Shown here one piece after another: positions 1 through 64,000 of a stretch of 64,000 nucleotides of DNA (position 1 is its first letter; every line of letters begins with the position of its first letter). The translations under genes were made by a program, and so were the position numbers. Below the pieces are notes generated by a model. The model saw only the letters and a list, made by a program, of their open reading frames with translations, ran no database searches and was not told the DNA's origin. Origin of the DNA: Leucobacter sp. UT-8R-CII-1-4 (GTDB taxonomy: Bacteria; Actinomycetota; Actinomycetes; Actinomycetales; Microbacteriaceae); NCBI RefSeq assembly GCF_030010235.1, contig NZ_JASCRS010000003.1, positions 1 through 64,000 on the forward strand, given 5' to 3'.

Positions 1-127
1 ACCACCGCGGCGCCTCAGTGATCCGCTTCCCAGGCCACGTACGATCCGGCAAATCAACCCGAATAATCTCGTGAAACGGACGATACTTATGGACCGGCAT
101 ACCCGACGACTGCTGCATGTTCTTCAT
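1..127 (-). CDS. leuA: 2-isopropylmalate synthase, N-terminal fragment (cut by window edge)
   Basis: First enzyme of leucine biosynthesis, condensing acetyl-CoA with 2-ketoisovalerate in the cytoplasm. Only the first 42 codons are inside the window; the gene runs off the left edge. The ATG at 127-125 follows a GGGAGGG ribosome-binding site. The visible peptide contains SGMPVHKYRPF, then LPDRTWPGKRITEAPRW, which is the characteristic start of the long actinobacterial LeuA type just before the DLRDGNQ catalytic segment that would lie outside. The identification rests on memory of this conserved N-terminus. Too short for most ORF callers at this edge, but the match is specific. Confidence 0.88.
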   Translation of the reverse strand, partial: MKNMQQSSGMPVHKYRPFHEIIRVDLPDRTWPGKRITEAPRW

Positions 128-378
128 CGAACGGCCCTCCCGCTGGTGTTTGCAGGGTGGGCAGGGTTGCGTAAATAGAGGCTCATGGCCGCACCTTCCG
201 GTTCAGGGAGTGGGACTTTTGATCCTCACTCCATTACTCGGCGGAGCCGCCTTATGAGCAGCGCCGCACATGTGAAGCTAATTCGACCACATCTGGGCGC
301 ACGAAACCAGTCATTTCTTCACGAAGGAAGACCCCAATCGGTGTGGGTTTCGACAAAACTACAGCTTGGTACTGACGC
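128..378 (-). promoter_or_regulatory. leuA upstream leader region
   Basis: About 250 bases between leuA and the ybaK-like gene hold no convincing conserved gene. On the minus strand a 20-codon ORF starts with ATG at 186 and its stop (126-124) overlaps the leuA start as ATGA, so it could be translationally coupled; it has only two leucines, so it is not an obvious leucine attenuator peptide. A stem-loop with GGAGTG/CACTCC arms lies at 207-232 (6 bp plus 3 inner pairs). Inference only: this may be a regulated leuA leader. Confidence 0.3.
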
Positions 379-855
379 CTAAGCGGCTTCGGGCACCGTA
401 ATGTCTGCAACCGTGGCCTGATAGGCGCGAATCAGTGCGTCAGCGTCAACAAAAAGACTCAACCCGTGAGCTCCCGCCCCCATTGCAATGCGTGAGCCCA
501 CAATTGAAGCATCAGCAAACACCGGCCAGTCTTGGCTGCTGCCAATCGGTGTAATCGTGCCGCGTTCATAACCGGTCGCGGCGAGCGCAAGCTCAGCCTC
601 GGGCAAACGCAACTTATTCACGCCAACGACCGCGCGCAATTTCGGCCAGGAAATTGCACGACCGCCGGGCACAAGCGCAAAGAGATAGCTGCCATCTGAG
701 CGTTTCACAACGAGGGTTTTCACGATCTCTCTTGGCTCAATACCGAGGATCGCGGCAGCCTCTTCGAGCGATCCAGCGTTCGCCCGCTCTCGAAGCTCGA
801 TATCAAGCCCGCGTGCTGCCGCAGCATCCTGCACTCGTGTTTGCGCGTCTGACAT
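379..855 (-). CDS. YbaK/EbsC-family aminoacyl-tRNA deacylase
   Basis: Predicted 158-residue cytoplasmic editing enzyme of the YbaK/EbsC/ProX family, which hydrolyses mischarged tRNA (Cys-tRNA(Pro) in YbaK). Family hallmarks seen are the segment REIVKTLVVKRSDG with the conserved catalytic-region lysine, the following LVPGG, and the late GSRIAMGAGAHG glycine-rich part. The ATG at 855 is chosen over the upstream ATG at 927 because GGGGGAG sits just before it and the extra 24 residues look non-coding. Divergent from the ABC exporter at 987. Exact tRNA substrate is not deducible. Confidence 0.8.
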   Translation of the reverse strand: MSDAQTRVQDAAAARGLDIELRERANAGSLEEAAAILGIEPREIVKTLVVKRSDGSYLFALVPGGRAISWPKLRAVVGVNKLRLPEAELALAATGYERGTITPIGSSQDWPVFADASIVGSRIAMGAGAHGLSLFVDADALIRAYQATVADITVPEAA

Positions 856-911
856 GCTCTCCCCCTGCGGTCTACTTGGCAACATTCTGTCACCCCACGC
901 TGTGGGCTTCA

Positions 912-942
912 GCATGACAAATGTCATGCCTGAGTCATGACA
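912..942. promoter_or_regulatory. Perfect palindrome plus extra half-site, operator of the exporter promoter
   Basis: GCATGACA (912-919), spacer AA, TGTCATGC (922-929) is a perfect 8+8 inverted repeat. A further copy of the half-site, TCATGACA, follows at 935-942 inside the 8 bp palindrome GTCATGAC (934-941). The array is 45-75 bases before the ABC exporter ATG at 987. Inference: binding site of the NarL-type response regulator encoded at 4729-5382, since such regulators bind inverted heptamers in front of the exporter genes they control. Confidence 0.6.
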
Positions 943-986
943 GCAGCTCAGTGACGACCGACCACCCGCGGTGAAAAGCTAGCAGT

Positions 987-1997
987 ATGAACACACAGCG
1001 CAGCATGCAGCAGACAGCCACAAGTCTGAACGAACCGGCCTTCGAGCTCAGCGGCCTCACCCGGAGTTTTGGCAGCGGGGAGCGTCGCGTGCAGGCGGTT
1101 CGCGGAGTCGACCTCAGCATTGGGCGCGGCGAAATCGTTGCACTGCTCGGCCCAAACGGAGCTGGCAAAACAACAACGATCGACATGATGCTCGGCCTCA
1201 GCGACCCCGATAGCGGATCGGTGCGCGTGCTCGGACAGACGCCGAGGCAAGCTGCCTCGGCGGGCCGGCTCTCTGCACTGATGCAGACCGGCGGCTTGCT
1301 CGCCGACCTCACTGTCGCCGAAACGGTCGAGGTCATCGCGAGTTTTTATGGCGCCAGCGCTCGCGTTGCTGACGTCATGGAACGCACCGGGCTCGAACCG
1401 ATCGCAAAACGAAAGGTAAGCAAATGCTCTGGTGGTGAACAACAGCGTGTGAAATTCGCACTCGCGCTACTGCCAGACCCCGACGTGCTGGTGCTCGATG
1501 AGCCAACCGCAGGCATGGATGTGACTGCCCGCCGCAGGTTTTGGGAAGTGATGCGTGATGAAGCGAACGCTGGGCGCACGATTGTTTTCGCTACCCACTA
1601 CCTCGAAGAAGCCGAACAATTCGCACAACGCACCGTAGTGATGAACCACGGCAAGATCGTCGCAGATGGTGCCACCGCGCAATTGCGCGCAGCGCTCGGC
1701 GGTCGCACCGTGTCAGCTACTTTGCCTGCAGCGCTCTGGCAGCTCGATGCCAAGGCGATCCTCGACGCCCTAAATCTGGCGGAGCTCACCGGGCAACCAT
1801 CAGCAGACACAGCCGGTGACAGCTTGGGTCAAACTCTCGATAGCAACTTCGAAATTGACATCGACGAAAAACGGATCACGCTGCGCACCGCACACTCCGA
1901 TGCGATTGCGGCACGTTTGCTCGAACTGGGCGCGCACGATCTTGAAATCGTGGCGCCAACCCTTGAGACAGCCTTCACCAAGCTGACGCGCGACTAA
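987..1997 (+). CDS. ABC exporter ATP-binding protein (drug-resistance type)
   Basis: ATPase subunit of an ABC-2-type exporter, 336 residues. Walker A GPNGAGKT is at residues 55-62, the signature is CSGGEQQR around 147-154, Walker B is VLVLDEP around 167-173, followed by the H-loop in ATHYLEEA. The C-terminal 110 residues form the extra domain typical of DrrA/CcmA-like drug exporter ATPases. The permease follows 53 bases downstream. The arrangement ATPase, permease, histidine kinase, response regulator resembles the LnrLMN-LnrJK lipid-antibiotic resistance systems of Bacillus, but here with only one permease gene. Substrate unknown; a membrane-active compound is a reasonable guess. Confidence 0.87.
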   Translation: MNTQRSMQQTATSLNEPAFELSGLTRSFGSGERRVQAVRGVDLSIGRGEIVALLGPNGAGKTTTIDMMLGLSDPDSGSVRVLGQTPRQAASAGRLSALMQTGGLLADLTVAETVEVIASFYGASARVADVMERTGLEPIAKRKVSKCSGGEQQRVKFALALLPDPDVLVLDEPTAGMDVTARRRFWEVMRDEANAGRTIVFATHYLEEAEQFAQRTVVMNHGKIVADGATAQLRAALGGRTVSATLPAALWQLDAKAILDALNLAELTGQPSADTAGDSLGQTLDSNFEIDIDEKRITLRTAHSDAIAARLLELGAHDLEIVAPTLETAFTKLTRD

Positions 1998-2050
1998 ACC
2001 GTCGCTCGCGTCACGGGTCTCTCAGCAAAATTCACTTTCAAGGAAAAGCC

Positions 2051-2806
2051 ATGATCTTCTCAGCCACGTTCTTTCGCACCGAAATAAAGCGCCAACTGCG
2101 CAACCCTTACACCCTTGCCTTCACGCTCGGAATGCCCGTTGTGCTCTATCTGATGTTTGGTGTGAGCTCTGACTACACCACCGTAAGCGCAGGCAACGGC
2201 AACGTTTCGCTCTACGTCATGGCTTCTATGGCAGCATTTGGCGCAGCAACGGCCATGAGCTCGATGTGTTCTCTCGCGGCGAGCGAAGTCGGTCAGGGTT
2301 GGGGCAGGCAGATCGCGATGACGCCACTCTCGATGGTCGGCTACGCATTGACCAAACTACTCACGGCAGTCTGCTTCGCGGCGCTCTCGGTCACTGCCGT
2401 GTTCATTCTCGGTAGTTTCACCGGAGCAGAAGCCGACGACCTATGGCGTTGGTTTGCCGTTGCCGGTTTGATTTTGCTGACCAGTTGCATGTTTGGACTG
2501 TTCGGTCTCGGTGTTGGGCTTGCCTTTAACTCTGATTCGGCTGCCGCACTCGCCTCAATTTCGATCACGTTCTTCAGCTTCTTCGGAAACGTGTTTATGC
2601 CGCTCAGCGGAGTCATGCTCGATATTGCGCATTTCACGCCGATGTACGGCTATGTCGCGCTGGTGCGCTGGCCGATCACGGAGGGCGCACTCGTTTCTGG
2701 CGGCTCAGATCCGCTTTGGGCCGTGCTGCTCAATGTCGTCGCTTGGACCGCCGTGTTCGCGATCATCACCCGCATCGGTGTGCTTCGTTCGCGCCAGCGC
2801 CGCTAG
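2051..2806 (+). CDS. ABC-2-type exporter permease
   Basis: Membrane subunit, 251 residues, about six hydrophobic segments, with the ABC-2 family layout: a cytoplasmic N-terminus (RTEIKRQLRNP) leading into the first helix, and the late segment SFFGNVFMPLSGVML corresponding to the conserved loop near the fifth helix. AAGGAAA lies just before the ATG. Partner of the ATPase at 987-1997. A single permease gene suggests a homodimer. The SGNH hydrolase follows after 15 bases, so the genes are likely co-transcribed. Confidence 0.85.
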   Translation: MIFSATFFRTEIKRQLRNPYTLAFTLGMPVVLYLMFGVSSDYTTVSAGNGNVSLYVMASMAAFGAATAMSSMCSLAASEVGQGWGRQIAMTPLSMVGYALTKLLTAVCFAALSVTAVFILGSFTGAEADDLWRWFAVAGLILLTSCMFGLFGLGVGLAFNSDSAAALASISITFFSFFGNVFMPLSGVMLDIAHFTPMYGYVALVRWPITEGALVSGGSDPLWAVLLNVVAWTAVFAIITRIGVLRSRQRR

Positions 2807-2821
2807 TCAGGTTGGTCGGTT

Positions 2822-3601
2822 TTGCTTGCCGTCGGTTACGCTGGGCGAGTGTTTCCAGGTCACTCCCCAGCGCTCGGCGTGAAAGCGCTCGCGCTCTCGG
2901 CGACAGCCACACTCGCAAAACGGTTCGGCCAGGCCAGGCTTTTTGAGATTGCCAATCGGCCGCTGATGGAACTGGCAGAGATGCAGCCGGTAACTGCGGC
3001 GTGGTGGCGCGAGCGGCGCAAACAGCCAGGCGAATTCCATTACTTGGCGCTTGGCGACTCAACGGCGCAGGGAATCGGCGCTTCTGTGCCGGGCAGAAGC
3101 TATGTTGGTCAGCTCGCGGATCGAATCGAAGCTCAGCTCGACGCCCCGATTGCGGTTACCAATCTTGGGGTTTCTGGCGCGCCGAGCGACCTTTGTGTGC
3201 GCGACCAATTGCCACGGGCAGCGAAAGTGCTCGCTAAACGCCAGGCAGACCTAGTCACCTTGGCGATAGGCGCGAACGATATCGCGCAGTGGAATCCCCG
3301 AGCGTTTCACCGCAATCTCAATACGATTCTTGACGCGCTGCCAAGCGAGACCATTCTTGCCGAACTGCCAAGTTTTCATCTGCCAAAGAATGAACGCAAG
3401 GTGCACGAAGCCAACGGCATCGTGCACGTCATCGCCGAGGCGCGGCACCTCAGCGTGGTACCGCTCTACGCGGCGACAAAAGCACGCGGTATCAACGGCA
3501 TTCTCACTGAATTCGCTGGCGACGCGTTTCACCCAAATGATCGTGGGTATGAGGTTTGGGCTGATGCATTTTGGCCGCTCGTTCGCACAAGATTGACTTA
3601 G
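2822..3601 (+). CDS. SGNH/GDSL-family hydrolase
   Basis: Predicted esterase or lipase of the SGNH fold. Block I is ALGDSTAQG with the catalytic serine, block II is the glycine in LGVSGAPSD, block III is IGANDIA with the asparagine, and block V is GDAFHPNDRG with the Asp-His pair. No signal peptide is evident. The reading frame is open from a TTG at 2822; a GTG at 2849 is an alternative start and there is no clear ribosome-binding site for either. It sits between the exporter permease and the sensor kinase, so it is probably part of the same stress or resistance unit, possibly modifying the compound or a lipid. Confidence 0.78.
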   Translation: MLAVGYAGRVFPGHSPALGVKALALSATATLAKRFGQARLFEIANRPLMELAEMQPVTAAWWRERRKQPGEFHYLALGDSTAQGIGASVPGRSYVGQLADRIEAQLDAPIAVTNLGVSGAPSDLCVRDQLPRAAKVLAKRQADLVTLAIGANDIAQWNPRAFHRNLNTILDALPSETILAELPSFHLPKNERKVHEANGIVHVIAEARHLSVVPLYAATKARGINGILTEFAGDAFHPNDRGYEVWADAFWPLVRTRLT

Positions 3602-3610
3602 GCTCAAACC

Positions 3611-4735
3611 ATGACGATCCCTGAAACGTCACGCTCGACACCCCTCACACGCACGGCGAAGGCTGAACAGACTAGCCCCTGGCAGCGGTACGGCTGGCTC
3701 ATGTCAGTTGTCTGGCTCGGTTTCTTGTACTACCCAGCTGTCGGGCTTCTCGAGTCGAACGCTGAGGGTTGGGCAGTCACACTCGGTTGGAGCGCCCTGG
3801 TGGCCTTTGCGCTCTGTTACCTTGGCGGTTTCATTCTGGGTATGCGCGACGGCTGGCATGCACCCTCTCGCCCGGTCATTGCACTATTTTTGGCCGATGC
3901 ACTGTTCGCGGCTCTCACGATCCCTGCACTGGGCTGGGGCGCTACCAGCTTTCTGCCGTTCCTCATGGCCTACGCGTCGTACGTGTTGGGCGTGGTCTGG
4001 CACTGGGTTACTGCAACACTTTCAGTGCTGCTGACCCTTGCAGCTGTGGTGGCCACGTACTTGCTCGGCCAGCGGCCTGCGGTGATGCTGCTTGCGGTTG
4101 TCGTTGTGATGTTCGTCGTGAATTCGATTAACGTCTGGCTCATCACCCGGTCGATTACCGCCGACATCTTGCGAGTGGATCTCGCAACCAGTGAAGAACG
4201 CGAATCAGTCGCCCGAGATGTGCACGATCTGATCGGCCACTCACTCACCGTGGTAAAGCTCAAGGCTGAACTTGCAATGCGCCTGGTAGAGAACAATCCA
4301 GAGGCGGCTAAGGCCGAAATGAGTGAGATTATTCGGCTTACCGGTGAAGCAATCTCGGGAGTTCGAAGCACGGTGACCGGTCTTCGCGCCGACGGGTTGG
4401 CGGAGCAAGTGTCGGCGAGCACGTCTGCGCTCGAATCAGCCGGCATAACTGTGACAGTTGTTGGCGAGGTCACCGCGCTCTCGCCCGCTCAGGCCATCAC
4501 GACCGCTTGGATCCTGCGCGAGGCAACCACGAATGTGCTTCGGCACGCGCGGGCAAGCAAAGTTGAGATCGCCTTCGCTCCCGGCACTGCCCGCATTCAC
4601 GACAATGGCATCGGAGAGATTGCAAAGCCGGGCAACGGATTGCGGGGCATGGCGGAACGCGCTGCCGCTGCTGGCGCGGTGCTGCACCTTGAATCGTCGG
4701 CCGAACGCGGAACTGAGGTGAGCCTGACATGGTGA
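3611..4735 (+). CDS. Sensor histidine kinase, DesK/NarL-system type
   Basis: Membrane sensor kinase, 374 residues. Five or six hydrophobic segments cover residues 30-175 with almost no extracytoplasmic domain, as in DesK-like intramembrane sensors. The HisKA_3 dimerisation motif ARDVHDLIGH puts the phospho-histidine at about H205; the ATPase part has REATTNVLRHA (N box), DNGIG and GNGLRGM (G boxes). The stop overlaps the response regulator start as ATGGTGA, giving tight coupling. It likely senses membrane perturbation or exporter activity. Confidence 0.87.
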   Translation: MTIPETSRSTPLTRTAKAEQTSPWQRYGWLMSVVWLGFLYYPAVGLLESNAEGWAVTLGWSALVAFALCYLGGFILGMRDGWHAPSRPVIALFLADALFAALTIPALGWGATSFLPFLMAYASYVLGVVWHWVTATLSVLLTLAAVVATYLLGQRPAVMLLAVVVVMFVVNSINVWLITRSITADILRVDLATSEERESVARDVHDLIGHSLTVVKLKAELAMRLVENNPEAAKAEMSEIIRLTGEAISGVRSTVTGLRADGLAEQVSASTSALESAGITVTVVGEVTALSPAQAITTAWILREATTNVLRHARASKVEIAFAPGTARIHDNGIGEIAKPGNGLRGMAERAAAAGAVLHLESSAERGTEVSLTW

Positions 4736-5382
4736 CATTCACCGGAGAAATTCCCGCCGCCGACAGCTCAAAGAACACCATCAGGCTGCTTATCGTTGAC
4801 GACCAGGCGCTCGTGCGCGGTGCGCTCGGTGCTTTGCTCGATTTGGAAGAAGACCTCACGACCGTTGGTTTCGCGGCAGATGCGAAAAGCGCGGTGGATC
4901 AGACCATCGCCCTGCAGCCAGATGTTTGTCTCATGGATATTCAAATGCCGGGTGATGATGGGATTGTCGCTACCCGGCTGGTGCGCGAGGCCTGCTCAAG
5001 CACCAAGGTGCTGATCGTTACGACGTTTGCACGGCCGGGGTATTTGCGCGCTGCGCTTGAGGCCGGGGCCGGTGGATTTATCGTGAAGGACGCCTCGCCC
5101 GAGCACCTGGCTGACGCGGTACGCAGGGTGCATGCTGGATTGCGAGTGGTCGATCCAGCGCTTGCCGAAGCTTCGCTGTTTGAAGGCGCGAACCCGCTGA
5201 GCGAACGGGAGCAGGAGATTCTTCGTTTGGCTGGCGAGGGTCAGAGCGCGGCTCACATTGCCGCCGAGGTGTTTCTTTCGGCGGGCACGGTGCGCAATCA
5301 TCTCTCGTCGGCGATCGGCAAAACTGGTGCGCGCAACCGCGCGGGGGCTGCCAAGATTGCGCGCGACAAAGGCTGGATCTAG
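4729..5382 (+). CDS. NarL/LuxR-family response regulator
   Basis: Cytoplasmic DNA-binding partner of the preceding kinase, 217 residues. The receiver domain has the acidic pair in LLIVDDQALVR, the phospho-acceptor aspartate in DVCLMDIQMPG, the threonine in LIVTTFAR and the lysine in FIVKDASPE. The C-terminal LuxR helix-turn-helix is LSEREQEILRLAGEG through AEVFLSAGTVRNHLSSAIGK. Its likely target is the palindrome at 912-929 before the exporter operon. Confidence 0.9.
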   Translation: MVTFTGEIPAADSSKNTIRLLIVDDQALVRGALGALLDLEEDLTTVGFAADAKSAVDQTIALQPDVCLMDIQMPGDDGIVATRLVREACSSTKVLIVTTFARPGYLRAALEAGAGGFIVKDASPEHLADAVRRVHAGLRVVDPALAEASLFEGANPLSEREQEILRLAGEGQSAAHIAAEVFLSAGTVRNHLSSAIGKTGARNRAGAAKIARDKGWI

Positions 5383-5387
5383 ACGCA

Positions 5388-5479
5388 ACACCCGCGAGTG
5401 GATACGTTGTCGGCGAGTGGATACGTCGGGACAGTGTTCCGGTGCACCATTTCGCTACAACGTATCCACTCACGGGTGT
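5388..5479. repeat. Large inverted repeat with a third internal copy, between convergent genes
   Basis: The arms 5388-5410 and 5457-5479 are 23 bases each and reverse complementary except for one position; both contain GAGTGGATACGTTGT. A third, directly repeated copy of CGAGTGGATACGT lies at 5414-5426 in the 46-base spacer. The element fills most of the gap between the response regulator (ends 5382) and the aldo/keto reductase (ends 5500 on the other strand). The long loop and absence of a T-run argue against a simple intrinsic terminator; a REP/MITE-like intergenic repeat or a bidirectional RNA-end structure is possible. Confidence 0.75.
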
Positions 5480-5499
5480 GAACGATGTCGTGCGTGTGA

Positions 5500-6333
5500 T
5501 TACGCGTTGAACTCGCTTGGGTGTGGGCCACGGCGGCCACCGTTTTCAAGAGCGTCGATTGCCGCGAGGTCTGCTGCGGCAAGCTCAAAATCGAACAGGT
5601 TCAGGTTCTCGGCGATTCGAGACGGCGTGACCGATTTCGGAATCACAATGCGGCCCTGCTGCAGGTGCCAGCGCAGCACTACCTGCGCTGGAGTCTTGCC
5701 GTGGCGTTCTGCGAGTGAAACAACCACTGGATCGGCGAGCACATCGCCCTGTGCGATGGGGCTCCACGCCTCGGTGAGAATGCCACGAGCTGCGTTTGCT
5801 TCAGCAACCTCTCGGTTCTGGAATGACGGGTGCAGCTCGACCTGATTCAGCACGGGAACAATGCCGTTCTCGCTCGCAATACGATCCAGATGCTCGGGCT
5901 GAAAGTTCGAGACACCGATCGCACGCACTCGTCCGTCTGCATAAATCTTTTCAAGCGCACGCCAGGTATCTGCGTAGAGATCCTTTTCTGGCGTTGGCCA
6001 GTGAATCAGAAAGAGATCCAGCTGGTCGAGGCCGAGGCGCTCAAGTGCATCATCGTAGGCACGGAGTGTGCTGTCGTAACCCTGCTCACTGTTCCACACC
6101 TTTGAGGTGATGAACAGCTCGTCGCGGGCAATTCCCGAACCGGCAAGAGCCCGACCAACGCCTTCTTCATTGCCGTAGATCGCTGCGGTGTCGATGCTCC
6201 GGTAGCCGGCAGCAAGAGCCGCCTCGACTGCACGCTGTGTCTCATCGTTTGGCACTTGAAAGACACCAAAACCAAGCTGTGGCATCTCGATGCCGTTGTT
6301 GAGGGTGAGGGTGGTCACCTGAGGGGTGTTCAT
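5500..6333 (-). CDS. Aldo/keto reductase (AKR5-like)
   Basis: NADPH-dependent cytoplasmic reductase of carbonyl compounds, 277 residues. Seen: YRSIDTAAIYGNEEGVGRAL (catalytic Asp and Tyr), the lysine in FITSKVWN, the histidine in LFLIHWPTP, IGVSNFQPEHL, and the cofactor phosphate segment IVIPKSVTPSRIAENL. These are the standard 2,5-diketo-D-gluconate-reductase-type motifs. The ATG at 6333 is preferred because GGAG lies just upstream; the open frame extends to 6390 without family similarity. Sixty bases downstream of the MFS gene, same strand, so probably co-transcribed. Confidence 0.9.
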   Translation of the reverse strand: MNTPQVTTLTLNNGIEMPQLGFGVFQVPNDETQRAVEAALAAGYRSIDTAAIYGNEEGVGRALAGSGIARDELFITSKVWNSEQGYDSTLRAYDDALERLGLDQLDLFLIHWPTPEKDLYADTWRALEKIYADGRVRAIGVSNFQPEHLDRIASENGIVPVLNQVELHPSFQNREVAEANAARGILTEAWSPIAQGDVLADPVVVSLAERHGKTPAQVVLRWHLQQGRIVIPKSVTPSRIAENLNLFDFELAAADLAAIDALENGGRRGPHPSEFNA

Positions 6334-6393
6334 CGGATTTCTCCTTCGGGTTGGGAAATTTGCTGTGGTTTGGGGTGGCTCGCTGCCCACACC

Positions 6394-7626
6394 CTAGGCC
6401 ATTGCCGAGGCACTGGCCTGTGACGCAACGGGAGTTTCACCGAGAGCGTCAGTCTTTTCATTTCGCGCCGTCACTGCGGCAAAAATCATGACGATGACAG
6501 CTGCGAGGGTCATGATTGAGCCGATCCAGATTGGTGCGGTGTAGCCAAGTCCGGCGGCGATACCTATGCCGCCAGCCCAAGCTCCGAGCGCATTGCCAAG
6601 GTTGAAGGCGGCAATGTTCGCGCCAGAGGCGAGAGTCGGCGCGGATCCCGCGAAGTGCATGATTCTGGCCTGCAGCGGGGGCACCGTACCAAAACCGAAT
6701 CCGCCCATCATGAAGAGCAGCACGGTCGTGGCGATTGGCGATCCAGCGAGCAATGAAAACGATGCAAGCACCAGAGTGAGCGAAGAAACAAACACGAGCA
6801 GCGTACCGTCGATTGAACGATCGGCGAGTTTGCCTCCGGCCCAATTGCCGATCAACAGGCCCACACCAAAGAGCACAAGCAGCCAGGGCACTGTTGTGCT
6901 CGCGAAGCCGCTGACTTCGGTGAGGGTGTAGGCGATGTAGGTGAATGCACCAAACATGCCACCGAAGGCGAGCACCGTCACTATGAGCGACAGCCAGACC
7001 TGGACCGATCGGAAGGCGCGCAATTCACCTTGAAGTCCGAGTTCGGCGGCTTGCTGCCCGGCAGTTGTCGGAGCTTGCTGTTTGCCTGCTGGTACTAGCA
7101 AGGCAATTCCTATCAGTGCGATCACGCCGATGGCTGAGATCACCCAGAATGTCGATCGCCAGCCAAATTGCTGGCCAAGGAATGTGCCAAACGGCACCCC
7201 GAACACATTGGCCGCGGTGAGGCCAGTGAACATGATTGCGATGGCTCCGGCCTTTTTATCTGGCGCGACAAGGTCTGCTGCGACGACCGCGCCGATGCCA
7301 AAGAATGCGCCGTGGCTGAGCGCCGCGAGCACTCTGCCGGCCATGGCGAGTTCGTAGCCGCTGCCAATTGCTGTGACAAGATTTCCAACGATAAAGAGCA
7401 GTACGAGGCCGAGCAGTACCGGTTTGCGGGGCAACTTTGTGGTGGCGGCGGTGAGCGCGAGAGCGCCTACGACCACGCCAAGCGCGTAGCCGGAAATGAG
7501 CCAACCGGCGGCGGCTTCGCTTACGCCAAGATCGATTGCGACTTCTGGCAACAACCCCATGATGACAAATTCAGTGAGGCCAATGCCGAATGCCCCAAGC
7601 GCGAGCGCGATAAGTCCGAGTGGCAT
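6394..7626 (-). CDS. MFS efflux transporter (DHA1/AraJ-Cmx type)
   Basis: Twelve-helix major facilitator exporter, 410 residues. The N-terminus LGAFGIGLTEFVIMGLLPEVA is typical of the AraJ/Cmx/NepI drug and metabolite exporters; SGYALGVVVGAL and the A-like motif region TKLPRKPVLLGL follow, and GRVLAALSHGAFFGIG is the motif C-like stretch. Divergent from the MarR regulator, with inverted repeats between the two, so it is probably repressed by it. Substrate unknown. Confidence 0.87.
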   Translation of the reverse strand: MPLGLIALALGAFGIGLTEFVIMGLLPEVAIDLGVSEAAAGWLISGYALGVVVGALALTAATTKLPRKPVLLGLVLLFIVGNLVTAIGSGYELAMAGRVLAALSHGAFFGIGAVVAADLVAPDKKAGAIAIMFTGLTAANVFGVPFGTFLGQQFGWRSTFWVISAIGVIALIGIALLVPAGKQQAPTTAGQQAAELGLQGELRAFRSVQVWLSLIVTVLAFGGMFGAFTYIAYTLTEVSGFASTTVPWLLVLFGVGLLIGNWAGGKLADRSIDGTLLVFVSSLTLVLASFSLLAGSPIATTVLLFMMGGFGFGTVPPLQARIMHFAGSAPTLASGANIAAFNLGNALGAWAGGIGIAAGLGYTAPIWIGSIMTLAAVIVMIFAAVTARNEKTDALGETPVASQASASAMA

Positions 7627-7643
7627 GTGCTGGCCTTTCTGTT

Positions 7644-7723
7644 AAAATAGTTGCAGACGCGCACTATTGCGACTGCGAAGATAATCATTGCACACGCAAC
7701 TAATGCGCGCAAGCAACTATTTT
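7644..7723. promoter_or_regulatory. MarR operator region with GCAACTAT repeats
   Basis: The divergent promoter gap holds AAAATAGTTGC at 7644-7654 and its exact reverse complement GCAACTATTTT at 7713-7723. Related half-sites lie between: GCACTATTGC near 7661-7670 and GCAACTAATGC near 7697-7707. A GATAAT box near 7680 could serve as a -10. The repeated half-sites fit autoregulation by MarR and control of the MFS pump; the regulator-site pairing is inferred from position. Confidence 0.6.
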
Positions 7724-7749
7724 TGATGGGCGCGAAATCAAGGAGCCTC

Positions 7750-8211
7750 ATGGGAATCGCAGACGACGCAGTGGAAATTCGCGCGCGCGGCTGGCGCACC
7801 CTCGCAGCCCTGCACGGACTGATCGAGGCGGAGCTTGAGCGCTCCCTCAGCCGCGAATTTGAACTCTCGGTGGTCGAATACACCGTGCTTGACGCGCTCA
7901 GCAGGCAGGACGGCTGGCACATGCGAATGCAGCAGCTAGCCCGCGCAACAGCGCTGAGCCCAAGCGCAACCACGCGCCTAGTGAACCGCCTCGAAGACCG
8001 CGGTCTACTCACCCGAATTCTCTGCGTCGACGATCGGCGCGGAATCTACACCGAACTCACCACGACCGGCCAAGCCCTCTACGAAAAAGCACACCCGGTG
8101 CACGACGCCACCCTGCAGCGCGTACTAGCCGAAGCGAGCGAGCAGCCAGAACTCGCCCCCGTGGTGCACGTGCTGCAGGAACAAGACACCCCGCTGGCAG
8201 CCACGAGCTAG
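7750..8211 (+). CDS. MarR-family transcriptional regulator
   Basis: Winged-helix repressor, 153 residues. The DNA-binding part runs from LEYTVLDALS-like VVEYTVLDALSRQDG through LARATALSPSATTRLVNRLEDRGLLTR, and the wing is CVDDRRGIYTELTTTG. The ATG at 7750 is chosen because AAGGAGC precedes it; upstream in-frame starts fall inside the operator region. Divergent from the MFS pump it probably represses. Its stop overlaps the convergent lipid-kinase stop within the four bases CTAG at 8208-8211. Confidence 0.9.
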   Translation: MGIADDAVEIRARGWRTLAALHGLIEAELERSLSREFELSVVEYTVLDALSRQDGWHMRMQQLARATALSPSATTRLVNRLEDRGLLTRILCVDDRRGIYTELTTTGQALYEKAHPVHDATLQRVLAEASEQPELAPVVHVLQEQDTPLAATS

Positions 8212-9149
8212 CGAACCCGGACCGCTGCCGCTTGGATCGAGACGCTCACGTGAGAGCTCTCGCCAATCACATCGCCATCAACCTCAAACACCCGCGGCTC
8301 TGCCAACTCCATGACCAGATTGGTGAAGCGTCGGTGGCTCGCACTGTCGCTGCTTTGAGCCGCAGTCTCGGCATTATTGCCGCCGAAGAGACGTTTGAGG
8401 CCGTTGTCCCACACCAGATTTCGAGCGGTATCTGCCCAGCCCGCAAAACTATCTGCGCTCAGCACCAGAAGATCAAGCTCACCATCGCCCGGATCGGCGT
8501 CTGGCAGCAGCGTGATTCCACCCTGCAGCGTGCCACAGTTACCGATAATCAGCGTATGCGCTGCCTCGCTCTTCGCGGCAGCTTCACCAGTGGAAAGCCG
8601 AACGTCAATCACCTCGCTCGCGTCCAGCGCGCGGCCAAGCGATTCAACATAAGCCAACCAACCGGCCTTGTCTTTAAGATCGTCATTCGTTTCAGTGATC
8701 ATGTGCGCGTCTATGCCGAAACCCGCCATCACAGCGAATGCGGCACGTTCGGTTCGATCAGCTAACTGCACTTCAGCCCAACCAATATCGAGCGGCTGCG
8801 ATTCTCCCGCAAAGGCGCGCTCAAATGCTGCCGTCAGATTGTTGAGCGGAATGCCAAGATTTCTGGCGAGCAAGTTACCTGTGCCGAGCGGAATAACGGC
8901 CAGTTCTGCTGCAGAGTTGGCGTCTGCCAGGTACTCAGCCACCGCGCGAACAGTGCCATCACCACCCGCCGCAAGTACAACTTCGGCGCCGGCCTCAACT
9001 GCGGCTTGTGCGGCACCGCGACCAGGGTCATCCTCAGTAGTTTCGTGCCAGCTCAGCTCTACCTCAGTAGATTCGCCCAGCGCCGAAAGCAGTTCTTCTT
9101 TGGTGACTTTCGAAGGGTTCCAAACAATTCCAGCCCGCTGCGCACTCAT
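8208..9149 (-). CDS. Diacylglycerol-kinase-family lipid kinase
   Basis: Cytoplasmic lipid kinase, 313 residues, DAGK catalytic fold. VVLAAGGDGTVRAVAEYL carries the GGDGT nucleotide-binding motif, then VIPLGTGNLLARNLGIP; the C-terminal half shows GFGIDAHMI and the FEVDGDVIGE segment with the conserved aspartate typical of DgkB/YegS relatives. Likely phosphorylates diacylglycerol or a related lipid. The ATG at 9149 has GAAGAGGG upstream. Which lipid is used is open. Confidence 0.86.
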   Translation of the reverse strand: MSAQRAGIVWNPSKVTKEELLSALGESTEVELSWHETTEDDPGRGAAQAAVEAGAEVVLAAGGDGTVRAVAEYLADANSAAELAVIPLGTGNLLARNLGIPLNNLTAAFERAFAGESQPLDIGWAEVQLADRTERAAFAVMAGFGIDAHMITETNDDLKDKAGWLAYVESLGRALDASEVIDVRLSTGEAAAKSEAAHTLIIGNCGTLQGGITLLPDADPGDGELDLLVLSADSFAGWADTARNLVWDNGLKRLFGGNNAETAAQSSDSASHRRFTNLVMELAEPRVFEVDGDVIGESSHVSVSIQAAAVRVR

Positions 9150-9260
9150 TACAACCCTCTTCTACTCGATTCAAGCGGCCACGCAGCTACATCAGGTCAG
9201 CTGAGCGACCACAACTCCCCACAGGCTACGTTGGCAACCGCGCCTAACTGAAGCAGGTGA

Positions 9261-9285
9261 CTAAGAATTAGAATCGAATTCTCAG
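9261..9285 (-). terminator. Stem-loop at the end of the SGNH hydrolase gene
   Basis: Nine-base arms with one mismatch (CTAAGAATT / AATTCTCAG) around a 7-base loop, overlapping the stop codon of the gene ending at 9282. The stem is AT-rich and no T-run follows, so termination is only a possibility. Confidence 0.3.
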
Positions 9286-10445
9286 TTTGCCGCACCGCGC
9301 CAAAACAGGCCATGCTCGGCAAACACTCGCTCACCAAAGCGCGCGGCGATGAGGGCGTGCCCCTCAGAATCTGGATGCAGGTTGTCCGGCAGCGGCAGTT
9401 CGGCGGCGTCTGCCGCACCGTAAAGTTCGAGGCCGTCGAGGTAGTGCAACTGAGCGTCGTCTGACCTCGCCTGCACCACCGATGCCAGCGCCTCACGGAT
9501 CACCTCGAGCGTGAGTCGGCCCGCTGCGACCTCCGCGGGGTCGCCACTCGCAGAGAACTTGGGCACGCCAGTAGCAAAGCTCGCTGGATCAATCGAACCG
9601 GGGCCGGGCGTTGCCTCATGGATACCGCAGAAGATTGGTGAGATGAGCACAATCGGTGTCTCGGCTTGGCCCTCACGAATAGTGTCGAGAAAACCGTGGA
9701 TCGCAGGCACAAATGCGCGCAATCGCATTGCATCATGGTTCACCACATTGATACCGAGCTTGAGTGTAATGAGGTCGGCCGGGGTGTCTCGAATGGCGCG
9801 AGCAATAACAGGATCAACCAGTGCACTGCCGCCAAAGCCGAGATTCTGCAGCCGAACGCTAGCGGCACGCGCCACTGCCACCGGCCAGATTTCAGTTGGT
9901 CCGCTTGCGTTTGAACCGTGGCTAATAGAGCTTCCATGGTGCAGCCAGCGAAATTGCCGAGGATCGTCGTCGTACGACTCTAATGCAGCGTCTGCGCGCA
10001 ACTCGATCAGTTCAAGCGCTTCATTGTGCGGCAGCCATAGCTCAACCCGCTTCCGGCCAGCTGGCAGTGTGATTTCGCTCGTGTGCGAACTACCGGTAAC
10101 AAGTTGCTGCCGCCCGTTTTGCATGTCGATTTCAAAACGATCGCCACCGCTCAGCACGTCGCGAACATAGAGCTCACCGTCGACGACAACATCAATGCAG
10201 CCACGAGGCCGATCGAGGCCGAGATACACCACTCTGCTCGTGTGACTTACGAGCGAAAGATGTTCGGCCTCGGTCACGAAAGCAAGGTGCACGCCCGAGG
10301 GCTGGGCTTGCATCGCCATGAGTTGCGGGTCAGGAAATTGTTCGCGCACCCAGCTCGGCAATCGATGGATCGCGAGACCGTGACGACCGGCGCTCACTTC
10401 GGCCGCGCCTCGCACGAATTCGGGCCGCATCTCGATCTTGTTCAC
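9282..10445 (-). CDS. SGNH-fold esterase with N-terminal beta domain
   Basis: Predicted 387-residue hydrolase. Residues 1-150 form a beta-rich domain; the catalytic SGNH domain follows with HHGSSISHGSNA (serine block), LGFGGSALVD (glycine block), LGINVVNHD (asparagine block) and LPDNLHPDSEGH (Asp-His block). The two-domain plan resembles carbohydrate-esterase-like SGNH proteins. The start is a GTG at 10445 overlapping the TetR stop as GTGA, so translation is coupled. No signal peptide is seen. Substrate may be an acylated sugar or lipid. Confidence 0.8.
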   Translation of the reverse strand: MNKIEMRPEFVRGAAEVSAGRHGLAIHRLPSWVREQFPDPQLMAMQAQPSGVHLAFVTEAEHLSLVSHTSRVVYLGLDRPRGCIDVVVDGELYVRDVLSGGDRFEIDMQNGRQQLVTGSSHTSEITLPAGRKRVELWLPHNEALELIELRADAALESYDDDPRQFRWLHHGSSISHGSNASGPTEIWPVAVARAASVRLQNLGFGGSALVDPVIARAIRDTPADLITLKLGINVVNHDAMRLRAFVPAIHGFLDTIREGQAETPIVLISPIFCGIHEATPGPGSIDPASFATGVPKFSASGDPAEVAAGRLTLEVIREALASVVQARSDDAQLHYLDGLELYGAADAAELPLPDNLHPDSEGHALIAARFGERVFAEHGLFWRGAAN

Positions 10446-11023
10446 AGTGCCTCATCTCTTGTCGGCCAACTACGCAGGGCTCGATCCAGCGCCGCCAGGG
10501 CCGCTTGCCACGACGTCTCTACTTCAGTGTCACGGTGGTCGAATGCGCCCGCTTTGTTTTGTGCAAGAAATCCATTGAGCGTTGCACCAATGAACCGAGC
10601 GGCGTGCACCAATTGCGATTCGTCTAGCCCGTAGCCGCGGACCAGCGCAATCGTGAGTGCACCTAATCTCTGACCCTGCGTCGATGTTGCGGTCTCGATC
10701 GATGCCGTTCGCTGTAACGCTTGCCACGCGCCGGGGCGTTCCAGAGCGTAAGCACGATTCGCCTCGGCGAAACCGCGCAGGGCCTCAACCCCCGAACGCC
10801 CTGCGATCTCGATTGACACACGATCGCCAAGCTCGCCGAGCGCATATTGCTGCACGCCATCAAGCAAGGCATCACGATCACGCACATGTGAATACAGGCT
10901 TGCAGGTTGAACTCCGAAGTGGCGGGCAACCGCTGATGCGGTGACAGCTTCGAAGCCGTGTGCGTCTGCGAGTTCAGCCGCGGCTGCATAGAGACGTTCT
11001 GGGGTGAGATTTGCGCGAGCCAC
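10442..11023 (-). CDS. TetR-family regulator (WHG-type ligand domain)
   Basis: Repressor of 193 residues. The N-terminal helix-turn-helix is LTPERLYAAAAELADAHGFE followed by VTASAVARHFGVQPASLYSHVRDRDALL; the C-terminal domain with ARFIGATLNGFLAQ resembles the WHG domain of TetR proteins. First gene of a two-gene unit with the SGNH esterase, which it probably controls along with itself. No clear operator palindrome was picked out in the short gap at 11024-11104. Confidence 0.86.
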   Translation of the reverse strand: MARANLTPERLYAAAAELADAHGFEAVTASAVARHFGVQPASLYSHVRDRDALLDGVQQYALGELGDRVSIEIAGRSGVEALRGFAEANRAYALERPGAWQALQRTASIETATSTQGQRLGALTIALVRGYGLDESQLVHAARFIGATLNGFLAQNKAGAFDHRDTEVETSWQAALAALDRALRSWPTRDEAL

Positions 11024-11104
11024 ACCAGAAACCTACACCCATTAGGCAAAACCTACAAGCTTTAGGGAAATCGAAGCGGATCACTCAAAAACCAAGCACC
11101 AACA

Positions 11105-11482
11105 CTAAGCAGAAAGCTCGGCCTGCAACTTCTTCGTGAGACTCTCGAACACAATGCGATAGCCGTCTTGAAGCATCTCGGCCATGCGATCCTCGCCGAA
11201 AGAAGCTTCATCAAGCAGCACCGAATTCCAGTGCTGCTTATTCGAATAATAACCGGGCACAATCGCCGAAAACTCTTGGCGCAGTGCCTCGTTCTCTAGC
11301 GGATCGCCCTTCAACGTGACGATCGGGGTACCCATCTTGTCGGTGCCGAGCCTGGCAAACTGCTTACCGCCAACCGAAAGAATATGCGCCTGCCAATCTT
11401 CGTTGTACCAAAGCTCAGCCCCCGGCAACTTCGCAACCAGCGTTGCAAGCCAAGCTTCATTCACAATCGACGTCAACGACAT
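11105..11482 (-). CDS. MmcQ/YjbR-family protein
   Basis: Protein of 125 residues, CyaY-like fold family of uncertain role, often described as DNA-binding-like. Seen: PGAELWYNEDWQAHILSVGGKQFARLG, TLKGDPLENEALRQEF and the conserved WNSVLLDE late segment. The ATG at 11482 is chosen because only from there does family similarity start; the open frame extends to 11731 but the upstream part is arginine/tryptophan-rich and overlaps the end of the permease gene. The function is not established. Confidence 0.8.
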   Translation of the reverse strand: MSLTSIVNEAWLATLVAKLPGAELWYNEDWQAHILSVGGKQFARLGTDKMGTPIVTLKGDPLENEALRQEFSAIVPGYYSNKQHWNSVLLDEASFGEDRMAEMLQDGYRIVFESLTKKLQAELSA

Positions 11483-11594
11483 ACCGACCCCCAACCACTC
11501 ACGACCAAAACTGAAATCAGAGTACAGCCAGCCAGCGACAAAAGCGGGGCCGCAATCACACGACCCCGCCCCTGTTCCGCAGCACCAGAAGACG

Positions 11595-12863
11595 CTACCC
11601 ACTGAGCGCCACAGTCGGCGAAACCTTCGCGGCTCGCAGCGCCGGGTAAATACCTGCCACCGCACCAACCACAAGCGTCGCACCAACCGCCGCCACCGGC
11701 ACCAGCCACGGCACCGCAATCGGCCAGCCATTACTCAAGGCATACACTGCCGTCGCCGCAATACCCAGTAGCGCACCAGCCAAACCACCCAGCGCCGAAA
11801 GCAGCAAAGCCTCACCCAAGAACTGGCGCATAATATGCACCCGCCTGGCCCCAATCGCACGGCGCAAACCGATCTCACGGCGACGTTCCATCACCGAGAT
11901 AATCATCGTGTTCGCCACACCAATGCCGCCGATCAGCAAACCGAGCGAACCAAGACCGAGCAGCAAACCCGTAAAGGCCTCATCGGCTGCATCCTTCGCG
12001 GCGAGCGCGTCTGACGGTCGCGAAACGCTCACCCCCTCGGGGGTCTGCGGGTTCAAGGTGCCCGGAATCAACTCACGCGTCTCATCGATCAACGAGTCAT
12101 CAGCGCGCAAAAACACCCGAGTCGGCGCCCGGTCATAACCGAGGCGCTCTGCCGCAACCGATTCCCCCACCAATGCAGAACTATCAAGTTCTGGCGCAAG
12201 CGGCACAGGATCAAGAATGCCAATCACGGTGAACCATTGATCACCCAGCCACACCTGACTACCCGGAGATTCGATCCCTAGCCGCTTCGCAGTCTCCGAG
12301 CCGAGCACAACAGAAGGATAACTTCCCGTCGCCTCGTTGAACCAGACACCGCTCCGCAAGCTCGCACCCGTAACATCGAGCAGTTTGTCGTGTGCCGCCC
12401 TCACCTGAATACCGCCCGTCTGCGAGGGCGAAATAAAGGAATTCCGATACACAAACACCGAGGTCAAATCACCAACCGAAGCCGCCTCATCGACCCCCTT
12501 CACCCGTTCCATTCTCGAAACGGCGTCCTCTGCAAGTGGCGAGTCCTGACCGAAGAGGTTCTTGCCACCCTCAACAGTCAGCATGTTGGTGCCAAGCGAA
12601 TCGAGCTGCTGCTGCAATTTCGCCTGACTCGAGGTCGAAATGCCGAGCACTGCGACCATCGCCGCAATGCCAATAGCGATACCAAGCGCCGAGAGGATCG
12701 CACGCACTGGGCGAGCACTCATTCCAGAAACACTCAGCGAGAGCAGGTCAGCAAATCGTAACTGTGCGCGATCCTCGCCACCATTCGGTGCGGACGCAGT
12801 CGCTCTTGCGTCACCCTCGGATTCAACCTCAGCCTCAAGCCAAGTCTCCCGTCGCGAAGTCAT
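11595..12863 (-). CDS. MacB-like ABC permease
   Basis: Membrane subunit with FtsX/MacB topology, 422 residues. The first helix RAILSALGIAIGIAAMVAV is followed by an extracytoplasmic MacB_PCD domain (about residues 75-280) and three C-terminal helices with GGIGVANTMIISVMERRREIGLRRAIGA, the hallmark MacB coupling segment. Acts with the ATPase at 12860 and the adaptor at 13525 as a mechanotransmission exporter. The start overlaps the ATPase stop as ATGA. Confidence 0.9.
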   Translation of the reverse strand: MTSRRETWLEAEVESEGDARATASAPNGGEDRAQLRFADLLSLSVSGMSARPVRAILSALGIAIGIAAMVAVLGISTSSQAKLQQQLDSLGTNMLTVEGGKNLFGQDSPLAEDAVSRMERVKGVDEAASVGDLTSVFVYRNSFISPSQTGGIQVRAAHDKLLDVTGASLRSGVWFNEATGSYPSVVLGSETAKRLGIESPGSQVWLGDQWFTVIGILDPVPLAPELDSSALVGESVAAERLGYDRAPTRVFLRADDSLIDETRELIPGTLNPQTPEGVSVSRPSDALAAKDAADEAFTGLLLGLGSLGLLIGGIGVANTMIISVMERRREIGLRRAIGARRVHIMRQFLGEALLLSALGGLAGALLGIAATAVYALSNGWPIAVPWLVPVAAVGATLVVGAVAGIYPALRAAKVSPTVALSG

Positions 12864-13528
12864 ACTTTCACCCCGTCAACCAACAAACCGTCACGCACCC
12901 TAGCGCTCCGAGGCAGTGAAGCCGCGAGCTCGCGGTCGTGCGTAATCATGACAATCGTGGTGCCTGTCTGATTCAGTTCGTGCAGCAACTGCATTACCGT
13001 GGCGCCCGAAGCAGTATCTAGGTTGCCCGTAGGCTCATCGGCCAAGAGAATCTCAGGGTTGCCGACCGTCGCCCTAGCGATCGCAACACGCTGCCGCTCA
13101 CCGCCAGAAATCTGGTTTGGCTTGTGCAAAAGTCGATGCCCGAGACCCACCCTGATCAGAGAGGCTTCGGCTTGCCGCAATCGTTCCTTTCGCGAAGCCC
13201 CTCGGTAGAGCAAACCATCGGCAACATTGTCGAGCGCCGTTCTGCCCTCATTGAGGTGAAACTGTTGAAACACAAAGCCGATTCGATTTGCTCGCAGGCC
13301 CGAAAGTTCGTCGTCGCTCATGTGCTCCACCTCGCGCCCTGCGATTTTCACGCGCCCCGTGGTGGGTCGATCCAGCGTGCCAATAATGTTGAGCATCGTT
13401 GATTTGCCTGAACCAGATGGCCCAACGATGCCAAGAAACTCACCCCTTGCCACTTCGAGACTGACACCACGCAACGCTTGTGTGGGCGGCGACCCGAAAC
13501 TTCTGGTCACCTGATCGAGCGAGATCAC
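12860..13528 (-). CDS. MacB/LolD-type ABC ATPase
   Basis: ATP-binding subunit, 222 residues. Walker [10 protein letters not shown]-loop in FVFQQFHL, signature [14 protein letters not shown], Walker [14 protein letters not shown]-loop MITHDREL. The short length and FQQF...[11 protein letters not shown] pattern place it in the LolD/MacB ATPase group. Overlaps both neighbours by four bases, so it is made with the permease and adaptor. Confidence 0.92.
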
Positions 13529-14691
13529 GACGCTGGCACCACAACCGTGGTGCCCTCCGCGATCCCGTCACCCGAGACCTCAACCATGCCACCAGCGAAA
13601 AGCCCAGTTTCTACCGGAACCTGCTTGGTACTGCCGTCTTTTTGCACAACCTCAACACCGGTATTGCCTCCGCTCAGCGCGAGCAACGCAGAAACCGGCA
13701 CCGACAGCACGTTCTCTTTCGTTTCGCTCGTGAAGAAAACACGCACCGAAGCCTTGTCGAAACCATCAGCCTCGGCCGGATCATCAAGGGTGATCGTCAC
13801 CGGCACAATCGTTGGCGCCTCACCACCGTCGTTGTTCTTTTCTTGAGGTTTTGGTGGTTCGACCGCGCTGATCTTGCCGGTAACCTTTTTGCCACCCGGC
13901 AATTCGACCTCGACGGGCGCACCAATCACCGCGAGTTGCTGCTGCTGCAATTTCAGCTCAACATTCACCACTTTTTGCGTGGAAGTAGTGGTCATCACGG
14001 TATTACCCGGCCCTGTTTGCGCGCCAACCGCCAGGTCGTTGCTGGCAACCCGAACCGGGCCAGAAGCAAACACTACGTCGCCGAGGCCGATCGTTCCGGT
14101 TCGCTCCAGCCCCTTGTCGTCCTGCCAATCCCAGATGGCGTCATAGGTGTCTCCGTCGAATTCTTCGTCGGGTTCACCCCAGAAATAGCCGAGCTCTTTC
14201 AGCGCGGTTTCGAGCTGCTTCACGTCTGGACCATCGCCCATGCCCCATTCAAATGCGCGCCACTGCGGGAGATCACCGCGCAGCAGCGTGACCGGGCGGT
14301 TGTCGACTGCGAATAGCGTCTGATCTTGATCGACGACAGTGCCAGCCGGTTGACTAAAGGTCAGTGTTCCGCTTGGGCCGTCTTGTTTTTGTTGGCCGCT
14401 ATAGCTGAGCATGCCAGTGACCAGGGTTTGTTCCACCAGGTCACCCTTAGTGATCGTCGCGGTGGCGCGATCCTTCGGGCTCGTCGCGCCGCTCGGGTCA
14501 GCTGCGCCGCCAAACATGAGCACTGCAGACACCGCAATCGCGGCGAGCAGCGCACTCGCGCCGACGATCCATGGCCAGCGAAGTCGTTTTTTCTGGTCAT
14601 CTTCAGGGGGCGTTGGATCGCCTACCGTCGCCTCTTCGTTCAGTGCCGGCAACAGCGCACTCTCGTCGGGCAAGACGTCTTCTTGCGACAT
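13525..14691 (-). CDS. Membrane-fusion adaptor with peptidoglycan-binding domain
   Basis: HlyD/MacA-like adaptor, 388 residues. A cytoplasmic N-terminus precedes one membrane helix (WPWIVGASALLAAIAVSAVL); the extracytoplasmic part has a lipoyl-like stretch with an inserted peptidoglycan_binding_1 domain (GPDVKQLETALKELGYFWG to TYDAIWDWQDDKGL), then the beta-barrel region ending in VPVSALLAL. Such adaptors occur in actinobacterial ABC export operons and probably anchor the pump in the wall. Overlaps the ATPase gene as ATGA. Confidence 0.86.
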   Translation of the reverse strand: MSQEDVLPDESALLPALNEEATVGDPTPPEDDQKKRLRWPWIVGASALLAAIAVSAVLMFGGAADPSGATSPKDRATATITKGDLVEQTLVTGMLSYSGQQKQDGPSGTLTFSQPAGTVVDQDQTLFAVDNRPVTLLRGDLPQWRAFEWGMGDGPDVKQLETALKELGYFWGEPDEEFDGDTYDAIWDWQDDKGLERTGTIGLGDVVFASGPVRVASNDLAVGAQTGPGNTVMTTTSTQKVVNVELKLQQQQLAVIGAPVEVELPGGKKVTGKISAVEPPKPQEKNNDGGEAPTIVPVTITLDDPAEADGFDKASVRVFFTSETKENVLSVPVSALLALSGGNTGVEVVQKDGSTKQVPVETGLFAGGMVEVSGDGIAEGTTVVVPAS

Positions 14692-14694
14692 TGT

Positions 14695-15210
14695 CTACTG
14701 CCCCGCCTTCATTGAACTCACGCCGAGTCCACACGCTTCAAAAGCTTCTGGCGAGATCTCACTGTCGAGAGTGAGTCCGCCGCCGGGTGTTGGATCCTTG
14801 ACGTCATAACCCTGGTCTCGGAGGCACTTTGCAAGCTTGAGGCTCTGCTCTTGCATTGCCTCGGGGTTCTCCATCATCTTTTTCATCTCGTCAGTCATTG
14901 GTGGTTCACCGAGCTTTCCGCGGCAGGTCTTGTCAGCTGCTTCAAAAACTTCGATACCACCCATCTCATCGATGTTGAAAGCCTGCATGCTGGCGTTTGG
15001 ATCTTTCGGTGGGTCTGGATAATCAATGCCCTGTTCTTGCATGCAGGTGGCGTACTTCATTGACCACGCCTGCATATCTGCCTCGGTCACTGAAGCGCCT
15101 GAACTCTCTTCACTCTCGCCGCTCGAAGGCGAACACGCGGCCATTGCCACAAGCAGCAACGGTGCTGCGGTGAGTACGGCAATACGGCGGAACAATTGAG
15201 TCTTCTTCAT
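14695..15210 (-). CDS. Lipoprotein with duplicated cysteine motif
   Basis: Predicted lipoprotein of 171 residues: positively charged start, hydrophobic stretch, lipobox VAMAAC with the lipidated cysteine near 26. The mature part has two related motifs, CMQEQGIDYPDP and CLRDQGYDVKDP, plus two more cysteines (TCRGK, EACGL). The pairing suggests an internal duplication and disulfides. AAGGGGACC precedes the ATG. It is the first gene of the export operon, directly facing the two-component system, so it may be a substrate-binding or sensing accessory. No biochemical role is known to me. Confidence 0.75.
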   Translation of the reverse strand: MKKTQLFRRIAVLTAAPLLLVAMAACSPSSGESEESSGASVTEADMQAWSMKYATCMQEQGIDYPDPPKDPNASMQAFNIDEMGGIEVFEAADKTCRGKLGEPPMTDEMKKMMENPEAMQEQSLKLAKCLRDQGYDVKDPTPGGGLTLDSEISPEAFEACGLGVSSMKAGQ

Positions 15211-15245
15211 GGTGGTCCCCTTCAGAGAGTCCGATCAGTACATTG

Positions 15246-15269
15246 GCGCTTCTGATTCGTTCGAAGCGC
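15246..15269. promoter_or_regulatory. Inverted repeat in the divergent lipoprotein/response-regulator promoter region
   Basis: GCGCTTC (15246-15252) and GAAGCGC (15263-15269) are exact reverse complements around a 10-base spacer, 36-59 bases upstream of the lipoprotein start. A second structure near 15350-15369 (ACTGTTCCC / GGGACAGT) covers the GGAGG ribosome-binding site and the TTG start of the response regulator and could limit its translation. Binding by the neighbouring OmpR-type regulator is inferred from position only. Confidence 0.4.
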
Positions 15270-15368
15270 GTAGTAGCCATTTCAGAAGAGGTGATGTCGC
15301 GAGAACATTAGGAAAATTACATATGTTTTCTTTAACTCGGCTCTGCTTGACTGTTCCCGGAGGGACAG

Positions 15369-16046
15369 TTGCGAGTTTTAATCGTTGAAGACGAGGCATA
15401 TCTGGCTGAGGCCGTACAAACGGTACTTCGCCGAGAATCGATCGCGGCAGACATTGCGCTCGACGGACTTACCGCGCACGAAACGCTGAGTCACACCGAG
15501 TACGACATCGTGATTCTTGATCGCGACCTCCCAGGCATGCACGGCGACGAGCTCTGCACCTGGATTGTGCGCGAGCTGCCCCAAACACGAGTGCTGATGC
15601 TGACCGCCTCAGGCGCACTGCAACAAAAAGTAGATGGTTTCGCGCTTGGCGCCGACGACTACCTAGCAAAGCCATTCGACTTCCCAGAGCTTCTGGCACG
15701 TTTGCACGCGCTCAAGCGCCGCTCAGCACCGGCACTACCGCCCGTGCTTGAAAGCTGCGATATCACCCTCGACCCGTTTCGCCATGAAGTTTTTCGCAAT
15801 GGGCGCTATGTGAAACTCAGCCGCAAAGAATTCGCAGTGCTGCGCGTATTGATGGAAGCAAACGGCGGCGTAATCAGTGCCGAGCAGTTGCTTGAGCGAG
15901 CCTGGGACGAAAATGCCGACCCCTTCAGCAACGCGATTCGGGTGACCGTCTCAACCCTTCGCAAACGCCTCGGTGAGCCACGCGTCATTCACACTGTGCC
16001 CGGATCTGGCTACCGAATTGGCCCGGAGGAAACGCAGCATGGCTAA
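15369..16046 (+). CDS. OmpR-family response regulator
   Basis: Response regulator, 225 residues. Receiver: RVLIVEDEAYL, phospho-acceptor in DIVILDRDLPG, MLTAS and the lysine in DYLAKPFDF. Winged helix: VKLSRKEFAVLRVLMEANGGVISAEQLLERAWDE to VSTLRKRLGEPRVIHTVPGSGYRI. The start is a TTG at 15369 with GGAGG six bases ahead. The kinase start overlaps its end by eight bases. Divergent from the export operon it likely regulates. Confidence 0.9.
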   Translation: MRVLIVEDEAYLAEAVQTVLRRESIAADIALDGLTAHETLSHTEYDIVILDRDLPGMHGDELCTWIVRELPQTRVLMLTASGALQQKVDGFALGADDYLAKPFDFPELLARLHALKRRSAPALPPVLESCDITLDPFRHEVFRNGRYVKLSRKEFAVLRVLMEANGGVISAEQLLERAWDENADPFSNAIRVTVSTLRKRLGEPRVIHTVPGSGYRIGPEETQHG

Positions 16047-17253
16047 GGCACTCGGCGGCCGCCCCTTCCGCCTCACCATTCGGGCGCGACTCACCCTAAG
16101 TTTTGCGGCACTGTTTGCGCTGGGTGGCGGCCTGCTGGTCGTTGGCCTCAACCTCTTTATGCGTTACGGTCCTGTATGGTCGCTCTCAACCACCCCCGCA
16201 CAGGTTGTCGCACAGACTGGGCAAGTTATCGAGCTGCCGGTTGATTCAACCAGCCCGCAGCCGCTCAATGAAATCTCACTCTTGGCTCTACCAGCCGCCG
16301 AGATACGAGACACAACCGACGTACTCGTGACCCTGCTTTGGTCTTCGGTAATCGCGCTCATCTGCATCGTGATCATTGGCTCATTCGCAGCCTGGTTTCT
16401 ATCTGGTCGGCTGCTCTCGCCACTGCACACCATCAACGAGGCAGCGCGTTCGGCCACTCCAGAACATCTCGAACAGCGTGTTGGCCTGGTCGGTCCCCGA
16501 GACGAGCTCACCGATCTCTCGGACACCCTCGATGAAATGCTTGAGCGGATAGAGCGAGCCTTCGTAGCTCAACGACTCTTCGCAGCAAATGCCTCACACG
16601 AGTTGCGCACTCCACTCGCCACCGAGAAAGCAATGCTCGACATGCTGCTCGATGGGCCAGAACCAAGTGGCGACGAGTATCGCGAGGTTGCCGAACGGGT
16701 TCGCGAAGTAAATGCCCGCAATATTGCCATGGTGAATGCCCTGCTTGAGCTCTCGCGCGCGCAGGCACTCGACCCATCAATCCCCGCAACAATTGAGACC
16801 GTCGAGTCAGCAGAACTTTTGCGCGAACCGCTGGCAAGGTGTGCGAGTGCGGCAACGGCCCGCGGTCTCAGCGTGCAGCTTTCGCACACACCGCACACGC
16901 TGCAAGCGCAACCACAACTACTCGATCAGCTACTTGAGAATCTGCTGCAGAACGCCGTTCGACACGGCCTCCCAGACGGTGAAATTCAGATCAACTGGGT
17001 GGCCGAAGGCGGCTACTCGATCATGCGCATCAGCAATAGTGCCGAGCAGCTCGGCGATGAATTACGTGCGCGCCTTCTAGAACCGTTTGTGCGCGCCGAA
17101 GCCCGCGTGCGGGGCTCTGGCGGCAGCGGCCTAGGTCTCGCCATTTCGACAGCAATCGCCGAGGCTCACGGCGGCACACTGCAACTCGGCGAGGGAGAAA
17201 ACGGCCAGTTCGTGGTGACGGTGAAACTGCCCAGAACGGCCACTTCGATTTAG
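16039..17253 (+). CDS. Sensor histidine kinase (OmpR-system type)
   Basis: Membrane sensor of 404 residues. Two helices (about residues 18-38 and 105-130) flank a short outer loop; then HAMP (SGRLLSPLHTINEAAR), HisKA with FAANASHELRTPLATE and its phospho-histidine, and HATPase with LLENLLQNAVRHG, and GSGGSGLGLAI. The ATG at 16039 is chosen since GGAGGA lies before it and the in-frame GTG at 15973 would add residues without homology. Overlaps the response regulator. Confidence 0.9.
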   Translation: MAKALGGRPFRLTIRARLTLSFAALFALGGGLLVVGLNLFMRYGPVWSLSTTPAQVVAQTGQVIELPVDSTSPQPLNEISLLALPAAEIRDTTDVLVTLLWSSVIALICIVIIGSFAAWFLSGRLLSPLHTINEAARSATPEHLEQRVGLVGPRDELTDLSDTLDEMLERIERAFVAQRLFAANASHELRTPLATEKAMLDMLLDGPEPSGDEYREVAERVREVNARNIAMVNALLELSRAQALDPSIPATIETVESAELLREPLARCASAATARGLSVQLSHTPHTLQAQPQLLDQLLENLLQNAVRHGLPDGEIQINWVAEGGYSIMRISNSAEQLGDELRARLLEPFVRAEARVRGSGGSGLGLAISTAIAEAHGGTLQLGEGENGQFVVTVKLPRTATSI

Positions 17254-17425
17254 CAACGGCGATCCAGCGCAGCCAAATACGGCAACCCAAGAACGATCAC
17301 AGCGGCAATTCTCCCGCGCCAAATCGGGTCAAGCGTAAGCATCTCGTGAGGGTTCGCGGCTTGGCCGTATGGGTTCCGTTAGGACAGCTGTGTTCGCGCC
17401 ACGCTCGGGTGTTTGATCAGGTGTT

Positions 17426-17462
17426 GCGTCCGTTGTGGACGCTCGGCAGCGAACGTGCTGCC
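17426..17462 (+). promoter_or_regulatory. Two tandem hairpins in the kdp leader
   Basis: GCGTCC-GTTGT-GGACGC (17426-17442) and GGCAGC-GAACGT-GCTGCC (17445-17462) are two perfect 6 bp stems two bases apart, ending 10 bases before the ribosome-binding site TAAGGAGC at 17473-17480. No T-run follows. They lie in the 232-base gap in front of the potassium operon and could be a leader RNA structure or a KdpE-bound segment. I see no c-di-AMP riboswitch consensus. Confidence 0.45.
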
Positions 17463-17485
17463 AAGCCTTTTCTAAGGAGCTAGTT

Positions 17486-17569
17486 GTGCTTGACCTCGTC
17501 TACATCTTGGGCGTGATTGTGCTGTTCACAGCCATCGGCCTGCTCGGCAAGGCGGTGGAGAAACTGTGA
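17486..17569 (+). CDS. 27-residue membrane peptide preceding KdpF
   Basis: A GTG-started ORF of 27 codons with a strong TAAGGAGC site six to twelve bases ahead. It begins [14 protein letters not shown] and ends GKAVEKL: one membrane helix with a basic tail. Its TGA stop overlaps the GTG start of kdpF (GTGA at 17566-17569), so the two are translationally coupled. My recollection is that comparable short peptides ending in KxVEKL precede kdpF in other actinobacteria, usually unannotated. It lacks the KPExF ending of KdpF. Possible role: a second small subunit of the Kdp complex, inferred from position. Confidence 0.65.
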
Positions 17570-17655
17570 TCGTCTTCGACATTGCTGCCGGGCTGCTCGC
17601 AGCCGCCGCCATTGTGTATCTTGTGATCGCCCTCGTGAAACCGGAGCGATTCTAA
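17566..17655 (+). CDS. kdpF: Potassium-transporting ATPase small subunit KdpF
   Basis: A 29-residue single-helix peptide that stabilises the KdpABC complex. The C-terminus [12 protein letters not shown] matches the KdpF consensus of a helix followed by a PExF tail. GTG start inside the preceding ORF's stop; the TAA stop shares its last base with the kdpA ATG (TAATG at 17653-17657). First canonical gene of the kdp operon. Confidence 0.9.
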
Positions 17656-19328
17656 TGACCTGGCTGTATGCGATTCTCTCGCTGGCAACTATCGCTGTTC
17701 TGCTCGGGGTACTTTATCGACCATTCGGCGACTACATGGCGTGGGTATACACCGCGAAAAAAGACCTCAAAATTGAACGCGGGATCTACCGGCTTATTGG
17801 TGTTGATGCCGCGTCAGAGCAGAGCTGGCAAGCATATCTGCGCAGTGTGCTCTCGTTTTCTGCCGTTGGCTTGCTGCTCGTTTACGGTCTGCAACGCCTG
17901 CAACAGTGGCTGCCGTACTCGCTTGGCCTCACTGCACCGTCAGAGCACCTCTCGTTTAATACGGCTGCTTCGTTTGTGGGCAACACCAACTGGCAGTCGT
18001 ATGCGCCAGAAAGCACACTCGGCTACACCGTGCAATTTGCGGGCCTTGCCGTGCAGAACTTTGTCTCAGCAGCGGTCGGAATTGCTGTCGCAATCGCGCT
18101 CGTACGTGGGTTCGCCTATCGACGCTCCGGCACCATCGGAAACTTCTGGGTTGACCTCACCCGAGGCACTCTGCGCATCTTGCTACCCATCGCGGTCATT
18201 GGAGCAATTGTGCTCATGGTCGGCGGGGTGATCCAAAACTTCAACGGCTTCACAACTGTCACCACGATCACCGGCGCAACACAGACCATTCCCGGCGGTC
18301 CCACCGCATCACAAGAGGTGATCAAGCTGCTTGGCACCAATGGTGGTGGCTTCTTCAACGCGAACTCCTCGCACCCATTCGAGAATCCAAGTGCTCTCAC
18401 CAATCTGTTCCAGGTGATCTTGATGCTCATGATTCCGTTCTCGCTGCCGCGCACCTTTGGCCGGATGGTCGGCGACAACCGTCAGGGTTACGCCGTGCTC
18501 TCAGTGATGGCCACGCTCTATGTTGCGGCGTTCGCGGCAATGACGTCGCTCGAATCCCTCGGCCTCGGCACGGCGCCCGAGCTTGCTGGCGGCGCACTCG
18601 AAGGTAAAGAAATGCGGCTCGGGGTGATCGGTTCAACTCTCTTCAGCACTACGAGCACCGGCACTTCAACGGGCGCCGTCTCGGCAATGCATGACTCGTA
18701 CACCGCGCTCGGCGGCATGATCCCCATGCTCAACATGATGCTCGGTGAGGTTTCCCCCGGCGGTGTCGGCTCGGGCCTCTACGCCATGCTGGTGCTCGCG
18801 ATTATTGCGGTGTTTATTGCTGGCCTACTGATCGGGCGCACCCCGGAATACCTCGGCAAAAAGATTGGACCGCGAGAAATCAAGCTGGCTGCGCTCTACA
18901 TTCTCGTGATGCCTACCCTCGTGCTCAGCGGCACAGCGCTCAGCTTCGCGCTGCCCGGCGTGCGCGAAGAAATCGCCTCGACTTCAATTCTGAACCCGGG
19001 TATGCACGGCATGTCAGAAGTGCTGTACGCCTTCACCTCGGCAGCAAACAATAACGGTTCAGCTTTTGCCGGGCTTACCGCGAACACCCCTTGGCTCAAC
19101 ACGGCTCTCGGTGTGGTTATTTTGCTCGGGCGGTTTGTACCGATCGTGTTTGTCTTGGCGCTCGCTGGATCACTCGCAGCGCAGGATCGGGTGCCCGCAA
19201 CGGTTGGCACGTTGCCGACCCACCGCCCACTGTTTATTGGGCTGCTCACAACGGTCACCGTGTTGGTTACCGCTCTCACATTTTTCCCTGTTCTGGCGCT
19301 GGGTCCCCTGGCAGAAGGGCTGCTGTAA
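17655..19328 (+). CDS. kdpA: Potassium-transporting ATPase, K+-channel-like subunit A
   Basis: Membrane subunit that selects and conducts K+ in the high-affinity KdpFABC pump, 557 residues, the normal family length. Selectivity-filter-like segments of the repeated membrane-pore-membrane units are visible as [50 protein letters not shown] and [13 protein letters not shown]. The ATG at 17655 is the correct start; the open frame extends upstream to 17517 over kdpF. kdpB follows after three bases. Confidence 0.97.
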
Positions 19329-19331
19329 ACC

Positions 19332-21521
19332 ATGTCAACAATCACTCTTTCCGAAGCTGATGCCGCGGGGCAAAGCACCGCTCACCCCGCTGAGGGTGCC
19401 GGAGCGAACGGGCACGTTTCAAAGGCCAACGGCTTCTCATGGCAGCAATTACGTTCGGCGCTTCCCGGCGCTTTTCGTAAGCTCAACCCGCGCGAGCAGT
19501 GGCGAAACCCCGTGATGTTCATCGTCTGGGTCGGTGCAGTACTGACCACGGTGCTCGCAATAGCCGAACCATTTCTTGGCGGTCCTGCCGACTCTGGCGG
19601 TACCGCCGTACCGGGCTCATTCACGGCAGCAATCGCTATTTGGCTTTGGCTCACCGTGCTTTTTGCGAACCTGGCCGAATCGGTTGCAGAAGGGCGCGGA
19701 AAAGCGCAGGCAGAGACCCTGCGAAAGACCCGCACCAGCACCGTCGCGCACCGCGTGGAGAATTATGATGCTGCGGGCGATCCAGCAGCGCAGCACACGT
19801 CCACCACCGAGCTTGCGTCTTCTGAGCTCGCCCTTGGCGACACTGTCGTGGTCGCAGCCGGCGAACTCATTCCTGGTGACGGTGACATCGTATGGGGTAT
19901 CGCCTCGGTTGATGAGTCAGCGATCACGGGCGAATCTGCGCCGGTAGTGCGCGAATCGGGCGGCGACCGCTCGGCTGTCACTGGCGGCACCCGGGTGCTC
20001 TCCGACCGAATTGTGGTGCGGATCACTTCAAAACCGGGAGAAACATTTGTTGATCGAATGATCTCATTAGTTGAGGGAGCTGCCAGGCAAAAAACACCCA
20101 ACGAGGTAGCTCTCAACATCTTGCTCGCCTCGCTCTCGATCATCTTTGTTGTGGTTGCGCTGACGCTCAACCCCATCGCTTCGTTCAGCGCAGCACCGGT
20201 GAGCGTGACAGTGCTTACGGCCCTGCTGGTGTGTCTGATTCCGACCACGATTGGCGCGCTACTGAGCGCGATCGGCATTGCCGGCATGGATCGCTTGGTG
20301 CAACGAAATGTGCTTGCGATGTCAGGCAGGGCGGTTGAGGCTGCGGGCGATGTCACCACACTGCTGCTCGATAAAACGGGCACGATCACCTATGGCAATC
20401 GTCGCGCGAGTGAATTTGTGCGGATGGGCGGTGTGCCCGAACAAAAGCTTGTGCGGGCGGCAGCGCTCTCATCGCTTACCGACCCAACCCCAGAGGGCGT
20501 TTCGATCGTTGAACTCGCAGAGAAGGAAGGTGTGGAATTTACCCGGGAAACCGCTGGCGAAATTGTGCCGTTCACGGCGCAGACCCGCATGTCTGGTCTT
20601 GATCTGCCCGATGGATCGCAGATTCGTAAGGGTGCAGGTTCTGCGGTGCTTGCCTGGCTCGAAAGCGACAACCTCGAGCTGAGCAATGATGTGACTGCTG
20701 AACTCAACGGCTACGTCTCTCGAATCTCACAATCTGGTGGCACCCCGCTCGTTGTAGCCAGCAAGGACGCGAGCAGAAACGGTCGTCTGCTCGGTGTTGT
20801 GCACCTAAAAGACGTTGTTAAAACAGGCCTGCCCGAGAAGTTCGCCGAGATGCGATCAATGGGCATTCGCACGGTCATGATCACGGGTGACAACCCGCTC
20901 ACAGCCGCCGCTATTGCCAGAGAGGCTGGCGTAGACGACTTTCTCGCCGAGGCAACCCCCGAAGATAAGCTCGCCTACATTCGCAAAGAACAAGAGGGCG
21001 GCAATCTCGTAGCGATGACCGGCGACGGCACCAACGATGCGCCAGCGCTCGCGCAGGCCGACGTGGGAGTTGCCATGAACTCCGGCACCTCAGCCGCAAA
21101 AGAGGCCGGCAACATGGTCGACCTCGACTCAGACCCGTCAAAGTTGATCGACATTGTTCGCATCGGCAAACAGTTGTTGATCACGCGCGGCGCGCTCACC
21201 ACCTTTTCAATTGCTAATGACCTCGCAAAATACTTCGCGATCATTCCGGCAATGTTCATGGGCGTGTTTCCGCAACTCGCGGCGCTCAACATTATGGGAC
21301 TGCACTCGCCGGCCTCCGCAGTGCTCTCAGCAATCATCTTTAACGCGATTGTGATCGTGTTCCTGATCCCGCTCTCGCTGCGTGGCGTGAAGTATCGGCC
21401 GGGCAATGCCTCGAGCCTGCTCGGACGAAACCTTGCCGTCTACGGCCTCGGTGGCGTCATCACCCCGTTTATTGGCATCTGGCTGCTTGACCTTCTCGTT
21501 CGCCTGATCCCCGGTTTTTAA
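19332..21521 (+). CDS. kdpB: Potassium-transporting P-type ATPase subunit B
   Basis: Catalytic P-type ATPase subunit, 729 residues. The phosphorylated aspartate is D347 in [12 protein letters not shown]; the actuator loop is AITGESAPV; the hinge is [21 protein letters not shown]; the nucleotide domain has FTAQTRMSG and KGAGSAV. An N-terminal extension of about 45 residues rich in Ala/Gly precedes the usual start [18 protein letters not shown]. Couples ATP hydrolysis to K+ uptake through KdpA. Confidence 0.97.
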
Positions 21522-21548
21522 CCTCAAATTCGAAAGAAGCAATCACTC

Positions 21549-22163
21549 ATGAACGCATCAAGCCGCGGTGCTGGGCGTACCACCTGGGTCGCGATTCGCG
21601 CCATGGCACTTTTCACAGTGCTGCTCGGGGTCGGCTACACCTTTTTGATCACCGGCATCGGCCAAGCTTTCTTGCCCGCACAAGCCAACGGCTCGCTTGT
21701 TAGTGGCGCCGACGGCCAAATAGTTGGCTCTTCGCTCATCGGTCAATCATTCGTAGATCAGTCGGGTGATCCGCTGCCCGAATACTTCCAATCACGACCA
21801 TCGGCAGCCGGTGGTGGTTATGACGGTGCCGCCTCGTCAGGTTCAAATCTTGGCCCTGAGAACCCCGAACTGATTTCGGCGATTACCGAACGCAAGGCGC
21901 AAATCGCTGCCTTTAACGGTGTGAACGAAGCCGTGGTACCCGCCGACGCGGTCACCGCTTCTTCTTCGGGCCTCGACCCACACATCAGCGAGGAGTACGC
22001 TGCGATTCAGATACAACGTGTCGCCAACGAGCGCGGACTCGCAAGCGATACGGTGCGCGAGCTTGTGCAGGCGCACACCAGCAACCGCGCACTCGGATAT
22101 CTGGGAGAAACAACCGTGAATGTTCAAGAGTTGAACATTGCACTAGACAAGCTGAAAGGCTAA
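21549..22163 (+). CDS. kdpC: Potassium-transporting ATPase subunit C
   Basis: Small subunit of the Kdp pump, 204 residues: one N-terminal helix (AMALFTVLLGVGYTFLITGIGQ) and an outer domain with GSSLIGQSF, YFQSRPSAAGGGYDGAASSGSN and LDPHISEEYAAIQIQRVANERG, all KdpC hallmarks. It stabilises the KdpAB assembly and its ATP binding. Followed after three bases by kdpD. Confidence 0.96.
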   Translation: MNASSRGAGRTTWVAIRAMALFTVLLGVGYTFLITGIGQAFLPAQANGSLVSGADGQIVGSSLIGQSFVDQSGDPLPEYFQSRPSAAGGGYDGAASSGSNLGPENPELISAITERKAQIAAFNGVNEAVVPADAVTASSSGLDPHISEEYAAIQIQRVANERGLASDTVRELVQAHTSNRALGYLGETTVNVQELNIALDKLKG

Positions 22164-22166
22164 ATC

Positions 22167-24671
22167 ATGTCGAAGCAGGGGCGGCTCAGCGTGCTGCTCG
22201 GTGCCGCCCCTGGTGTCGGCAAGACATACGCCATGCTTGAGGAGGGCCGGCGCCTACTCGCGGCTGGCCAAGACGTTGTCATCGGCATTGTCGAGACGCA
22301 CGACCGCGCAGCCACAGCCGCGATGACCGAGGGCCTGCCGGCGATCCCCCGAACTCTAATTGCGCACCGCGGAGTGGAACTCGCCGAAATGGATCTCGCC
22401 GCTGTGCTGGCGCGAAAACCCGCCATCGCACTGGTTGATGAACTCGCACACACCAATGCGCCGGGTTCTCGCAACCAAAAACGCTGGCAAGACGTTGCCG
22501 AGCTGCTTGACGCTGGCATCAGCGTGATTTCAACCCTCAACATTCAACATATTGAATCGCTCAACGATGTGGTCGAGCAGATTACCGGGGTGCCGCAGCG
22601 CGAAACGGTGCCCGATAGTTTTCTGCGCAGCGCCGACCAGATTGAAGTCGTCGACCTTGCGCCGCAGTCACTGCGTGATCGACTGAGCAGCGGCGTGGTC
22701 TACCCCGCCGAGCGGATCGATGCAGCCCTTTCGAACTATTTCAGGCTCGGCAATCTCACGGCGCTGCGCGAGCTTGCACTAATTTGGCTCGCAGACGAGG
22801 TCGACCAAGCGCTTAAGGGGTACCGCGAAGCGCACAGCATCGACAGCATTTGGGAGGCGCGCGAACGAGTCGTCGTTGCGCTGACCGGTGGACCGGAGGG
22901 TGAGACGCTGCTTCGCCGGGGGGCGAGGATCGCCGCGCGTTCGGCAGGTGGCGAGCTCATTGCAGTGCATGTCACCAGCCAAGACGGCTTGCGCTCTGCC
23001 GACCCGGCCGCGCTGGCCGAACAGCGCTCACTCGTCGAAAAACTCAATGGCACTTATCACCAGGTTATTGGCGAAGACATTCCGGGCGCGCTTGTCGCCT
23101 TTGCTCGTTCGGTAAACGCGAGTCAGCTGATTCTTGGCGCGAGTAGGCGCGGTCGACTCGCCGCCCTCTTTGCCGGGCCCGGAATCGGTGCGACCGTGGT
23201 GCGCGAATCAGGCGATATCGACGTACATATGGTGAATCACGCAGAGGCTGGGCGCGCACTCGCGCTGCCGCCGCTGACTGGTTCGCTCACTTTGAAACGA
23301 AGAATCCTTGGCTTGGTCGTTGCGCTACTTGGCGGGCCTGCCTTGACCGGGGTGCTGATGCTGTTGCGCAGCCCTGATTCGATCACCACCGATGTGCTCA
23401 GTTACCAATTGCTCGTAGTGGTGGTGGCGCTGATTGGCGGGTTCTGGCCCGCAGTGTTCGCCGCGGTGCTCTCTGGCTTCACGCTCGATTTCTTTTTTAT
23501 CGAGCCCCTGTTTACGGTGCACATTCATAACCCTCATCACCTGCTTTCGCTGGGCCTCTACGTGCTGATTGCGAGCCTCGTAAGTTTTGTGGTGGATCGC
23601 GCGGCCCACTTCACTCGAGCAGCACGGCGCTCAGCTGCCGAGGCTGAATTGATTCAAACCATCGCCGGCAGTGTGCTGCGCGGCGACAATGCTATTCAGG
23701 CGTTGATTGATCGAACCCGGGAAGCATTTCAGTTGCCCGGTGTGCGATTGCTCTCCGGCGGCCAGCTGGTGGCAGCGTCTGGCGAGCCTGTGCCTGACAA
23801 CCATCACACCACTATTCGTATTGACGAAGAAACGGTACTTGAGTTGCATGGCCCAGATCTTGCGGCCTCAGATCAGCGCCTTCTCGCTGTCGTGACCGCC
23901 CAACTTTCGGCAGCGATTGAGCATCAGCACCTTGCGCTCACGGCAGAACAGATCGAACCAATTGCCGCTTCTGACCGGGTGCGCGGCGCGCTGCTATCTG
24001 CCCTCAGCCATGATTTACGCAGACCTGTCGCTGCGGCGAGCGCAGCGATTGGAGGGTTGCGGGCTGCTGGCGCCAAACTTTCGGCAGAAGACACTCAAGA
24101 GTTGCTCGTCACCGCCGAGGAAAGCCTTGAAGCGCTTGCGACGCTGCTGACACATCTGCTCGATGTCAGTCGGCTGCAAGCGGGAGTGCTCACCATTGCC
24201 GCCCTGCCAACCGACCCTGCCGAGACCATTGCGCCCGCTCTTGATGAGTTGCAGCTTGGCCCTGGTGAGGTCACTCTCTCGCTCGCGCACGGCGACGCGC
24301 TTGCTGAGGCTGATCCGGTGTTGCTGCAGCGGGTGCTGGTGAATCTGCTGACCAATGCTCATCGTTTTAGCCCAGCGGATCGCCCGATCATCATCGGTAC
24401 GAGCACGTTTGCCGACAACCTTGAGATCAGGGTTGTTGACCACGGCCCCGGTATTCCGCTCGAAAAACGCGATGATGTCTTTTTGCCTTTCCAGCGGCTC
24501 GGAGACACCGACAATTCGACAGGTCTTGGCCTTGGCCTCGCGCTTTCGCGGGGTTTTGTTGAGGCTATGCACGGCACGCTTGTTCCCGAGGACACTCCAG
24601 GTGGAGGCCTCACAATGGTGATATCTCTACCGCTAGTTCGGCACCCCTCTGCGCAGAAAGATGACTCATGA
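22167..24671 (+). CDS. kdpD: Osmosensitive K+ channel sensor kinase
   Basis: Sensor kinase/phosphatase of 834 residues with full family layout: N-terminal KdpD domain with Walker A GAAPGVGKTYAML and IALVDELAHTNAPGSR; a universal-stress-protein-like domain (about 240-370), which binds c-di-AMP in some Firmicutes; four helices of the DUF4118 membrane block (about 380-480); a GAF-like linker; then HisKA with LLSALSHDLRRPV and HATPase with VNLLTNAHRFSP and STGLGLGLALSRGF. The stop overlaps kdpE as ATGA. Confidence 0.95.
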   Translation: MSKQGRLSVLLGAAPGVGKTYAMLEEGRRLLAAGQDVVIGIVETHDRAATAAMTEGLPAIPRTLIAHRGVELAEMDLAAVLARKPAIALVDELAHTNAPGSRNQKRWQDVAELLDAGISVISTLNIQHIESLNDVVEQITGVPQRETVPDSFLRSADQIEVVDLAPQSLRDRLSSGVVYPAERIDAALSNYFRLGNLTALRELALIWLADEVDQALKGYREAHSIDSIWEARERVVVALTGGPEGETLLRRGARIAARSAGGELIAVHVTSQDGLRSADPAALAEQRSLVEKLNGTYHQVIGEDIPGALVAFARSVNASQLILGASRRGRLAALFAGPGIGATVVRESGDIDVHMVNHAEAGRALALPPLTGSLTLKRRILGLVVALLGGPALTGVLMLLRSPDSITTDVLSYQLLVVVVALIGGFWPAVFAAVLSGFTLDFFFIEPLFTVHIHNPHHLLSLGLYVLIASLVSFVVDRAAHFTRAARRSAAEAELIQTIAGSVLRGDNAIQALIDRTREAFQLPGVRLLSGGQLVAASGEPVPDNHHTTIRIDEETVLELHGPDLAASDQRLLAVVTAQLSAAIEHQHLALTAEQIEPIAASDRVRGALLSALSHDLRRPVAAASAAIGGLRAAGAKLSAEDTQELLVTAEESLEALATLLTHLLDVSRLQAGVLTIAALPTDPAETIAPALDELQLGPGEVTLSLAHGDALAEADPVLLQRVLVNLLTNAHRFSPADRPIIIGTSTFADNLEIRVVDHGPGIPLEKRDDVFLPFQRLGDTDNSTGLGLGLALSRGFVEAMHGTLVPEDTPGGGLTMVISLPLVRHPSAQKDDS

Positions 24672-25369
24672 AAATCTTGATCGCCGACGATGATCCGCAG
24701 ATTCTGCGTGCCCTGCGAATCACGCTCAGCGCGAAGGGTTACCAGGTGGTCACCGCGAATGATGGTGCGCAAGCGATCAGCGCTGCCATTGAGCAGCACC
24801 CCGATATCTTTTTGCTTGACCTGGGCATGCCGAATCTGAACGGCCTGGAAGTGATCGAAGCTATTCGGGGCTGGTCGAGTTCGCCGATTTTGGTGGTTTC
24901 TGGTCGCGCGGGGGCAGCTGACAAGGTTGAAGCTCTCGATGCCGGTGCGGATGACTACATTACGAAACCCTTCGCGATCGAAGAACTTCTCGCCCGGATT
25001 CGCGCGCTTTCTCGCCGCGTGCCACAGGATGCAAGCAGCCCGGTGGTGCGGCTCGGTGATGTCACGATTGATTTGGCTGCACACAGTGTCACCCGGTCGA
25101 ATAGCGAAGGGTCAAAGCAGCTGCGGCTCACCCCAACCGAGTGGCAATTCATCGAAATTCTGATCCGCAATGCGGGCAAGTTGGTCACGAGACAAACCGT
25201 GCTCACCACGATTTGGGGCACTGAGCACGCCGAGGATACGGGCTACCTTCGCCTCTATGTGTCTCAGTTGCGCAGAAAGCTTGAGGACGACCCGGCAAAT
25301 CCACGCTACATTTTGACCGAACCCGGCATGGGTTACCGGTTGGCGGGGGTCACCACCGATTCTGTCTAG
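24668..25369 (+). CDS. kdpE: KDP operon response regulator
   Basis: OmpR-type regulator of 233 residues activated by KdpD under K+ limitation. Receiver: KILIADDDPQILRAL, phospho-aspartate in IFLLDLGMPNLNG, VVSGR, and lysine in DYITKPFAIEELL. Winged helix: LRLTPTEWQFIEILIRNAGKLVTR to YVSQLRRKLEDDPANPRYILTEPGMGYRL. Being the last gene of the operon, autoregulation with the pump genes is expected. Confidence 0.95.
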   Translation: MKILIADDDPQILRALRITLSAKGYQVVTANDGAQAISAAIEQHPDIFLLDLGMPNLNGLEVIEAIRGWSSSPILVVSGRAGAADKVEALDAGADDYITKPFAIEELLARIRALSRRVPQDASSPVVRLGDVTIDLAAHSVTRSNSEGSKQLRLTPTEWQFIEILIRNAGKLVTRQTVLTTIWGTEHAEDTGYLRLYVSQLRRKLEDDPANPRYILTEPGMGYRLAGVTTDSV

Positions 25370-25409
25370 GGCATGGCGCTGCCCTGTGCACTGGCGAGAA
25401 TTCACGCCA
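25369..25409 (+). terminator. Two short hairpins after kdpE
   Basis: GGGCA-TGGCGC-TGCCC (25369-25384) begins on the last base of the kdpE stop; TGGCG-AGAATTCA-CGCCA (25392-25409) follows. There is no T-run, as often in actinobacterial RNA ends. Weak evidence for transcription end of the kdp operon. Confidence 0.35.
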
Positions 25410-25501
25410 CAGTCGTCAAAACTCGGCTAGGTTTTGTACAACTACATTGCTGATTCGCTCCGCAGTGTTGATCGACAATGATGCCGATACCAAGGAGTCC
25501 C

Positions 25502-26581
25502 ATGCCAGGCACCCCCACTCTTTCTGAACGAATCACACGATCAGTGATTCGCACGCTCGGCTCGTTGCCGGAGGGCATGCAGCGTGCAATCGCAGGCAAA
25601 CCGGTGGTGGTTGATGGCCAGCAGCTTTACACAGAGGTGCAAATGGCATTGCGGCTGCTCAACGCACTGCCCGACTCAGACTTTTCAACTTTGCCTCTGC
25701 CAAAGGCGCGTGAGCAGATCGACGCCGAAGCACGCATTTTCGGTGGCTCGCACAGTGTTGCAGAGGTGGCCGACTTTACGATTCCCACCAGGGGTGGCGG
25801 CGTCGCTGCCAGACGCTACTCAAATGTGCCTGCGCATCAGCGCACCGGAACTGTGTTGTATTTTCACGGTGGCGGCTGGGTGGTTGGCAGCCTCGATTCA
25901 GCAGATTCGGTGTGCCGCTTTATCGCCGCAAATTCGACGCTTGAAGTGATTTCTGTCGACTACCGCCTCGCTCCAGAGCACCCGTTTCCGGCGGGAGCAG
26001 AAGACGCGATTGATGCCTATTTCTGGCTTCGAGAGGAACGCGATGGCGAACCGATAGCGGTGGCTGGCGATAGCGCCGGCGGTAATCTCAGCGCGGTGGT
26101 GTGCCTTGCCACGGCTGATGATCCGCTTGGCCCACCAGATTTTCAACTCCTGTTTTTTCCGGTCACCGATCTCTCTGAGAAAAGCGGATCGTACGCACTT
26201 TTTGCCGAAGGCTATTTTCTGACAGAAGCCCAGATGGATTGGTATCGGGAGCACTACCTGCCCTCACCAGATGACGCTCTGAATCCGCTCGCATCACCGC
26301 TCCTGGCAGAGCAGAGCCTGCTCTCGAAGATGCCACCGGCCCACGTCGCTGTGTCAGGTTTTGACGTGTTGCGCGATGAGGGGGTCGCCTACGCGAAACG
26401 CTTACAGGGGGCCGGTGTACCGACCACCCTGCAGCTTGTTGAGGGTCATATTCACGCGTTCGTGAATGCGACCGGAGTTGGCAAGTTGAGCGCCAAGGCA
26501 CTCGCCGAATCGGTGCGATTCTTGGAGCAAGGCTTGCGGGCAAACGCAGCTTCGCCTCCTGAAAACCCAGCTACTCCTTAA
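25502..26581 (+). CDS. Alpha/beta-hydrolase, hormone-sensitive-lipase family
   Basis: Cytoplasmic esterase of 359 residues. The oxyanion-hole motif is HGGGWVVGS, the nucleophile elbow is VAGDSAGGNLSAVV, the acid is in VSGFDVLRDEG and the base in VEGHIHAFVN. These give family IV (HSL-type) carboxylesterase. The ATG at 25502 follows AAGGAG at 25493-25498. The last 11 bases overlap the end of the convergent RpiR gene. Substrate not deducible. Confidence 0.88.
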   Translation: MPGTPTLSERITRSVIRTLGSLPEGMQRAIAGKPVVVDGQQLYTEVQMALRLLNALPDSDFSTLPLPKAREQIDAEARIFGGSHSVAEVADFTIPTRGGGVAARRYSNVPAHQRTGTVLYFHGGGWVVGSLDSADSVCRFIAANSTLEVISVDYRLAPEHPFPAGAEDAIDAYFWLREERDGEPIAVAGDSAGGNLSAVVCLATADDPLGPPDFQLLFFPVTDLSEKSGSYALFAEGYFLTEAQMDWYREHYLPSPDDALNPLASPLLAEQSLLSKMPPAHVAVSGFDVLRDEGVAYAKRLQGAGVPTTLQLVEGHIHAFVNATGVGKLSAKALAESVRFLEQGLRANAASPPENPATP

Positions 26582-27473
26582 TCGCGCTTGCCAGCACAGC
26601 AAGCGCCGCTGCTCGAGCTTCTACGCCTCGTTCGCCACGACGTTCGACGAAGAGATCGACCAATTCTTCGCTGAGCAGCATGAGTGCCGCTCGTGAGGTG
26701 TGAATGAGTTCGTCGCTAAAGCTGTCATTGATCGGTGGCACCACAAGCACAGTGTCGGCGAGCTCAACCACTGCTGAACGAGCAAATGACGTGAACGCGA
26801 TGACGGTCGCGCCACTCTCGCGCGCCGACTCCATCGTGTCGAGGGTTTGTCGGTTCGCGCCAGACCCTGAAAACACGATGCAGGCTGAGCCCGCGCCAAG
26901 TTGCCGAGCCGCGATCTGCTGCGCGAGTGGGTCGGTGAAGTATTCAACCGAGCGACCGGCAGCATTCAAACGCATCACAAGTGCGAGGCCGAGTGGCCCT
27001 GACAGGCCGTTCGCCACAACGAGCACCCGTGCAGCACTATCGAGCGTTGCCAAGAATGTTTCAACCGAATCAGCAGTGAGCGCAGAGGTGGTGTCGCCGA
27101 GCCGAGCGGCAACCTGCGCCACCCGTGAGCGCAGCACACCAAGGGCTGACGTATCAGTGTTTGGCGCTGAGCCTGCCACGCGAACACCCGCTGCTACACT
27201 CGCGGCGGCGCTCGCTGTCTCAAGCGCAAGCTCTTGCACAAGCGCAACCCGTAACTGCGGGTATCCCTCATAGCCGAGCGATTGCGCGGCACGGATCACG
27301 GTGGTTCGGCCCACGCCTACCCATTCGGCTAGCTCTTGCGCAGTGAGTTCGACAGCGCGGCCCCGATCTTGCGCGATCGCCTCAGCCACTCGGCGCTCGG
27401 TGCGCTGCAGAGCGGGGGCAAGCGATGCAATACGCACGCTCGGGCGAGCATCGTTTGCTCCGTTCCAAGCCAT
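26571..27473 (-). CDS. MurR/RpiR-family regulator with SIS domain
   Basis: Regulator of 300 residues: N-terminal HTH_6 domain with GVGRTTVIRAAQSLGYEGYPQLRVAL and a C-terminal sugar-phosphate isomerase (SIS) domain with VLVVANGLSGPLGLALVMRLNAAG and CIVFSGSGANRQTLD. SIS domains of this family bind phosphosugars. Last gene of the phosphonate-type transporter operon and likely its regulator, which suggests that the ligand carries a phosphate or phosphonate on a sugar-like body. Confidence 0.87.
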   Translation of the reverse strand: MAWNGANDARPSVRIASLAPALQRTERRVAEAIAQDRGRAVELTAQELAEWVGVGRTTVIRAAQSLGYEGYPQLRVALVQELALETASAAASVAAGVRVAGSAPNTDTSALGVLRSRVAQVAARLGDTTSALTADSVETFLATLDSAARVLVVANGLSGPLGLALVMRLNAAGRSVEYFTDPLAQQIAARQLGAGSACIVFSGSGANRQTLDTMESARESGATVIAFTSFARSAVVELADTVLVVPPINDSFSDELIHTSRAALMLLSEELVDLFVERRGERGVEARAAALAVLASAIKE

Positions 27474-27474
27474 T

Positions 27475-28320
27475 TCACTTGCCTCCGTTCATCAGCCTTC
27501 GGCGAATCGCGCCTGAGATTGCATCCATCAGCATGGTTGCAATGATCACAACGATCAGCAGCATACCGACCGTGTCCCACTGACGATAGTTGGTGTAGTT
27601 CGAGAGCATGCTGCCGATTCCGCCAGCACCCACGAGACCAAGCACTGCTGAGGTTCGAATGTTGATTTCAAAACGGTAGAGCGCGTACGAAAAGAGTGCG
27701 GGGGCCACCGCTGGCCAGATCGCCCATCGAGTCACCTCTGCGGTGCTGCCACCAGCAGCTCGGACCGCTTCAGAAGCACCGTCCTGGGCAGATTCAACTG
27801 TTTCATATACCCATTTTCCCTGCGTACCGATGCCGGCGATCCCCAGTGCGAGCGCTCCCGTGAGCGGGGTCAAACCCGTCACCGTGAGGAGCACGAGGGC
27901 AATGATGACTTCTGGCACTGCGCGAATAACCGCGAAGATGGCGCGCAGCCCAGTACGCAGCCAGAGCGGCCCTACCGAGTTGGCAGCTAACATGCCAAGC
28001 GGAATCGAAATCAGCACGCAGATCAGCGCGCCAACCCAGGCCATCGAAATCGATCGCCAGGTTTCAAAGAGAGCCCTCGGCAGTTTCTCCCAATTGGGCG
28101 ACTCGAACATGAGCCAAAGATAGTTTGCAATGCGCTCGGGCAATGAAGGCAAATCTGCCCAAGAAATCTGCAAGCCACCTGCTGCGACCAGTACCACTAT
28201 CGCGGCGAGGATCGCCCACAGTGTTGGCCAAAATTTTGACGGTTTTGGCGGCACCGGCCCAAATGCTCGAGCAGAGAAGTTGTCTGTGCCGTTTGGCTTG
28301 TGAGTGAGCAGCTGGGTCAT
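27475..28320 (-). CDS. phnE: Phosphonate-type ABC permease (second PhnE)
   Basis: Membrane subunit, 281 residues, six helices, with the BPD_transp_1 EAA-like loop AVRAAGGSTAEVTRWAIWPAVAPALFSYALYRFE ahead of the final helices and VGAGGIGSMLSNY, all as in PhnE. Paired with a second PhnE-like permease immediately upstream; the start overlaps its stop as ATGA. Two different permeases suggest a heterodimer. Confidence 0.86.
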   Translation of the reverse strand: MTQLLTHKPNGTDNFSARAFGPVPPKPSKFWPTLWAILAAIVVLVAAGGLQISWADLPSLPERIANYLWLMFESPNWEKLPRALFETWRSISMAWVGALICVLISIPLGMLAANSVGPLWLRTGLRAIFAVIRAVPEVIIALVLLTVTGLTPLTGALALGIAGIGTQGKWVYETVESAQDGASEAVRAAGGSTAEVTRWAIWPAVAPALFSYALYRFEINIRTSAVLGLVGAGGIGSMLSNYTNYRQWDTVGMLLIVVIIATMLMDAISGAIRRRLMNGGK

Positions 28321-29165
28321 ACAAGCCTCCGACGGAGCTGGTTCGAGATGAGTTCGATCACAATCACCACGAGCAGAATTTCAAGAATGATCACCGAAAC
28401 ATCTGAGTAAGCGTAAAAGCCCCGGCGCTCGTCAAGTAGACGGCCAATACCGCCCGCACCGACAATGCCCAGAATGGCCGAGATACGCACATTCAGTTCG
28501 AGTGTGTAGAGCCACTGATTGGCGAAAAGTGGCATAACTTGCGGCAATGCGGTCGCTCGATTGATTTGGAATTGGGTACCTCCGGCGGCCCGTCCGGCCT
28601 CCATGTACCGGTGATCCGCTGCATCAATAGCTTCAGAAACGAGCTTCACCACAATGCCAATGTTGAAGAGCACCAGAGTGACCACACCCGGTAGCGCACC
28701 CACACCGAGCATTGCCACCAGCACGGTTGCATAGACCAGGTCAGGCACCGAGCGAATCACGTTGATCAGCGTTCGCACAGTCTGGCGGGTGAGGGTGTTC
28801 GGGTTTGTGGGGCTGGCAGCCCAGAGCGTGATCGGCACGGAAAGCAACGCAGAGATTACGGCACCGACAAGAGCCATCTGCAGGGTTTCAAGCATCGGCG
28901 CCCAGGTGCGCGGTAAGAACTCAAAGTTCGGCTGCATCAATTGCGCCAGTTTTGCAGCGCCATTTCGCCAGTTTTTTGCGATGGCGCCGAGGTCGAGATC
29001 AATGCCACCGATTGCTGGCAGACAGGTTGCAATCGTGAACGCGGCGATCGCCGCGATGATCAGCAGGGTTCGGCCGAGCTTGCGAGGTTTTGGCGGTAGC
29101 ACCAGCTCGGCGCTTGCAGCGTTTTTCACCGCCGCGACCTCGGATCGTGCAGTATCCGTCGTCAT
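28317..29165 (-). CDS. phnE: Phosphonate-type ABC permease (first PhnE)
   Basis: Membrane subunit, 282 residues. EAA-like loop region [32 protein letters not shown], then [22 protein letters not shown], diagnostic of PhnE. The N-terminal 35 residues are cytoplasmic. Overlaps PhnC (ATGA) and the second permease. Works with PhnC and PhnD in uptake. Confidence 0.87.
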
Positions 29166-29998
29166 TCTGCGAATCCCAAACGGTCACGAGGCTGAATCGG
29201 GCGGCCATAGATTTCTTCAAAGTCTGCGTCGCTTGCGGCCGCAGCAGGGCCGTCGTAAACGACCTCGCCAGCGCGCAGCCCAATCATGCGGGTGGTGTAC
29301 TGCCGCGCCAAATCCATCAGGTGGATGTTAATCAACACGGTGAGACCACGTTGGGCATTGATATCTCGCAGATCGGCCATAACCGAGTGCGCTGTTGGCG
29401 GGTCGAGGCTTGCTACCGGTTCGTCGGCGAGCATCACGCTTGGAATCTGTGAGAGCGCTCTGGCAATTGCTACTCGCTGTTTTTGTCCACCGGAGAGTGC
29501 GCCTGCTTTGTTCCAGACTTTGTCGAGAATGCCCACCGAGTCGAGCGCACGAAGAGTGACCTCGCGATCCAACGCGCTCGGCAGACCGAGCAGTGTGCGG
29601 TATGAGGGCGAGTGGGCGAATCTGCCGACCAAAACGTTGCGGTAGACGCTTGCGCGCTCAGCAAGATTGAATGCCTGAAAAATCATGCCGATGTGGCCGC
29701 GTGCTTCGCGGAGCTGTTTGCCGCGTAGCGCAGAGATCTCGTGTGGGCCGACGGTGACGGTGCCTGAGGTGACAGGCACGAGACCGTTGATGGTTCGAAT
29801 CAGGGTTGATTTTCCGGAGCCTGAAAGCCCAACAATCGACACCATCTCGCCGGGAGCTATCTCAAGCGAGACATTGTTGAGGGCTTTTGTGCCACCTGGG
29901 TAGGTGACCGAAACTTCTTCAAGGGCGATGCGCCACGAGGCAGCAGCCGAAGGGGTACGGCCCTCTGCCTCGTGGCGATCTTCGATATGTAGCGACAT
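29162..29998 (-). CDS. phnC: Phosphonate-type ABC ATPase
   Basis: ATP-binding subunit, 278 residues. Walker [10 protein letters not shown]-loop [23 protein letters not shown] (a PhnC hallmark), signature [16 protein letters not shown], Walker [14 protein letters not shown]-loop in [10 protein letters not shown]. Preceded by PhnD after seven bases and overlapping the permease by four. Confidence 0.9.
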
Positions 29999-30005
29999 TG
30001 AGCGA

Positions 30006-31013
30006 CTAGTTCGAGAACTGCTTCAGAATCTCGCCGTAGCGGGTGATTTCTTCGACAGCAGTTTCGCTGGTCCAGTCAGAAAGTCCAACGAGGTCGAACA
30101 TCACGGTCGCAGCCTCTGGCGATGAATCTGCGTAGTCATCCATCAGCTTGGTGAGCTGCTCGACGAGGTCGGCTGGCAGCGTCGATGAGACTGCTACGCC
30201 ACCGTTTGGAATCATGTCTGAGTAGCTGAAGGCGACAACCTTTTCGGCGATGTCTGGCGCCTCTGCGGTTACCGTGGTGCGCGCATCCCAGTAGCCAAAG
30301 CTCAGCTCTGCGTCACCGTTGTAGACGGCGAGAACTGCGTTGTTGTTGCCCTCGACGGGCACCTGAGTGATGTCTTTGTCGGTGTCAATGCCGGCCTCAC
30401 GCATGGCAACAACTGGGTACTGGTATCCGGCTGGCGAGGTGGCGGCCTGCAATGCAACCTTGGTGCCAGGGGTGATCTTCTTCAGCGAATCGAGGGCGGC
30501 TGGGCCCTGTCCCGTTGCCTCGGCGGCAGCGGTCTCGATGCCGTTGCAGTACGAAAGCTCGATACCGCTCGCGGCGTAGGTGCTCATTACTGGTGCGTCT
30601 GCACAATACTTGTCTGGGTTGTTGGTGAAGCCAACTGCCGCGTATGAGGTGGCACCAAAGCGCACGTCGCGAAGAGCGAGGGTTGCGTCGTACTGTTCCA
30701 TTGCCTGGTAGATCGAACCGGCATCGGCGATGATCACCTGCGCCTGGTCGGCGCCGAGGGCTTCAACGGTTGCCGCGTAGTCACTTGCGACGACGCCCTC
30801 AACCTTGATGCCGAGGTTTTCGGAGAGGTAGCTGGTGAGCGGGTCGAGCGCTTCAGCAAGATCTTCGCCCTCTACCGATGGCACAAGTGAGAGAGTGATG
30901 GACGATGGCCATTCGGTTGGCTCGTCTGCGGGGGTCGCACCGCCGGCGCTGCAGCCGGCGAGTCCGAGGGCGACGACCGCGAGGGCGCCTGCTGCGAAGA
31001 CGGGTGTACGCAT
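30006..31013 (-). CDS. phnD: Phosphonate-type ABC substrate-binding lipoprotein
   Basis: Extracytoplasmic binding lipoprotein, 335 residues, with lipobox LGLAGC (lipidated cysteine near residue 21). The PhnD family pattern is present: [50 protein letters not shown], and [11 protein letters not shown]. The ligand pocket usually reads phosphonate or phosphite, but relatives bind other oxyanions. Ligand remains open; see the operon finding. Confidence 0.86.
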
Positions 31014-31022
31014 GGGTGGGGG

Positions 31023-31724
31023 TTACCTTTCGATACCGGTTTCCGAGCTGATCCGCTCGGGGTTGCTGGATGCCGCTGTCACGGCCCAGGCGGTGATTTC
31101 GGCGGCGAGCGCGGCGAGCGACTCGCCCCGCATCGTTGCTGAAAAGTTTGAGCTCGCGGCGGTTGCGCCTACGAGAGCGGTGTCGGCGCCGAGGGCAGCC
31201 GCTGGCGCGAGGTCGAATTCGACGATGTCGCCGATCGAGAGCACGGGGCCGGTTTGTAGGAGTGGCTCGACGATGCCGTGCAGCCCTGCTGGTTTGGCTG
31301 CTGTGAAGTGCAGTTGGTCAAAGCTGTCTGGTGCGCCCCAGCTTTCAAGCACTCGGCGAATGCCTGCCTCTGGTGCGTTGGTCGCAAGCACCAGCTGTGC
31401 TGATCCTCGCAATGTTGCGAGAAACTCGGCAAGGCCGGTCATTGTCGCTACCGGGGCGAGCTCGGTGCCAAGAATCTCGCGGCTGTCTGCGTATGCCTGC
31501 TGCAGGGTGGTTTCGTTGATGCCGTAATTGGCAGCGAGACTGCCCACAATGTCGTAGCCATCGCGGTAGCTGCTTTCGCCCGCGTCGTAGCTGGCGAGTG
31601 CCTCATCGACTGTGTCGAGGTATTCGCTACCTGCTGACTCGGCTACCTTGAGCGCGTATGCGCGAACGGGGCCGTGACCGATGGCGAGGGTGCCATCGAA
31701 GTCGAAGACGATGCTCGGGGCCAT
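31023..31724 (-). CDS. HAD-superfamily phosphatase
   Basis: Cytoplasmic hydrolase of 233 residues. HAD motif I FDFDGT with the nucleophile aspartate, motif II in LVLATNAPE, motif III lysine in TAAKPAG, motif IV in LSIGDIVEFDL. A helical C1 cap (about residues 18-85) places it among phosphoglycolate-phosphatase/phosphonatase-like HADs. First gene of the transporter operon, ten bases before phnD, so it probably dephosphorylates the imported compound or a product of it. Confidence 0.85.
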   Translation of the reverse strand: MAPSIVFDFDGTLAIGHGPVRAYALKVAESAGSEYLDTVDEALASYDAGESSYRDGYDIVGSLAANYGINETTLQQAYADSREILGTELAPVATMTGLAEFLATLRGSAQLVLATNAPEAGIRRVLESWGAPDSFDQLHFTAAKPAGLHGIVEPLLQTGPVLSIGDIVEFDLAPAAALGADTALVGATAASSNFSATMRGESLAALAAEITAWAVTAASSNPERISSETGIER

Positions 31725-31740
31725 GCATATTCCTTCTCGA

Positions 31741-31759
31741 TTTGGACGATGATTCCAAA
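31741..31759. promoter_or_regulatory. Inverted repeat upstream of the phn-type operon
   Basis: TTTGGA-CGATGAT-TCCAAA is a 6+6 inverted repeat 17 bases before the HAD gene start (31724, minus strand), in the 5' region of the transporter operon. A good candidate operator of the operon's RpiR regulator, inferred from position. Confidence 0.45.
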
Positions 31760-31813
31760 CCTAGAAGCCTTTATGGACGAAATGTCTATGTAACGGTGAA
31801 CAGCGGGTTACAT

Positions 31814-32485
31814 CTAATTGACAGCATTCCAACGAAGGGTCGAGTTACGAGAAAAATCCTCGAGAAGAAGCGCTGGATCACCGGCAAACGGGAATGCGGT
31901 GATGAGCGAAACCGGCGCACTTTGCCCGCCGCCAATGGGCGCAATACCGTAAATCAACGCCGAACTCTGCGAGCCCAACGCCGGTTGAGGACTCGGGCAC
32001 ACCACCACCCGGGCGAGTCTGCCACCAACCACAGCCTCGGCGACACGGGCACCCGCCGGTGGTCGCCGTAGCAATGGCAGCATCACACTCTGCACACGAT
32101 CAAGCAGGGTACGGCCCGAGTCATGCTGCAGGTGGAAGGCGTCGACTGGCAACCCGAGCGCTTCCGCAAGTTCTCCCCGCAACCAACGATCACGCTTCAA
32201 CCCAAACGGCGTTGGCACCTCAGAGAACCAATACCCGTAAACATGCAGTAACCCGGCATTGCCAATTGGAAACTCACTTTTCAGGCCCGCGACGCAGTGC
32301 AACAGATCACTCAGCTCGCGATCAATCATGGCCACCCCAGTGAATTCATCGATCAACGTAGATTTACCCCAGTGGGCAAATCGATCCGCTTCTGCATCTT
32401 GAGAGATCTGGGCGCACACCAGTTCAAGCATCACCACATGCTCGGAGGTGCCGGCTGCTTGAGGGTTGTGGCTCATTGCGCTCAT
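31814..32485 (-). CDS. Unrecognised conserved-looking protein
   Basis: A 223-residue (from the ATG at 32485) cytoplasmic protein that I do not recognise. It has no signal peptide or membrane segment. Visible features: GNAGLLHVYGYWFSEVPTPFG, DRWLRGELAEALGLP, an internal VVGGRLARVVVCPSP, and the late SALIYGIAPIGGGQSAPVSL followed by ITAFPFAGDP. Codon usage matches its neighbours, so it is likely real. Starts at 32500 (GTG), 32497, 32485 and 32476 are all possible and none has a convincing ribosome-binding site. It lies upstream of the HAD/phn operon in the same direction and divergent from the broken DapA-family gene. Confidence 0.6.
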   Translation of the reverse strand: MSAMSHNPQAAGTSEHVVMLELVCAQISQDAEADRFAHWGKSTLIDEFTGVAMIDRELSDLLHCVAGLKSEFPIGNAGLLHVYGYWFSEVPTPFGLKRDRWLRGELAEALGLPVDAFHLQHDSGRTLLDRVQSVMLPLLRRPPAGARVAEAVVGGRLARVVVCPSPQPALGSQSSALIYGIAPIGGGQSAPVSLITAFPFAGDPALLLEDFSRNSTLRWNAVN

Positions 32486-32584
32486 GCGACTCAGCATCAC
32501 AGCGTCAAGCGTCTATTTCGTGAACAGCTAAGTCGACAAGCACACAGAAGCCACAAAGCTAGTCCGAGCAAGATCGCAGTACGC

Positions 32585-32600
32585 TCTCTTGAACAAGAGA
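32585..32600. promoter_or_regulatory. Palindrome upstream of the DapA-family gene
   Basis: TCTCTTG-AA-CAAGAGA is a perfect 7+7 inverted repeat 66 bases before the ATG at 32666 and about 100 bases before the divergent unknown gene. It looks like a dimeric repressor site; no adjacent regulator of obvious identity points to it. Confidence 0.5.
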
Positions 32601-32665
32601 ACTACGCCCGTGGAGCCGAACAACAACGTCCATCGAGCGAGCGCACTCGTCAACTAGGAGCAAAC

Positions 32666-33560
32666 ATGTTCAACGGCCTCAATGCCTTCCCGCTCACACC
32701 GCTGAGGAGCGACGAAATTGATGAGCGCGCATTTATTTCAAATATCGAGCGACTCAGGGGTGCAAGCCATCACGGCGCTCGGATCAACCGGCGTTGCCGC
32801 CTACCTCTCACACGAAGAACGAAGCCGTGTGGCCAAACTCGCGGTGTGCCACGCAGGCAATGTGCCTGTTGCAATTGGAGTAAGCGCGCTACGCACGAGC
32901 CAGGTACTCGAACACGTTTCCTCGGCAGAACACGCAGGCGCGCAGGGATTGCTACTTGCCCCCATGAGTTACCAGCCGCTCACCGAAAACGATGTCTTCG
33001 AGCTATTCCGCACCGTCAGCCAGCACACCGAGCTACCGGTGATCGTGTACGACAACCCCGCCACCACACATTTCACTTTCAGCCCCGAGCTCTACACCCG
33101 AATCACTGAGCTCCCGGGCATCGCATCAATCAAGATTCCGGCTGTGCCCACCGAAGCTGCCGCCGCAGAAACACGGGTCAGCGCGGTGCGAGCTGCGATT
33201 CCCGAACACGTCACAATTGGCGTCTCGGGCGACATGGCGGCCGCGAGTGGCCTGAGTGCAGGCTGTGATGCCTGGTATTCAGTGCTCGGCGGCACTCTGC
33301 CAGAACTCGCCCTCAGCATTTCACGGCCAGCAATGAGCGGCGATACAACAGCTGCGCTTGCGGCTTCGACCCATCTCATGCCGATCTGGCGTCTATTCAG
33401 TGAGTTCGGCGGCAGCATTCGAGTAATCGCGGCGATCGCGGAGTTGCTCGGGTACGCACCCGAGAACTGCTTACCGTTGCCAATCCAGGGGCTCAGAGGC
33501 GCCGAGCGCGAGCAGGTTGCCGAGGCACTTCGCGAGCTTGGCCTGACTGCCGCCAGCTAA
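32666..33560 (+). pseudogene. DapA/DHDPS-family aldolase, frameshifted near codon 30
   Basis: The gene starts at ATG 32666 behind CTAGGAG with MFNGLNAFPLTPLRSDEIDE and ISNIERL in one frame; the rest of the protein, from SGVQAITALGSTGVAAYLS to the end, is in the next frame (+1). The break lies near 32750-32758. The downstream frame keeps the Schiff-base lysine (ASIKIPAVP) and the catalytic tyrosine (VIVYDNPATT). Family members have about three residues between the leucine and the GV, so an 8-base loss (or 2 or 5) would explain the shift. Either a recent inactivation or a sequencing error. An ATG at 32721 could start a shortened product lacking the first strand. Confidence 0.8.
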
Positions 33561-33607
33561 CCAGCTAACCAGCCAGTCGACTTTCCTGCCGACCGCCACC
33601 CTGTCAG

Positions 33608-34066
33608 CTAATTGCCGTAGGGGGTGAGGTGCTCAAATACGATCTGTGTTTGAGTGCCAGCAATCGCGGGGTGCACGCCAATATGCGCCGAAATGAAATC
33701 TCGCAATTGGCTCACGCTCTCAACTGAAACGTGAAGCAGCACGTCTCGCTCACCGCCGATCAGATAAACGTGCTGCACGCCGGGTAGTCCGCGCAACTCA
33801 TCTCCTAGCGTGTGCACTCGATCGCGCATGTGCCCGTGTACTCGAATAAAAATGAGGGCGCTCACCGAAAGGCCCGTCGCTTCGGGGTCGATCTGCGCGT
33901 GGTAGCCGGTAATTACACCGGCCTGCTCAAGCGCCCGCACCCGGCCATGGCACGTAGAGGGTGCGATACCGGCAAGCGCTGCCAGCTCAGTATTTGGAAT
34001 ACGTGCGTCTTTGCGTAAGGCCCCAATAATCACGCGGTCGATGTCGGTGAGCGTCAGTCCAGTCAC
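33608..34066 (-). CDS. Lrp/AsnC-family regulator
   Basis: Regulator of 152 residues: helix-turn-helix LTDIDRVIIGALRKDARIPNTELAALAGIAPSTCHGRVRALEQAGVITGY and a RAM ligand domain with LPGVQHVYLIGGERDVLLHVSVES. The GTG at 34066 has GAGAGGA ahead; the open frame runs to 34210 but over the operator region. Divergent from kynureninase, as KynR-type Lrp regulators are, so it likely responds to kynurenine or tryptophan. Confidence 0.88.
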   Translation of the reverse strand: MTGLTLTDIDRVIIGALRKDARIPNTELAALAGIAPSTCHGRVRALEQAGVITGYHAQIDPEATGLSVSALIFIRVHGHMRDRVHTLGDELRGLPGVQHVYLIGGERDVLLHVSVESVSQLRDFISAHIGVHPAIAGTQTQIVFEHLTPYGN

Positions 34067-34104
34067 GATGATTCCTCTCAATGGCCCGGCGCGTTGCATT
34101 CCAA

Positions 34105-34147
34105 ATTCGAATGATTGCCGATACCTCACACCATAATCGACGATTAT
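34105..34147. promoter_or_regulatory. Lrp/KynR-type operator in the kynU divergent region
   Basis: ATAATCG-A-CGATTAT (34133-34147) is a perfect 15-base palindrome; ATTCGAAT (34105-34112) is an 8-base palindrome 20 bases away, and TATTCGATATTC follows the first. These AT-rich dyads lie between the Lrp start (34066) and kynureninase (34265) and fit binding of an Lrp octamer to several sites. Confidence 0.6.
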
Positions 34148-34264
34148 TCGATATTCATTGCCCTTTGGCGATAGATCAGGCAATCTTGCCTCAAGATTCT
34201 CAACGAGCAATCAGCGCTCGCCACCCCGTCGCCCTTTGACGATCCAACGAGAAAGAAGATCAGC

Positions 34265-35542
34265 ATGCAGAGCAACGCAGCTAGCGCCGCAATGAACACC
34301 CGTGAGGCCTGCGTCGCCGCTGACGCCAACGACCCGCTCGCATCTTTCCGCGCGAAGTTCTTGCTGCCCGAGGGCGAGCTGTACTTCGATGGCAATTCGC
34401 TAGGGGCTCGCCCGATCGGTGCGAGCGAACGTGCCCTTGACGTCGTCGAACGCGAATGGGGCACCGACCTGATTCGCAGTTGGAACACCAACCACTGGTT
34501 CGATCTGCCCATTCGTATCGGCGAAAAAATCGGCGCTCTCATCGGCGGTGGCACTGGCAGCACCGTGGCCACCGACACCACTTCAATCAACATCTTTAAA
34601 TCACTCGCTGCAGCGCTAAGAATTCAGGAAGAAGATGCACCGGGCCGCCGCGTGATCCTCTCCGAACGCGACAACTTTCCCACCGACCTCTACATGATTC
34701 AGGGCCTCGCCGAGCTACTCGACCGAGGCTACGAGCTTCGCCTGATCGACGATTCGCTCTCACTCGACGAAGCAATCGACGACGACGTCTCAGTTGTGCT
34801 GCTCAGCCACGTGAACTACCGCACCGGAGCTCTCTGGCCTATGGCAGAAGTCACCGCAAAAGCACACGCCAACGGCGCCCTAATCATCTGGGATCTTTGC
34901 CACTCAGTAGGTGCAGTACCGGTAACGCTTGCCGAAGCCAACGCCGATTTCGCGGTCGGCTGCACCTACAAGTACCTCAATGGCGGGCCCGGCTCACCAG
35001 CCTTCATCTGGGTTGCTGAGAAACACCAGGATCGCTTCCAGCAGCCACTCTCAGGCTGGTGGGGCCACTCAAATCCCTTCGCCATGTCACCTGAATACGC
35101 ACCGGCAGACGGCATTCGTAAGTTTCTTTGCGGCACCCAACCGATCACCTCACTCGCGGTTTCAGAAATCGGCATCGACATCGCGCTCGAGGTCGATCAA
35201 GACGAACTGCGCGCAAAGTCACTCGCGATGACCGAGCTCTTCATCGCGCTGGTCGAACAGCGCCTCAGCGACCATCCGCTGACCCTCATCACTCCCCGCG
35301 AACAAGAACTCCGCGGAAGCCACGTCAGCCTGCGTCACCCCGAAGGCTACGCCGTCATGCAAGCTCTGATCGCGCACGGTGTGATTGGCGACTACCGCGA
35401 GCCCGAGGTGCTGCGCTTCGGCATCACCCCGCTCTACCTCGGCTATGCCGATGTTTGGGACGCGGTTGAGGTGCTACGCAAAGTGCTTGACGAGAAGCTT
35501 TGGGACACCCCTGAGTTTCAACGCCGTGGGGCCGTGACCTAA
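34265..35542 (+). CDS. kynU: Kynureninase
   Basis: PLP enzyme hydrolysing kynurenine to anthranilate and alanine, 425 residues, usual length. The PLP lysine is K236 in VGCTYKYLNGGPGSPAFI; upstream are LYFDGNSLGARP, WNTNHWFDLP, IGALIGGGTGSTVATDTTSINIFK, SHVNYRTGALWPM and IIWDLCHSVGAVP, then GWWGHSNPFAMSPEY. All match KynU. GAGAAAGAAG lies before the ATG. No tryptophan 2,3-dioxygenase or formamidase is in the window, so kynurenine may be scavenged. Confidence 0.95.
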   Translation: MQSNAASAAMNTREACVAADANDPLASFRAKFLLPEGELYFDGNSLGARPIGASERALDVVEREWGTDLIRSWNTNHWFDLPIRIGEKIGALIGGGTGSTVATDTTSINIFKSLAAALRIQEEDAPGRRVILSERDNFPTDLYMIQGLAELLDRGYELRLIDDSLSLDEAIDDDVSVVLLSHVNYRTGALWPMAEVTAKAHANGALIIWDLCHSVGAVPVTLAEANADFAVGCTYKYLNGGPGSPAFIWVAEKHQDRFQQPLSGWWGHSNPFAMSPEYAPADGIRKFLCGTQPITSLAVSEIGIDIALEVDQDELRAKSLAMTELFIALVEQRLSDHPLTLITPREQELRGSHVSLRHPEGYAVMQALIAHGVIGDYREPEVLRFGITPLYLGYADVWDAVEVLRKVLDEKLWDTPEFQRRGAVT

Positions 35543-35547
35543 ACAGA

Positions 35548-35877
35548 TCACCAAACCAGAGCGATGGCGACAATGGCAAGAGCGCACACCGCGAGAGTAA
35601 GCAGCAAGATGCTCCAAGGATCGGCAGCGCCCCGACCGCCACGAATCGCTCCCGCCGCTCGCCGATAGTGCTTTGACTGCCACGCCAAAAGCACTGCCCC
35701 TGCCGCCACGCTGAGCGTCACAACCGCGAGAACCGTGGCACCGAGCCCCAGCTGCGCAGCCCAGCGCAGAGCGATCGCTCCGGCGACAGCAAGCGCAAAA
35801 GAAGTGCGCTGCCAGGCCTGAGTGGTGCGCTCGGGCTGCAAGCCCGGATCCTCGTGTAATGCTGTGTCGATGCTCAT
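35548..35877 (-). CDS. DUF202 membrane protein
   Basis: Small membrane protein of 109 residues with three helices. ERTTQAWQRTSFALAVAGAIALRW is the DUF202 motif (RTxxAWxRT). The ATG at 35877 overlaps the stop of the YidH-like gene as ATGA; the two form a pair as often seen for YidH/YidG. Function unknown. Converges on kynU with a five-base gap. Confidence 0.78.
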   Translation of the reverse strand: MSIDTALHEDPGLQPERTTQAWQRTSFALAVAGAIALRWAAQLGLGATVLAVVTLSVAAGAVLLAWQSKHYRRAAGAIRGGRGAADPWSILLLTLAVCALAIVAIALVW

Positions 35878-36254
35878 CCCAGAAACAGTGCCCAACCCAG
35901 CAACAGCGCTGCCCCGAGCACAGCAACCAGGCTAAGGAACGGCACCAATATCGGCAACGGCAAAGCTCGACCGCGGCGCATTGCCCCCTCAACACGAAAC
36001 CAGCGAAACCCTGCACCTGCAGCAAGCAACAACCCAGCACCGAGCAAAAGCAACACCAAGAGACGCTGCAACTGAGGAGCAAAAGCGTCGATGTGAAACG
36101 CTTCGATCGCAAGACCGCCAGCGATACAGGCAAGCGCGGTTCGAATCCAAGCCAAGAATGTGCGTTCATTGGCGAGCGTAAACCTTGGATCGGGTTCTTC
36201 GCCGCCTGGAAACATTTTTCGAGCAAGGTGCCCGTGCGCGTCTTCGTCATGCAT
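35874..36254 (-). CDS. YidH-like DUF202 membrane protein
   Basis: Membrane protein of 126 residues; DPRFTLANERTFLAWIRTALACIAGGLA is the YidH consensus, followed by two further helices and an RFxRVEGAMRRGR segment between them. Paired with the DUF202 gene downstream. Role not established. Confidence 0.85.
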   Translation of the reverse strand: MHDEDAHGHLARKMFPGGEEPDPRFTLANERTFLAWIRTALACIAGGLAIEAFHIDAFAPQLQRLLVLLLLGAGLLLAAGAGFRWFRVEGAMRRGRALPLPILVPFLSLVAVLGAALLLGWALFLG

Positions 36255-36255
36255 G

Positions 36256-36301
36256 GCGTCACGCTAGCAACCGCGGAACGTGACGCAAGATGGTTATAAC
36301 C
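36256..36301. promoter_or_regulatory. Inverted repeats between YidH and the APC permease
   Basis: GCGTCACG (36256-36263) and CGTGACGC (36279-36286) are exact reverse complements around a 15-base spacer containing CCGCGG. GGTTATAACC (36292-36301) is a perfect palindrome, followed by CGGTATGACC, a diverged copy. The set starts two bases from the YidH start, so it could be an operator or a 5' leader structure; the rest of the gap to 36411 shows only the AGGAGGTG site of the permease. Confidence 0.4.
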
Positions 36302-36411
36302 GAATCGGTATGACCTCACCCGTTTGGGCATTGGATCGCGACTGGGTGAGCGAATAAGAATTGGAGACCACGGCGCGCAACGGTGCGTAAGCCATTCCAG
36401 GAGGTGTCGGC

Positions 36412-37827
36412 ATGTCAGCAGCACAAAGCAACCTAAAACGTTCCATTACGCTCACCCAGGCAACCGGAGTTGCATTTCATCAGGTGCTTGGCGGTGGTGT
36501 GATTGCGCTCATGGGCACCGCGATTGCGCTCACCGGCGCCGGTACACCGCTTGCGTTCTTGGTCGCGGGCATAGCGGTGCTCGTGTACTCACTGCCGGTA
36601 ATCACCATCGGCAGCGCCATGCCCGCCGTTGGTGGCAGGTACAGTTACGCCGCCCGCTTACTCTCCCCCTCTGCCGGCTTCTTCACCATGTGGATGACCA
36701 TTCTCGTGACCATCCAGCTCAGCATGGTGACACTTGCCGCAGGCCACTACGTGCAGGCGATTCTGCCCTGGGCAGACGCAAAGATCGTCGCAGTCAGCAT
36801 CATGGCCCTCTTCTTCGTGCTGAATCTATTTGGAGCAGCGCTTTCGAGCAAGGTTGGTATCTACCTCGGCATCGTGATGATCGTCGCCTTCGCCATGTAC
36901 GGCGTGCTCGGTATGCCTCAGGTTGATTGGTCGCACTTCACCGAGCAGATGCCAAACGGTGGCGGCAATTTCTGGTACGCGGCAGCCCTGCTCACCTTCG
37001 CAACAACGGGTGCGGTTGCGGTTGTTTCTGACATCGGTGGCGAAATGAAACGGCCAAAGCGTGACATTCCAATCGCAGTTATCGTGGGCACGCTGCTGAC
37101 TGTCGCACTTTACATTTTTGTTGCGATTCCTGCCGTTGGCGTCTCGGGGGTTGAAGATTCTGCAGGTAAGACGCTCATTGAGATGGGCAGCTCATTCCTG
37201 AGCTCGGGCCAGTCACTTTTCTTCGTGATCGGCGGCGCGCTATTCGCTGTGATCGGTCACGTAAATTCGCTGCTCACGGCCGCAACGAAGCCGGTGCTTG
37301 CGGGTATTGAAGATGGCTGGCTGCCGCGCGGTCTCGGCTCAGTGAACCGTCGCTTCGGCACTCCGCATTGGCTGTTGCTGGGCCTCTTTGTGATCGGTGC
37401 GGGCCCGGTTGTGCTTGGCATCTCGGTTGAAGCTCTCGCCGGTATTGCCGGTCTCTGCTCGGGTCTGGTGATGGCAGTGCTGCTCATCGGCTCGTGGCGT
37501 CTGCACGTGAAGTGGCCGGAGGCTTACCGTGCGGCACCGTTCGCGCTGAAGAAGGGACCGCACCTGGCCCTCGTGATTATCGGACTTGGCATTCTCGTGG
37601 TTCAGACCGTCTTGCTGTTCAACCGTTTGACCGACGCGAACAAGATTTCCCTCGTGGTCTGGCTGGTGCTTGGTCTGGTCGTCTGGTTTATGCGACGAGG
37701 ATCGGTCGCAGCGTTGAAGCAGCCTGCCAGGGGCCCAGTGGCCGCTGAGGTTAAAGAGTCGAGCGAATCAGCTGATTCAGCTAGTTCAGCGAACTCGGCC
37801 GACCCGGCAAGCAACGAAACACGATAA
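36412..37827 (+). CDS. APC-superfamily amino acid permease
   Basis: Twelve-helix transporter of 471 residues. The N-terminus LTQATGVAFHQVLGGGVIALMG corresponds to APC helix 1 with its unwound glycine motif; AVGGRYSYAARLLSP and FATTGAVAVVSDIGGEMKRPKRDIPIAV (helix 6 and loop) are typical. AGGAGGTG precedes the ATG. The C-terminal 40 residues are Ser/Ala/Glu-rich cytoplasmic tail. It forms a unit with the metallo-hydrolase downstream; it may import the compound that enzyme acts on. Confidence 0.86.
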   Translation: MSAAQSNLKRSITLTQATGVAFHQVLGGGVIALMGTAIALTGAGTPLAFLVAGIAVLVYSLPVITIGSAMPAVGGRYSYAARLLSPSAGFFTMWMTILVTIQLSMVTLAAGHYVQAILPWADAKIVAVSIMALFFVLNLFGAALSSKVGIYLGIVMIVAFAMYGVLGMPQVDWSHFTEQMPNGGGNFWYAAALLTFATTGAVAVVSDIGGEMKRPKRDIPIAVIVGTLLTVALYIFVAIPAVGVSGVEDSAGKTLIEMGSSFLSSGQSLFFVIGGALFAVIGHVNSLLTAATKPVLAGIEDGWLPRGLGSVNRRFGTPHWLLLGLFVIGAGPVVLGISVEALAGIAGLCSGLVMAVLLIGSWRLHVKWPEAYRAAPFALKKGPHLALVIIGLGILVVQTVLLFNRLTDANKISLVVWLVLGLVVWFMRRGSVAALKQPARGPVAAEVKESSESADSASSANSADPASNETR

Positions 37828-37857
37828 CCACACTTTTCAACCAAAAGAGACAAAGTC

Positions 37858-38985
37858 ATGACTACCCCGAGTTATCTCACCCGCCAGCCGCCACGATTCC
37901 GGGCTGAGCCACCGCGCAGAACCGGCATGCACCTGGTCATGCTTGGCACACGTGCCGGCCCGTTCCCCAGCCTCCGTGCTGCCACTTCAACCGCGCTCGT
38001 GGTCGATGGTGTCGTCTATGTGATTGACGCCGGCGCCGGCCTCGTACAGCGTTTTTTCGAAAGCGGCCTGCACTTCGGTGATGTGCGTGGGATCTTCCTC
38101 ACCCATCTGCATTCAGATCACGTGGCAGATTTTTACCCGTTCATCAATTCGAACTTTCCGCACTGGCGCTATGACGAGCAAACTATTGCCGTGATTGGCC
38201 CAGATCGTGCCGACGCAGGCGACCTCAGCACTCCAGGCTTTGCCGCCGCACCAAACACTCAGTTGATTTGTCCAGAAGATCCAACGCCCGGCGTGATCGA
38301 AATGATTGACTACCTGTTTGCTGCAAATGCATACGATCTGAACAACGCGATCCATACTGTGCGTCGGGTTGCAGATCGCCCGCGAGACCTCACCGGCACA
38401 AACGGAGAGGGCATGCTCGATATCCGAGCGATTCCCGCGCCTGCCGAGGCGGGACCGGAGCACGTATCACCCGACATGGAACCCGTGCTGGTTTACGAAG
38501 ACGATCTGGTGAAGGTCACCGCCATTCTGGTGGAGCACCCACCGGTCTACCCCGCCTGGGGCTTCCGTTTCGATACCGCCTACGGTTCGGTCACCTTCAG
38601 TGGCGATGCGGCACCGAATCCGAACCTGGCAAAGCTCGGTAACGGCACTGACATCTTGGTAAACGAGGTGATGGATGTCGAGAGTGCCCTGGCCGTATTT
38701 ACCGGCACTGAGCTCGAAAGCACAATGACCACGCAAATTCTTGAAGCGCACACTCCGCTGTCTTCCGGAGTTGACCCCCGCAGCGGGTCTGGCACCGTCG
38801 GCGTTGGAGCCTTTGCCGCGCAGATGGGCGCTGCTGGCCTGGTGCTACATCACATCTATCCAGACGATGGATCAATCAGCAGTGAGTACCTTGAGGTCAT
38901 TGCCAGTCATGAGTTCGGCGGTCCGGTACACGCAAGCGAAGATCTCGATGTGATCGATGTCGCCGCTTTCCTTGGCCGGGACTAA
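37858..38985 (+). CDS. Metallo-beta-lactamase-fold hydrolase
   Basis: Hydrolase of 375 residues. The metal-binding motif is IFLTHLHSDHVADF, with further ligands in SVTFSGDAAPN and the histidine of LEAHTPLSS and LHHIYPDD. The start MLGTRAGPFPSLRAATSTALVVDG and overall layout match RNase Z/arylsulfatase-like members, but the long insert (about residues 105-190) is not RNase Z. Thirty bases behind the permease, so probably co-expressed. Substrate unknown. Confidence 0.82.
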   Translation: MTTPSYLTRQPPRFRAEPPRRTGMHLVMLGTRAGPFPSLRAATSTALVVDGVVYVIDAGAGLVQRFFESGLHFGDVRGIFLTHLHSDHVADFYPFINSNFPHWRYDEQTIAVIGPDRADAGDLSTPGFAAAPNTQLICPEDPTPGVIEMIDYLFAANAYDLNNAIHTVRRVADRPRDLTGTNGEGMLDIRAIPAPAEAGPEHVSPDMEPVLVYEDDLVKVTAILVEHPPVYPAWGFRFDTAYGSVTFSGDAAPNPNLAKLGNGTDILVNEVMDVESALAVFTGTELESTMTTQILEAHTPLSSGVDPRSGSGTVGVGAFAAQMGAAGLVLHHIYPDDGSISSEYLEVIASHEFGGPVHASEDLDVIDVAAFLGRD

Positions 38986-39074
38986 GCGCCCAAAAACGCT
39001 AAAGTGATGCCCGGCTGCTGCGCTAGTCTCAAAGCAGGAGCCGGGCGTTTGCCTTCGGCGGAGAGGTCGAGACC

Positions 39075-40076
39075 ATGAGCGTCCAGGATCCCGAGCCAGA
39101 GTTCAGCCCTGCCGACCACTTCGATCACATTCTTGATGGCCGGCTGCGCATGCGCCATCTCACCGCCATCATCGCAGTGGCCGACACCGGCGGTTTTGGC
39201 CGCGCCGCACAGGTGCTTCGCGTTGCACAGCCGGCGGTAACGAGGTCTGTAGCGGAGGCCGAGAAAGCGCTGGGTGTGGTGCTGTTCACGCGTTCGCCCC
39301 AGGGTGCGACGCTCACTCCGGCCGGCCGCGTGTTTGACGATCATGCGAGGGCGGTTCTGAAACATTTGCGTTTGGGTGCCCGCTACGCCAAAAATGTCGC
39401 AGAGGAGACCGGTGGCAGCCTGGTCGTTGGTACGCATCTATCGGGAAAACACCGTCTGCTCTCCGAGGCGATTGTTGCCCTGCTTGCCGTTCGGCCCGAT
39501 GTGCGTATTGAGCTGGTTGAGGCAACGCCAGATCAGCTACTGCGGCAGCTACGATCGGGCGATATCGACATTTTGGTTGGCCGAGTGGATCGCCAGGCAG
39601 AGACGAGTGACCTGGTTGCGCGCCCGCTCGCAATTGAGGCGGTGACCCCGGTAGTACGCCGGAATCACCCGGCTGCACTCAACGGCACAAAGTCGCTGGC
39701 TGATCTGCGCGAGCACTTGTGGTTGCTGCCGTCAAACAGCACGCGCGTTGGCCGTTTCGTGCGCTCCGGTTTCACTCAGGCTGGGGTTGAACTGCCAAGC
39801 CGCGTGATCACCCACTCAACGATTTCGCTACCCGAGACGCTCCTGCTCTCAACCGATCTGGTCGCCATAGTTCCGGAGGGCATGGTCTCGGGCGACGATC
39901 GTTTTGTCGCGCTTGATTGCCCCGAAGTGACTATGGAGCGCACTCTCGGCGATATCGTGTTGCGCGGAACGTCAGCCCACAGCAGTGTGAGCAACGATTC
40001 TGCGACGGTGCGAGATTTTCAATCTGCACTTGAGCGAGTGATCACGAGCGTTGGGCAGCGCCGTCCCGCGGCTTGA
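39075..40076 (+). CDS. LysR-family regulator
   Basis: Regulator of 333 residues: a 25-residue extension, then the helix-turn-helix RMRHLTAIIAVADTGGFGRAAQVLRVAQPAVTRSVAEAEKALGVVLFTR, then a periplasmic-binding-fold effector domain. The extension and RMRHL start resemble GbpR/CbbR-like aromatic or sugar regulators. AGAGG lies before the ATG. Follows the permease and hydrolase on the same strand, so it may regulate them. Confidence 0.88.
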   Translation: MSVQDPEPEFSPADHFDHILDGRLRMRHLTAIIAVADTGGFGRAAQVLRVAQPAVTRSVAEAEKALGVVLFTRSPQGATLTPAGRVFDDHARAVLKHLRLGARYAKNVAEETGGSLVVGTHLSGKHRLLSEAIVALLAVRPDVRIELVEATPDQLLRQLRSGDIDILVGRVDRQAETSDLVARPLAIEAVTPVVRRNHPAALNGTKSLADLREHLWLLPSNSTRVGRFVRSGFTQAGVELPSRVITHSTISLPETLLLSTDLVAIVPEGMVSGDDRFVALDCPEVTMERTLGDIVLRGTSAHSSVSNDSATVRDFQSALERVITSVGQRRPAA

Positions 40077-40082
40077 TCCAAC

Positions 40083-40107
40083 GCGAAAACCGTGACTTAG
40101 TTTTCGC
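40083..40107. terminator. Hairpin between convergent LysR and YiaA/B genes
   Basis: GCGAAAAC (40083-40090) and GTTTTCGC (40100-40107) form an 8 bp perfect stem with a nine-base loop. It lies seven bases after the LysR stop and includes the YiaA/B stop. Its position and symmetry fit a bidirectional terminator. Confidence 0.6.
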
Positions 40108-40588
40108 TGCCGTACTGCGGTGCGTGATAGCGCTCAGAGTTTTCGGTGTCTTGCTCTTCCTTGCCGTTGTTGAAAGCAGCGAGGTCACGAACGTTTTTCT
40201 GCACGGCAACCGCAGCGAAGAGGCTCATCGTGAAGCCGATGCCATAAAACCCTTTTTCGCTGAGAATCAGGCTGCCCGCGTTCCAGAGGCCGATGACCAG
40301 CAGGGCGAGTGAGATAACAACTGCGAGCCAAGTGAGGCCGTAATACAGATTTGTGACCGGGATTCCCTCGGCGCGATCGCGAACGGTTTTCTGCAGCGAG
40401 ACAGCAGCGAACAGGCCAAGGATCAGGATCGCGAAGTAGTAGCCCTTCTCGTTAAGCTCCATGCGCGAGTTAAACAGACCGATGAAGTAGCAGCTCAAAC
40501 CGATCAGCAAAGCGAGCCATGAAATACCGATGAAAGCAGGAGTTGGCTTCTGTGCAACAACGCGGACTTCTTGTGATTCGTTCGACAT
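40097..40588 (-). CDS. YiaA/YiaB-family inner membrane protein
   Basis: Membrane protein of 163 residues with two tandem YiaA/YiaB domains: [53 protein letters not shown] and the repeat [22 protein letters not shown] with [26 protein letters not shown]. Four helices. The family has no established function and is often linked to stress. A weak stem-loop (40614-40631) lies in its upstream region. Confidence 0.85.
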
Positions 40589-40613
40589 GAGGGGGTTCCT
40601 TTACAGGTCATCC

Positions 40614-40631
40614 GAGAAGACATTCCTTCTC
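40614..40631 (-). terminator. Weak stem-loop between the oxidoreductase and YiaA/B genes
   Basis: GAGAAG-ACATTC-CTTCTC forms a 6 bp stem with a six-base loop in the 130-base gap downstream of the operon ending at 40718. No T-run. It could end that operon or be a 5' leader structure of the YiaA/B gene. The rest of the gap shows nothing clear. Confidence 0.25.
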
Positions 40632-40717
40632 TGGAATTCAACCAAGCGGCTTTGCAAGGTTGATTACTCTGTGAGCATACTTACCTCTGTGTTGCGGATC
40701 GGGAATACGTCTACGCC

Positions 40718-42148
40718 CTATTTCTGCGAATCATCGAGCCCCTGGTAGGCATTGAGCACCACCGGCTTAATCGGAAAGTGGGCAGTAAAGTATCCGGAGC
40801 TCTCAATATCGCTCTTGCGCGCCTCTGCAATGCGGGCAGAAACCGTGCCCTCGCAGTAGCGGCCCTGGCAGGGCCCCATTCCACTGCGACACTCGAGCTT
40901 GAGAGCACTCGAGCTTGATAAGAAGGGGTTCAGATCAAGCACCTCATCTATTCGCTCTGAAGTTACAAGCTCACATCGGCAAACAATGGTTTCTTTTGGC
41001 GCTGAAAGGTGCGCTAGAGCATGGCGGTTTGGCTCAAACATTTTTTGAACGACGCTCGAAAAGCGTGCGCTCTTGGTGAGATGAGTTTCTGAGTCGGCAA
41101 GCGCCTTAGTGAGCTCTTGTGTACGCACGCCAAGGGAGTATGCAATATTCAGGCCGGCATGCCAGCCCTCTGCCCAAGACTGTTCTGCACCAGCAACCCC
41201 GGTTGGTTCACCGGCAATGTAGATTGACTCAGCACTGGTGGCGAAACTCGCATCATGCCGCACAACCCATCCCCCGAGCTTTGAACTCCACAGCATCTCG
41301 CAGCCAGCCTGCCGGGCTAACTCGGTCGATGGTGAGAAGCCATAACCCAGCAGCAAAAGGTCTCCCTCGAGCTCTCTTGATGTACCGACTGGCCTCCAAT
41401 TGCGATCAACCCGGGAGAGTTTTGCACCCCGCAAAGAAGACTTCCCGATCGCCTCGGTGACTATGGTGCGAGTTGAAATCTTTACTCCCCTGGCCACAAG
41501 TTTTGCCGTTGCACGGGCCGCTTCGGCAAACACAGCCAAATGCCCGGGTGCTGCAGGAATCGCTTTTGCGGCTTCACTGACGCTTGGCAAGCCACGCGCA
41601 AACGCGATCTCAGCAATCTGTGCTCCAGCGTCGATGAGTTGCTCTGCTGCAATCAATAGCAACGGGTGAGAACCGGCGAGAATGATCCGCCGACCGGCAA
41701 GTACCTTCTGGCTTTTGAGAAGCGACTGCGCAGCTCCCACCGTCATTACCCCTGGAAGGGTCCAACCGGGGAAGGCAACAGGCATGTCATATGCCCCAGT
41801 GGCAATAAGAAGCCGGCCTGCCGCCACAGTCTCACCGTGGCCATCTCTGCTGACGCCAATTTGAAGCTGCATCCCCGAGGCATCTCTGTCACGAAGCACG
41901 CCGTATGCGGTGCTCCGGAACATCGTGCGGATGCGGGGGTGAGACTCAAAACGTGCGATCAGCTGCTCTGCCCAACGGTACGGACCGTAGTTCGTTTTCA
42001 CGCCGAAACTTGCCGGTGGTCGCCTAAAAATCTGGCCGCCACCCTGAGCTTGCTCGTCGATAACCAGAACATCGATACCGTGTTCTGCTGCTGCGACTGC
42101 TCCCGCCATACCAGCTGGGCCGGCACCAACGATCACCAGTTCATTCAT
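40718..42148 (-). CDS. FAD/[2Fe-2S] amine dehydrogenase subunit (HcnB/D-hydroxyproline dehydrogenase alpha-like)
   Basis: Oxidoreductase subunit of 476 residues. N-terminal NAD(FAD) fold VIVGAGPAGMAGAVAAAE with IDEQAQGGGQIFRR, a second dinucleotide segment GRRIILAGSHPLLLIAAEQL, and a C-terminal BFD-like cluster region with cysteines in IVCRCELVTS and ECRSGMGPCQGRYC. This matches the alpha subunit of heteromeric amine/D-hydroxyproline dehydrogenases related to HcnB. The ATG at 42148 overlaps the ferredoxin stop (TGATG); a TTG one codon ahead is possible. Confidence 0.85.
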   Translation of the reverse strand: MNELVIVGAGPAGMAGAVAAAEHGIDVLVIDEQAQGGGQIFRRPPASFGVKTNYGPYRWAEQLIARFESHPRIRTMFRSTAYGVLRDRDASGMQLQIGVSRDGHGETVAAGRLLIATGAYDMPVAFPGWTLPGVMTVGAAQSLLKSQKVLAGRRIILAGSHPLLLIAAEQLIDAGAQIAEIAFARGLPSVSEAAKAIPAAPGHLAVFAEAARATAKLVARGVKISTRTIVTEAIGKSSLRGAKLSRVDRNWRPVGTSRELEGDLLLLGYGFSPSTELARQAGCEMLWSSKLGGWVVRHDASFATSAESIYIAGEPTGVAGAEQSWAEGWHAGLNIAYSLGVRTQELTKALADSETHLTKSARFSSVVQKMFEPNRHALAHLSAPKETIVCRCELVTSERIDEVLDLNPFLSSSSALKLECRSGMGPCQGRYCEGTVSARIAEARKSDIESSGYFTAHFPIKPVVLNAYQGLDDSQK

Positions 42149-42429
42149 CAACTTGCCTCATGCTTTTCTACGCACATACCTGCTTCGGCATCTGTGAGAC
42201 AGGACCGCACCAGACGTTGCCCATTGACTGTTACGACGCAATCGAAACAGGTGCCCATGTTGCAAAACGGCTGCCGTGGCTCGCCGTTGGCAGTCACCGC
42301 AAACTCTTCCACTCCCGCAGACATCAGCGCAGCAGCTAACGTTTCCCCTCGGTGAGCTGCGACTGGTTTTCCGCAGAATTCGAACTCGAATGGCTCGCCG
42401 CGCTCGGCGTTTAGTCGTGATGCGCTCAT
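42148..42429 (-). CDS. [2Fe-2S] ferredoxin-like subunit (HcnA/D-hydroxyproline dehydrogenase gamma-like)
   Basis: A 93-residue iron-sulfur subunit. Cysteines in PFCNMGTCFDCVV and RSCLTDAEAGM give the plant-type 2Fe-2S pattern (C-x4-C-x2-C-x11-C), and GETLAAALMSAGV is the family's early segment. It transfers electrons between the two flavoprotein subunits encoded on either side. Overlaps both neighbours. Confidence 0.87.
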   Translation of the reverse strand: MSASRLNAERGEPFEFEFCGKPVAAHRGETLAAALMSAGVEEFAVTANGEPRQPFCNMGTCFDCVVTVNGQRLVRSCLTDAEAGMCVEKHEAS

Positions 42430-43610
42430 GATTGCACCTTTTGAAATCTCATTGGATCAAAACTAGAAAGATCTGTATCTGGAGCGCGACCTGCCACAAG
42501 CGCAGCAAGCGCCTGGGCAAAACTTGGCCCCAAGGTAAACGCTGATCCACCGGTCGCGACAAACATTCCCGGCTTACCTGAAACAGCACCGACGAGCGGC
42601 AATTGGTCGGGGGCCACAGTCGTTGTGCCAACCCAGCTTCGCAGTGTGGGAATGCCGTTTAGTCCCGGTACTACCGCGAGCGCCGCGTTAGCGTTGCCCG
42701 CAAGAGATTCGCGCAGTAGTTCTGGCCTTGCCGAAAGGTTTGGTTCTCCCCCGGCTGTTTGCATCAATCGCGCAGGCCAGCCTCCTCCGATGAGCACATT
42801 GCCGTCGAGCGCCTGCTTCAACGATAGCCTCGCACCGGCGTGCTGAATCAGATGTCCTATGAACTTTGGCACTCTCAGGGTCGCTGTCATTGTTAGTGCC
42901 AGCGGAATGGTTGGCAGACTGCTGCCAACCATTTCGCCAAGTGCAGTTGTCCACACCCCGGCTGCGATCACGACCGCGTCTGCGGTAACCTGTCGAGTAG
43001 CAGCACCCTCTTGCAGAGTTACTCGCCATTGACCTCCGGTGCGCTCCATCGCGGTGACTTCGCATCGAGCACGCACTTCTGCCCCCTCCCGTACGGCGGC
43101 CCTGGCAAGTGCAGGAGCCGCCGTACGCGTGTCGGCCTTCCCCTCAATCGGGCTGTGGGCGGCCGCCACGATTGAGCTGGAAAGATATGGTGCAATCTTT
43201 TGCACCCCGGCCTGGTCGAGCATCTCGACATCCAAGCCCCAGGAGCGCTCGATTTCAGTTTTCTGCTCGAGCAACTTCGCCTGTGCGGAGTTCTCGGCAA
43301 CCATCAGGCCACCAGATTGCTTGACCTCGAAGTTCTCGCCGCTAAGCGTCGGCAGCTGGGCCCAAAGAGTTGCCGCTTCGAGGTGCAACGGCATTGCTTC
43401 AGCGGCTTTTTTAGCCGCTTCGATGCCGTGTTCCATCATTCGATACTCAAGTTGGAAGTGCAGGCTGCCCGCGTTTTGCCCCGAGGCATGCTGGTTGATC
43501 TGGTCGCGTTCGGCAAGTAGCACTGACGCTCCCTCTCGCGCCAGCATCCAAGCGGTCGCGCAGCCGAGCAGGCCACCGCCAACTACCAGGGCATCGAAGT
43601 GGTCGCTCAC
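42426..43610 (-). CDS. DAO-family FAD oxidase subunit (HcnC/D-hydroxyproline dehydrogenase beta-like)
   Basis: Catalytic flavoprotein of 394 residues, glycine-oxidase/D-amino-acid-oxidase fold. The FAD-binding start is ALVVGGGLLGCATAWMLAREGASVLLAERD followed by ASGQNAGSLHFQ, where most relatives have ASG.NAG; the second half has VVIAAGVWTTAL and the late WVGTTTVAPDQLPLVGAVSGKPGMFVATG. GTG start overlapping the DapA-family stop as GTGA. Oxidises an amine or D-amino acid; D-hydroxyproline or D-proline is the best guess from context. Confidence 0.85.
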   Translation of the reverse strand: MSDHFDALVVGGGLLGCATAWMLAREGASVLLAERDQINQHASGQNAGSLHFQLEYRMMEHGIEAAKKAAEAMPLHLEAATLWAQLPTLSGENFEVKQSGGLMVAENSAQAKLLEQKTEIERSWGLDVEMLDQAGVQKIAPYLSSSIVAAAHSPIEGKADTRTAAPALARAAVREGAEVRARCEVTAMERTGGQWRVTLQEGAATRQVTADAVVIAAGVWTTALGEMVGSSLPTIPLALTMTATLRVPKFIGHLIQHAGARLSLKQALDGNVLIGGGWPARLMQTAGGEPNLSARPELLRESLAGNANAALAVVPGLNGIPTLRSWVGTTTVAPDQLPLVGAVSGKPGMFVATGGSAFTLGPSFAQALAALVAGRAPDTDLSSFDPMRFQKVQS

Positions 43611-44539
43611 GACGAAGCTACGGTTTCAATTCCGAGGCTCAGCAGGGTGTCTTCGATTCTTGCTACTCCGGCAGCGTCGAGTTCGAGTAGCGGATCGCGC
43701 ACAAATCCAGCTGGCACACCTCGCAAGCGCAATGCTGTCTTCATAATCGCCTGCTGATTGCCAAATTGCACGCCGTAGTCTGGTCGGAACCAGGACTCCA
43801 TGATGACGCGATCACGTTCACCCAGCTTGATGGCACGGTCACGATCACCCGCGGCAATTGCACGCCAGAAGTCAGGGTGATCCGCGCCGAGCACTCCGCC
43901 CGAGCCCATCAAGCCGTCACCGTGTCCGAGTAGTGCAAGGTCAGCACCCAGTTCGCTCGTTGGCATTCCGAAGTAGCGAACCTTTGACTCAAGCTTGTAC
44001 ATTCCGGAAAGGAACGACGCGAAGTTTCCGGTTGAGTTTTTTATTGCAACAACGTTTTCAATATCGGCGAGCTCATCGAGTAGGTCGGTGTCCATGTCAA
44101 CAACGCAGCCACGGGGCCAGTTATAAACGGTCAGCGGAATGTCTGATGCGTCTGAGACTGCCTGGTAGAAGCCAACAATCTCTTCTCGATTGGGCACTAC
44201 GTATGGGGGTGGCGTGAGCAGAATGCCGTCGAGTCCTGCGCGCTCTGCTGCATGCGCGTGCGTAATCGCTTCGGCCTTTGTAAAGGCGTTGCACGCACCG
44301 ATCACTGTGAAGTTTTCGCTGCGGTACTTTGCACCGGCAGCAAAAAGGTCTGCCCGCTCCTGAGTGTTCATGCTGAACCACTCGCCGCTCGTACCGGCGA
44401 GGATCACCCCGTGCATACGCTCAGCAACTAGCCACTCCATTTGACCATCGAAAGATTCAAGATCAAGCACGCCACTCTCGCTAAACGGAGTAGTGATTGC
44501 CGGAATGTATCCGGTCCATGCGACGCTAGTGCGATCCAT
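43607..44539 (-). CDS. DapA-family aldolase/deaminase, possible pyrroline-4-hydroxy-2-carboxylate deaminase
   Basis: Class I aldolase-fold enzyme, 310 residues. Catalytic elements: VILAGTSGEWFSM (GTTGE-like), tyrosine in TVYNWPRG, Schiff-base lysine in VVAIKNSTGNF, and GGVLGADHPDFWRA. D-hydroxyproline degradation uses a DapA-family deaminase to convert the dehydrogenase product into 2-oxoglutarate semialdehyde; co-occurrence here with a three-part amine dehydrogenase in one overlapping operon supports that role. Other DapA-family reactions are not excluded. Confidence 0.8.
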   Translation of the reverse strand: MDRTSVAWTGYIPAITTPFSESGVLDLESFDGQMEWLVAERMHGVILAGTSGEWFSMNTQERADLFAAGAKYRSENFTVIGACNAFTKAEAITHAHAAERAGLDGILLTPPPYVVPNREEIVGFYQAVSDASDIPLTVYNWPRGCVVDMDTDLLDELADIENVVAIKNSTGNFASFLSGMYKLESKVRYFGMPTSELGADLALLGHGDGLMGSGGVLGADHPDFWRAIAAGDRDRAIKLGERDRVIMESWFRPDYGVQFGNQQAIMKTALRLRGVPAGFVRDPLLELDAAGVARIEDTLLSLGIETVASS

Positions 44540-44588
44540 TGTTATTTCCTCGTTTCAGCGGAGTGTGTTGCTGAGCGCAGCACTTGGG

Positions 44589-46034
44589 TTAGGCGTCTTG
44601 CAGTGCTGTTTGACGTGACTTCTCGACGAGTCCGTCCGCACCTTCGAAGCTGCGTCCCCAGCCAGTAATCACGGCGATGATCATTACCCCAGTAAGTACG
44701 AGCGGGTAAATGGTCGCAGGGAACAACTCGAATGTCGAGATTGGAGCTACACCCTCGTAGCCCTTTGTCAGCAGCGCTCCAATAAATAGGTACGCACTCA
44801 GGAACGGAATGACTGACGCGAGGCCAAGCGCGAAGCAGTCCATGATGTTTGCGCGGCGGTAGGGGTGCAGACCTACTCGTGAGCCCAATTCATCAGCGAT
44901 GGGGCCGAAGCTCAGCATCGAAGCCGAGTTGACGCCGCCGAAAAGCACCGTGGTCGCTGAGATGCCGATACCAATAGCGGCTTCGGCGCCGCGTGGAGTT
45001 GACGCTAGACGCCCCGAGACGAGTCGGTCAACCAGCATGTCCATCACACCGGCACCGCGCAGCACACCCATGATGCCGAACACCGAGATCACGAGGGTGA
45101 CTGTGCCAATCATGTTTGCAACTCCGCTGTACAGGTACCCGACTGGTGCACCATCGCTCACACCGACAATATCGCTGAAGCCAATCAGGCCTGTTGCGAG
45201 ACCGGTGATCGTTCCGAGAATCAGTCCCACCGTAACGGCCAGGAAGATGTCGCGGGTCTTCATCGCAACAATCAGCATGATGGCAACTGGGATCAGCATA
45301 ACGAGCGGTAGCGGAGTCGCACCCTCGAAGTCTGGCGTTACGTTGCCGCTGTGCGCGTTTGCCATGCCGAGCACCAAGAACAGCACCGCGGCAATAGCGA
45401 CGCTGATGAGGGCGTAGCGAGCTCGCTGCTTCACTACACCGCCGACGTCAGCGACGCCCTCCTTGCTGCGGAACCGCTGGCTTGAGGAGGAGATGATGGT
45501 GGTGTCCGAGATCGGAGCAAGGTTGTCGCCGAAAATGCCGCCAGAGAGAATTGCTCCTGCAAGTAGCGCAGGATCGGCACCAATCGCGATCCCCGCGGCG
45601 TAAAAGATTGGGAATGCAGTAAAGAACGTACCGATCGAAGATCCGGTCGACATAGCGATCGCGGCGACCGCAAGAAAGACAAAGAACGGGAAGATTCCGG
45701 CGTTAAGGCCAATACTCTGGGCGAGCCAAACGAATCCGCCGGAAACGTTGGTTGCCTTGATGAGTTCTGAGATCATTCCGACCATGAAGAGAATCACGAC
45801 GATTGAGATCGAGGTCGGACTGCTGATGCCGCGCATCACGTGTTCCCAGAACAGGCTGTACTGACGCGCAAAGAGGGCGCCGATGAGCAAGGCGACAAAG
45901 CCGCCCATTGCGAGTGCCGTCATGTCGAACGCATTGAACACGACAAAGTAAAGAATGCAAAAAACTAAAAATATTGCGACGGGCAAAAAAGCCATCGCTA
46001 TACCCCCGCGGAAGCGGAGTATCTGGTCGTTCAT
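44589..46034 (-). CDS. NhaC-family Na+/H+ antiporter-like transporter
   Basis: Membrane transporter of 481 residues with about twelve helices. NhaC hallmarks: STGSSIGTFFTAFPIFYAAGIAIGADPALLAGAILSGGIFGDNLAPISDTTIISS, and later GVNSASMLSFGPIADELG. The ATG at 46034 has AAAGG upstream. First gene of the operon leading into the DapA-family and dehydrogenase genes. NhaC relatives include carboxylate/lactate and amino-acid antiporters, so uptake of the operon's substrate is plausible. Confidence 0.85.
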   Translation of the reverse strand: MNDQILRFRGGIAMAFLPVAIFLVFCILYFVVFNAFDMTALAMGGFVALLIGALFARQYSLFWEHVMRGISSPTSISIVVILFMVGMISELIKATNVSGGFVWLAQSIGLNAGIFPFFVFLAVAAIAMSTGSSIGTFFTAFPIFYAAGIAIGADPALLAGAILSGGIFGDNLAPISDTTIISSSSQRFRSKEGVADVGGVVKQRARYALISVAIAAVLFLVLGMANAHSGNVTPDFEGATPLPLVMLIPVAIMLIVAMKTRDIFLAVTVGLILGTITGLATGLIGFSDIVGVSDGAPVGYLYSGVANMIGTVTLVISVFGIMGVLRGAGVMDMLVDRLVSGRLASTPRGAEAAIGIGISATTVLFGGVNSASMLSFGPIADELGSRVGLHPYRRANIMDCFALGLASVIPFLSAYLFIGALLTKGYEGVAPISTFELFPATIYPLVLTGVMIIAVITGWGRSFEGADGLVEKSRQTALQDA

Positions 46035-46188
46035 GGTGGAACCTTTCATACGCCTTTGTATTTCGGAAAAATCCTGTCAGGTTCTGTCAACTTTAGCAAA
46101 CAAAATTTTACACACGGGTCATCTTTCCTCTATTTCCCGGCGTCACGCATGCAGTGCAACGCAACCTGCGCTCCGCTATGGTTAATTC
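46035..46188. promoter_or_regulatory. Divergent control region of the antiporter operon and XRE regulator
   Basis: A 154-base AT-rich gap with a direct repeat of CTGTCA (46075-46080 and 46084-46089, in CCTGTCAGGTTCTGTCAA). On the minus strand this reads TTGACA, a perfect -35 hexamer, though no good -10 follows at the right spacing. TATGGT before the XRE ATG could be its -10. Candidate binding site for the XRE-cupin protein; sites inferred. Confidence 0.35.
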
Positions 46189-46734
46189 ATGGTTAGCGAA
46201 ATTGGGAAAAACCTTCGCGATCTTCGCGCGGAGCAGGGTCTCTCGCTGCGCCAACTCTCAGCCGAAACCGGCCTATCCCCCACCCTGCTCAGCCAAGTCG
46301 AGCGCGGTATCGCAGAGCCAAGCCTAAAAACCCTTCGCGCGCTCTCCAGCGTGCTCGGCGAAGCATCATCATCGCTGTTTGCTGTCGAGAACCCAGTGCT
46401 CCTACACATCAGCCGACCCGGCGAACGCTCCCGCATCAGCACACCGGTTGGCAGCATCCAGTACGAACGCCTGACCCCAGGAAACGGCAACTTCGAAGTG
46501 CTCCGTGGCACTCTCGCACCAGGCGCATGGTCAAGCGAAACCGCCTGGTCGCACCAAGCGGTAGAGTGCGTTTTTGTCGACTCCGGCACCCTCGTGATCG
46601 AACTCGCTACAAAAACAATCGAAGTGCAGACAGGTGAATCTGTCACCTTCGCCTCGCAGCAAGCCCACCGCTACGGCAACAACAGCAGCGAAACAGTGAC
46701 CTTCGTGCTCACGGTAAGCCCACCAACTCCATAG
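46189..46734 (+). CDS. XRE-family regulator with cupin domain
   Basis: Regulator of 181 residues: N-terminal helix-turn-helix IGKNLRDLRAEQGLSLRQLSAETGLSPTLLSQVERGIAEPSLKTLRALS and a C-terminal cupin (EVLRGTLAPGAWSSETAWSHQAVECVFVDSGTLVIEL). Such proteins commonly control neighbouring amino acid or amine catabolic genes and sense the substrate via the cupin. Divergent from the antiporter operon. Confidence 0.9.
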   Translation: MVSEIGKNLRDLRAEQGLSLRQLSAETGLSPTLLSQVERGIAEPSLKTLRALSSVLGEASSSLFAVENPVLLHISRPGERSRISTPVGSIQYERLTPGNGNFEVLRGTLAPGAWSSETAWSHQAVECVFVDSGTLVIELATKTIEVQTGESVTFASQQAHRYGNNSSETVTFVLTVSPPTP

Positions 46735-46790
46735 TCAACAGCCAGCAGCCCGGCCGCCGACCTAGCTTCGCGCCGCCCGGCGACTGCCAG

Positions 46791-47720
46791 CTAGCTCGAA
46801 AAAGCCTCGTAAGCAGAAACCCGTTCAGCAACCTCCTGCATTGCGGCGAGCGCCACCCGCACCAACGGATGACCCGATGATCCGTTTCGTACCGCGGCAA
46901 ACACGCGACGAGTTGCGACGGGACCCGTCACCGGTCGCACCACGACACTGTTCAGGTTGATCCCCCGCAAAGCAGAACGCGGAATCAAAGCAACACCGGC
47001 CCCGGCCTGCACCAAAGCCACAACCGCGCGGAAATCATCTGAGTGATGCCGAAAATCTGGCTCGAACCCCGACTGCTCACACGCGTGCCACACCACCGAA
47101 TGCAGCGGGTTGCCCTGGTACGGGCCGATCCACACCTCTTCAGCGAGCTCAGCCAACGAAATCTCGGTAGCAGCAAGCGCGCGATGCTCAGCAGGCAACA
47201 CCACGTCAAACGGCTCAACATACAACGAATACCGTGTGAGCCTCGCATCATCTTCGCGGGGCGCACCGCGGTAATCGACCGCAAGCGCAATATCGAGTTC
47301 ACCGTCGAGCAGCAGCTGCAAAGCCGCGTCACCCTCGACATCGTTCACCCGAAACCGCACGCCCGGATGAGTTTCGCGCAACCGCGCACTGGCCGGGGCA
47401 AGCACCTCGGTGATGCCAGTCGCAAACCCAGCAACCACGACTTCACCAGCCTCGCCAGCAGCAAAAGCGGCAAGATCAGCCTCGGCCCGCTCCAACTGCA
47501 TCAACACTGCATCGGCGTGACGCAGCAACAACTCACCCGCACTCGTAAGCCGCACACCCTTGCCACTGCGGGTGAGCAATTGCTGACCCGTCTCTTGCTC
47601 AAGCGCATTCAGCTGCTGCGAAACCGCCGAGGGGGTGAGGTACAGCGCAGCTGCCGAAGCGGTCACCGTCTGATGGTCGGCGACCGCCCGAAGCACCCTG
47701 AGTCTGCGCGGATCAATCAC
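46791..47720 (-). CDS. LysR-family regulator
   Basis: Regulator of 309 residues with helix-turn-helix [51 protein letters not shown] and a LysR substrate domain. GTG start overlapping the kbl stop as GTGA, so it is translated with the threonine-degradation genes and may respond to threonine, glycine or aminoketobutyrate. This start is the only one in family register. Confidence 0.88.
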
Positions 47721-48910
47721 GATGCCATTATCGTTCGAACTTCTTTGAATGCGGCCACAGCCACACGGACATCTTCAATTGAATGAGCAGCAGACATCTG
47801 CACTCGAATGCGTGCCTCGCCCAGCGGAACCACCGGATACGAGAAGCCGATCACGTAAATACCGCGTTCGAGCAGCAACTCGGCCATGCGTGCCGCCTCG
47901 GCCGCATCACCAATCATGACCGGCACAATCGCGTGCTCGCCCGGCAAGATATCAAAACCCGCAGCCGCCATCTCCGAGCGGAACACCCCCGTGTTCTCGG
48001 CAAGACGATCACGCAAATCCGAGGCTGTTTCAAGAATGTCGAGCACCTTGAGCGAAGCGGCGGTAATCACAGGCGCAAGGGAATTCGAGAAAAGATAAGG
48101 CCGTGCACGCTGACGCAGCAGATCAACGATTTCCTGACGCGCTGCAACGTAACCACCCGATGCCCCACCGAGCGCCTTACCGAGTGTGCCGGTGATAATG
48201 TCAACACGGTCCATGACGCCATGCAGTTCTGGCGTGCCTCGACCCTCTGGCCCAACAAAACCAACCGCGTGCGAATCGTCGACCATCACCATCGCGTCAT
48301 ACTTTTCGGCAAGATCGCAAATCTCTTGCAGCGGCGCAATGTAGCCATCCATTGAGAACACGCCATCGGTGACGATCAAACGGCGGCGGGCACCCTTGGT
48401 CTGCTGCAACTGCGCCTCAAGATCAGCCATATCCCGGTTCGCGTAGCGGTAGCGGCTCGCCTTTGACAGTCGAATACCGTCAATGATCGAGGCGTGGTTC
48501 AGGGCATCAGAAATCACGGCATCCGAGGAATCAAGCAGCGTCTCAAACACGCCACCGTTCGCGTCAAAGCACGACGAGAAAAGCACTGCGTCTTCTTGAC
48601 CAACAAACGAGGCAAGGCGATCCTCGAGTTGCTTATGAATCTCTTGGGTACCGCAGATAAAACGTACCGATGCCAAGCCGTAACCCCACTGTTTCAGGGC
48701 ATCTTCGGCAGCGGCCACGACCTCGGCATTGTCGGCAAGTCCAAGATAGTTGTTTGCGCAGAAGTTCAGCACTGAGCTGTTCTCGCCGTCAGCAATGACT
48801 GAAACAAGCGCTCCCTGCGCCGAAGAAATCACACGTTCTGGCTTCAAGAGGCCGTCGTTTTTGATCTGGCTCAGAGTGGCGCGCAGGTCTTCTCGTACTG
48901 AGGTGAACAT
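47717..48910 (-). CDS. kbl: 2-amino-3-ketobutyrate CoA ligase (glycine C-acetyltransferase)
   Basis: PLP enzyme cleaving 2-amino-3-ketobutyrate with CoA into glycine and acetyl-CoA, 397 residues. [56 protein letters not shown] and the PLP-lysine motif [19 protein letters not shown] are diagnostic. Preceded by tdh after 48 bases. AAGGAACTC precedes the ATG. Confidence 0.95.
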
Positions 48911-48958
48911 ATTTGGAGTTCCTTAATCAAGCGAGGTGAACAATGGGGAGGGAACCAG

Positions 48959-49987
48959 CTATGCGGTCCAGTCGAGCACGATCTTGCCACTGCTCGCACT
49001 CGCAGCTTCATCAAATGCCTGCTCAAAATCTTGTGCGGCATAGCGTCCAGTAATCACTGGGCTAAGGTCGAGGCCGCCCTGCACGAGCGTCGTCATGGCG
49101 TACCAGGTTTCGAACATTTCGCGGCCATAAATGCCCTTGATCGTGATCATCGAAGTCACCAATTTGGCCCAGTCAATAGCGAAATCTTCAGCCGGCAAAC
49201 CAAGCATCGCAATGCGACCGCCGTGCGCCATACTGTCGAGCATGCCTGTCATAGCGATCGGGCTGCCCGACATCTCCAGGCCAATGTCGAAACCCTCTTT
49301 CAGGCCAAGCGCTCTTTGGGCCTGCTCGAGTGAGGTTTTAGCGGTGTTTACCGCGAGCGTGACACCCATCGACTCGGCGAGTTCAAGCCGGGCATCACTG
49401 ATGTCGGTGATTACTGTGTTGCGCGCACCAGCATGCTTCGCCACCGCCGCCGCCATGATTCCGATTGGGCCAGCGCCCGTCACCAAGACGTCTTCGCCGA
49501 CGAGTGGGAACGACAGAGCCGAGTGCACCGCATTGCCGAAAGGATCAAAAATCGCGGCCACATCGAGTGGGATCGCGATGCGATGCACCCACACATTGCT
49601 AGCGGGCAAAGCGACGTATTCGGCAAACGCACCGTTGCGGCCAACGCCGAGGCCCACCGTAGCTGCGCAGAGGTGCCGCCGGCCCGCCATGCAATTGCGA
49701 CACTTGTTGCACACCAAATGTCCCTCGCCACTGACAAGGTCACCGACCGCAATGTCGGTCACATCGCGGCCAATCTCGACCACCTCACCCGAGAACTCGT
49801 GGCCGAGCACCAGAGGAGTCTTGATGGTTTGCTGTGCCCAACCGTCCCACTTACGAATGTGCAAATCAGTGCCGCAGATACCGGTACGCAGCACCTTGAT
49901 CAGCACCTCACTGTGGCCAATCTCAGGTTCTGCAACGTCTTCCAGCCACAGCCCCGGTTCGGCATGCTTTTTGACTAGCGCTTTCAA
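48959..49987 (-). CDS. tdh: L-threonine 3-dehydrogenase
   Basis: Zinc-dependent medium-chain dehydrogenase oxidising threonine to 2-amino-3-ketobutyrate with NAD+, 342 residues. [16 protein letters not shown] is the Tdh-specific segment, [12 protein letters not shown] the structural core, the four-cysteine zinc site is [18 protein letters not shown], and [20 protein letters not shown] the NAD fold. The TTG at 49987 gives normal Tdh length and the [14 protein letters not shown] start; the longer frame to 50089 lacks homology. Confidence 0.93.
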
Positions 49988-50165
49988 TGTGGTTCCTATC
50001 CGACAAACAACTTCGCACCCCGTGCGTTGCCTACAGTTTGCCGAGCAAAAGCTCACTTGCGCCATCGAGCCTTTCTGAAACCCGACCACAGATTTTCTAC
50101 ACGTAACAATTGGGCGCTGGGCCGCACAAGGTGGCAGAATCCCTCAATCAGTTCCTGAAATAAGA

Positions 50166-50209
50166 CATCATCGCGAGCTATGCACGTTTGCGCACGGCCC
50201 GCGACGATG
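50166..50209 (-). terminator. Stem-loop after the FAH-family gene
   Basis: CATCATCGCG (50166-50175) and CGCGACGATG (50200-50209) form 10-base arms with one mismatch around a 24-base loop. On the minus strand the stem is followed by TCTTATTT. It lies 26 bases after the stop of the last gene of the 50-64 kb operon. The remaining gap to tdh (about 49988-50165) shows no gene. Confidence 0.5.
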
Positions 50210-50234
50210 GCTATTGAGTGTCTGCTCAGCGTCG

Positions 50235-51074
50235 TTACACGCAGCGTTGTTCCATGACACCGAGGCCGGAAATCCTGGAAGTTACAACTTGCCCCTGCCG
50301 CAAATAGCGCGGGGGCGTTTGTCCAAATCCAACCCCCGGCGGTGTACCGGTGAAAATCACGTCCCCGGGTCGCAGTTCAACAATCGCAGAAAGCTTCTCC
50401 ACTAGATCAGGTATCGGAAACACCATGTCTGAAACTGTGGCACTCTGCACACGCTCTCCGTCAATCAGGCACTCAATCACCGGATCGCTCTGTGCCAGAA
50501 ACTCTTCTGGGCTCACGAGCACCGGGCCGATGGGACCAAAGCCTGCAAATGATTTTCCGAGGGAGAACTGTGCGGGTTGCCCTCGAAATTGAGCGTCTCG
50601 ATCTGAATAGTCTTGGCCAATTGCGAGCCCCGCAATATGCTGCCAAGCATCCTCAGCTGAGATGTTTCTTCCGCCGACTCCGACGATTGCCACCAGCTCA
50701 ACTTCCCAGTCGACAGTGCCACTGGTCAACGTGAGTTCAGAGAACGGCCCCACAATCGATGAAGCAAACTTTGTGAACACAATTGGATACTCAGGAACCT
50801 GGAATCCGGACTCTGCCGCGTGATCCACATAGTTAAGACCCACAGCTAGAACCTGACTTGGAGCCGGAGAAACAGCGCCCAGATCTCGTCGATCCACTAG
50901 ATCAACTTCACGATTGGGGGCGTCGAATGCCTTGGCCCACTCAGCAAACTCCGACCAGCTGAAATAAAGCGAATCGAGCTCCGCCGGGAATCTCCCATTA
51001 CTCGATTCGGCTACATCAATCTCGCCGCGCTTACTGAAAAGAGTCGCCCGACCGTTTCGGTTGATCAGCTTCAC
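50235..51074 (-). CDS. Fumarylacetoacetate-hydrolase-family enzyme (second copy)
   Basis: FAH-fold enzyme of 279 residues, acting on C-C bonds or as a decarboxylase/hydratase of keto acids. Metal-ligand motif DWEVELVAIVG with the two acidic residues, GLNYVDHAAESG, the QDYSDRDAQF segment and TGTPPGVGFGQ are visible. GTG start overlapping the RidA stop by one base (TAGTG). A paralogue lies at 58273; the two are probably not redundant because their lid regions differ. Confidence 0.85.
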   Translation of the reverse strand: MKLINRNGRATLFSKRGEIDVAESSNGRFPAELDSLYFSWSEFAEWAKAFDAPNREVDLVDRRDLGAVSPAPSQVLAVGLNYVDHAAESGFQVPEYPIVFTKFASSIVGPFSELTLTSGTVDWEVELVAIVGVGGRNISAEDAWQHIAGLAIGQDYSDRDAQFRGQPAQFSLGKSFAGFGPIGPVLVSPEEFLAQSDPVIECLIDGERVQSATVSDMVFPIPDLVEKLSAIVELRPGDVIFTGTPPGVGFGQTPPRYLRQGQVVTSRISGLGVMEQRCV

Positions 51075-51466
51075 TACTGACTCACCGGTACTGCAACAAT
51101 CGCGTCTATCTCCACATCAAACCCACGCAATTGCACCTCAATTGTGGTTCGGGCAGGATACGGCTCGCTCAAGAACTCCTTTGCAATCTCATTAAACTCC
51201 GCAAAGTCGTCGAGATTGCGTAGGTAGACGCCATAGCGCACTGCGTGCTGCAAGCTGCTACCCGCAGCATTCGCGACAGCCTCAAGGTTGCGAAAGGTCG
51301 CTCTCACTTGGTCGGCAAAAGTCTCACCGATTCGCGCACCGGAGGCGTCAAACGGTCCCTGCCCCGCGAGAAAAGCAAACCCCGAGCTTACGACTCCTGG
51401 CGAGTAGGGGCCGGCGGGAGGAGGAGCATACGGTGTCGAGATTGATTTCACCATGGCACTAGTCAT
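51074..51466 (-). CDS. RidA-family imine/enamine deaminase
   Basis: RidA protein of 130 residues, hydrolysing reactive enamines/imines such as 2-aminoacrylate. FAFLAGQGPFDA, EAVANAAGSSLQHAVR, and YPARTTIEVQ with the catalytic arginine are family motifs. The ATG at 51466 is preferred (another is at 51454). It directly follows the PLP enzyme whose dehydratase-type product would need RidA, which supports a dehydratase or ammonia-lyase reaction there. Confidence 0.87.
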   Translation of the reverse strand: MTSAMVKSISTPYAPPPAGPYSPGVVSSGFAFLAGQGPFDASGARIGETFADQVRATFRNLEAVANAAGSSLQHAVRYGVYLRNLDDFAEFNEIAKEFLSEPYPARTTIEVQLRGFDVEIDAIVAVPVSQ

Positions 51467-51508
51467 TCTTAGTTTCCGTTCTTTAGATCTATGGGCAAAC
51501 AAAACAAA

Positions 51509-52606
51509 TCAGTGTCGGCCAAGCACGGGCCATTCGGCAACGACAACTTCGTTGTGCACCAGAAAAACCCGTGAATGCATATTGCTTAAACCGCAAGCAT
51601 GGTTGGGTCGAATCCGAATCACGTCGCCCACTGAGAGGCCCTCGCTTCCGTGAAGAAACCCATGCTCTTCGTGACCCATAGAGACGATTCCACCGCTAGC
51701 TGAAACGACTGTTCCGATACGGCCGTCACCGTGCATGCTGCCGTCGCTGCTCATCGCTTTGATTCCAGCGTCTATGAGAACCGGCTGCGCCCGTTCTACG
51801 CTAATCACTCTGCTGAGTACTGTCATTGCGGCGTCTTCAGGAGCAACGGTGCCGATCGACACCTGATTTTCGTCTCCGTAAACGTAAGTTCCAGGCCGTG
51901 CTTCCGTGACACCGCGAATCAGGGGCGCCGACCTTACTCCAGCGGTCGATCCAACCGAAACACTCTCCACCTCCACACCAGCTGCGCGGATCGCCTCTGC
52001 GGTTTCAACCAAGAGCCGGGCCGCAGCCTCGCCCGTGCGCTGACGCAGTTCAGGGTCGGCGCCGACACCCTGCACATGACCTTCGTGCATAAATACGCCC
52101 TCGAACCGAACGCCGGCAAGTGCACTCATTTCCAGCGCCACTTGCACTGCTTGGTCAGGGTGTACTCCCGTTCGACGCACACCAGTATCAATTTCAAGGC
52201 GGACATCGATTTCTATGCCAGCGGCAGCCGCCGAGGTGGCGAGAGGTCGCAATGATTCAATCGAATCTGGCCCAACGATCAATCTCGTGCGTTTCGCTAC
52301 CTCTATTGCTGTCTGCACACGGTGCGGCCCGACCGGCGGATATGCCCAGAAAATATCCGGGTGGCCTGCTCCTGCCAACGCAAGAGCTTCCTCAGCTGTA
52401 GCAACGGTGTGCCCAATCGCGCCAGCAGCCAATTGCAGCTTTGCTACTTCATTTGTTTTACTCGTCTTCCAATGAGGCCGCAGAGCGACACCTAGACGGT
52501 TCGCATGTGCCGCCATTTCATCGATATTTCGATGAAGCACTTCTTGCTCAATCAGGACCGCTGGACTTGGCAACTCGTTAATGGTTGATCCAATGTATTG
52601 GCTCAT
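51509..52606 (-). CDS. D-threonine aldolase / D-serine dehydratase-like PLP enzyme
   Basis: Alanine-racemase-fold PLP enzyme, 365 residues. The PLP lysine is in VALRPHWKTSK near residue 47; PSPAVLIEQEVLHRNI is the family start; VRLEIDTGVRRTG and YVYGDENQ mid-body; the metal-binding His-Cys pair is in RIRPNHACGLSNMH. That pair is characteristic of D-threonine aldolase, D-serine ammonia-lyase and D-3-hydroxyaspartate enzymes. Acts on beta-hydroxy D-amino acids; which one is open. Coupled with RidA downstream. Confidence 0.86.
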   Translation of the reverse strand: MSQYIGSTINELPSPAVLIEQEVLHRNIDEMAAHANRLGVALRPHWKTSKTNEVAKLQLAAGAIGHTVATAEEALALAGAGHPDIFWAYPPVGPHRVQTAIEVAKRTRLIVGPDSIESLRPLATSAAAAGIEIDVRLEIDTGVRRTGVHPDQAVQVALEMSALAGVRFEGVFMHEGHVQGVGADPELRQRTGEAAARLLVETAEAIRAAGVEVESVSVGSTAGVRSAPLIRGVTEARPGTYVYGDENQVSIGTVAPEDAAMTVLSRVISVERAQPVLIDAGIKAMSSDGSMHGDGRIGTVVSASGGIVSMGHEEHGFLHGSEGLSVGDVIRIRPNHACGLSNMHSRVFLVHNEVVVAEWPVLGRH

Positions 52607-52627
52607 GACTCATGCACCTGTTCTCGA

Positions 52628-53665
52628 CTAGTTTGATTCCGTTTGCAACAGCGGGTAATGGCAAGCAACGGTCCTGTTGCTACCGCCGACATGCACAGGT
52701 TTCGGCACCTCGGATGCGCAACGATCAGTCGCCAACCAGCACCGGGTACGGAACCGGCAACCACTTGGAGGATTCGCAGCTGAGGGGAGATCACCCTTCA
52801 GCACAATTCGCTCACGAACCTCGGTTGGGCTATTGGGAGGCGTCGCGGAAGCGAGCGCAGCCGTATAGGGATGTGCCGGACGGTCGAGCACCTCATCGGC
52901 TGGGCCAGTCTCGATTACCTGCCCGAGGTACATCACTGCAATTCGATCAGCAACGTGCCTAATCACATCAAGATCGTGCGAAATCATGATGAACGCTCGC
53001 GAACTGGTGTTGCGCAGTTCCATCAGCAAATTCAGTACCTGCGCCTGTACTGAAACGTCAAGCGCCGAGACTGGCTCGTCAAGAATCAAGAGTTCCGGGT
53101 CAAGCGCAAGCGCACGAGCGATGCCGATTCGCTGTCGTTGGCCGCCAGAAAACTCGTGCGGATATCGCTGTAAAGCTTGCCGGGGCAGGCCTACCTGGTC
53201 GAGCAGCTCTGCAACTTTCTCGACACTTTTCTGCCCCTCCCATCGACCAAACGCCCGTAGTGGCTCAGCGATGATTTCCTGCACCGTCATTCGCGGATTC
53301 AGTGATGATTGAGGGTCTTGAAACACGAACTGGATCTTTTCACGCAGCTCTTGTTTCCTTGCGCGACCCGGTCGAGTGATGTCTTCGCCTCGGTATCGAA
53401 TAGTGCCACCGGTCGGTTCATTCAAGTGCACGATCGCTCGCCCAGTTGTACTCTTGCCGCAGCCTGACTCTCCGATGATGCCAAGAGTTTCTCGCTCGGA
53501 CACGCTCAGGTTGACGCCGTCTACCGCATAGATGGTACTTTTCCGCCCGAATGGGCTTGAGCTAGTGAAGTGCACCTCAAGGTTCTCGAGGCTCAAAACT
53601 TCTTGTGCAGAGGCAATCGCGCCATTCTCATCTCGCACGGCCTCTAAATTCACCCGCTCACTCAT
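52628..53665 (-). CDS. Oligopeptide/dipeptide ABC importer ATPase (OppF/DppF type)
   Basis: Second ATPase of the importer, 345 residues. Walker A GESGCGKS, Q-loop FVFQDPQSSLNPRM, signature FSGGQRQRIGIARAL, Walker B LLILDEPVSALD, and the oligo_HPY C-terminal extension with cysteines in GCRFRTRCWLATDRC and ACHYP. In actinobacterial relatives that cysteine set can hold an iron-sulfur cluster. The ATG at 53665 overlaps the preceding ATPase stop as ATGA; the longer frame to 53755 is non-homologous. Confidence 0.9.
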   Translation of the reverse strand: MSERVNLEAVRDENGAIASAQEVLSLENLEVHFTSSSPFGRKSTIYAVDGVNLSVSERETLGIIGESGCGKSTTGRAIVHLNEPTGGTIRYRGEDITRPGRARKQELREKIQFVFQDPQSSLNPRMTVQEIIAEPLRAFGRWEGQKSVEKVAELLDQVGLPRQALQRYPHEFSGGQRQRIGIARALALDPELLILDEPVSALDVSVQAQVLNLLMELRNTSSRAFIMISHDLDVIRHVADRIAVMYLGQVIETGPADEVLDRPAHPYTAALASATPPNSPTEVRERIVLKGDLPSAANPPSGCRFRTRCWLATDRCASEVPKPVHVGGSNRTVACHYPLLQTESN

Positions 53666-54675
53666 CTCATCACCTCGTGTCGTTCGTTGCGGTAGTGGCA
53701 GGCGCTCAGTCTTCCATCGGCTGACGCCTCGAGACTCGGTCGTTCCTTGTCGCATTTTTCACTTTTGAAGGGAGAGACGCATCGCGGCGCAAACGGGCAC
53801 CCGATTGGCAGCTCATCCATCGCAGGGGGACGTCCGGGAATCGTAACCAAATCCTCGCCGCGTGGAGTAGATCCTGGCCGACTACTGATGAGCGCAGCGG
53901 TGTATGGATGTCGGCTATCGTCAAATAGCTCGTGCGTGCCTGCGACTTCAAGTACACGGCCCGCGTACATCACAACCGCACGACTCGCGAATTGTGCAAT
54001 CAACCCGAGATCATGAGTAATGAGGGCGATGGCAACTCCGAGTTCATCACGAACCTTCACCAGCACATCAAGAACTTGGGCCTGAATTGTTGCGTCCAGA
54101 GCGGTAGTCGGCTCGTCAGCAATCACAACTTCCGGATCGTTGACCAACGCCATAGCAATCACTGCCCGCTGGCGCATACCACCGGACCACTGGTGTGGGT
54201 ACTGTTTTGCGCGGCGGGCCGCATCCGGCACGCCGACCAGCTCAAGCATTTCTATTGTTCGGAGACGAGCCTCGGCACGCGAAGCCTTGGGATGGTGAAT
54301 TCGATAGGCTTCATCGATTTGAGCGCCTACTTGCACCACCGGATCAAGCGTCGTCATGGGGTCCTGAAAAATCATGCCGATTCGGCGGCCTCGGATCTTT
54401 CGAAGTTCGCGAGGCGATAGTGCGCTGAGGTCAACCCCGTGAAAATCAAGCTGGCCCGAAACGATGTTTGCGCCTGGCGGCAAGAGGCGCATCAGAGTAA
54501 GAGCCGTCATGCTCTTTCCTGATCCGGATTCACCGACAATGCCAACTATTTCTCCAGGGGCGATGTCGAAGCTCACTCCGTCGAGTACTCTGACGTCACC
54601 ATTGGGAGTGGGTAGTTCTAGCACCAAATCTTGGATCGAAATGGCGGCATTTTTGACCGCGATTGCGTTCGTCAA
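53662..54675 (-). CDS. Oligopeptide/dipeptide ABC importer ATPase (OppD/DppD type)
   Basis: First ATPase of the importer, 337 residues. Walker A GESGSGKS, Q-loop MIFQDPMTTLDPVVQ, signature WSGGMRQRAVIAMAL, Walker B VVIADEPTTALD, and C-terminal cysteines GCPFAPRCVSPFKSEKC/ACHY. The TTG at 54675 with AGGTGAC five bases ahead is preferred; it starts just past the permease stop at 54680. A GTG at 54723 would overlap the permease by 44 bases. Confidence 0.88.
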   Translation of the reverse strand: MTNAIAVKNAAISIQDLVLELPTPNGDVRVLDGVSFDIAPGEIVGIVGESGSGKSMTALTLMRLLPPGANIVSGQLDFHGVDLSALSPRELRKIRGRRIGMIFQDPMTTLDPVVQVGAQIDEAYRIHHPKASRAEARLRTIEMLELVGVPDAARRAKQYPHQWSGGMRQRAVIAMALVNDPEVVIADEPTTALDATIQAQVLDVLVKVRDELGVAIALITHDLGLIAQFASRAVVMYAGRVLEVAGTHELFDDSRHPYTAALISSRPGSTPRGEDLVTIPGRPPAMDELPIGCPFAPRCVSPFKSEKCDKERPSLEASADGRLSACHYRNERHEVMR

Positions 54676-54679
54676 GTCG

Positions 54680-55621
54680 TCACCTGTTCTTTCGAGGGTC
54701 AATTGCGTCTCTGATCCCGTCACCGGCAGACATCGCCGAGAGCACAGTGAGAGCGATTACAGTGCCCGCTGGAATCCAAAGCCAAGGCATAGAGGAGAGC
54801 ACCGTAAGTGATTGCGCTTCTGTCAGCATGTTTCCCCAGCTGGACTGCGGTGGCTGCACCCCGGCACCGAGAAAACTCAATGCAGATTCAAGAAGCACTG
54901 CCTCAGCGACGAGGAGTGTGGCAGCCACGACGACAGGTGGCAGTACACCGGGCAGTAAATGCTTGCGGATCACAAACCAACTCTTTGACCCCAGCACTCC
55001 AGCTGCCTGCACGAACTCTTGTTCGCGCAAGCCCAGCACCACTCCTCGAGCGATACGTGCAGAGCCAGGCCACGAGAGCCCGGCAATTACGAGAATCAAA
55101 AGTGTCACATTGGGTCCGATAATTCCGGCCAATACAATAACCACCAGAATTGGTGGCACTGTCAGCATGATGTCAATCACACGACTAATAACCGCATCGA
55201 TTGCTCCGCCGTACCAACCTGCAATCACACCAAGCAAGGTGCCGGTGGTCACGGCAAGGAATGCTGCCAGAAAGCCGACGGCAAGTGATACTCGCCCTCC
55301 GCTCAGCAGACGGCTGAGCACGTCGCGCCCGGTCGAGTCGGTCCCTAGCCAGTGCTCTGCTGAAGGAGGCTGACGAATTGCACCGAGGTCAATTGCATCT
55401 GGCGCGAACGGACTAATGAATGGTGCAAAAACGCTCGCAAGGGTGATGATCGCGAGTACTGCAAGTCCTATGACTGCAGGTGGATTTCGTAGGAACCTGC
55501 GCACTGCGAGCCGGTTCGGCGAAAGCTCCCGCCTTTTTGCGTCATTTTCCACGTCGACCGTAGTCACGACAGTGGTCTTTGGTGGGTGCACCACCCGCGG
55601 TTCGCTCACTGGCTCATTCAT
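54680..55621 (-). CDS. Peptide ABC importer permease (OppC/DppC type)
   Basis: Membrane subunit, 313 residues, six helices. N-terminal LAVRRFLRNPPAVIGLAVLAII and the OppC consensus HWLGTDSTGRDVLSRLLSGGRVSLAVG; EAA-like loop region EFVQAAGVLGSKSWFVIRKHLLPGVLP; SALSFLGAGVQPPQSSWGNML. Start overlaps the DppB-type gene as ATGA. Confidence 0.92.
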   Translation of the reverse strand: MNEPVSEPRVVHPPKTTVVTTVDVENDAKRRELSPNRLAVRRFLRNPPAVIGLAVLAIITLASVFAPFISPFAPDAIDLGAIRQPPSAEHWLGTDSTGRDVLSRLLSGGRVSLAVGFLAAFLAVTTGTLLGVIAGWYGGAIDAVISRVIDIMLTVPPILVVIVLAGIIGPNVTLLILVIAGLSWPGSARIARGVVLGLREQEFVQAAGVLGSKSWFVIRKHLLPGVLPPVVVAATLLVAEAVLLESALSFLGAGVQPPQSSWGNMLTEAQSLTVLSSMPWLWIPAGTVIALTVLSAMSAGDGIRDAIDPRKNR

Positions 55622-56580
55622 TGCTTCGCCATCCTCACTCGTGGGTCGACAACTGCATAGAGCATGTCGGCGACAAAATTGCAGACAAGCACGAGCACCG
55701 CCACGTAGAGCCCGAAGCCAATGATCACCGGATAGTCACGGGTAGAAAGCGCCTTGATCGCGAGTTGCCCCATTCCGGGCCAGGCAAAGACTTGTTCCAC
55801 CACGACCGCACCAGCGAGAAACACTGGAATGTACAGCGCGACTACGGTAACCAAAGAAATGAGACTGTTGCGCAGGGCGTGTGCCATCGCCAAGCTTGGA
55901 CGGGCGCCCTTGGCTACTACGGCGCGAACGTAGTCCTTGTTAAGTTCCTCGAGCATGCCACTGCGCACATACCGTGTAAACGGTGCTGCAACAGTCAACG
56001 CCAACAGGCTCACCGGCAAAACCATATGCAGGATAAGGTCACCGAGGTCACCCCTACCTGAGGTGTACATTCCGGCCGATGGCAGAACACGCAGCTTGAC
56101 TGCGAAGATGTAGATCAACAACATCGCGCTAAAGAAGCTAGGTATTGCGATTGCAACAACGCTCACAGTGCTAATTGACTGATCTACGATGGTGCCCCGC
56201 CTCATGGCAGTGATCACGCCAGCTGGAACGGCGATAATCAGTCCGATCACCAACGCGCTCCCCATCAGCAGCATCGTCGGCCCGATCCGGTCAGCAAGCA
56301 TTCCAGATACCGGTGCACCGCTCGAATAGGAGTAGCCAAGATCCCCCGTCAACAACCCGCCGAACCAGCGCATAAATTGCACCGGAAGGGCTTGGTCAAG
56401 GCCCAGTCGTTCTCGTACCGCGGCGGTGTACGCGACTCGGTCCTCTCCTGCGATCTCCGGTGGCACCATCATGTCGACGGGGTCGCCGGGCGCTAAACGC
56501 ACAAGCGTAAAAAGGCCTATCGCGATTACAAGAAAGACTAGAACGCTTGATAACAGGCGTGTGACGAGGGATCTCAACAT
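55618..56580 (-). CDS. Peptide ABC importer permease (OppB/DppB type)
   Basis: Membrane subunit, 320 residues. MLRSLVTRLLSSVLVFLVIAIGLFTLVRLAPGDPVDMM is the DppB-like first helix with its conserved PGDP; the loop region is MLEELNKDYVRAVVAKGARPSLAMAHALRNSL and the last segment FAWPGMGQLAIKALSTRDYPVI. Follows the binding protein by four bases. Confidence 0.92.
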   Translation of the reverse strand: MLRSLVTRLLSSVLVFLVIAIGLFTLVRLAPGDPVDMMVPPEIAGEDRVAYTAAVRERLGLDQALPVQFMRWFGGLLTGDLGYSYSSGAPVSGMLADRIGPTMLLMGSALVIGLIIAVPAGVITAMRRGTIVDQSISTVSVVAIAIPSFFSAMLLIYIFAVKLRVLPSAGMYTSGRGDLGDLILHMVLPVSLLALTVAAPFTRYVRSGMLEELNKDYVRAVVAKGARPSLAMAHALRNSLISLVTVVALYIPVFLAGAVVVEQVFAWPGMGQLAIKALSTRDYPVIIGFGLYVAVLVLVCNFVADMLYAVVDPRVRMAKQ

Positions 56581-56584
56581 AGGA

Positions 56585-58186
56585 TTAGCTGCTCACTGTC
56601 CAGTCGGCAGCATTCCAGAAGCCATTGGTGAAGTCACCGTGTGGCTGGAACCCTTGCAGACGATCGCTGTGCACCCAAATTGTGTCGGGGACGCTTAGCC
56701 AAAGCATTGGCACGAGCTGATTGTCTAGACGGGCGGCATCTTGATAGATACTCTGGCGCGCAGTCTGGTCAGCAGTCGTCCCGCCCTTAACCATGAGAGC
56801 GTCGAGATCAGGGTTGCAGAACAACGCGGTGTTTGAACCGGCTGGGTACACCTGGTCACATGCCACCAACGGGAACGAGCTCGCTGGATCCGGCGTGTAC
56901 ACGCCGGCAGCTGAGAGCATCAGGTCGTACTCAGCGTTCTCGATCATTGGCAGCTGTGTTGCAGAGTCAATCTGTTGTGCAACCGCGTTCACGCCCGCGT
57001 CTTTTAGATTCGCGATCACAACGTCAATCATTTGGTCGCGGTCACGTTGACCGGGAATCCAGGAGACCTTGATTTCTTGCGAGAAATCAAAACCCGCTTC
57101 GGTCAGCAGTTGCTTCGCCTTTTTGGCGTCATACTCATAATCATTGAGGTCGCCCGGCAACGCCCAATCGGTCATGATTGTGCTGTTAATCGGTGACGCG
57201 TGGCCTCCGAGCACACCATCAATAATTCCCTGACGGTCGATTGCGTAGAGAAACGCCTGTCGCACTCGCTCGTCTGGGAACTTCTTGAAGTTCGGGAGCA
57301 ACCTGAAGAAGCCCGCCGAAGGCTTGCTCGCTACGGTTACTCCGTCGAGGCCTTCAACCGTGCCGACGTCAAGAGCTGAGACCTGAACAAGATCAATCTC
57401 GCCGCTGGCCAGCTGAGCAGTGGCGACATCACTTGTGAGGAGCTTGAGGTAAAGCGTGTCAATGCCAACATCAGTGCGGTAGTTCTCATTGGCGGAGAGC
57501 ACTACTTCCTGGTCGGCCTTGTACTCATCAATTTGGTACGGCCCCATACCTACCTGTGGGCTGTCAAAGAAGCTGTCAGTTAGCAGCTGAGCTCGGTCCG
57601 TCTCGCCAAGCACGTGCTCAGGCAAAATGTAGAACACCGACCCATAGCCGATCAGTGAAAGGAATCCAGCGTTCGCCTCGGTCAACGTGATTTTGACTGT
57701 GTGATCGTCGATAGCTTGAACCCCACTCAAGGTCTCCGCTGTCCCGGCTTCAAGTTCATCAAAACCGACAACCTTTGCCAAACGTGAACGTAGCGCACTC
57801 GACACATTTGGGTCGGCAAACAGGGTGTAACTGAACACCACGTCCTCGGCAGTGAATGGTTCACCATCGCTCCACTTCATGCCCTCACGAAGATGAAAGG
57901 TGTACTCCGTTGCGTCATCTGAAATGTCCCAGCTCTCTGCGAGTCGAGGCACATACTCAAAGTCAGGGCCGGTGGTGAGAAGGTTGTCGAACACAAGCGA
58001 CATTGCTAGTTGTTCGCCACCCATCGGAGGCTTCAGAGGGTTAAAGGATTCTGGCGCCTGGTAGAGGTAAATGTTTGCCGATGTCTGGCCATCCGAAGTC
58101 GCGCCGGATGCGCCACCGCTGCAACCTGTAAGCAGCGCCGCGACGGCGGTGAAAGCCAGAGCACTCTTCAGCAGTTTCTTCTGCAT
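56585..58186 (-). CDS. Peptide ABC importer substrate-binding lipoprotein (DppA/OppA type)
   Basis: SBP_bac_5-family lipoprotein, 533 residues, with signal peptide and lipobox LLTGCSGG (lipidated cysteine near 22). Family marks: LAESWDISDDATEYTFHLREGMKWSDGEPFTAEDVVFSY, GMGPYQIDEYKADQEVVLSAN, DERVRQAFLYAIDRQGII. AAGGAG lies before the ATG. It gives the importer its specificity, which cannot be told from sequence; a peptide, an N-acyl amino acid or an opine-like compound are options. Confidence 0.9.
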   Translation of the reverse strand: MQKKLLKSALAFTAVAALLTGCSGGASGATSDGQTSANIYLYQAPESFNPLKPPMGGEQLAMSLVFDNLLTTGPDFEYVPRLAESWDISDDATEYTFHLREGMKWSDGEPFTAEDVVFSYTLFADPNVSSALRSRLAKVVGFDELEAGTAETLSGVQAIDDHTVKITLTEANAGFLSLIGYGSVFYILPEHVLGETDRAQLLTDSFFDSPQVGMGPYQIDEYKADQEVVLSANENYRTDVGIDTLYLKLLTSDVATAQLASGEIDLVQVSALDVGTVEGLDGVTVASKPSAGFFRLLPNFKKFPDERVRQAFLYAIDRQGIIDGVLGGHASPINSTIMTDWALPGDLNDYEYDAKKAKQLLTEAGFDFSQEIKVSWIPGQRDRDQMIDVVIANLKDAGVNAVAQQIDSATQLPMIENAEYDLMLSAAGVYTPDPASSFPLVACDQVYPAGSNTALFCNPDLDALMVKGGTTADQTARQSIYQDAARLDNQLVPMLWLSVPDTIWVHSDRLQGFQPHGDFTNGFWNAADWTVSS

Positions 58187-58272
58187 TTGGAACTCCTTAG
58201 TTAAAAATTGTGTATGGATGATGTATTTCGTAAGTGTTCGTACTGATTTGGATCACCGTCTCCTTTGGCGGT

Positions 58273-59130
58273 TCAATCGATCTGAGCGGGAAGAATTACG
58301 GGCGTATGCAGTTCGCCGAGCCCGGCAACTTCGGCAACCATGACGTCTCCCGGCGCGAGGTATTCGCCGGTGGTGGCACCAACTCCCGCCGGCGTACCAG
58401 TCAAAATGATGTCGCCTGGGTTGAGCGTCATGAGACGCGAGCTGAACGAGACAAGTTCAGCAACATCGTGAATCATTTCTGAAGTGTTGCCGCTCTGCTT
58501 CACTTCACCATTCACAAGCAAGGTAAGGGCAAGATCCTGTGGATCGGCAACCTCATCGGCCGACACCAAAAACGGTCCGATCGGTGCCGACCCGTCAAGC
58601 CACTTTCCTTCAAGCCAGTCAAAGAATGCGCTTTGAGCAGCGTCATCTCGCTCTTCGCCCAGTTCCAAGCTACGGGCAGAGATATCGTTGCTCGTCGCGT
58701 AACCAAACACATATTTGAGCGCGTCAGCTTCACTTACTCTTCTAGCTACTGCGCCGATCACAACTGCGAGTTCAACTTCCCAATCGAGTTCGCGAGTCAT
58801 GGGGTCCAACTCGACCGGGGCCTCGTGGCCGATAAGGGAGCTGTCTGGTTTCAAGAACAGTCGCGGCGTTGCGATCCGTTCGTCCCGCTCTTGCGCTCCC
58901 GACTCCGTAACATGAGATTGGTAGTTCGCGGCGGCCGCAATGATTTTTCCGGGTTTCAATAACGGGGCAAGGATCCGCGCTCCGGCCAGAGGCACTCTCG
59001 TTATAGGGCTCTCGGTTGCGGTACCAGCAACTACTTCGGAAAGGTCGCCGTCTCCGGTCACAACGATCTCTTCTCCGTCCACATAACCGTGACGTACGGA
59101 GTTATCCGTTGCGAAGGTGAGCCATTTCAT
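58273..59130 (-). CDS. Fumarylacetoacetate-hydrolase-family enzyme (first copy)
   Basis: FAH-fold enzyme, 285 residues. Metal ligands in RELDWEVELAVVIG and SNDISARSLELG, plus KIIAAAANYQSHVTESG, LSFSSRLMTLNPGDIILTGTPAGVG, which point to the 2-hydroxyhepta-2,4-diene-1,7-dioate isomerase / acylpyruvate hydrolase side of the family. AAGGAG precedes the ATG. An 86-base gap separates it from the downstream binding-protein gene. Confidence 0.87.
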   Translation of the reverse strand: MKWLTFATDNSVRHGYVDGEEIVVTGDGDLSEVVAGTATESPITRVPLAGARILAPLLKPGKIIAAAANYQSHVTESGAQERDERIATPRLFLKPDSSLIGHEAPVELDPMTRELDWEVELAVVIGAVARRVSEADALKYVFGYATSNDISARSLELGEERDDAAQSAFFDWLEGKWLDGSAPIGPFLVSADEVADPQDLALTLLVNGEVKQSGNTSEMIHDVAELVSFSSRLMTLNPGDIILTGTPAGVGATTGEYLAPGDVMVAEVAGLGELHTPVILPAQID

Positions 59131-59152
59131 GGTTTCGTTCTCCTTATTCCTG

Positions 59153-60106
59153 CTACCAAGTGAGGGTGATTTCGCTGCCAGATTTTGCAGAGGCTTCTAT
59201 CTGATCGAGTGCACGGCTCAAAACAACAAGGTCAAGGTTTGGAGTGACCCTTGCGGAACCCTTCGAGTGCGCAACCAGCGCTCTGAGTTGCGAGACAACG
59301 GAGTCTTCGCCAAATTGCACTCGTGTCACGCCATCTGGTCGTTGCACCTGAAACGCTGGTTTCATCAGGTCGACAAGCATTGATCCGTGTGTGCCGACAA
59401 ACCGCACTGCTGCTCGGAGCACACCAGAGCCCCCTGCGCTCTCGCTGGTACGTGAAATATGTGCACTCACAACCACGTCTCGATCAGTCTGACCAAGCAT
59501 GCTCCAGCTTTCGCCGGTGCCGTGCGCTTGCAAACTCAGCTGGGCAGGTCCGGTTGCTGAGCGCAACAAATCAACTGCATAAACACCAAGATTGCGCAGT
59601 TCACCACCCGGATAGGCGCCATCACCGGCGGCTACAACAAGTTCAACTGCCACTGCCCGCAAGAGACCAAATTCAGCACCCCGGACAGCAGACATCGCTC
59701 GAGTGAAGCTTGGGTGTGCCGAAAAATGATGCGGAGCAATGATTGTCGTGGGCAATTCTGCAAGCTGTTGCAGCTCCGCAGTATCGCTGAGCGTTGGCTT
59801 ATCGAGCAACACCGGAAGTTTGCGTTCAGCGGCGAACCTTAAGAAGCGAAGGCGATCCTCGCCTTGCAAACATACGATCGCGCACGCAGCGCTAGTCTCT
59901 GGCATCGCAGAAACCTGCAATGGCAGACCCAGTCGAGCGGCAAGCACGCCTGCCTGTTCGAGTTCAACGCCCGAAGTGGAAGATGGTACCCAAATCTCAG
60001 AGGCAAGCAAGCCTGCTTCTTGAAGTTTAGGAGCCCACATTTCGCTCTGGTGATTTTGGTTCGGGCCACCAGAAAATCCGGCCAGTAGTACTCGTGTCTC
60101 AGTCAT
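59153..60106 (-). CDS. Divergent Gfo/Idh/MocA-like oxidoreductase
   Basis: Protein of 317 residues. The dinucleotide region VLLAGFSGGPNQNH is unusual and the EKP motif of Gfo/Idh/MocA enzymes is DKPT here (PVLLDKPTLSD), so cofactor use may be altered. The C-terminal GELRNLGVYAVDLLRSATG matches the family's second domain. ATG start overlapping the preceding oxidoreductase stop (ATGA). Possibly a partner of the canonical member upstream. Confidence 0.68.
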   Translation of the reverse strand: MTETRVLLAGFSGGPNQNHQSEMWAPKLQEAGLLASEIWVPSSTSGVELEQAGVLAARLGLPLQVSAMPETSAACAIVCLQGEDRLRFLRFAAERKLPVLLDKPTLSDTAELQQLAELPTTIIAPHHFSAHPSFTRAMSAVRGAEFGLLRAVAVELVVAAGDGAYPGGELRNLGVYAVDLLRSATGPAQLSLQAHGTGESWSMLGQTDRDVVVSAHISRTSESAGGSGVLRAAVRFVGTHGSMLVDLMKPAFQVQRPDGVTRVQFGEDSVVSQLRALVAHSKGSARVTPNLDLVVLSRALDQIEASAKSGSEITLTW

Positions 60107-61146
60107 GCTTGCTCTCCCGTTGCGCTCGCATCCTTCTTGGATATGTCGGTAATGCGTACGGTCTGGCCAAGCGCAAGTGAACGTTCAGATGCCTCTGCAA
60201 CCTGCACTGCGTGCACGGCTGCAGATACTGGTGGTGTCACCTGGCCCTGCCCTCGAACGGCGGCCGCGAAACTCTCGAGCTCACGAACGAACACACGAAG
60301 ACCCGTACCATCCGGTGCAGGAGCCTCAATCCCAGCTTCATTCCACATCAAAAGCCCGTTTGCATCCCACTCTCGACTCAGAACTCCCTCTGAACCGACG
60401 ACGGTCATCTCAAGAAAACTTGCACCGCGAGGCCTCTCGCCACGGCTTACCTCACACACTGCGGTCGCTCCTGAAGGAAACGAGAGTTCCATTACGAGAT
60501 AGTCATAAATACCAAGAGCAGCACTTGTGGCTTTCTGACCAACCGAGAAGACACTTTCTGCCGGTTCACCAATCCACCATGAAGCCAGGTCGCTGAGATG
60601 CACCCCGTTGTGCAGAGAATGCCCACCTGACGCCTCCGGGTTCAGCACCCAAGCCTGCCAACCGGGCCAGATCCACCCACCGTTCATGACAATTCGAACG
60701 AAACGTGGTGTGCCAATCGCACCGCTTTCAATCACCTCAGAAATGGCAATTCCCTGGTCTGAAAACCTGTGGCTATGCCCTACGGCGAGCGCAAGTCCAC
60801 GTTGTGCGGCCATCTCGGCGAGCTGAGCAGCGTCAGCGGCGTGCATCGCGAGTGGTTTTTCCATCAAAAGGTGCTTATCTGCTTCAAGCACCTGACGGCC
60901 AAGTTCTGCGTGACTGAAGTTTGGCGTGCATACGATAACCGCTTCGACTTCTTCCGCAGCGAGCATGTCAGCGACATCTGGATACGACTCGCAGCGTTCA
61001 AGGTGAGCCACTTCGCTCGCCCGACCGATATCCATGTCAGTCACACCGATCAGCCGCAATTGAGACGATGCCCTCAGCGCCTTCATATGTTCTAGCGCGA
61101 TACCACCGACTCCGATGATTCCAACGCCAACTGGCTTGTCTGTCAT
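60103..61146 (-). CDS. Gfo/Idh/MocA-family NAD(P)-dependent oxidoreductase
   Basis: Dehydrogenase of 347 residues, VGIIGVGGIALEHMKAL (Rossmann GxGxxA/G), VIVCTPNFSHAELGRQVLEADKHLLMEKPLAM with the EKP motif, and GGHSLHNGVHLSDLASWWIGEPAESV with the catalytic-region histidine. Acts on sugars, polyols or amino-acid derivatives; substrate unknown. Start overlaps the D-aminoacylase stop as ATGA. Confidence 0.87.
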   Translation of the reverse strand: MTDKPVGVGIIGVGGIALEHMKALRASSQLRLIGVTDMDIGRASEVAHLERCESYPDVADMLAAEEVEAVIVCTPNFSHAELGRQVLEADKHLLMEKPLAMHAADAAQLAEMAAQRGLALAVGHSHRFSDQGIAISEVIESGAIGTPRFVRIVMNGGWIWPGWQAWVLNPEASGGHSLHNGVHLSDLASWWIGEPAESVFSVGQKATSAALGIYDYLVMELSFPSGATAVCEVSRGERPRGASFLEMTVVGSEGVLSREWDANGLLMWNEAGIEAPAPDGTGLRVFVRELESFAAAVRGQGQVTPPVSAAVHAVQVAEASERSLALGQTVRITDISKKDASATGEQA

Positions 61147-62720
61147 TGGGTAGTCACTCCTCCATTTGTTTTGCTCAGAAACACTCCAGAGCGGGATCCG
61201 GTGCGCGATCCGTGCAGCAGAACTGGTGCACCAGCAACCAGCACGTGCTGCAGACCCAAAGCACCCTGCGCGGGTGCTGCGAAAGTCGCCGCAGAGCTAA
61301 ATATTTGTTCATCAAATACAGTGAGATCCGCACGCAGACCCGGCTCGATGAGGGCAGACATCTTCATCCGCTTCGCGGGAGCCTCGCTTAGACGCCTTAC
61401 GGCTTCGCCGATGTCCACACCAAGTGAACGCATTCGACGATAAGCAGCAGGAAAGGCACCCCAGGATCGAGGATGCGGCACAGAAGCTTGGTGCGATTCA
61501 TTCAGGGCCGTACCGTCAGAAGCGATGCTGATCCATGGTGTTTTCATCGCGAGATCGACATCATTCCAAGAACCACTTTCAACCGCCACATCTACATCGC
61601 CCGAACAATCAAGCATCAACTGCGCCAGGTGTTGCCAAGGATCGCCCGCTGCCTGATCCAGCGAAAGACCTACTGATTCTGGTCGAGCAGACGCTTTCAT
61701 CACAATGACCTGTTCAGGTAGATACCCCGATGCGGCGAATGCGCGCGCACCAGCGGGAAGGTCGTCACTAAGAAACTCGAGCACCCCAGCTGGTCCGGTC
61801 ATGCGAATTTCTGAAGGCAACAGTTGTATCGCCGTGGTGTGACCGTGAACATATGGGTAAGAGTCAGCCGCGATGTCCTGTTCATCTCTGAGCCGCTCGA
61901 TGTGCGCCAGTGTGTCTTCAAAGCCCGAACCTCCGGTGGCTCGAAGGTGCGAAATTTGCAGCCTCGCACCAGCTCTATGTGCTGGCTCGGCAAGTTCATT
62001 CACTGAATCGATCAGTGCGGTTGATCGATAGTCGCGCAAATGAGCCGAGAGCAGGCCATCATGCTTGGCTACCACTTTGGCCACTCGATAGATTTCTTCC
62101 GCAGAAGCTCCCTCACCTGGGGCATACATCAAACCAACGCTGGCGCCAACGCAACCCGCGTCGAATGCAATCTCCAATTGCTCTTCAAGCAGATCAAGTT
62201 CACGCGGAGACAGCGCCCGCCCGCTCTGTCCGGCAACAGCAAACCTTGCAGATCCATGGCCAATTTGAGCTGCCACGTTCGAGGCGGCCGGGGTATCTCT
62301 TAACTTGTTGAGCCAGCCCGCGACGTCATCCCATTGCCATTTCAGTTCTGGAACAACATCAATTGTGCTGACAACACTGGCGAGGCCAGCCATGTCACCT
62401 GCAAACGGCGCCGGTGACATGCCACAATTTCCTACGAGTTCGGTTGTGACGCCCTGGTTGATTCGGCTCTCGTTTTCTGGATATGCCAGCAAGCTGAGGT
62501 CTGAATGACAATGAATATCCACGAATCCCGGAGCCACGATCTGGCCGGCGCAGTCAATGACTTCGGCGTCGTAGCCACCAATGGGTCGCGCGGCCGCAGG
62601 GATCACGGATTCGACAACTCCGTTCGAAACGACAACATCGGCTTGATACGGTGCGTCTCCGCGTCCATCCGCAACGGTGCCATGTATCAGCACCATGCGG
62701 TCAGCAGAAGAAGTAGACAT
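61143..62720 (-). CDS. N-acyl-D-amino-acid deacylase (D-aminoacylase)
   Basis: Zinc amidohydrolase of 525 residues that frees D-amino acids from N-acyl forms. IVAPGFVDIHCHSDLSLL (HxH metal site), INQGVTTELVGNCGMSPAP (bridging cysteine region), LSAHLRDY and QISHLRATG histidines, IASDGTAL with the catalytic aspartate, and HPRSWGAFPAAYRRM are family motifs. The ATG at 62720 is chosen; an upstream frame to 62774 overlaps the aminotransferase. The ribosome-binding site is weak. Related hydrolases act on other N-acyl or cyclic amides. Confidence 0.88.
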   Translation of the reverse strand: MSTSSADRMVLIHGTVADGRGDAPYQADVVVSNGVVESVIPAAARPIGGYDAEVIDCAGQIVAPGFVDIHCHSDLSLLAYPENESRINQGVTTELVGNCGMSPAPFAGDMAGLASVVSTIDVVPELKWQWDDVAGWLNKLRDTPAASNVAAQIGHGSARFAVAGQSGRALSPRELDLLEEQLEIAFDAGCVGASVGLMYAPGEGASAEEIYRVAKVVAKHDGLLSAHLRDYRSTALIDSVNELAEPAHRAGARLQISHLRATGGSGFEDTLAHIERLRDEQDIAADSYPYVHGHTTAIQLLPSEIRMTGPAGVLEFLSDDLPAGARAFAASGYLPEQVIVMKASARPESVGLSLDQAAGDPWQHLAQLMLDCSGDVDVAVESGSWNDVDLAMKTPWISIASDGTALNESHQASVPHPRSWGAFPAAYRRMRSLGVDIGEAVRRLSEAPAKRMKMSALIEPGLRADLTVFDEQIFSSAATFAAPAQGALGLQHVLVAGAPVLLHGSRTGSRSGVFLSKTNGGVTTQ

Positions 62721-62733
62721 AATTCCGCGGCTA

Positions 62734-64000
62734 CTACTTAGTGTTGAACATTCCAGATCGAGCCATTTCGCCAAGCACCTCGTCTGCCTGGCTCAATGTT
62801 CGGTCGATGTCTTCGGCGGTGTGCGCAAGTGAAATATGGTTTCGCTTGAGCGACATTGGGTACATCATCGATCCCTTCTCCATCATGCGTCGATGGAAGG
62901 TGGCATATGCCTCATCGTTGTTGCGCAGCAGGTCGCGATACCCTCGAACTTCGCCTTCCATGAAGTAGGTCACGAACACAGACCCGATTCCGGTAACCAC
63001 GGCAGGGATGCCGTGTCGTGCAGTTATCTCGCCGAGCCCGGCCCGCATCCGATCACCCAATGAATACACGTGATCGTAGAATCCGACTTCAGGGTCTTTC
63101 AGCGTGGTGATAGTGGCAAGCGCCGCTGACATTGACACTGCATTTCCGTTGAATGTGCCAGCGAGCATCACATCACCGCCCATCGGAGTGAAGTTGCGCA
63201 TGAGCTCGGCCGAGCCAGCGAGTCCCGCGACCGGGTAACCATTGCCCATCGCTTTTCCGAAAGTGGTCAAGTCTGGGGTGATGCCGCAGATTTCCTGGTA
63301 TCCGCCCAGTGCATGTCGGAAACCTGTGATCACTTCGTCAAAAATGAGCACCGTTCCCTGCTCACGAGTGATTCGACGAAGGCCCTCAAGAAATTCTTGC
63401 TCCGGAAGCAGCGCACCGACGTTGTGTGGCACCGGTTCAAGAATCACAGCAGCGATCTGTTCTGGATACTTCGCAAACAGCTCTTCTACCGATGCAAGGT
63501 CATTAAACTCAGCAATCAGTGTGTGATCCAGCGCAGCGTCAAGAATGCCACTCGAGTTGGGATCTCGGCCATATGCCAGAGCCGGTGAGGAAATCACATT
63601 TCTGGCTACCGCATCGTACGATCCGTGGAAACATCCCTGGAATTTCAGAATGTACTTGCGGCCTGTTGCGCCACGAGAAAGTCGAATCGCCTGAAACACC
63701 GATTCGGACCCGCTTACTGTCGAGATAACCATCTCGGCCGACGGAATCGCGTCAACCGTGAGGCGAGCGACTTCAAGTTCGAGTTCTGTTGTACCCAAAC
63801 CGACCAGATCGATTTGCTCGATTGCTGTTCGAATCGCGTGGTTTACTCGGTCATCAGCGTGCCCAAGAAGCGTGGCGCCGAAAGCGGCGTGATAGTCCAC
63901 ATATGAACGGCCCTCGACGTCCACAATCCTTGCGCCCTTAGCGCTGGCAAACGCCCACGGGGCACCAATCGCGCGGGTTGCCGAGTTCACGCCTCCCGGA
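62734..64000 (-). CDS. Class III aminotransferase, glutamate-1-semialdehyde-aminomutase-like (cut by window edge)
   Basis: PLP aminotransferase, 421 residues visible. The frame continues beyond the edge: the codons before the GTG at 63990 read P-G-G, giving the PGGVNSATRA stretch typical of the GSA-aminomutase subgroup, so the true start lies outside. PLP lysine in LTTFGKAMGNGYPVAGL; LIFDEVITGFRHALGGYQ; GTFNGNAVSMSAALATI. In a catabolic operon it is more likely a transaminase than the tetrapyrrole enzyme HemL. Ends with tandem TAG TAG. Confidence 0.87.
   Translation of the reverse strand, partial: PGGVNSATRAIGAPWAFASAKGARIVDVEGRSYVDYHAAFGATLLGHADDRVNHAIRTAIEQIDLVGLGTTELELEVARLTVDAIPSAEMVISTVSGSESVFQAIRLSRGATGRKYILKFQGCFHGSYDAVARNVISSPALAYGRDPNSSGILDAALDHTLIAEFNDLASVEELFAKYPEQIAAVILEPVPHNVGALLPEQEFLEGLRRITREQGTVLIFDEVITGFRHALGGYQEICGITPDLTTFGKAMGNGYPVAGLAGSAELMRNFTPMGGDVMLAGTFNGNAVSMSAALATITTLKDPEVGFYDHVYSLGDRMRAGLGEITARHGIPAVVTGIGSVFVTYFMEGEVRGYRDLLRNNDEAYATFHRRMMEKGSMMYPMSLKRNHISLAHTAEDIDRTLSQADEVLGEMARSGMFNTK

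Follow-up and report, generated by a model that had tools for sequence, protein, structure and literature searches.

A 27-codon open reading frame (ORF) at positions 17486 to 17569 on the forward strand of the window (the whole 64,000-nucleotide stretch of Leucobacter DNA analyzed here) is close to certain, on the evidence of its sequence, its homologs, and its dN/dS ratio, to be a real protein-coding gene. We provisionally call it kdpX, and its product, a single-span membrane peptide, KdpX or X. As judged by comparison with profile libraries, X is a conserved protein family without an entry in the copies of Pfam and NCBIfam that we searched. We infer that KdpX belongs to the Kdp pump, where it would accompany KdpF as a second small subunit with a single membrane span (probability, approximately 0.6). 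A sequence-only reading of the same DNA had suggested a further small Kdp subunit or regulator of a kind that annotation usually misses, and the data described below fit that suggestion.

The ORF starts with a GTG codon at 17486, which is followed by 26 codons and a TGA stop (17567 to 17569). A Shine-Dalgarno (SD) sequence, AAGGAG (17474 to 17479, forward strand), lies 6 nt before the start. Because the GTG of kdpF occupies positions 17566 to 17568, the stop of kdpX and the start of kdpF overlap as GTGA (17566 to 17569, forward strand). The sequence-only reading had described a membrane ORF of 27 residues upstream of kdpF, with a strong ribosome-binding site of its own and a stop overlapping the kdpF GTG; all three features were confirmed, and the peptide contains a hydrophobic helix.

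The genes that follow are likewise on the forward strand. kdpF (17566 to 17655) encodes 29 amino acids and matches Pfam PF09604 with 32 bits (cutoff, 21.2); its product scores below the NCBIfam cutoffs. It overlaps kdpA as TAATG, with the kdpA start at 17655 (17655 to 19328; PF03814, E value of 1.4e-225). The product of the gene at 19332 to 21521, with the P-type ATPase domains E1-E2_ATPase and Hydrolase of Pfam, is consistent with KdpB, so named here because the gene lies between kdpA and kdpC (21549 to 22163; PF02669, E value of 2.4e-67). The sensor kinase gene kdpD (22167 to 24671; PF02702, E value of 2e-92) is followed by a response regulator gene (24668 to 25369; Response_reg and Trans_reg_C), the position of which after kdpD is consistent with KdpE. 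Directly upstream of the kdp cluster (15369 to 17253) lies another pair of response regulator and histidine kinase genes, in addition to kdpD and kdpE. The best plasmid match to the KdpA of the window was from Arthrobacter (63%). Like the E. coli KdpFABC heterotetramer, the cluster of the window has F, A, and C, with a P-type ATPase, a sensor, and a regulator in the KdpB, KdpD, and KdpE positions, but it carries one extra small membrane gene, which the E. coli and Klebsiella plasmid loci examined are without.

KdpA was present in 107 of the 199 genomes of the window's family. We examined 108 kdpA places in the family, the window's own among them; two places at contig edges (G176 and G130) and, for the split gene of G009, its second piece are outside this count. 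An X homolog scoring at least 10 bits precedes kdpA at 102 of the 108 places (101 of 107 plus the window). The six family loci without X are L210, L216, and L252 to L255. Genome G003 accounts for both L210 and L253, which are its two copies, whereas L255 is one of two copies in G126, and the other one (L238) has X. No clear X was found elsewhere in the genomes of four family members lacking it at kdp (G003, G087, G189, and G019).

The codons of the ORF are constrained for the amino acids that they encode. Among the 102 family members, the in-frame dN/dS (Nei-Gojobori method; 3,201 pairs, 65 to 98.5% identical) was 0.464, compared with 1.001 and 1.483 when the frame was shifted; the control, kdpF, had a value of 0.381. 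Without the last five codons, the corresponding values were 0.492 in frame versus 0.875 and 1.614 in the shifted frames. The sequence-only reading had named codon-level amino acid conservation as a check on the ORF, and kdpX came through it. The 81 nt preceding the ORF were near random (entropy of 1.84 bits versus 0.88, 0.65, and 1.13), with 10 pairs alike enough to score. An SD tetramer (GGAG, GAGG, or AGGA) was found before 88 of the 101 family homologs and, with all groups summed, in 213 of 268 members; 9.7 and approximately 26, respectively, were expected from shuffles that preserve composition only. A short ORF in a GC-rich genome could in principle be a spurious open frame in the operon leader. 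We consider this hardly credible in view of the codon-level constraint, the SD sequences, the conservation across phyla, and the linkage to kdp. Among the family rows listed, those with X score 15 to 45 bits, which is partly circular because the profile used for the tally was built from first-round hits, versus at most 4.0 bits for the best opposite-strand control among all loci.

The peptides have a median length of 27 amino acids, and their hydropathy peak over 19 residues is at least 1.6 in 270 of 271 cases. Lysine and arginine are richer on the C-terminal side of the helix in 259 of the 271 and on the N-terminal side in none. Since the side richer in these residues faces inside (the positive-inside rule), X is predicted to have its N terminus out and its C terminus in. 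A single membrane helix with an inside C terminus is, as a prediction, a trait shared with KdpF. All 102 family rows have an aspartate at residue 2 or 3, as do 154 of the 169 other rows. Prominent features outside the family are phenylalanine in a mid-helix column (137 of 169), cysteine close to the C terminus (126 of 169), and a final D/E-R/K-L. The conserved C-terminal end reads GVEKL in the family, where most peptides finish in VEKL or VERL, and is ACDRL-like elsewhere, with a CDRL-like finish. Some members (L011, L028, L029, L072, and L225) carry a polar tail of approximately 18 to 37 residues after the conserved end.

The 4-nt overlap between kdpX and kdpF is itself conserved, as the sequence-only reading had proposed to check. 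It was found at 95 of the 96 scored family loci (92 of 101 with kdpF fixed at 29 codons). In the rest of the window's phylum, it was present at 21 of 26 loci, and in the class of a Massilia genome, all 9 loci scored had it. It was found at 12 of 28 loci in the phylum of a Thermomicrobiales metagenome-assembled genome (MAG) and at 3 of 76 in a mostly alphaproteobacterial set, in which a gap of 0 to 30 nt separates the genes at 67 of 76 loci. An SD tetramer for kdpF is present within the X tail in only 35 of the 102 family members, so that kdpF probably needs ribosomes coming from X. Coupled reinitiation at kdpF in the window's family is likely on these sequence grounds.

Coupling of this kind raises the alternative that the ORF is a mere leader, the translation of which couples or tunes kdpF expression while the peptide itself is inert. 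The stop-start overlap and the few strong kdpF SD sequences in the window's family are in its favor, as are leaders described before kdpF in two other systems. A paper on Mycobacterium smegmatis maps the transcript start by 5'-RACE to a site 120 nt ahead of the kdpF GTG and reads the interval as a long 5' untranslated region (UTR) (PMC5401905), and one on Caulobacter gives a kdp leader of approximately 100 nt before kdpF, predicted to be highly structured (PMC8552747). In these papers, the region occupies the same place before kdpF as X but is read as untranslated (PMC5401905, PMC8552747). At four loci that we took for Mycobacterium-like (L069, L073, L077, and L081), the start of X lies 80 nt ahead of that of kdpF; X in such loci would fit inside a 120-nt leader like that of M. 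smegmatis.

Several observations argue against an inert peptide. Amino acid constraint extends along the whole of X. The aspartate and the acid-basic-hydrophobic end are also kept in the mostly alphaproteobacterial rows, in which X and kdpF mostly do not overlap. Conservation of the C terminus merely as an SD sequence for kdpF is an insufficient explanation, as Glu25 is kept in 86 of the 102 family rows, only 34 of which have the SD tetramer there; the other 52 keep it without the tetramer. Because the end is kept where the genes do not overlap and Glu25 is kept where there is no SD tetramer, the constraint appears to be largely on the protein. X also lies directly before kdpA at loci without a detected KdpF. 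The RNA of this stretch of the window folds unremarkably (z score of -0.95), and Rfam gave no family at its gathering score, with a below-threshold match at 17778 to 17820 only. The possibility of a structured RNA leader or riboswitch was rejected, as neither Rfam nor folding nor a sigma-70/terminator scan (0 sites) supported it. We therefore consider a pure leader improbable, and less likely than the main rival to the subunit reading, a regulator or transient assembly factor.

The distribution of X was surveyed by searching approximately 520 nt upstream of kdpA in 347 loci. Four of these loci occur twice in the set (L141/L373, L162/L292, L169/L323, and L177/L337), all with both X and F. Besides the family, X scored at least 10 bits at 25 of 45 loci from other families of the window's phylum and at 7 of 12 plasmid loci, which were hand-picked from 60 listed of 464 records. 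It did so at 78 of 80 loci on named GTDB contigs, a figure biased because these loci were the best 80 matches to an Azospirillum-led KdpA query. In the phylum of the Thermomicrobiales MAG, which we take to be Chloroflexota, 23 of the 30 best-scoring loci (from 37 genomes with KdpA) had X. The count was 7 of 13 in the class of the Massilia genome (presumably Gammaproteobacteria), in which a 14th locus was without a kdpA start. It was 7 of the 29 best-scoring loci in the phylum of a Spartobacteria MAG, by our assumption Verrucomicrobiota. In the phylum of a Melainabacteria MAG, which we assume to be Cyanobacteriota, 42 genomes had KdpA, and X was present at 7 of the 30 best-scoring loci. Sixteen further loci score 5 to 10 bits; by eye, most are X-like, and at least one (L100) is not. 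The sampling covers groups other than Bacteroidota and chromosomal Bacillota.

Record titles of X-positive loci name Alpha-, Beta-, Gamma-, and Deltaproteobacteria, Acidobacteria, Gemmatimonadetes, Melainabacteria, Thermomicrobiales, Myxococcus, and Spartobacteria, and X is present upstream of the kdp genes on pMP1 of Deinococcus radiodurans. This breadth across many phyla goes beyond what the sequence-only reading foresaw. X was absent from the one E. coli locus searched (best score, 1.5 bits) and from the Klebsiella, Enterococcus, and Halobacterium plasmid loci examined. Neither KdpF nor X was found before kdpA at 42 of the 347 loci (e.g., L293 to L298, L301 to L304, L340 to L344, L346, and L347); the Melainabacteria phylum contributes many of these, and the Spartobacteria phylum contributes a block of nearly identical ones. 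At some loci of the Thermomicrobiales phylum (L373 and L376), X ends approximately 400 to 430 nt before kdpA, leaving space for other sequence ahead of kdpF or kdpA. On pRL11 of Rhizobium johnstonii (L094:3199-3354), an annotated hypothetical protein of 51 amino acids lies between kdpA and kdpB.

Searches without positional constraint also led to kdp. With profile A1 in 296 genomes of the window's phylum, each of the best 13 matches (E values of ≤0.00203, window included) lies a short way upstream of a kdpA gene in the same orientation; the 14th (E value of 0.00266) lies away from kdpA. Some match at an E value of ≤1 occurred in 133 genomes, in most of them weak matches only. Profile A3, which contains no row from a Thermomicrobiales record, gave 18 matches at E values of ≤0.01 when run against the Thermomicrobiales phylum (121 genomes). 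Every one of them lies on the kdpA strand, 131 to 527 nt before the kdpA match, and none is in a genome without kdpA. Of the 37 kdpA-bearing genomes, 18 had a match at that level and 19 did not. Over ten genomes of other phyla, A1 gave one match at an E value of ≤0.01, at the kdp locus of G499. The low yields of A1 (1 of 10) and A3 (18 of 37) reflect the difficulty of detecting 27 residues genome-wide. A short-peptide tblastn search of plasmids gave no match, although plasmid members of X exist. One X-like match away from kdp (E value of 0.0065; G017) lies inside a long frame. As would be expected of a component of the kdp operon, X was found adjoining kdpF or kdpA in the same orientation, with no clear occurrence away from them.

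X tends to occur with KdpF. At a threshold of at least 5 bits, X was found at 267 of 300 loci with KdpF and at 5 of 47 without it (263 of 296 with KdpF when the double loci were counted once). The 267 include the 16 KdpF-bearing loci at which X scores 5 to 10 bits, which are excluded from the 251 at which it scores at least 10 bits. In the phylum and class surveys alone, the counts were 79 of 102 and 4 of 45. Because 33 of the 300 kdpF-bearing loci and the E. coli locus have no X, the Kdp pump can work without it. The history of this association was followed on a KdpA tree (FastTree) using 108 of 168 rows, the other 60 having been dropped because their KdpA stretch was short or held a stop. 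X requires 10 changes on this tree and F 5. Of five independent pairs, 3 to 4 agreed for X and F and none disagreed (P = 0.25, not significant), and gain and loss of X are indistinguishable on the tree because it was not rooted by evidence.

X without detected KdpF was seen at five loci (L249, L262, L272, L289, and L290). Since X closely precedes kdpA at all of these but L262, it appears to be more than a lead-in to kdpF. L249, L272, L289, and L290 have the appearance of KdpF loss with X kept. No fusion of X with F was found, as the best X and best F matches were never in one frame at the 347 loci, and no X-KdpA fusion was found in 115 frames leading into kdpA, a test applied to loci other than L183 to L277.

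X and KdpF are alike in several respects: both have approximately 27 to 29 residues, one helix, and a predicted N-out/C-in topology, and the genes for both stand first in the kdp cluster. X, however, is encoded one gene further upstream and is present in addition to KdpF. Their common size, predicted topology, and tandem position, together with ends that are acid-basic-hydrophobic in both (DRL versus ERF), might suggest that KdpX is a diverged tandem paralog of KdpF doing the same job twice. The hallmark of KdpF is a P-E-(R/K)-F-like C-terminal end, which is also visible in the F rows of this study and is absent from X. The X of the window matched no KdpF profile (PF09604, TIGR02115, or NF011342), and neither did any of ten diverse X peptides. 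When 189 representatives of X were compared with 201 of F by hhalign, the probability was 0.5% in global mode and the local-mode alignment comprised a single column, i.e., there was no detectable profile similarity. A paralog with the same function is accordingly very improbable, whereas a very old common origin of X and KdpF is possible, as 27 residues are too few to exclude it.

The searches of known families gave no other name for X. The X of the window had no NCBIfam or Pfam family above the cutoff, with DUF2973 below the cutoff in Pfam, and the ten diverse peptides had no match above the cutoff in either library. The best score for BcsF (PF11120 and TIGR03493) was 18.4 bits (cutoffs, 23 and 56), in two of the ten. 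Profile A1 had no match among PDB sequences at E values of ≤10. Some members are present in RefSeq under other descriptions. WP_191287747.1 of Mycetohabitans (L095:1299-1403), with 34 amino acids, is an X homolog just upstream of kdpF; its name, "potassium ABC transporter ATPase," does not fit. Two "hypothetical proteins," WP_275451547.1 of Azospirillum (42 amino acids) and WP_157359306.1 of an Arthrobacter plasmid (65 amino acids), contain X just upstream of kdpF behind an in-frame N-terminal extension. Among the matches listed in open-access full text, to which the literature search was directed rather than to subscription papers, there was no description of X. A Streptomyces review lists the Kdp components as F, A, B, and C (PMC10117811). 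For the E. coli pump, KdpF is described as a lipid-like single spanner (PMC6255902) and is suggested to be a structural chaperone with KdpC (PMC12629597).

On our preferred reading, KdpX would be translated ahead of kdpF and would insert first, as one helix with its N terminus out and its C terminus in, while its translation would carry ribosomes on to kdpF. The peptide may then pack against KdpF, KdpA, or KdpB, at or near the KdpA-KdpB interface together with KdpF, and there act to stabilize assembly or to tune pump activity. In E. coli, the pump runs without it. Single-helix peptides of approximately 30 amino acids can, in general, act on kinases or transporters, and KdpX might regulate or assist Kdp without a stable subunit role, for example, as a modulator of KdpD or a transient assembly factor. 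An early assembly role would suit a peptide encoded before all of the pump subunits, and regulatory membrane peptides able to interact with sensor kinases are mentioned in a paper on mycobacterial KdpF (PMC3618439). The tight genetic linkage of X is, however, to kdpF, and we regard a regulator or assembly factor as rather unlikely, while placing it ahead of the other alternatives.

Kdp, the emergency potassium pump of bacteria, is a textbook system, to which KdpX would add a second small subunit. Given its occurrence across bacterial phyla, we tentatively suggest, at somewhat less than even odds, that the ancestral pump was KdpXFABC and that the E. coli complex was derived by loss of KdpX. To our knowledge, the structures and mechanism of Kdp rest on the E. 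coli complex. If many other Kdp pumps carry KdpX, models of assembly, lipid contacts, and regulation must include it, and purification or heterologous expression based on FABC alone may have omitted a part. KdpX offers a ready test case: gene, start codon, and coupling site are all at hand, and the inducing condition (low K+) is known.
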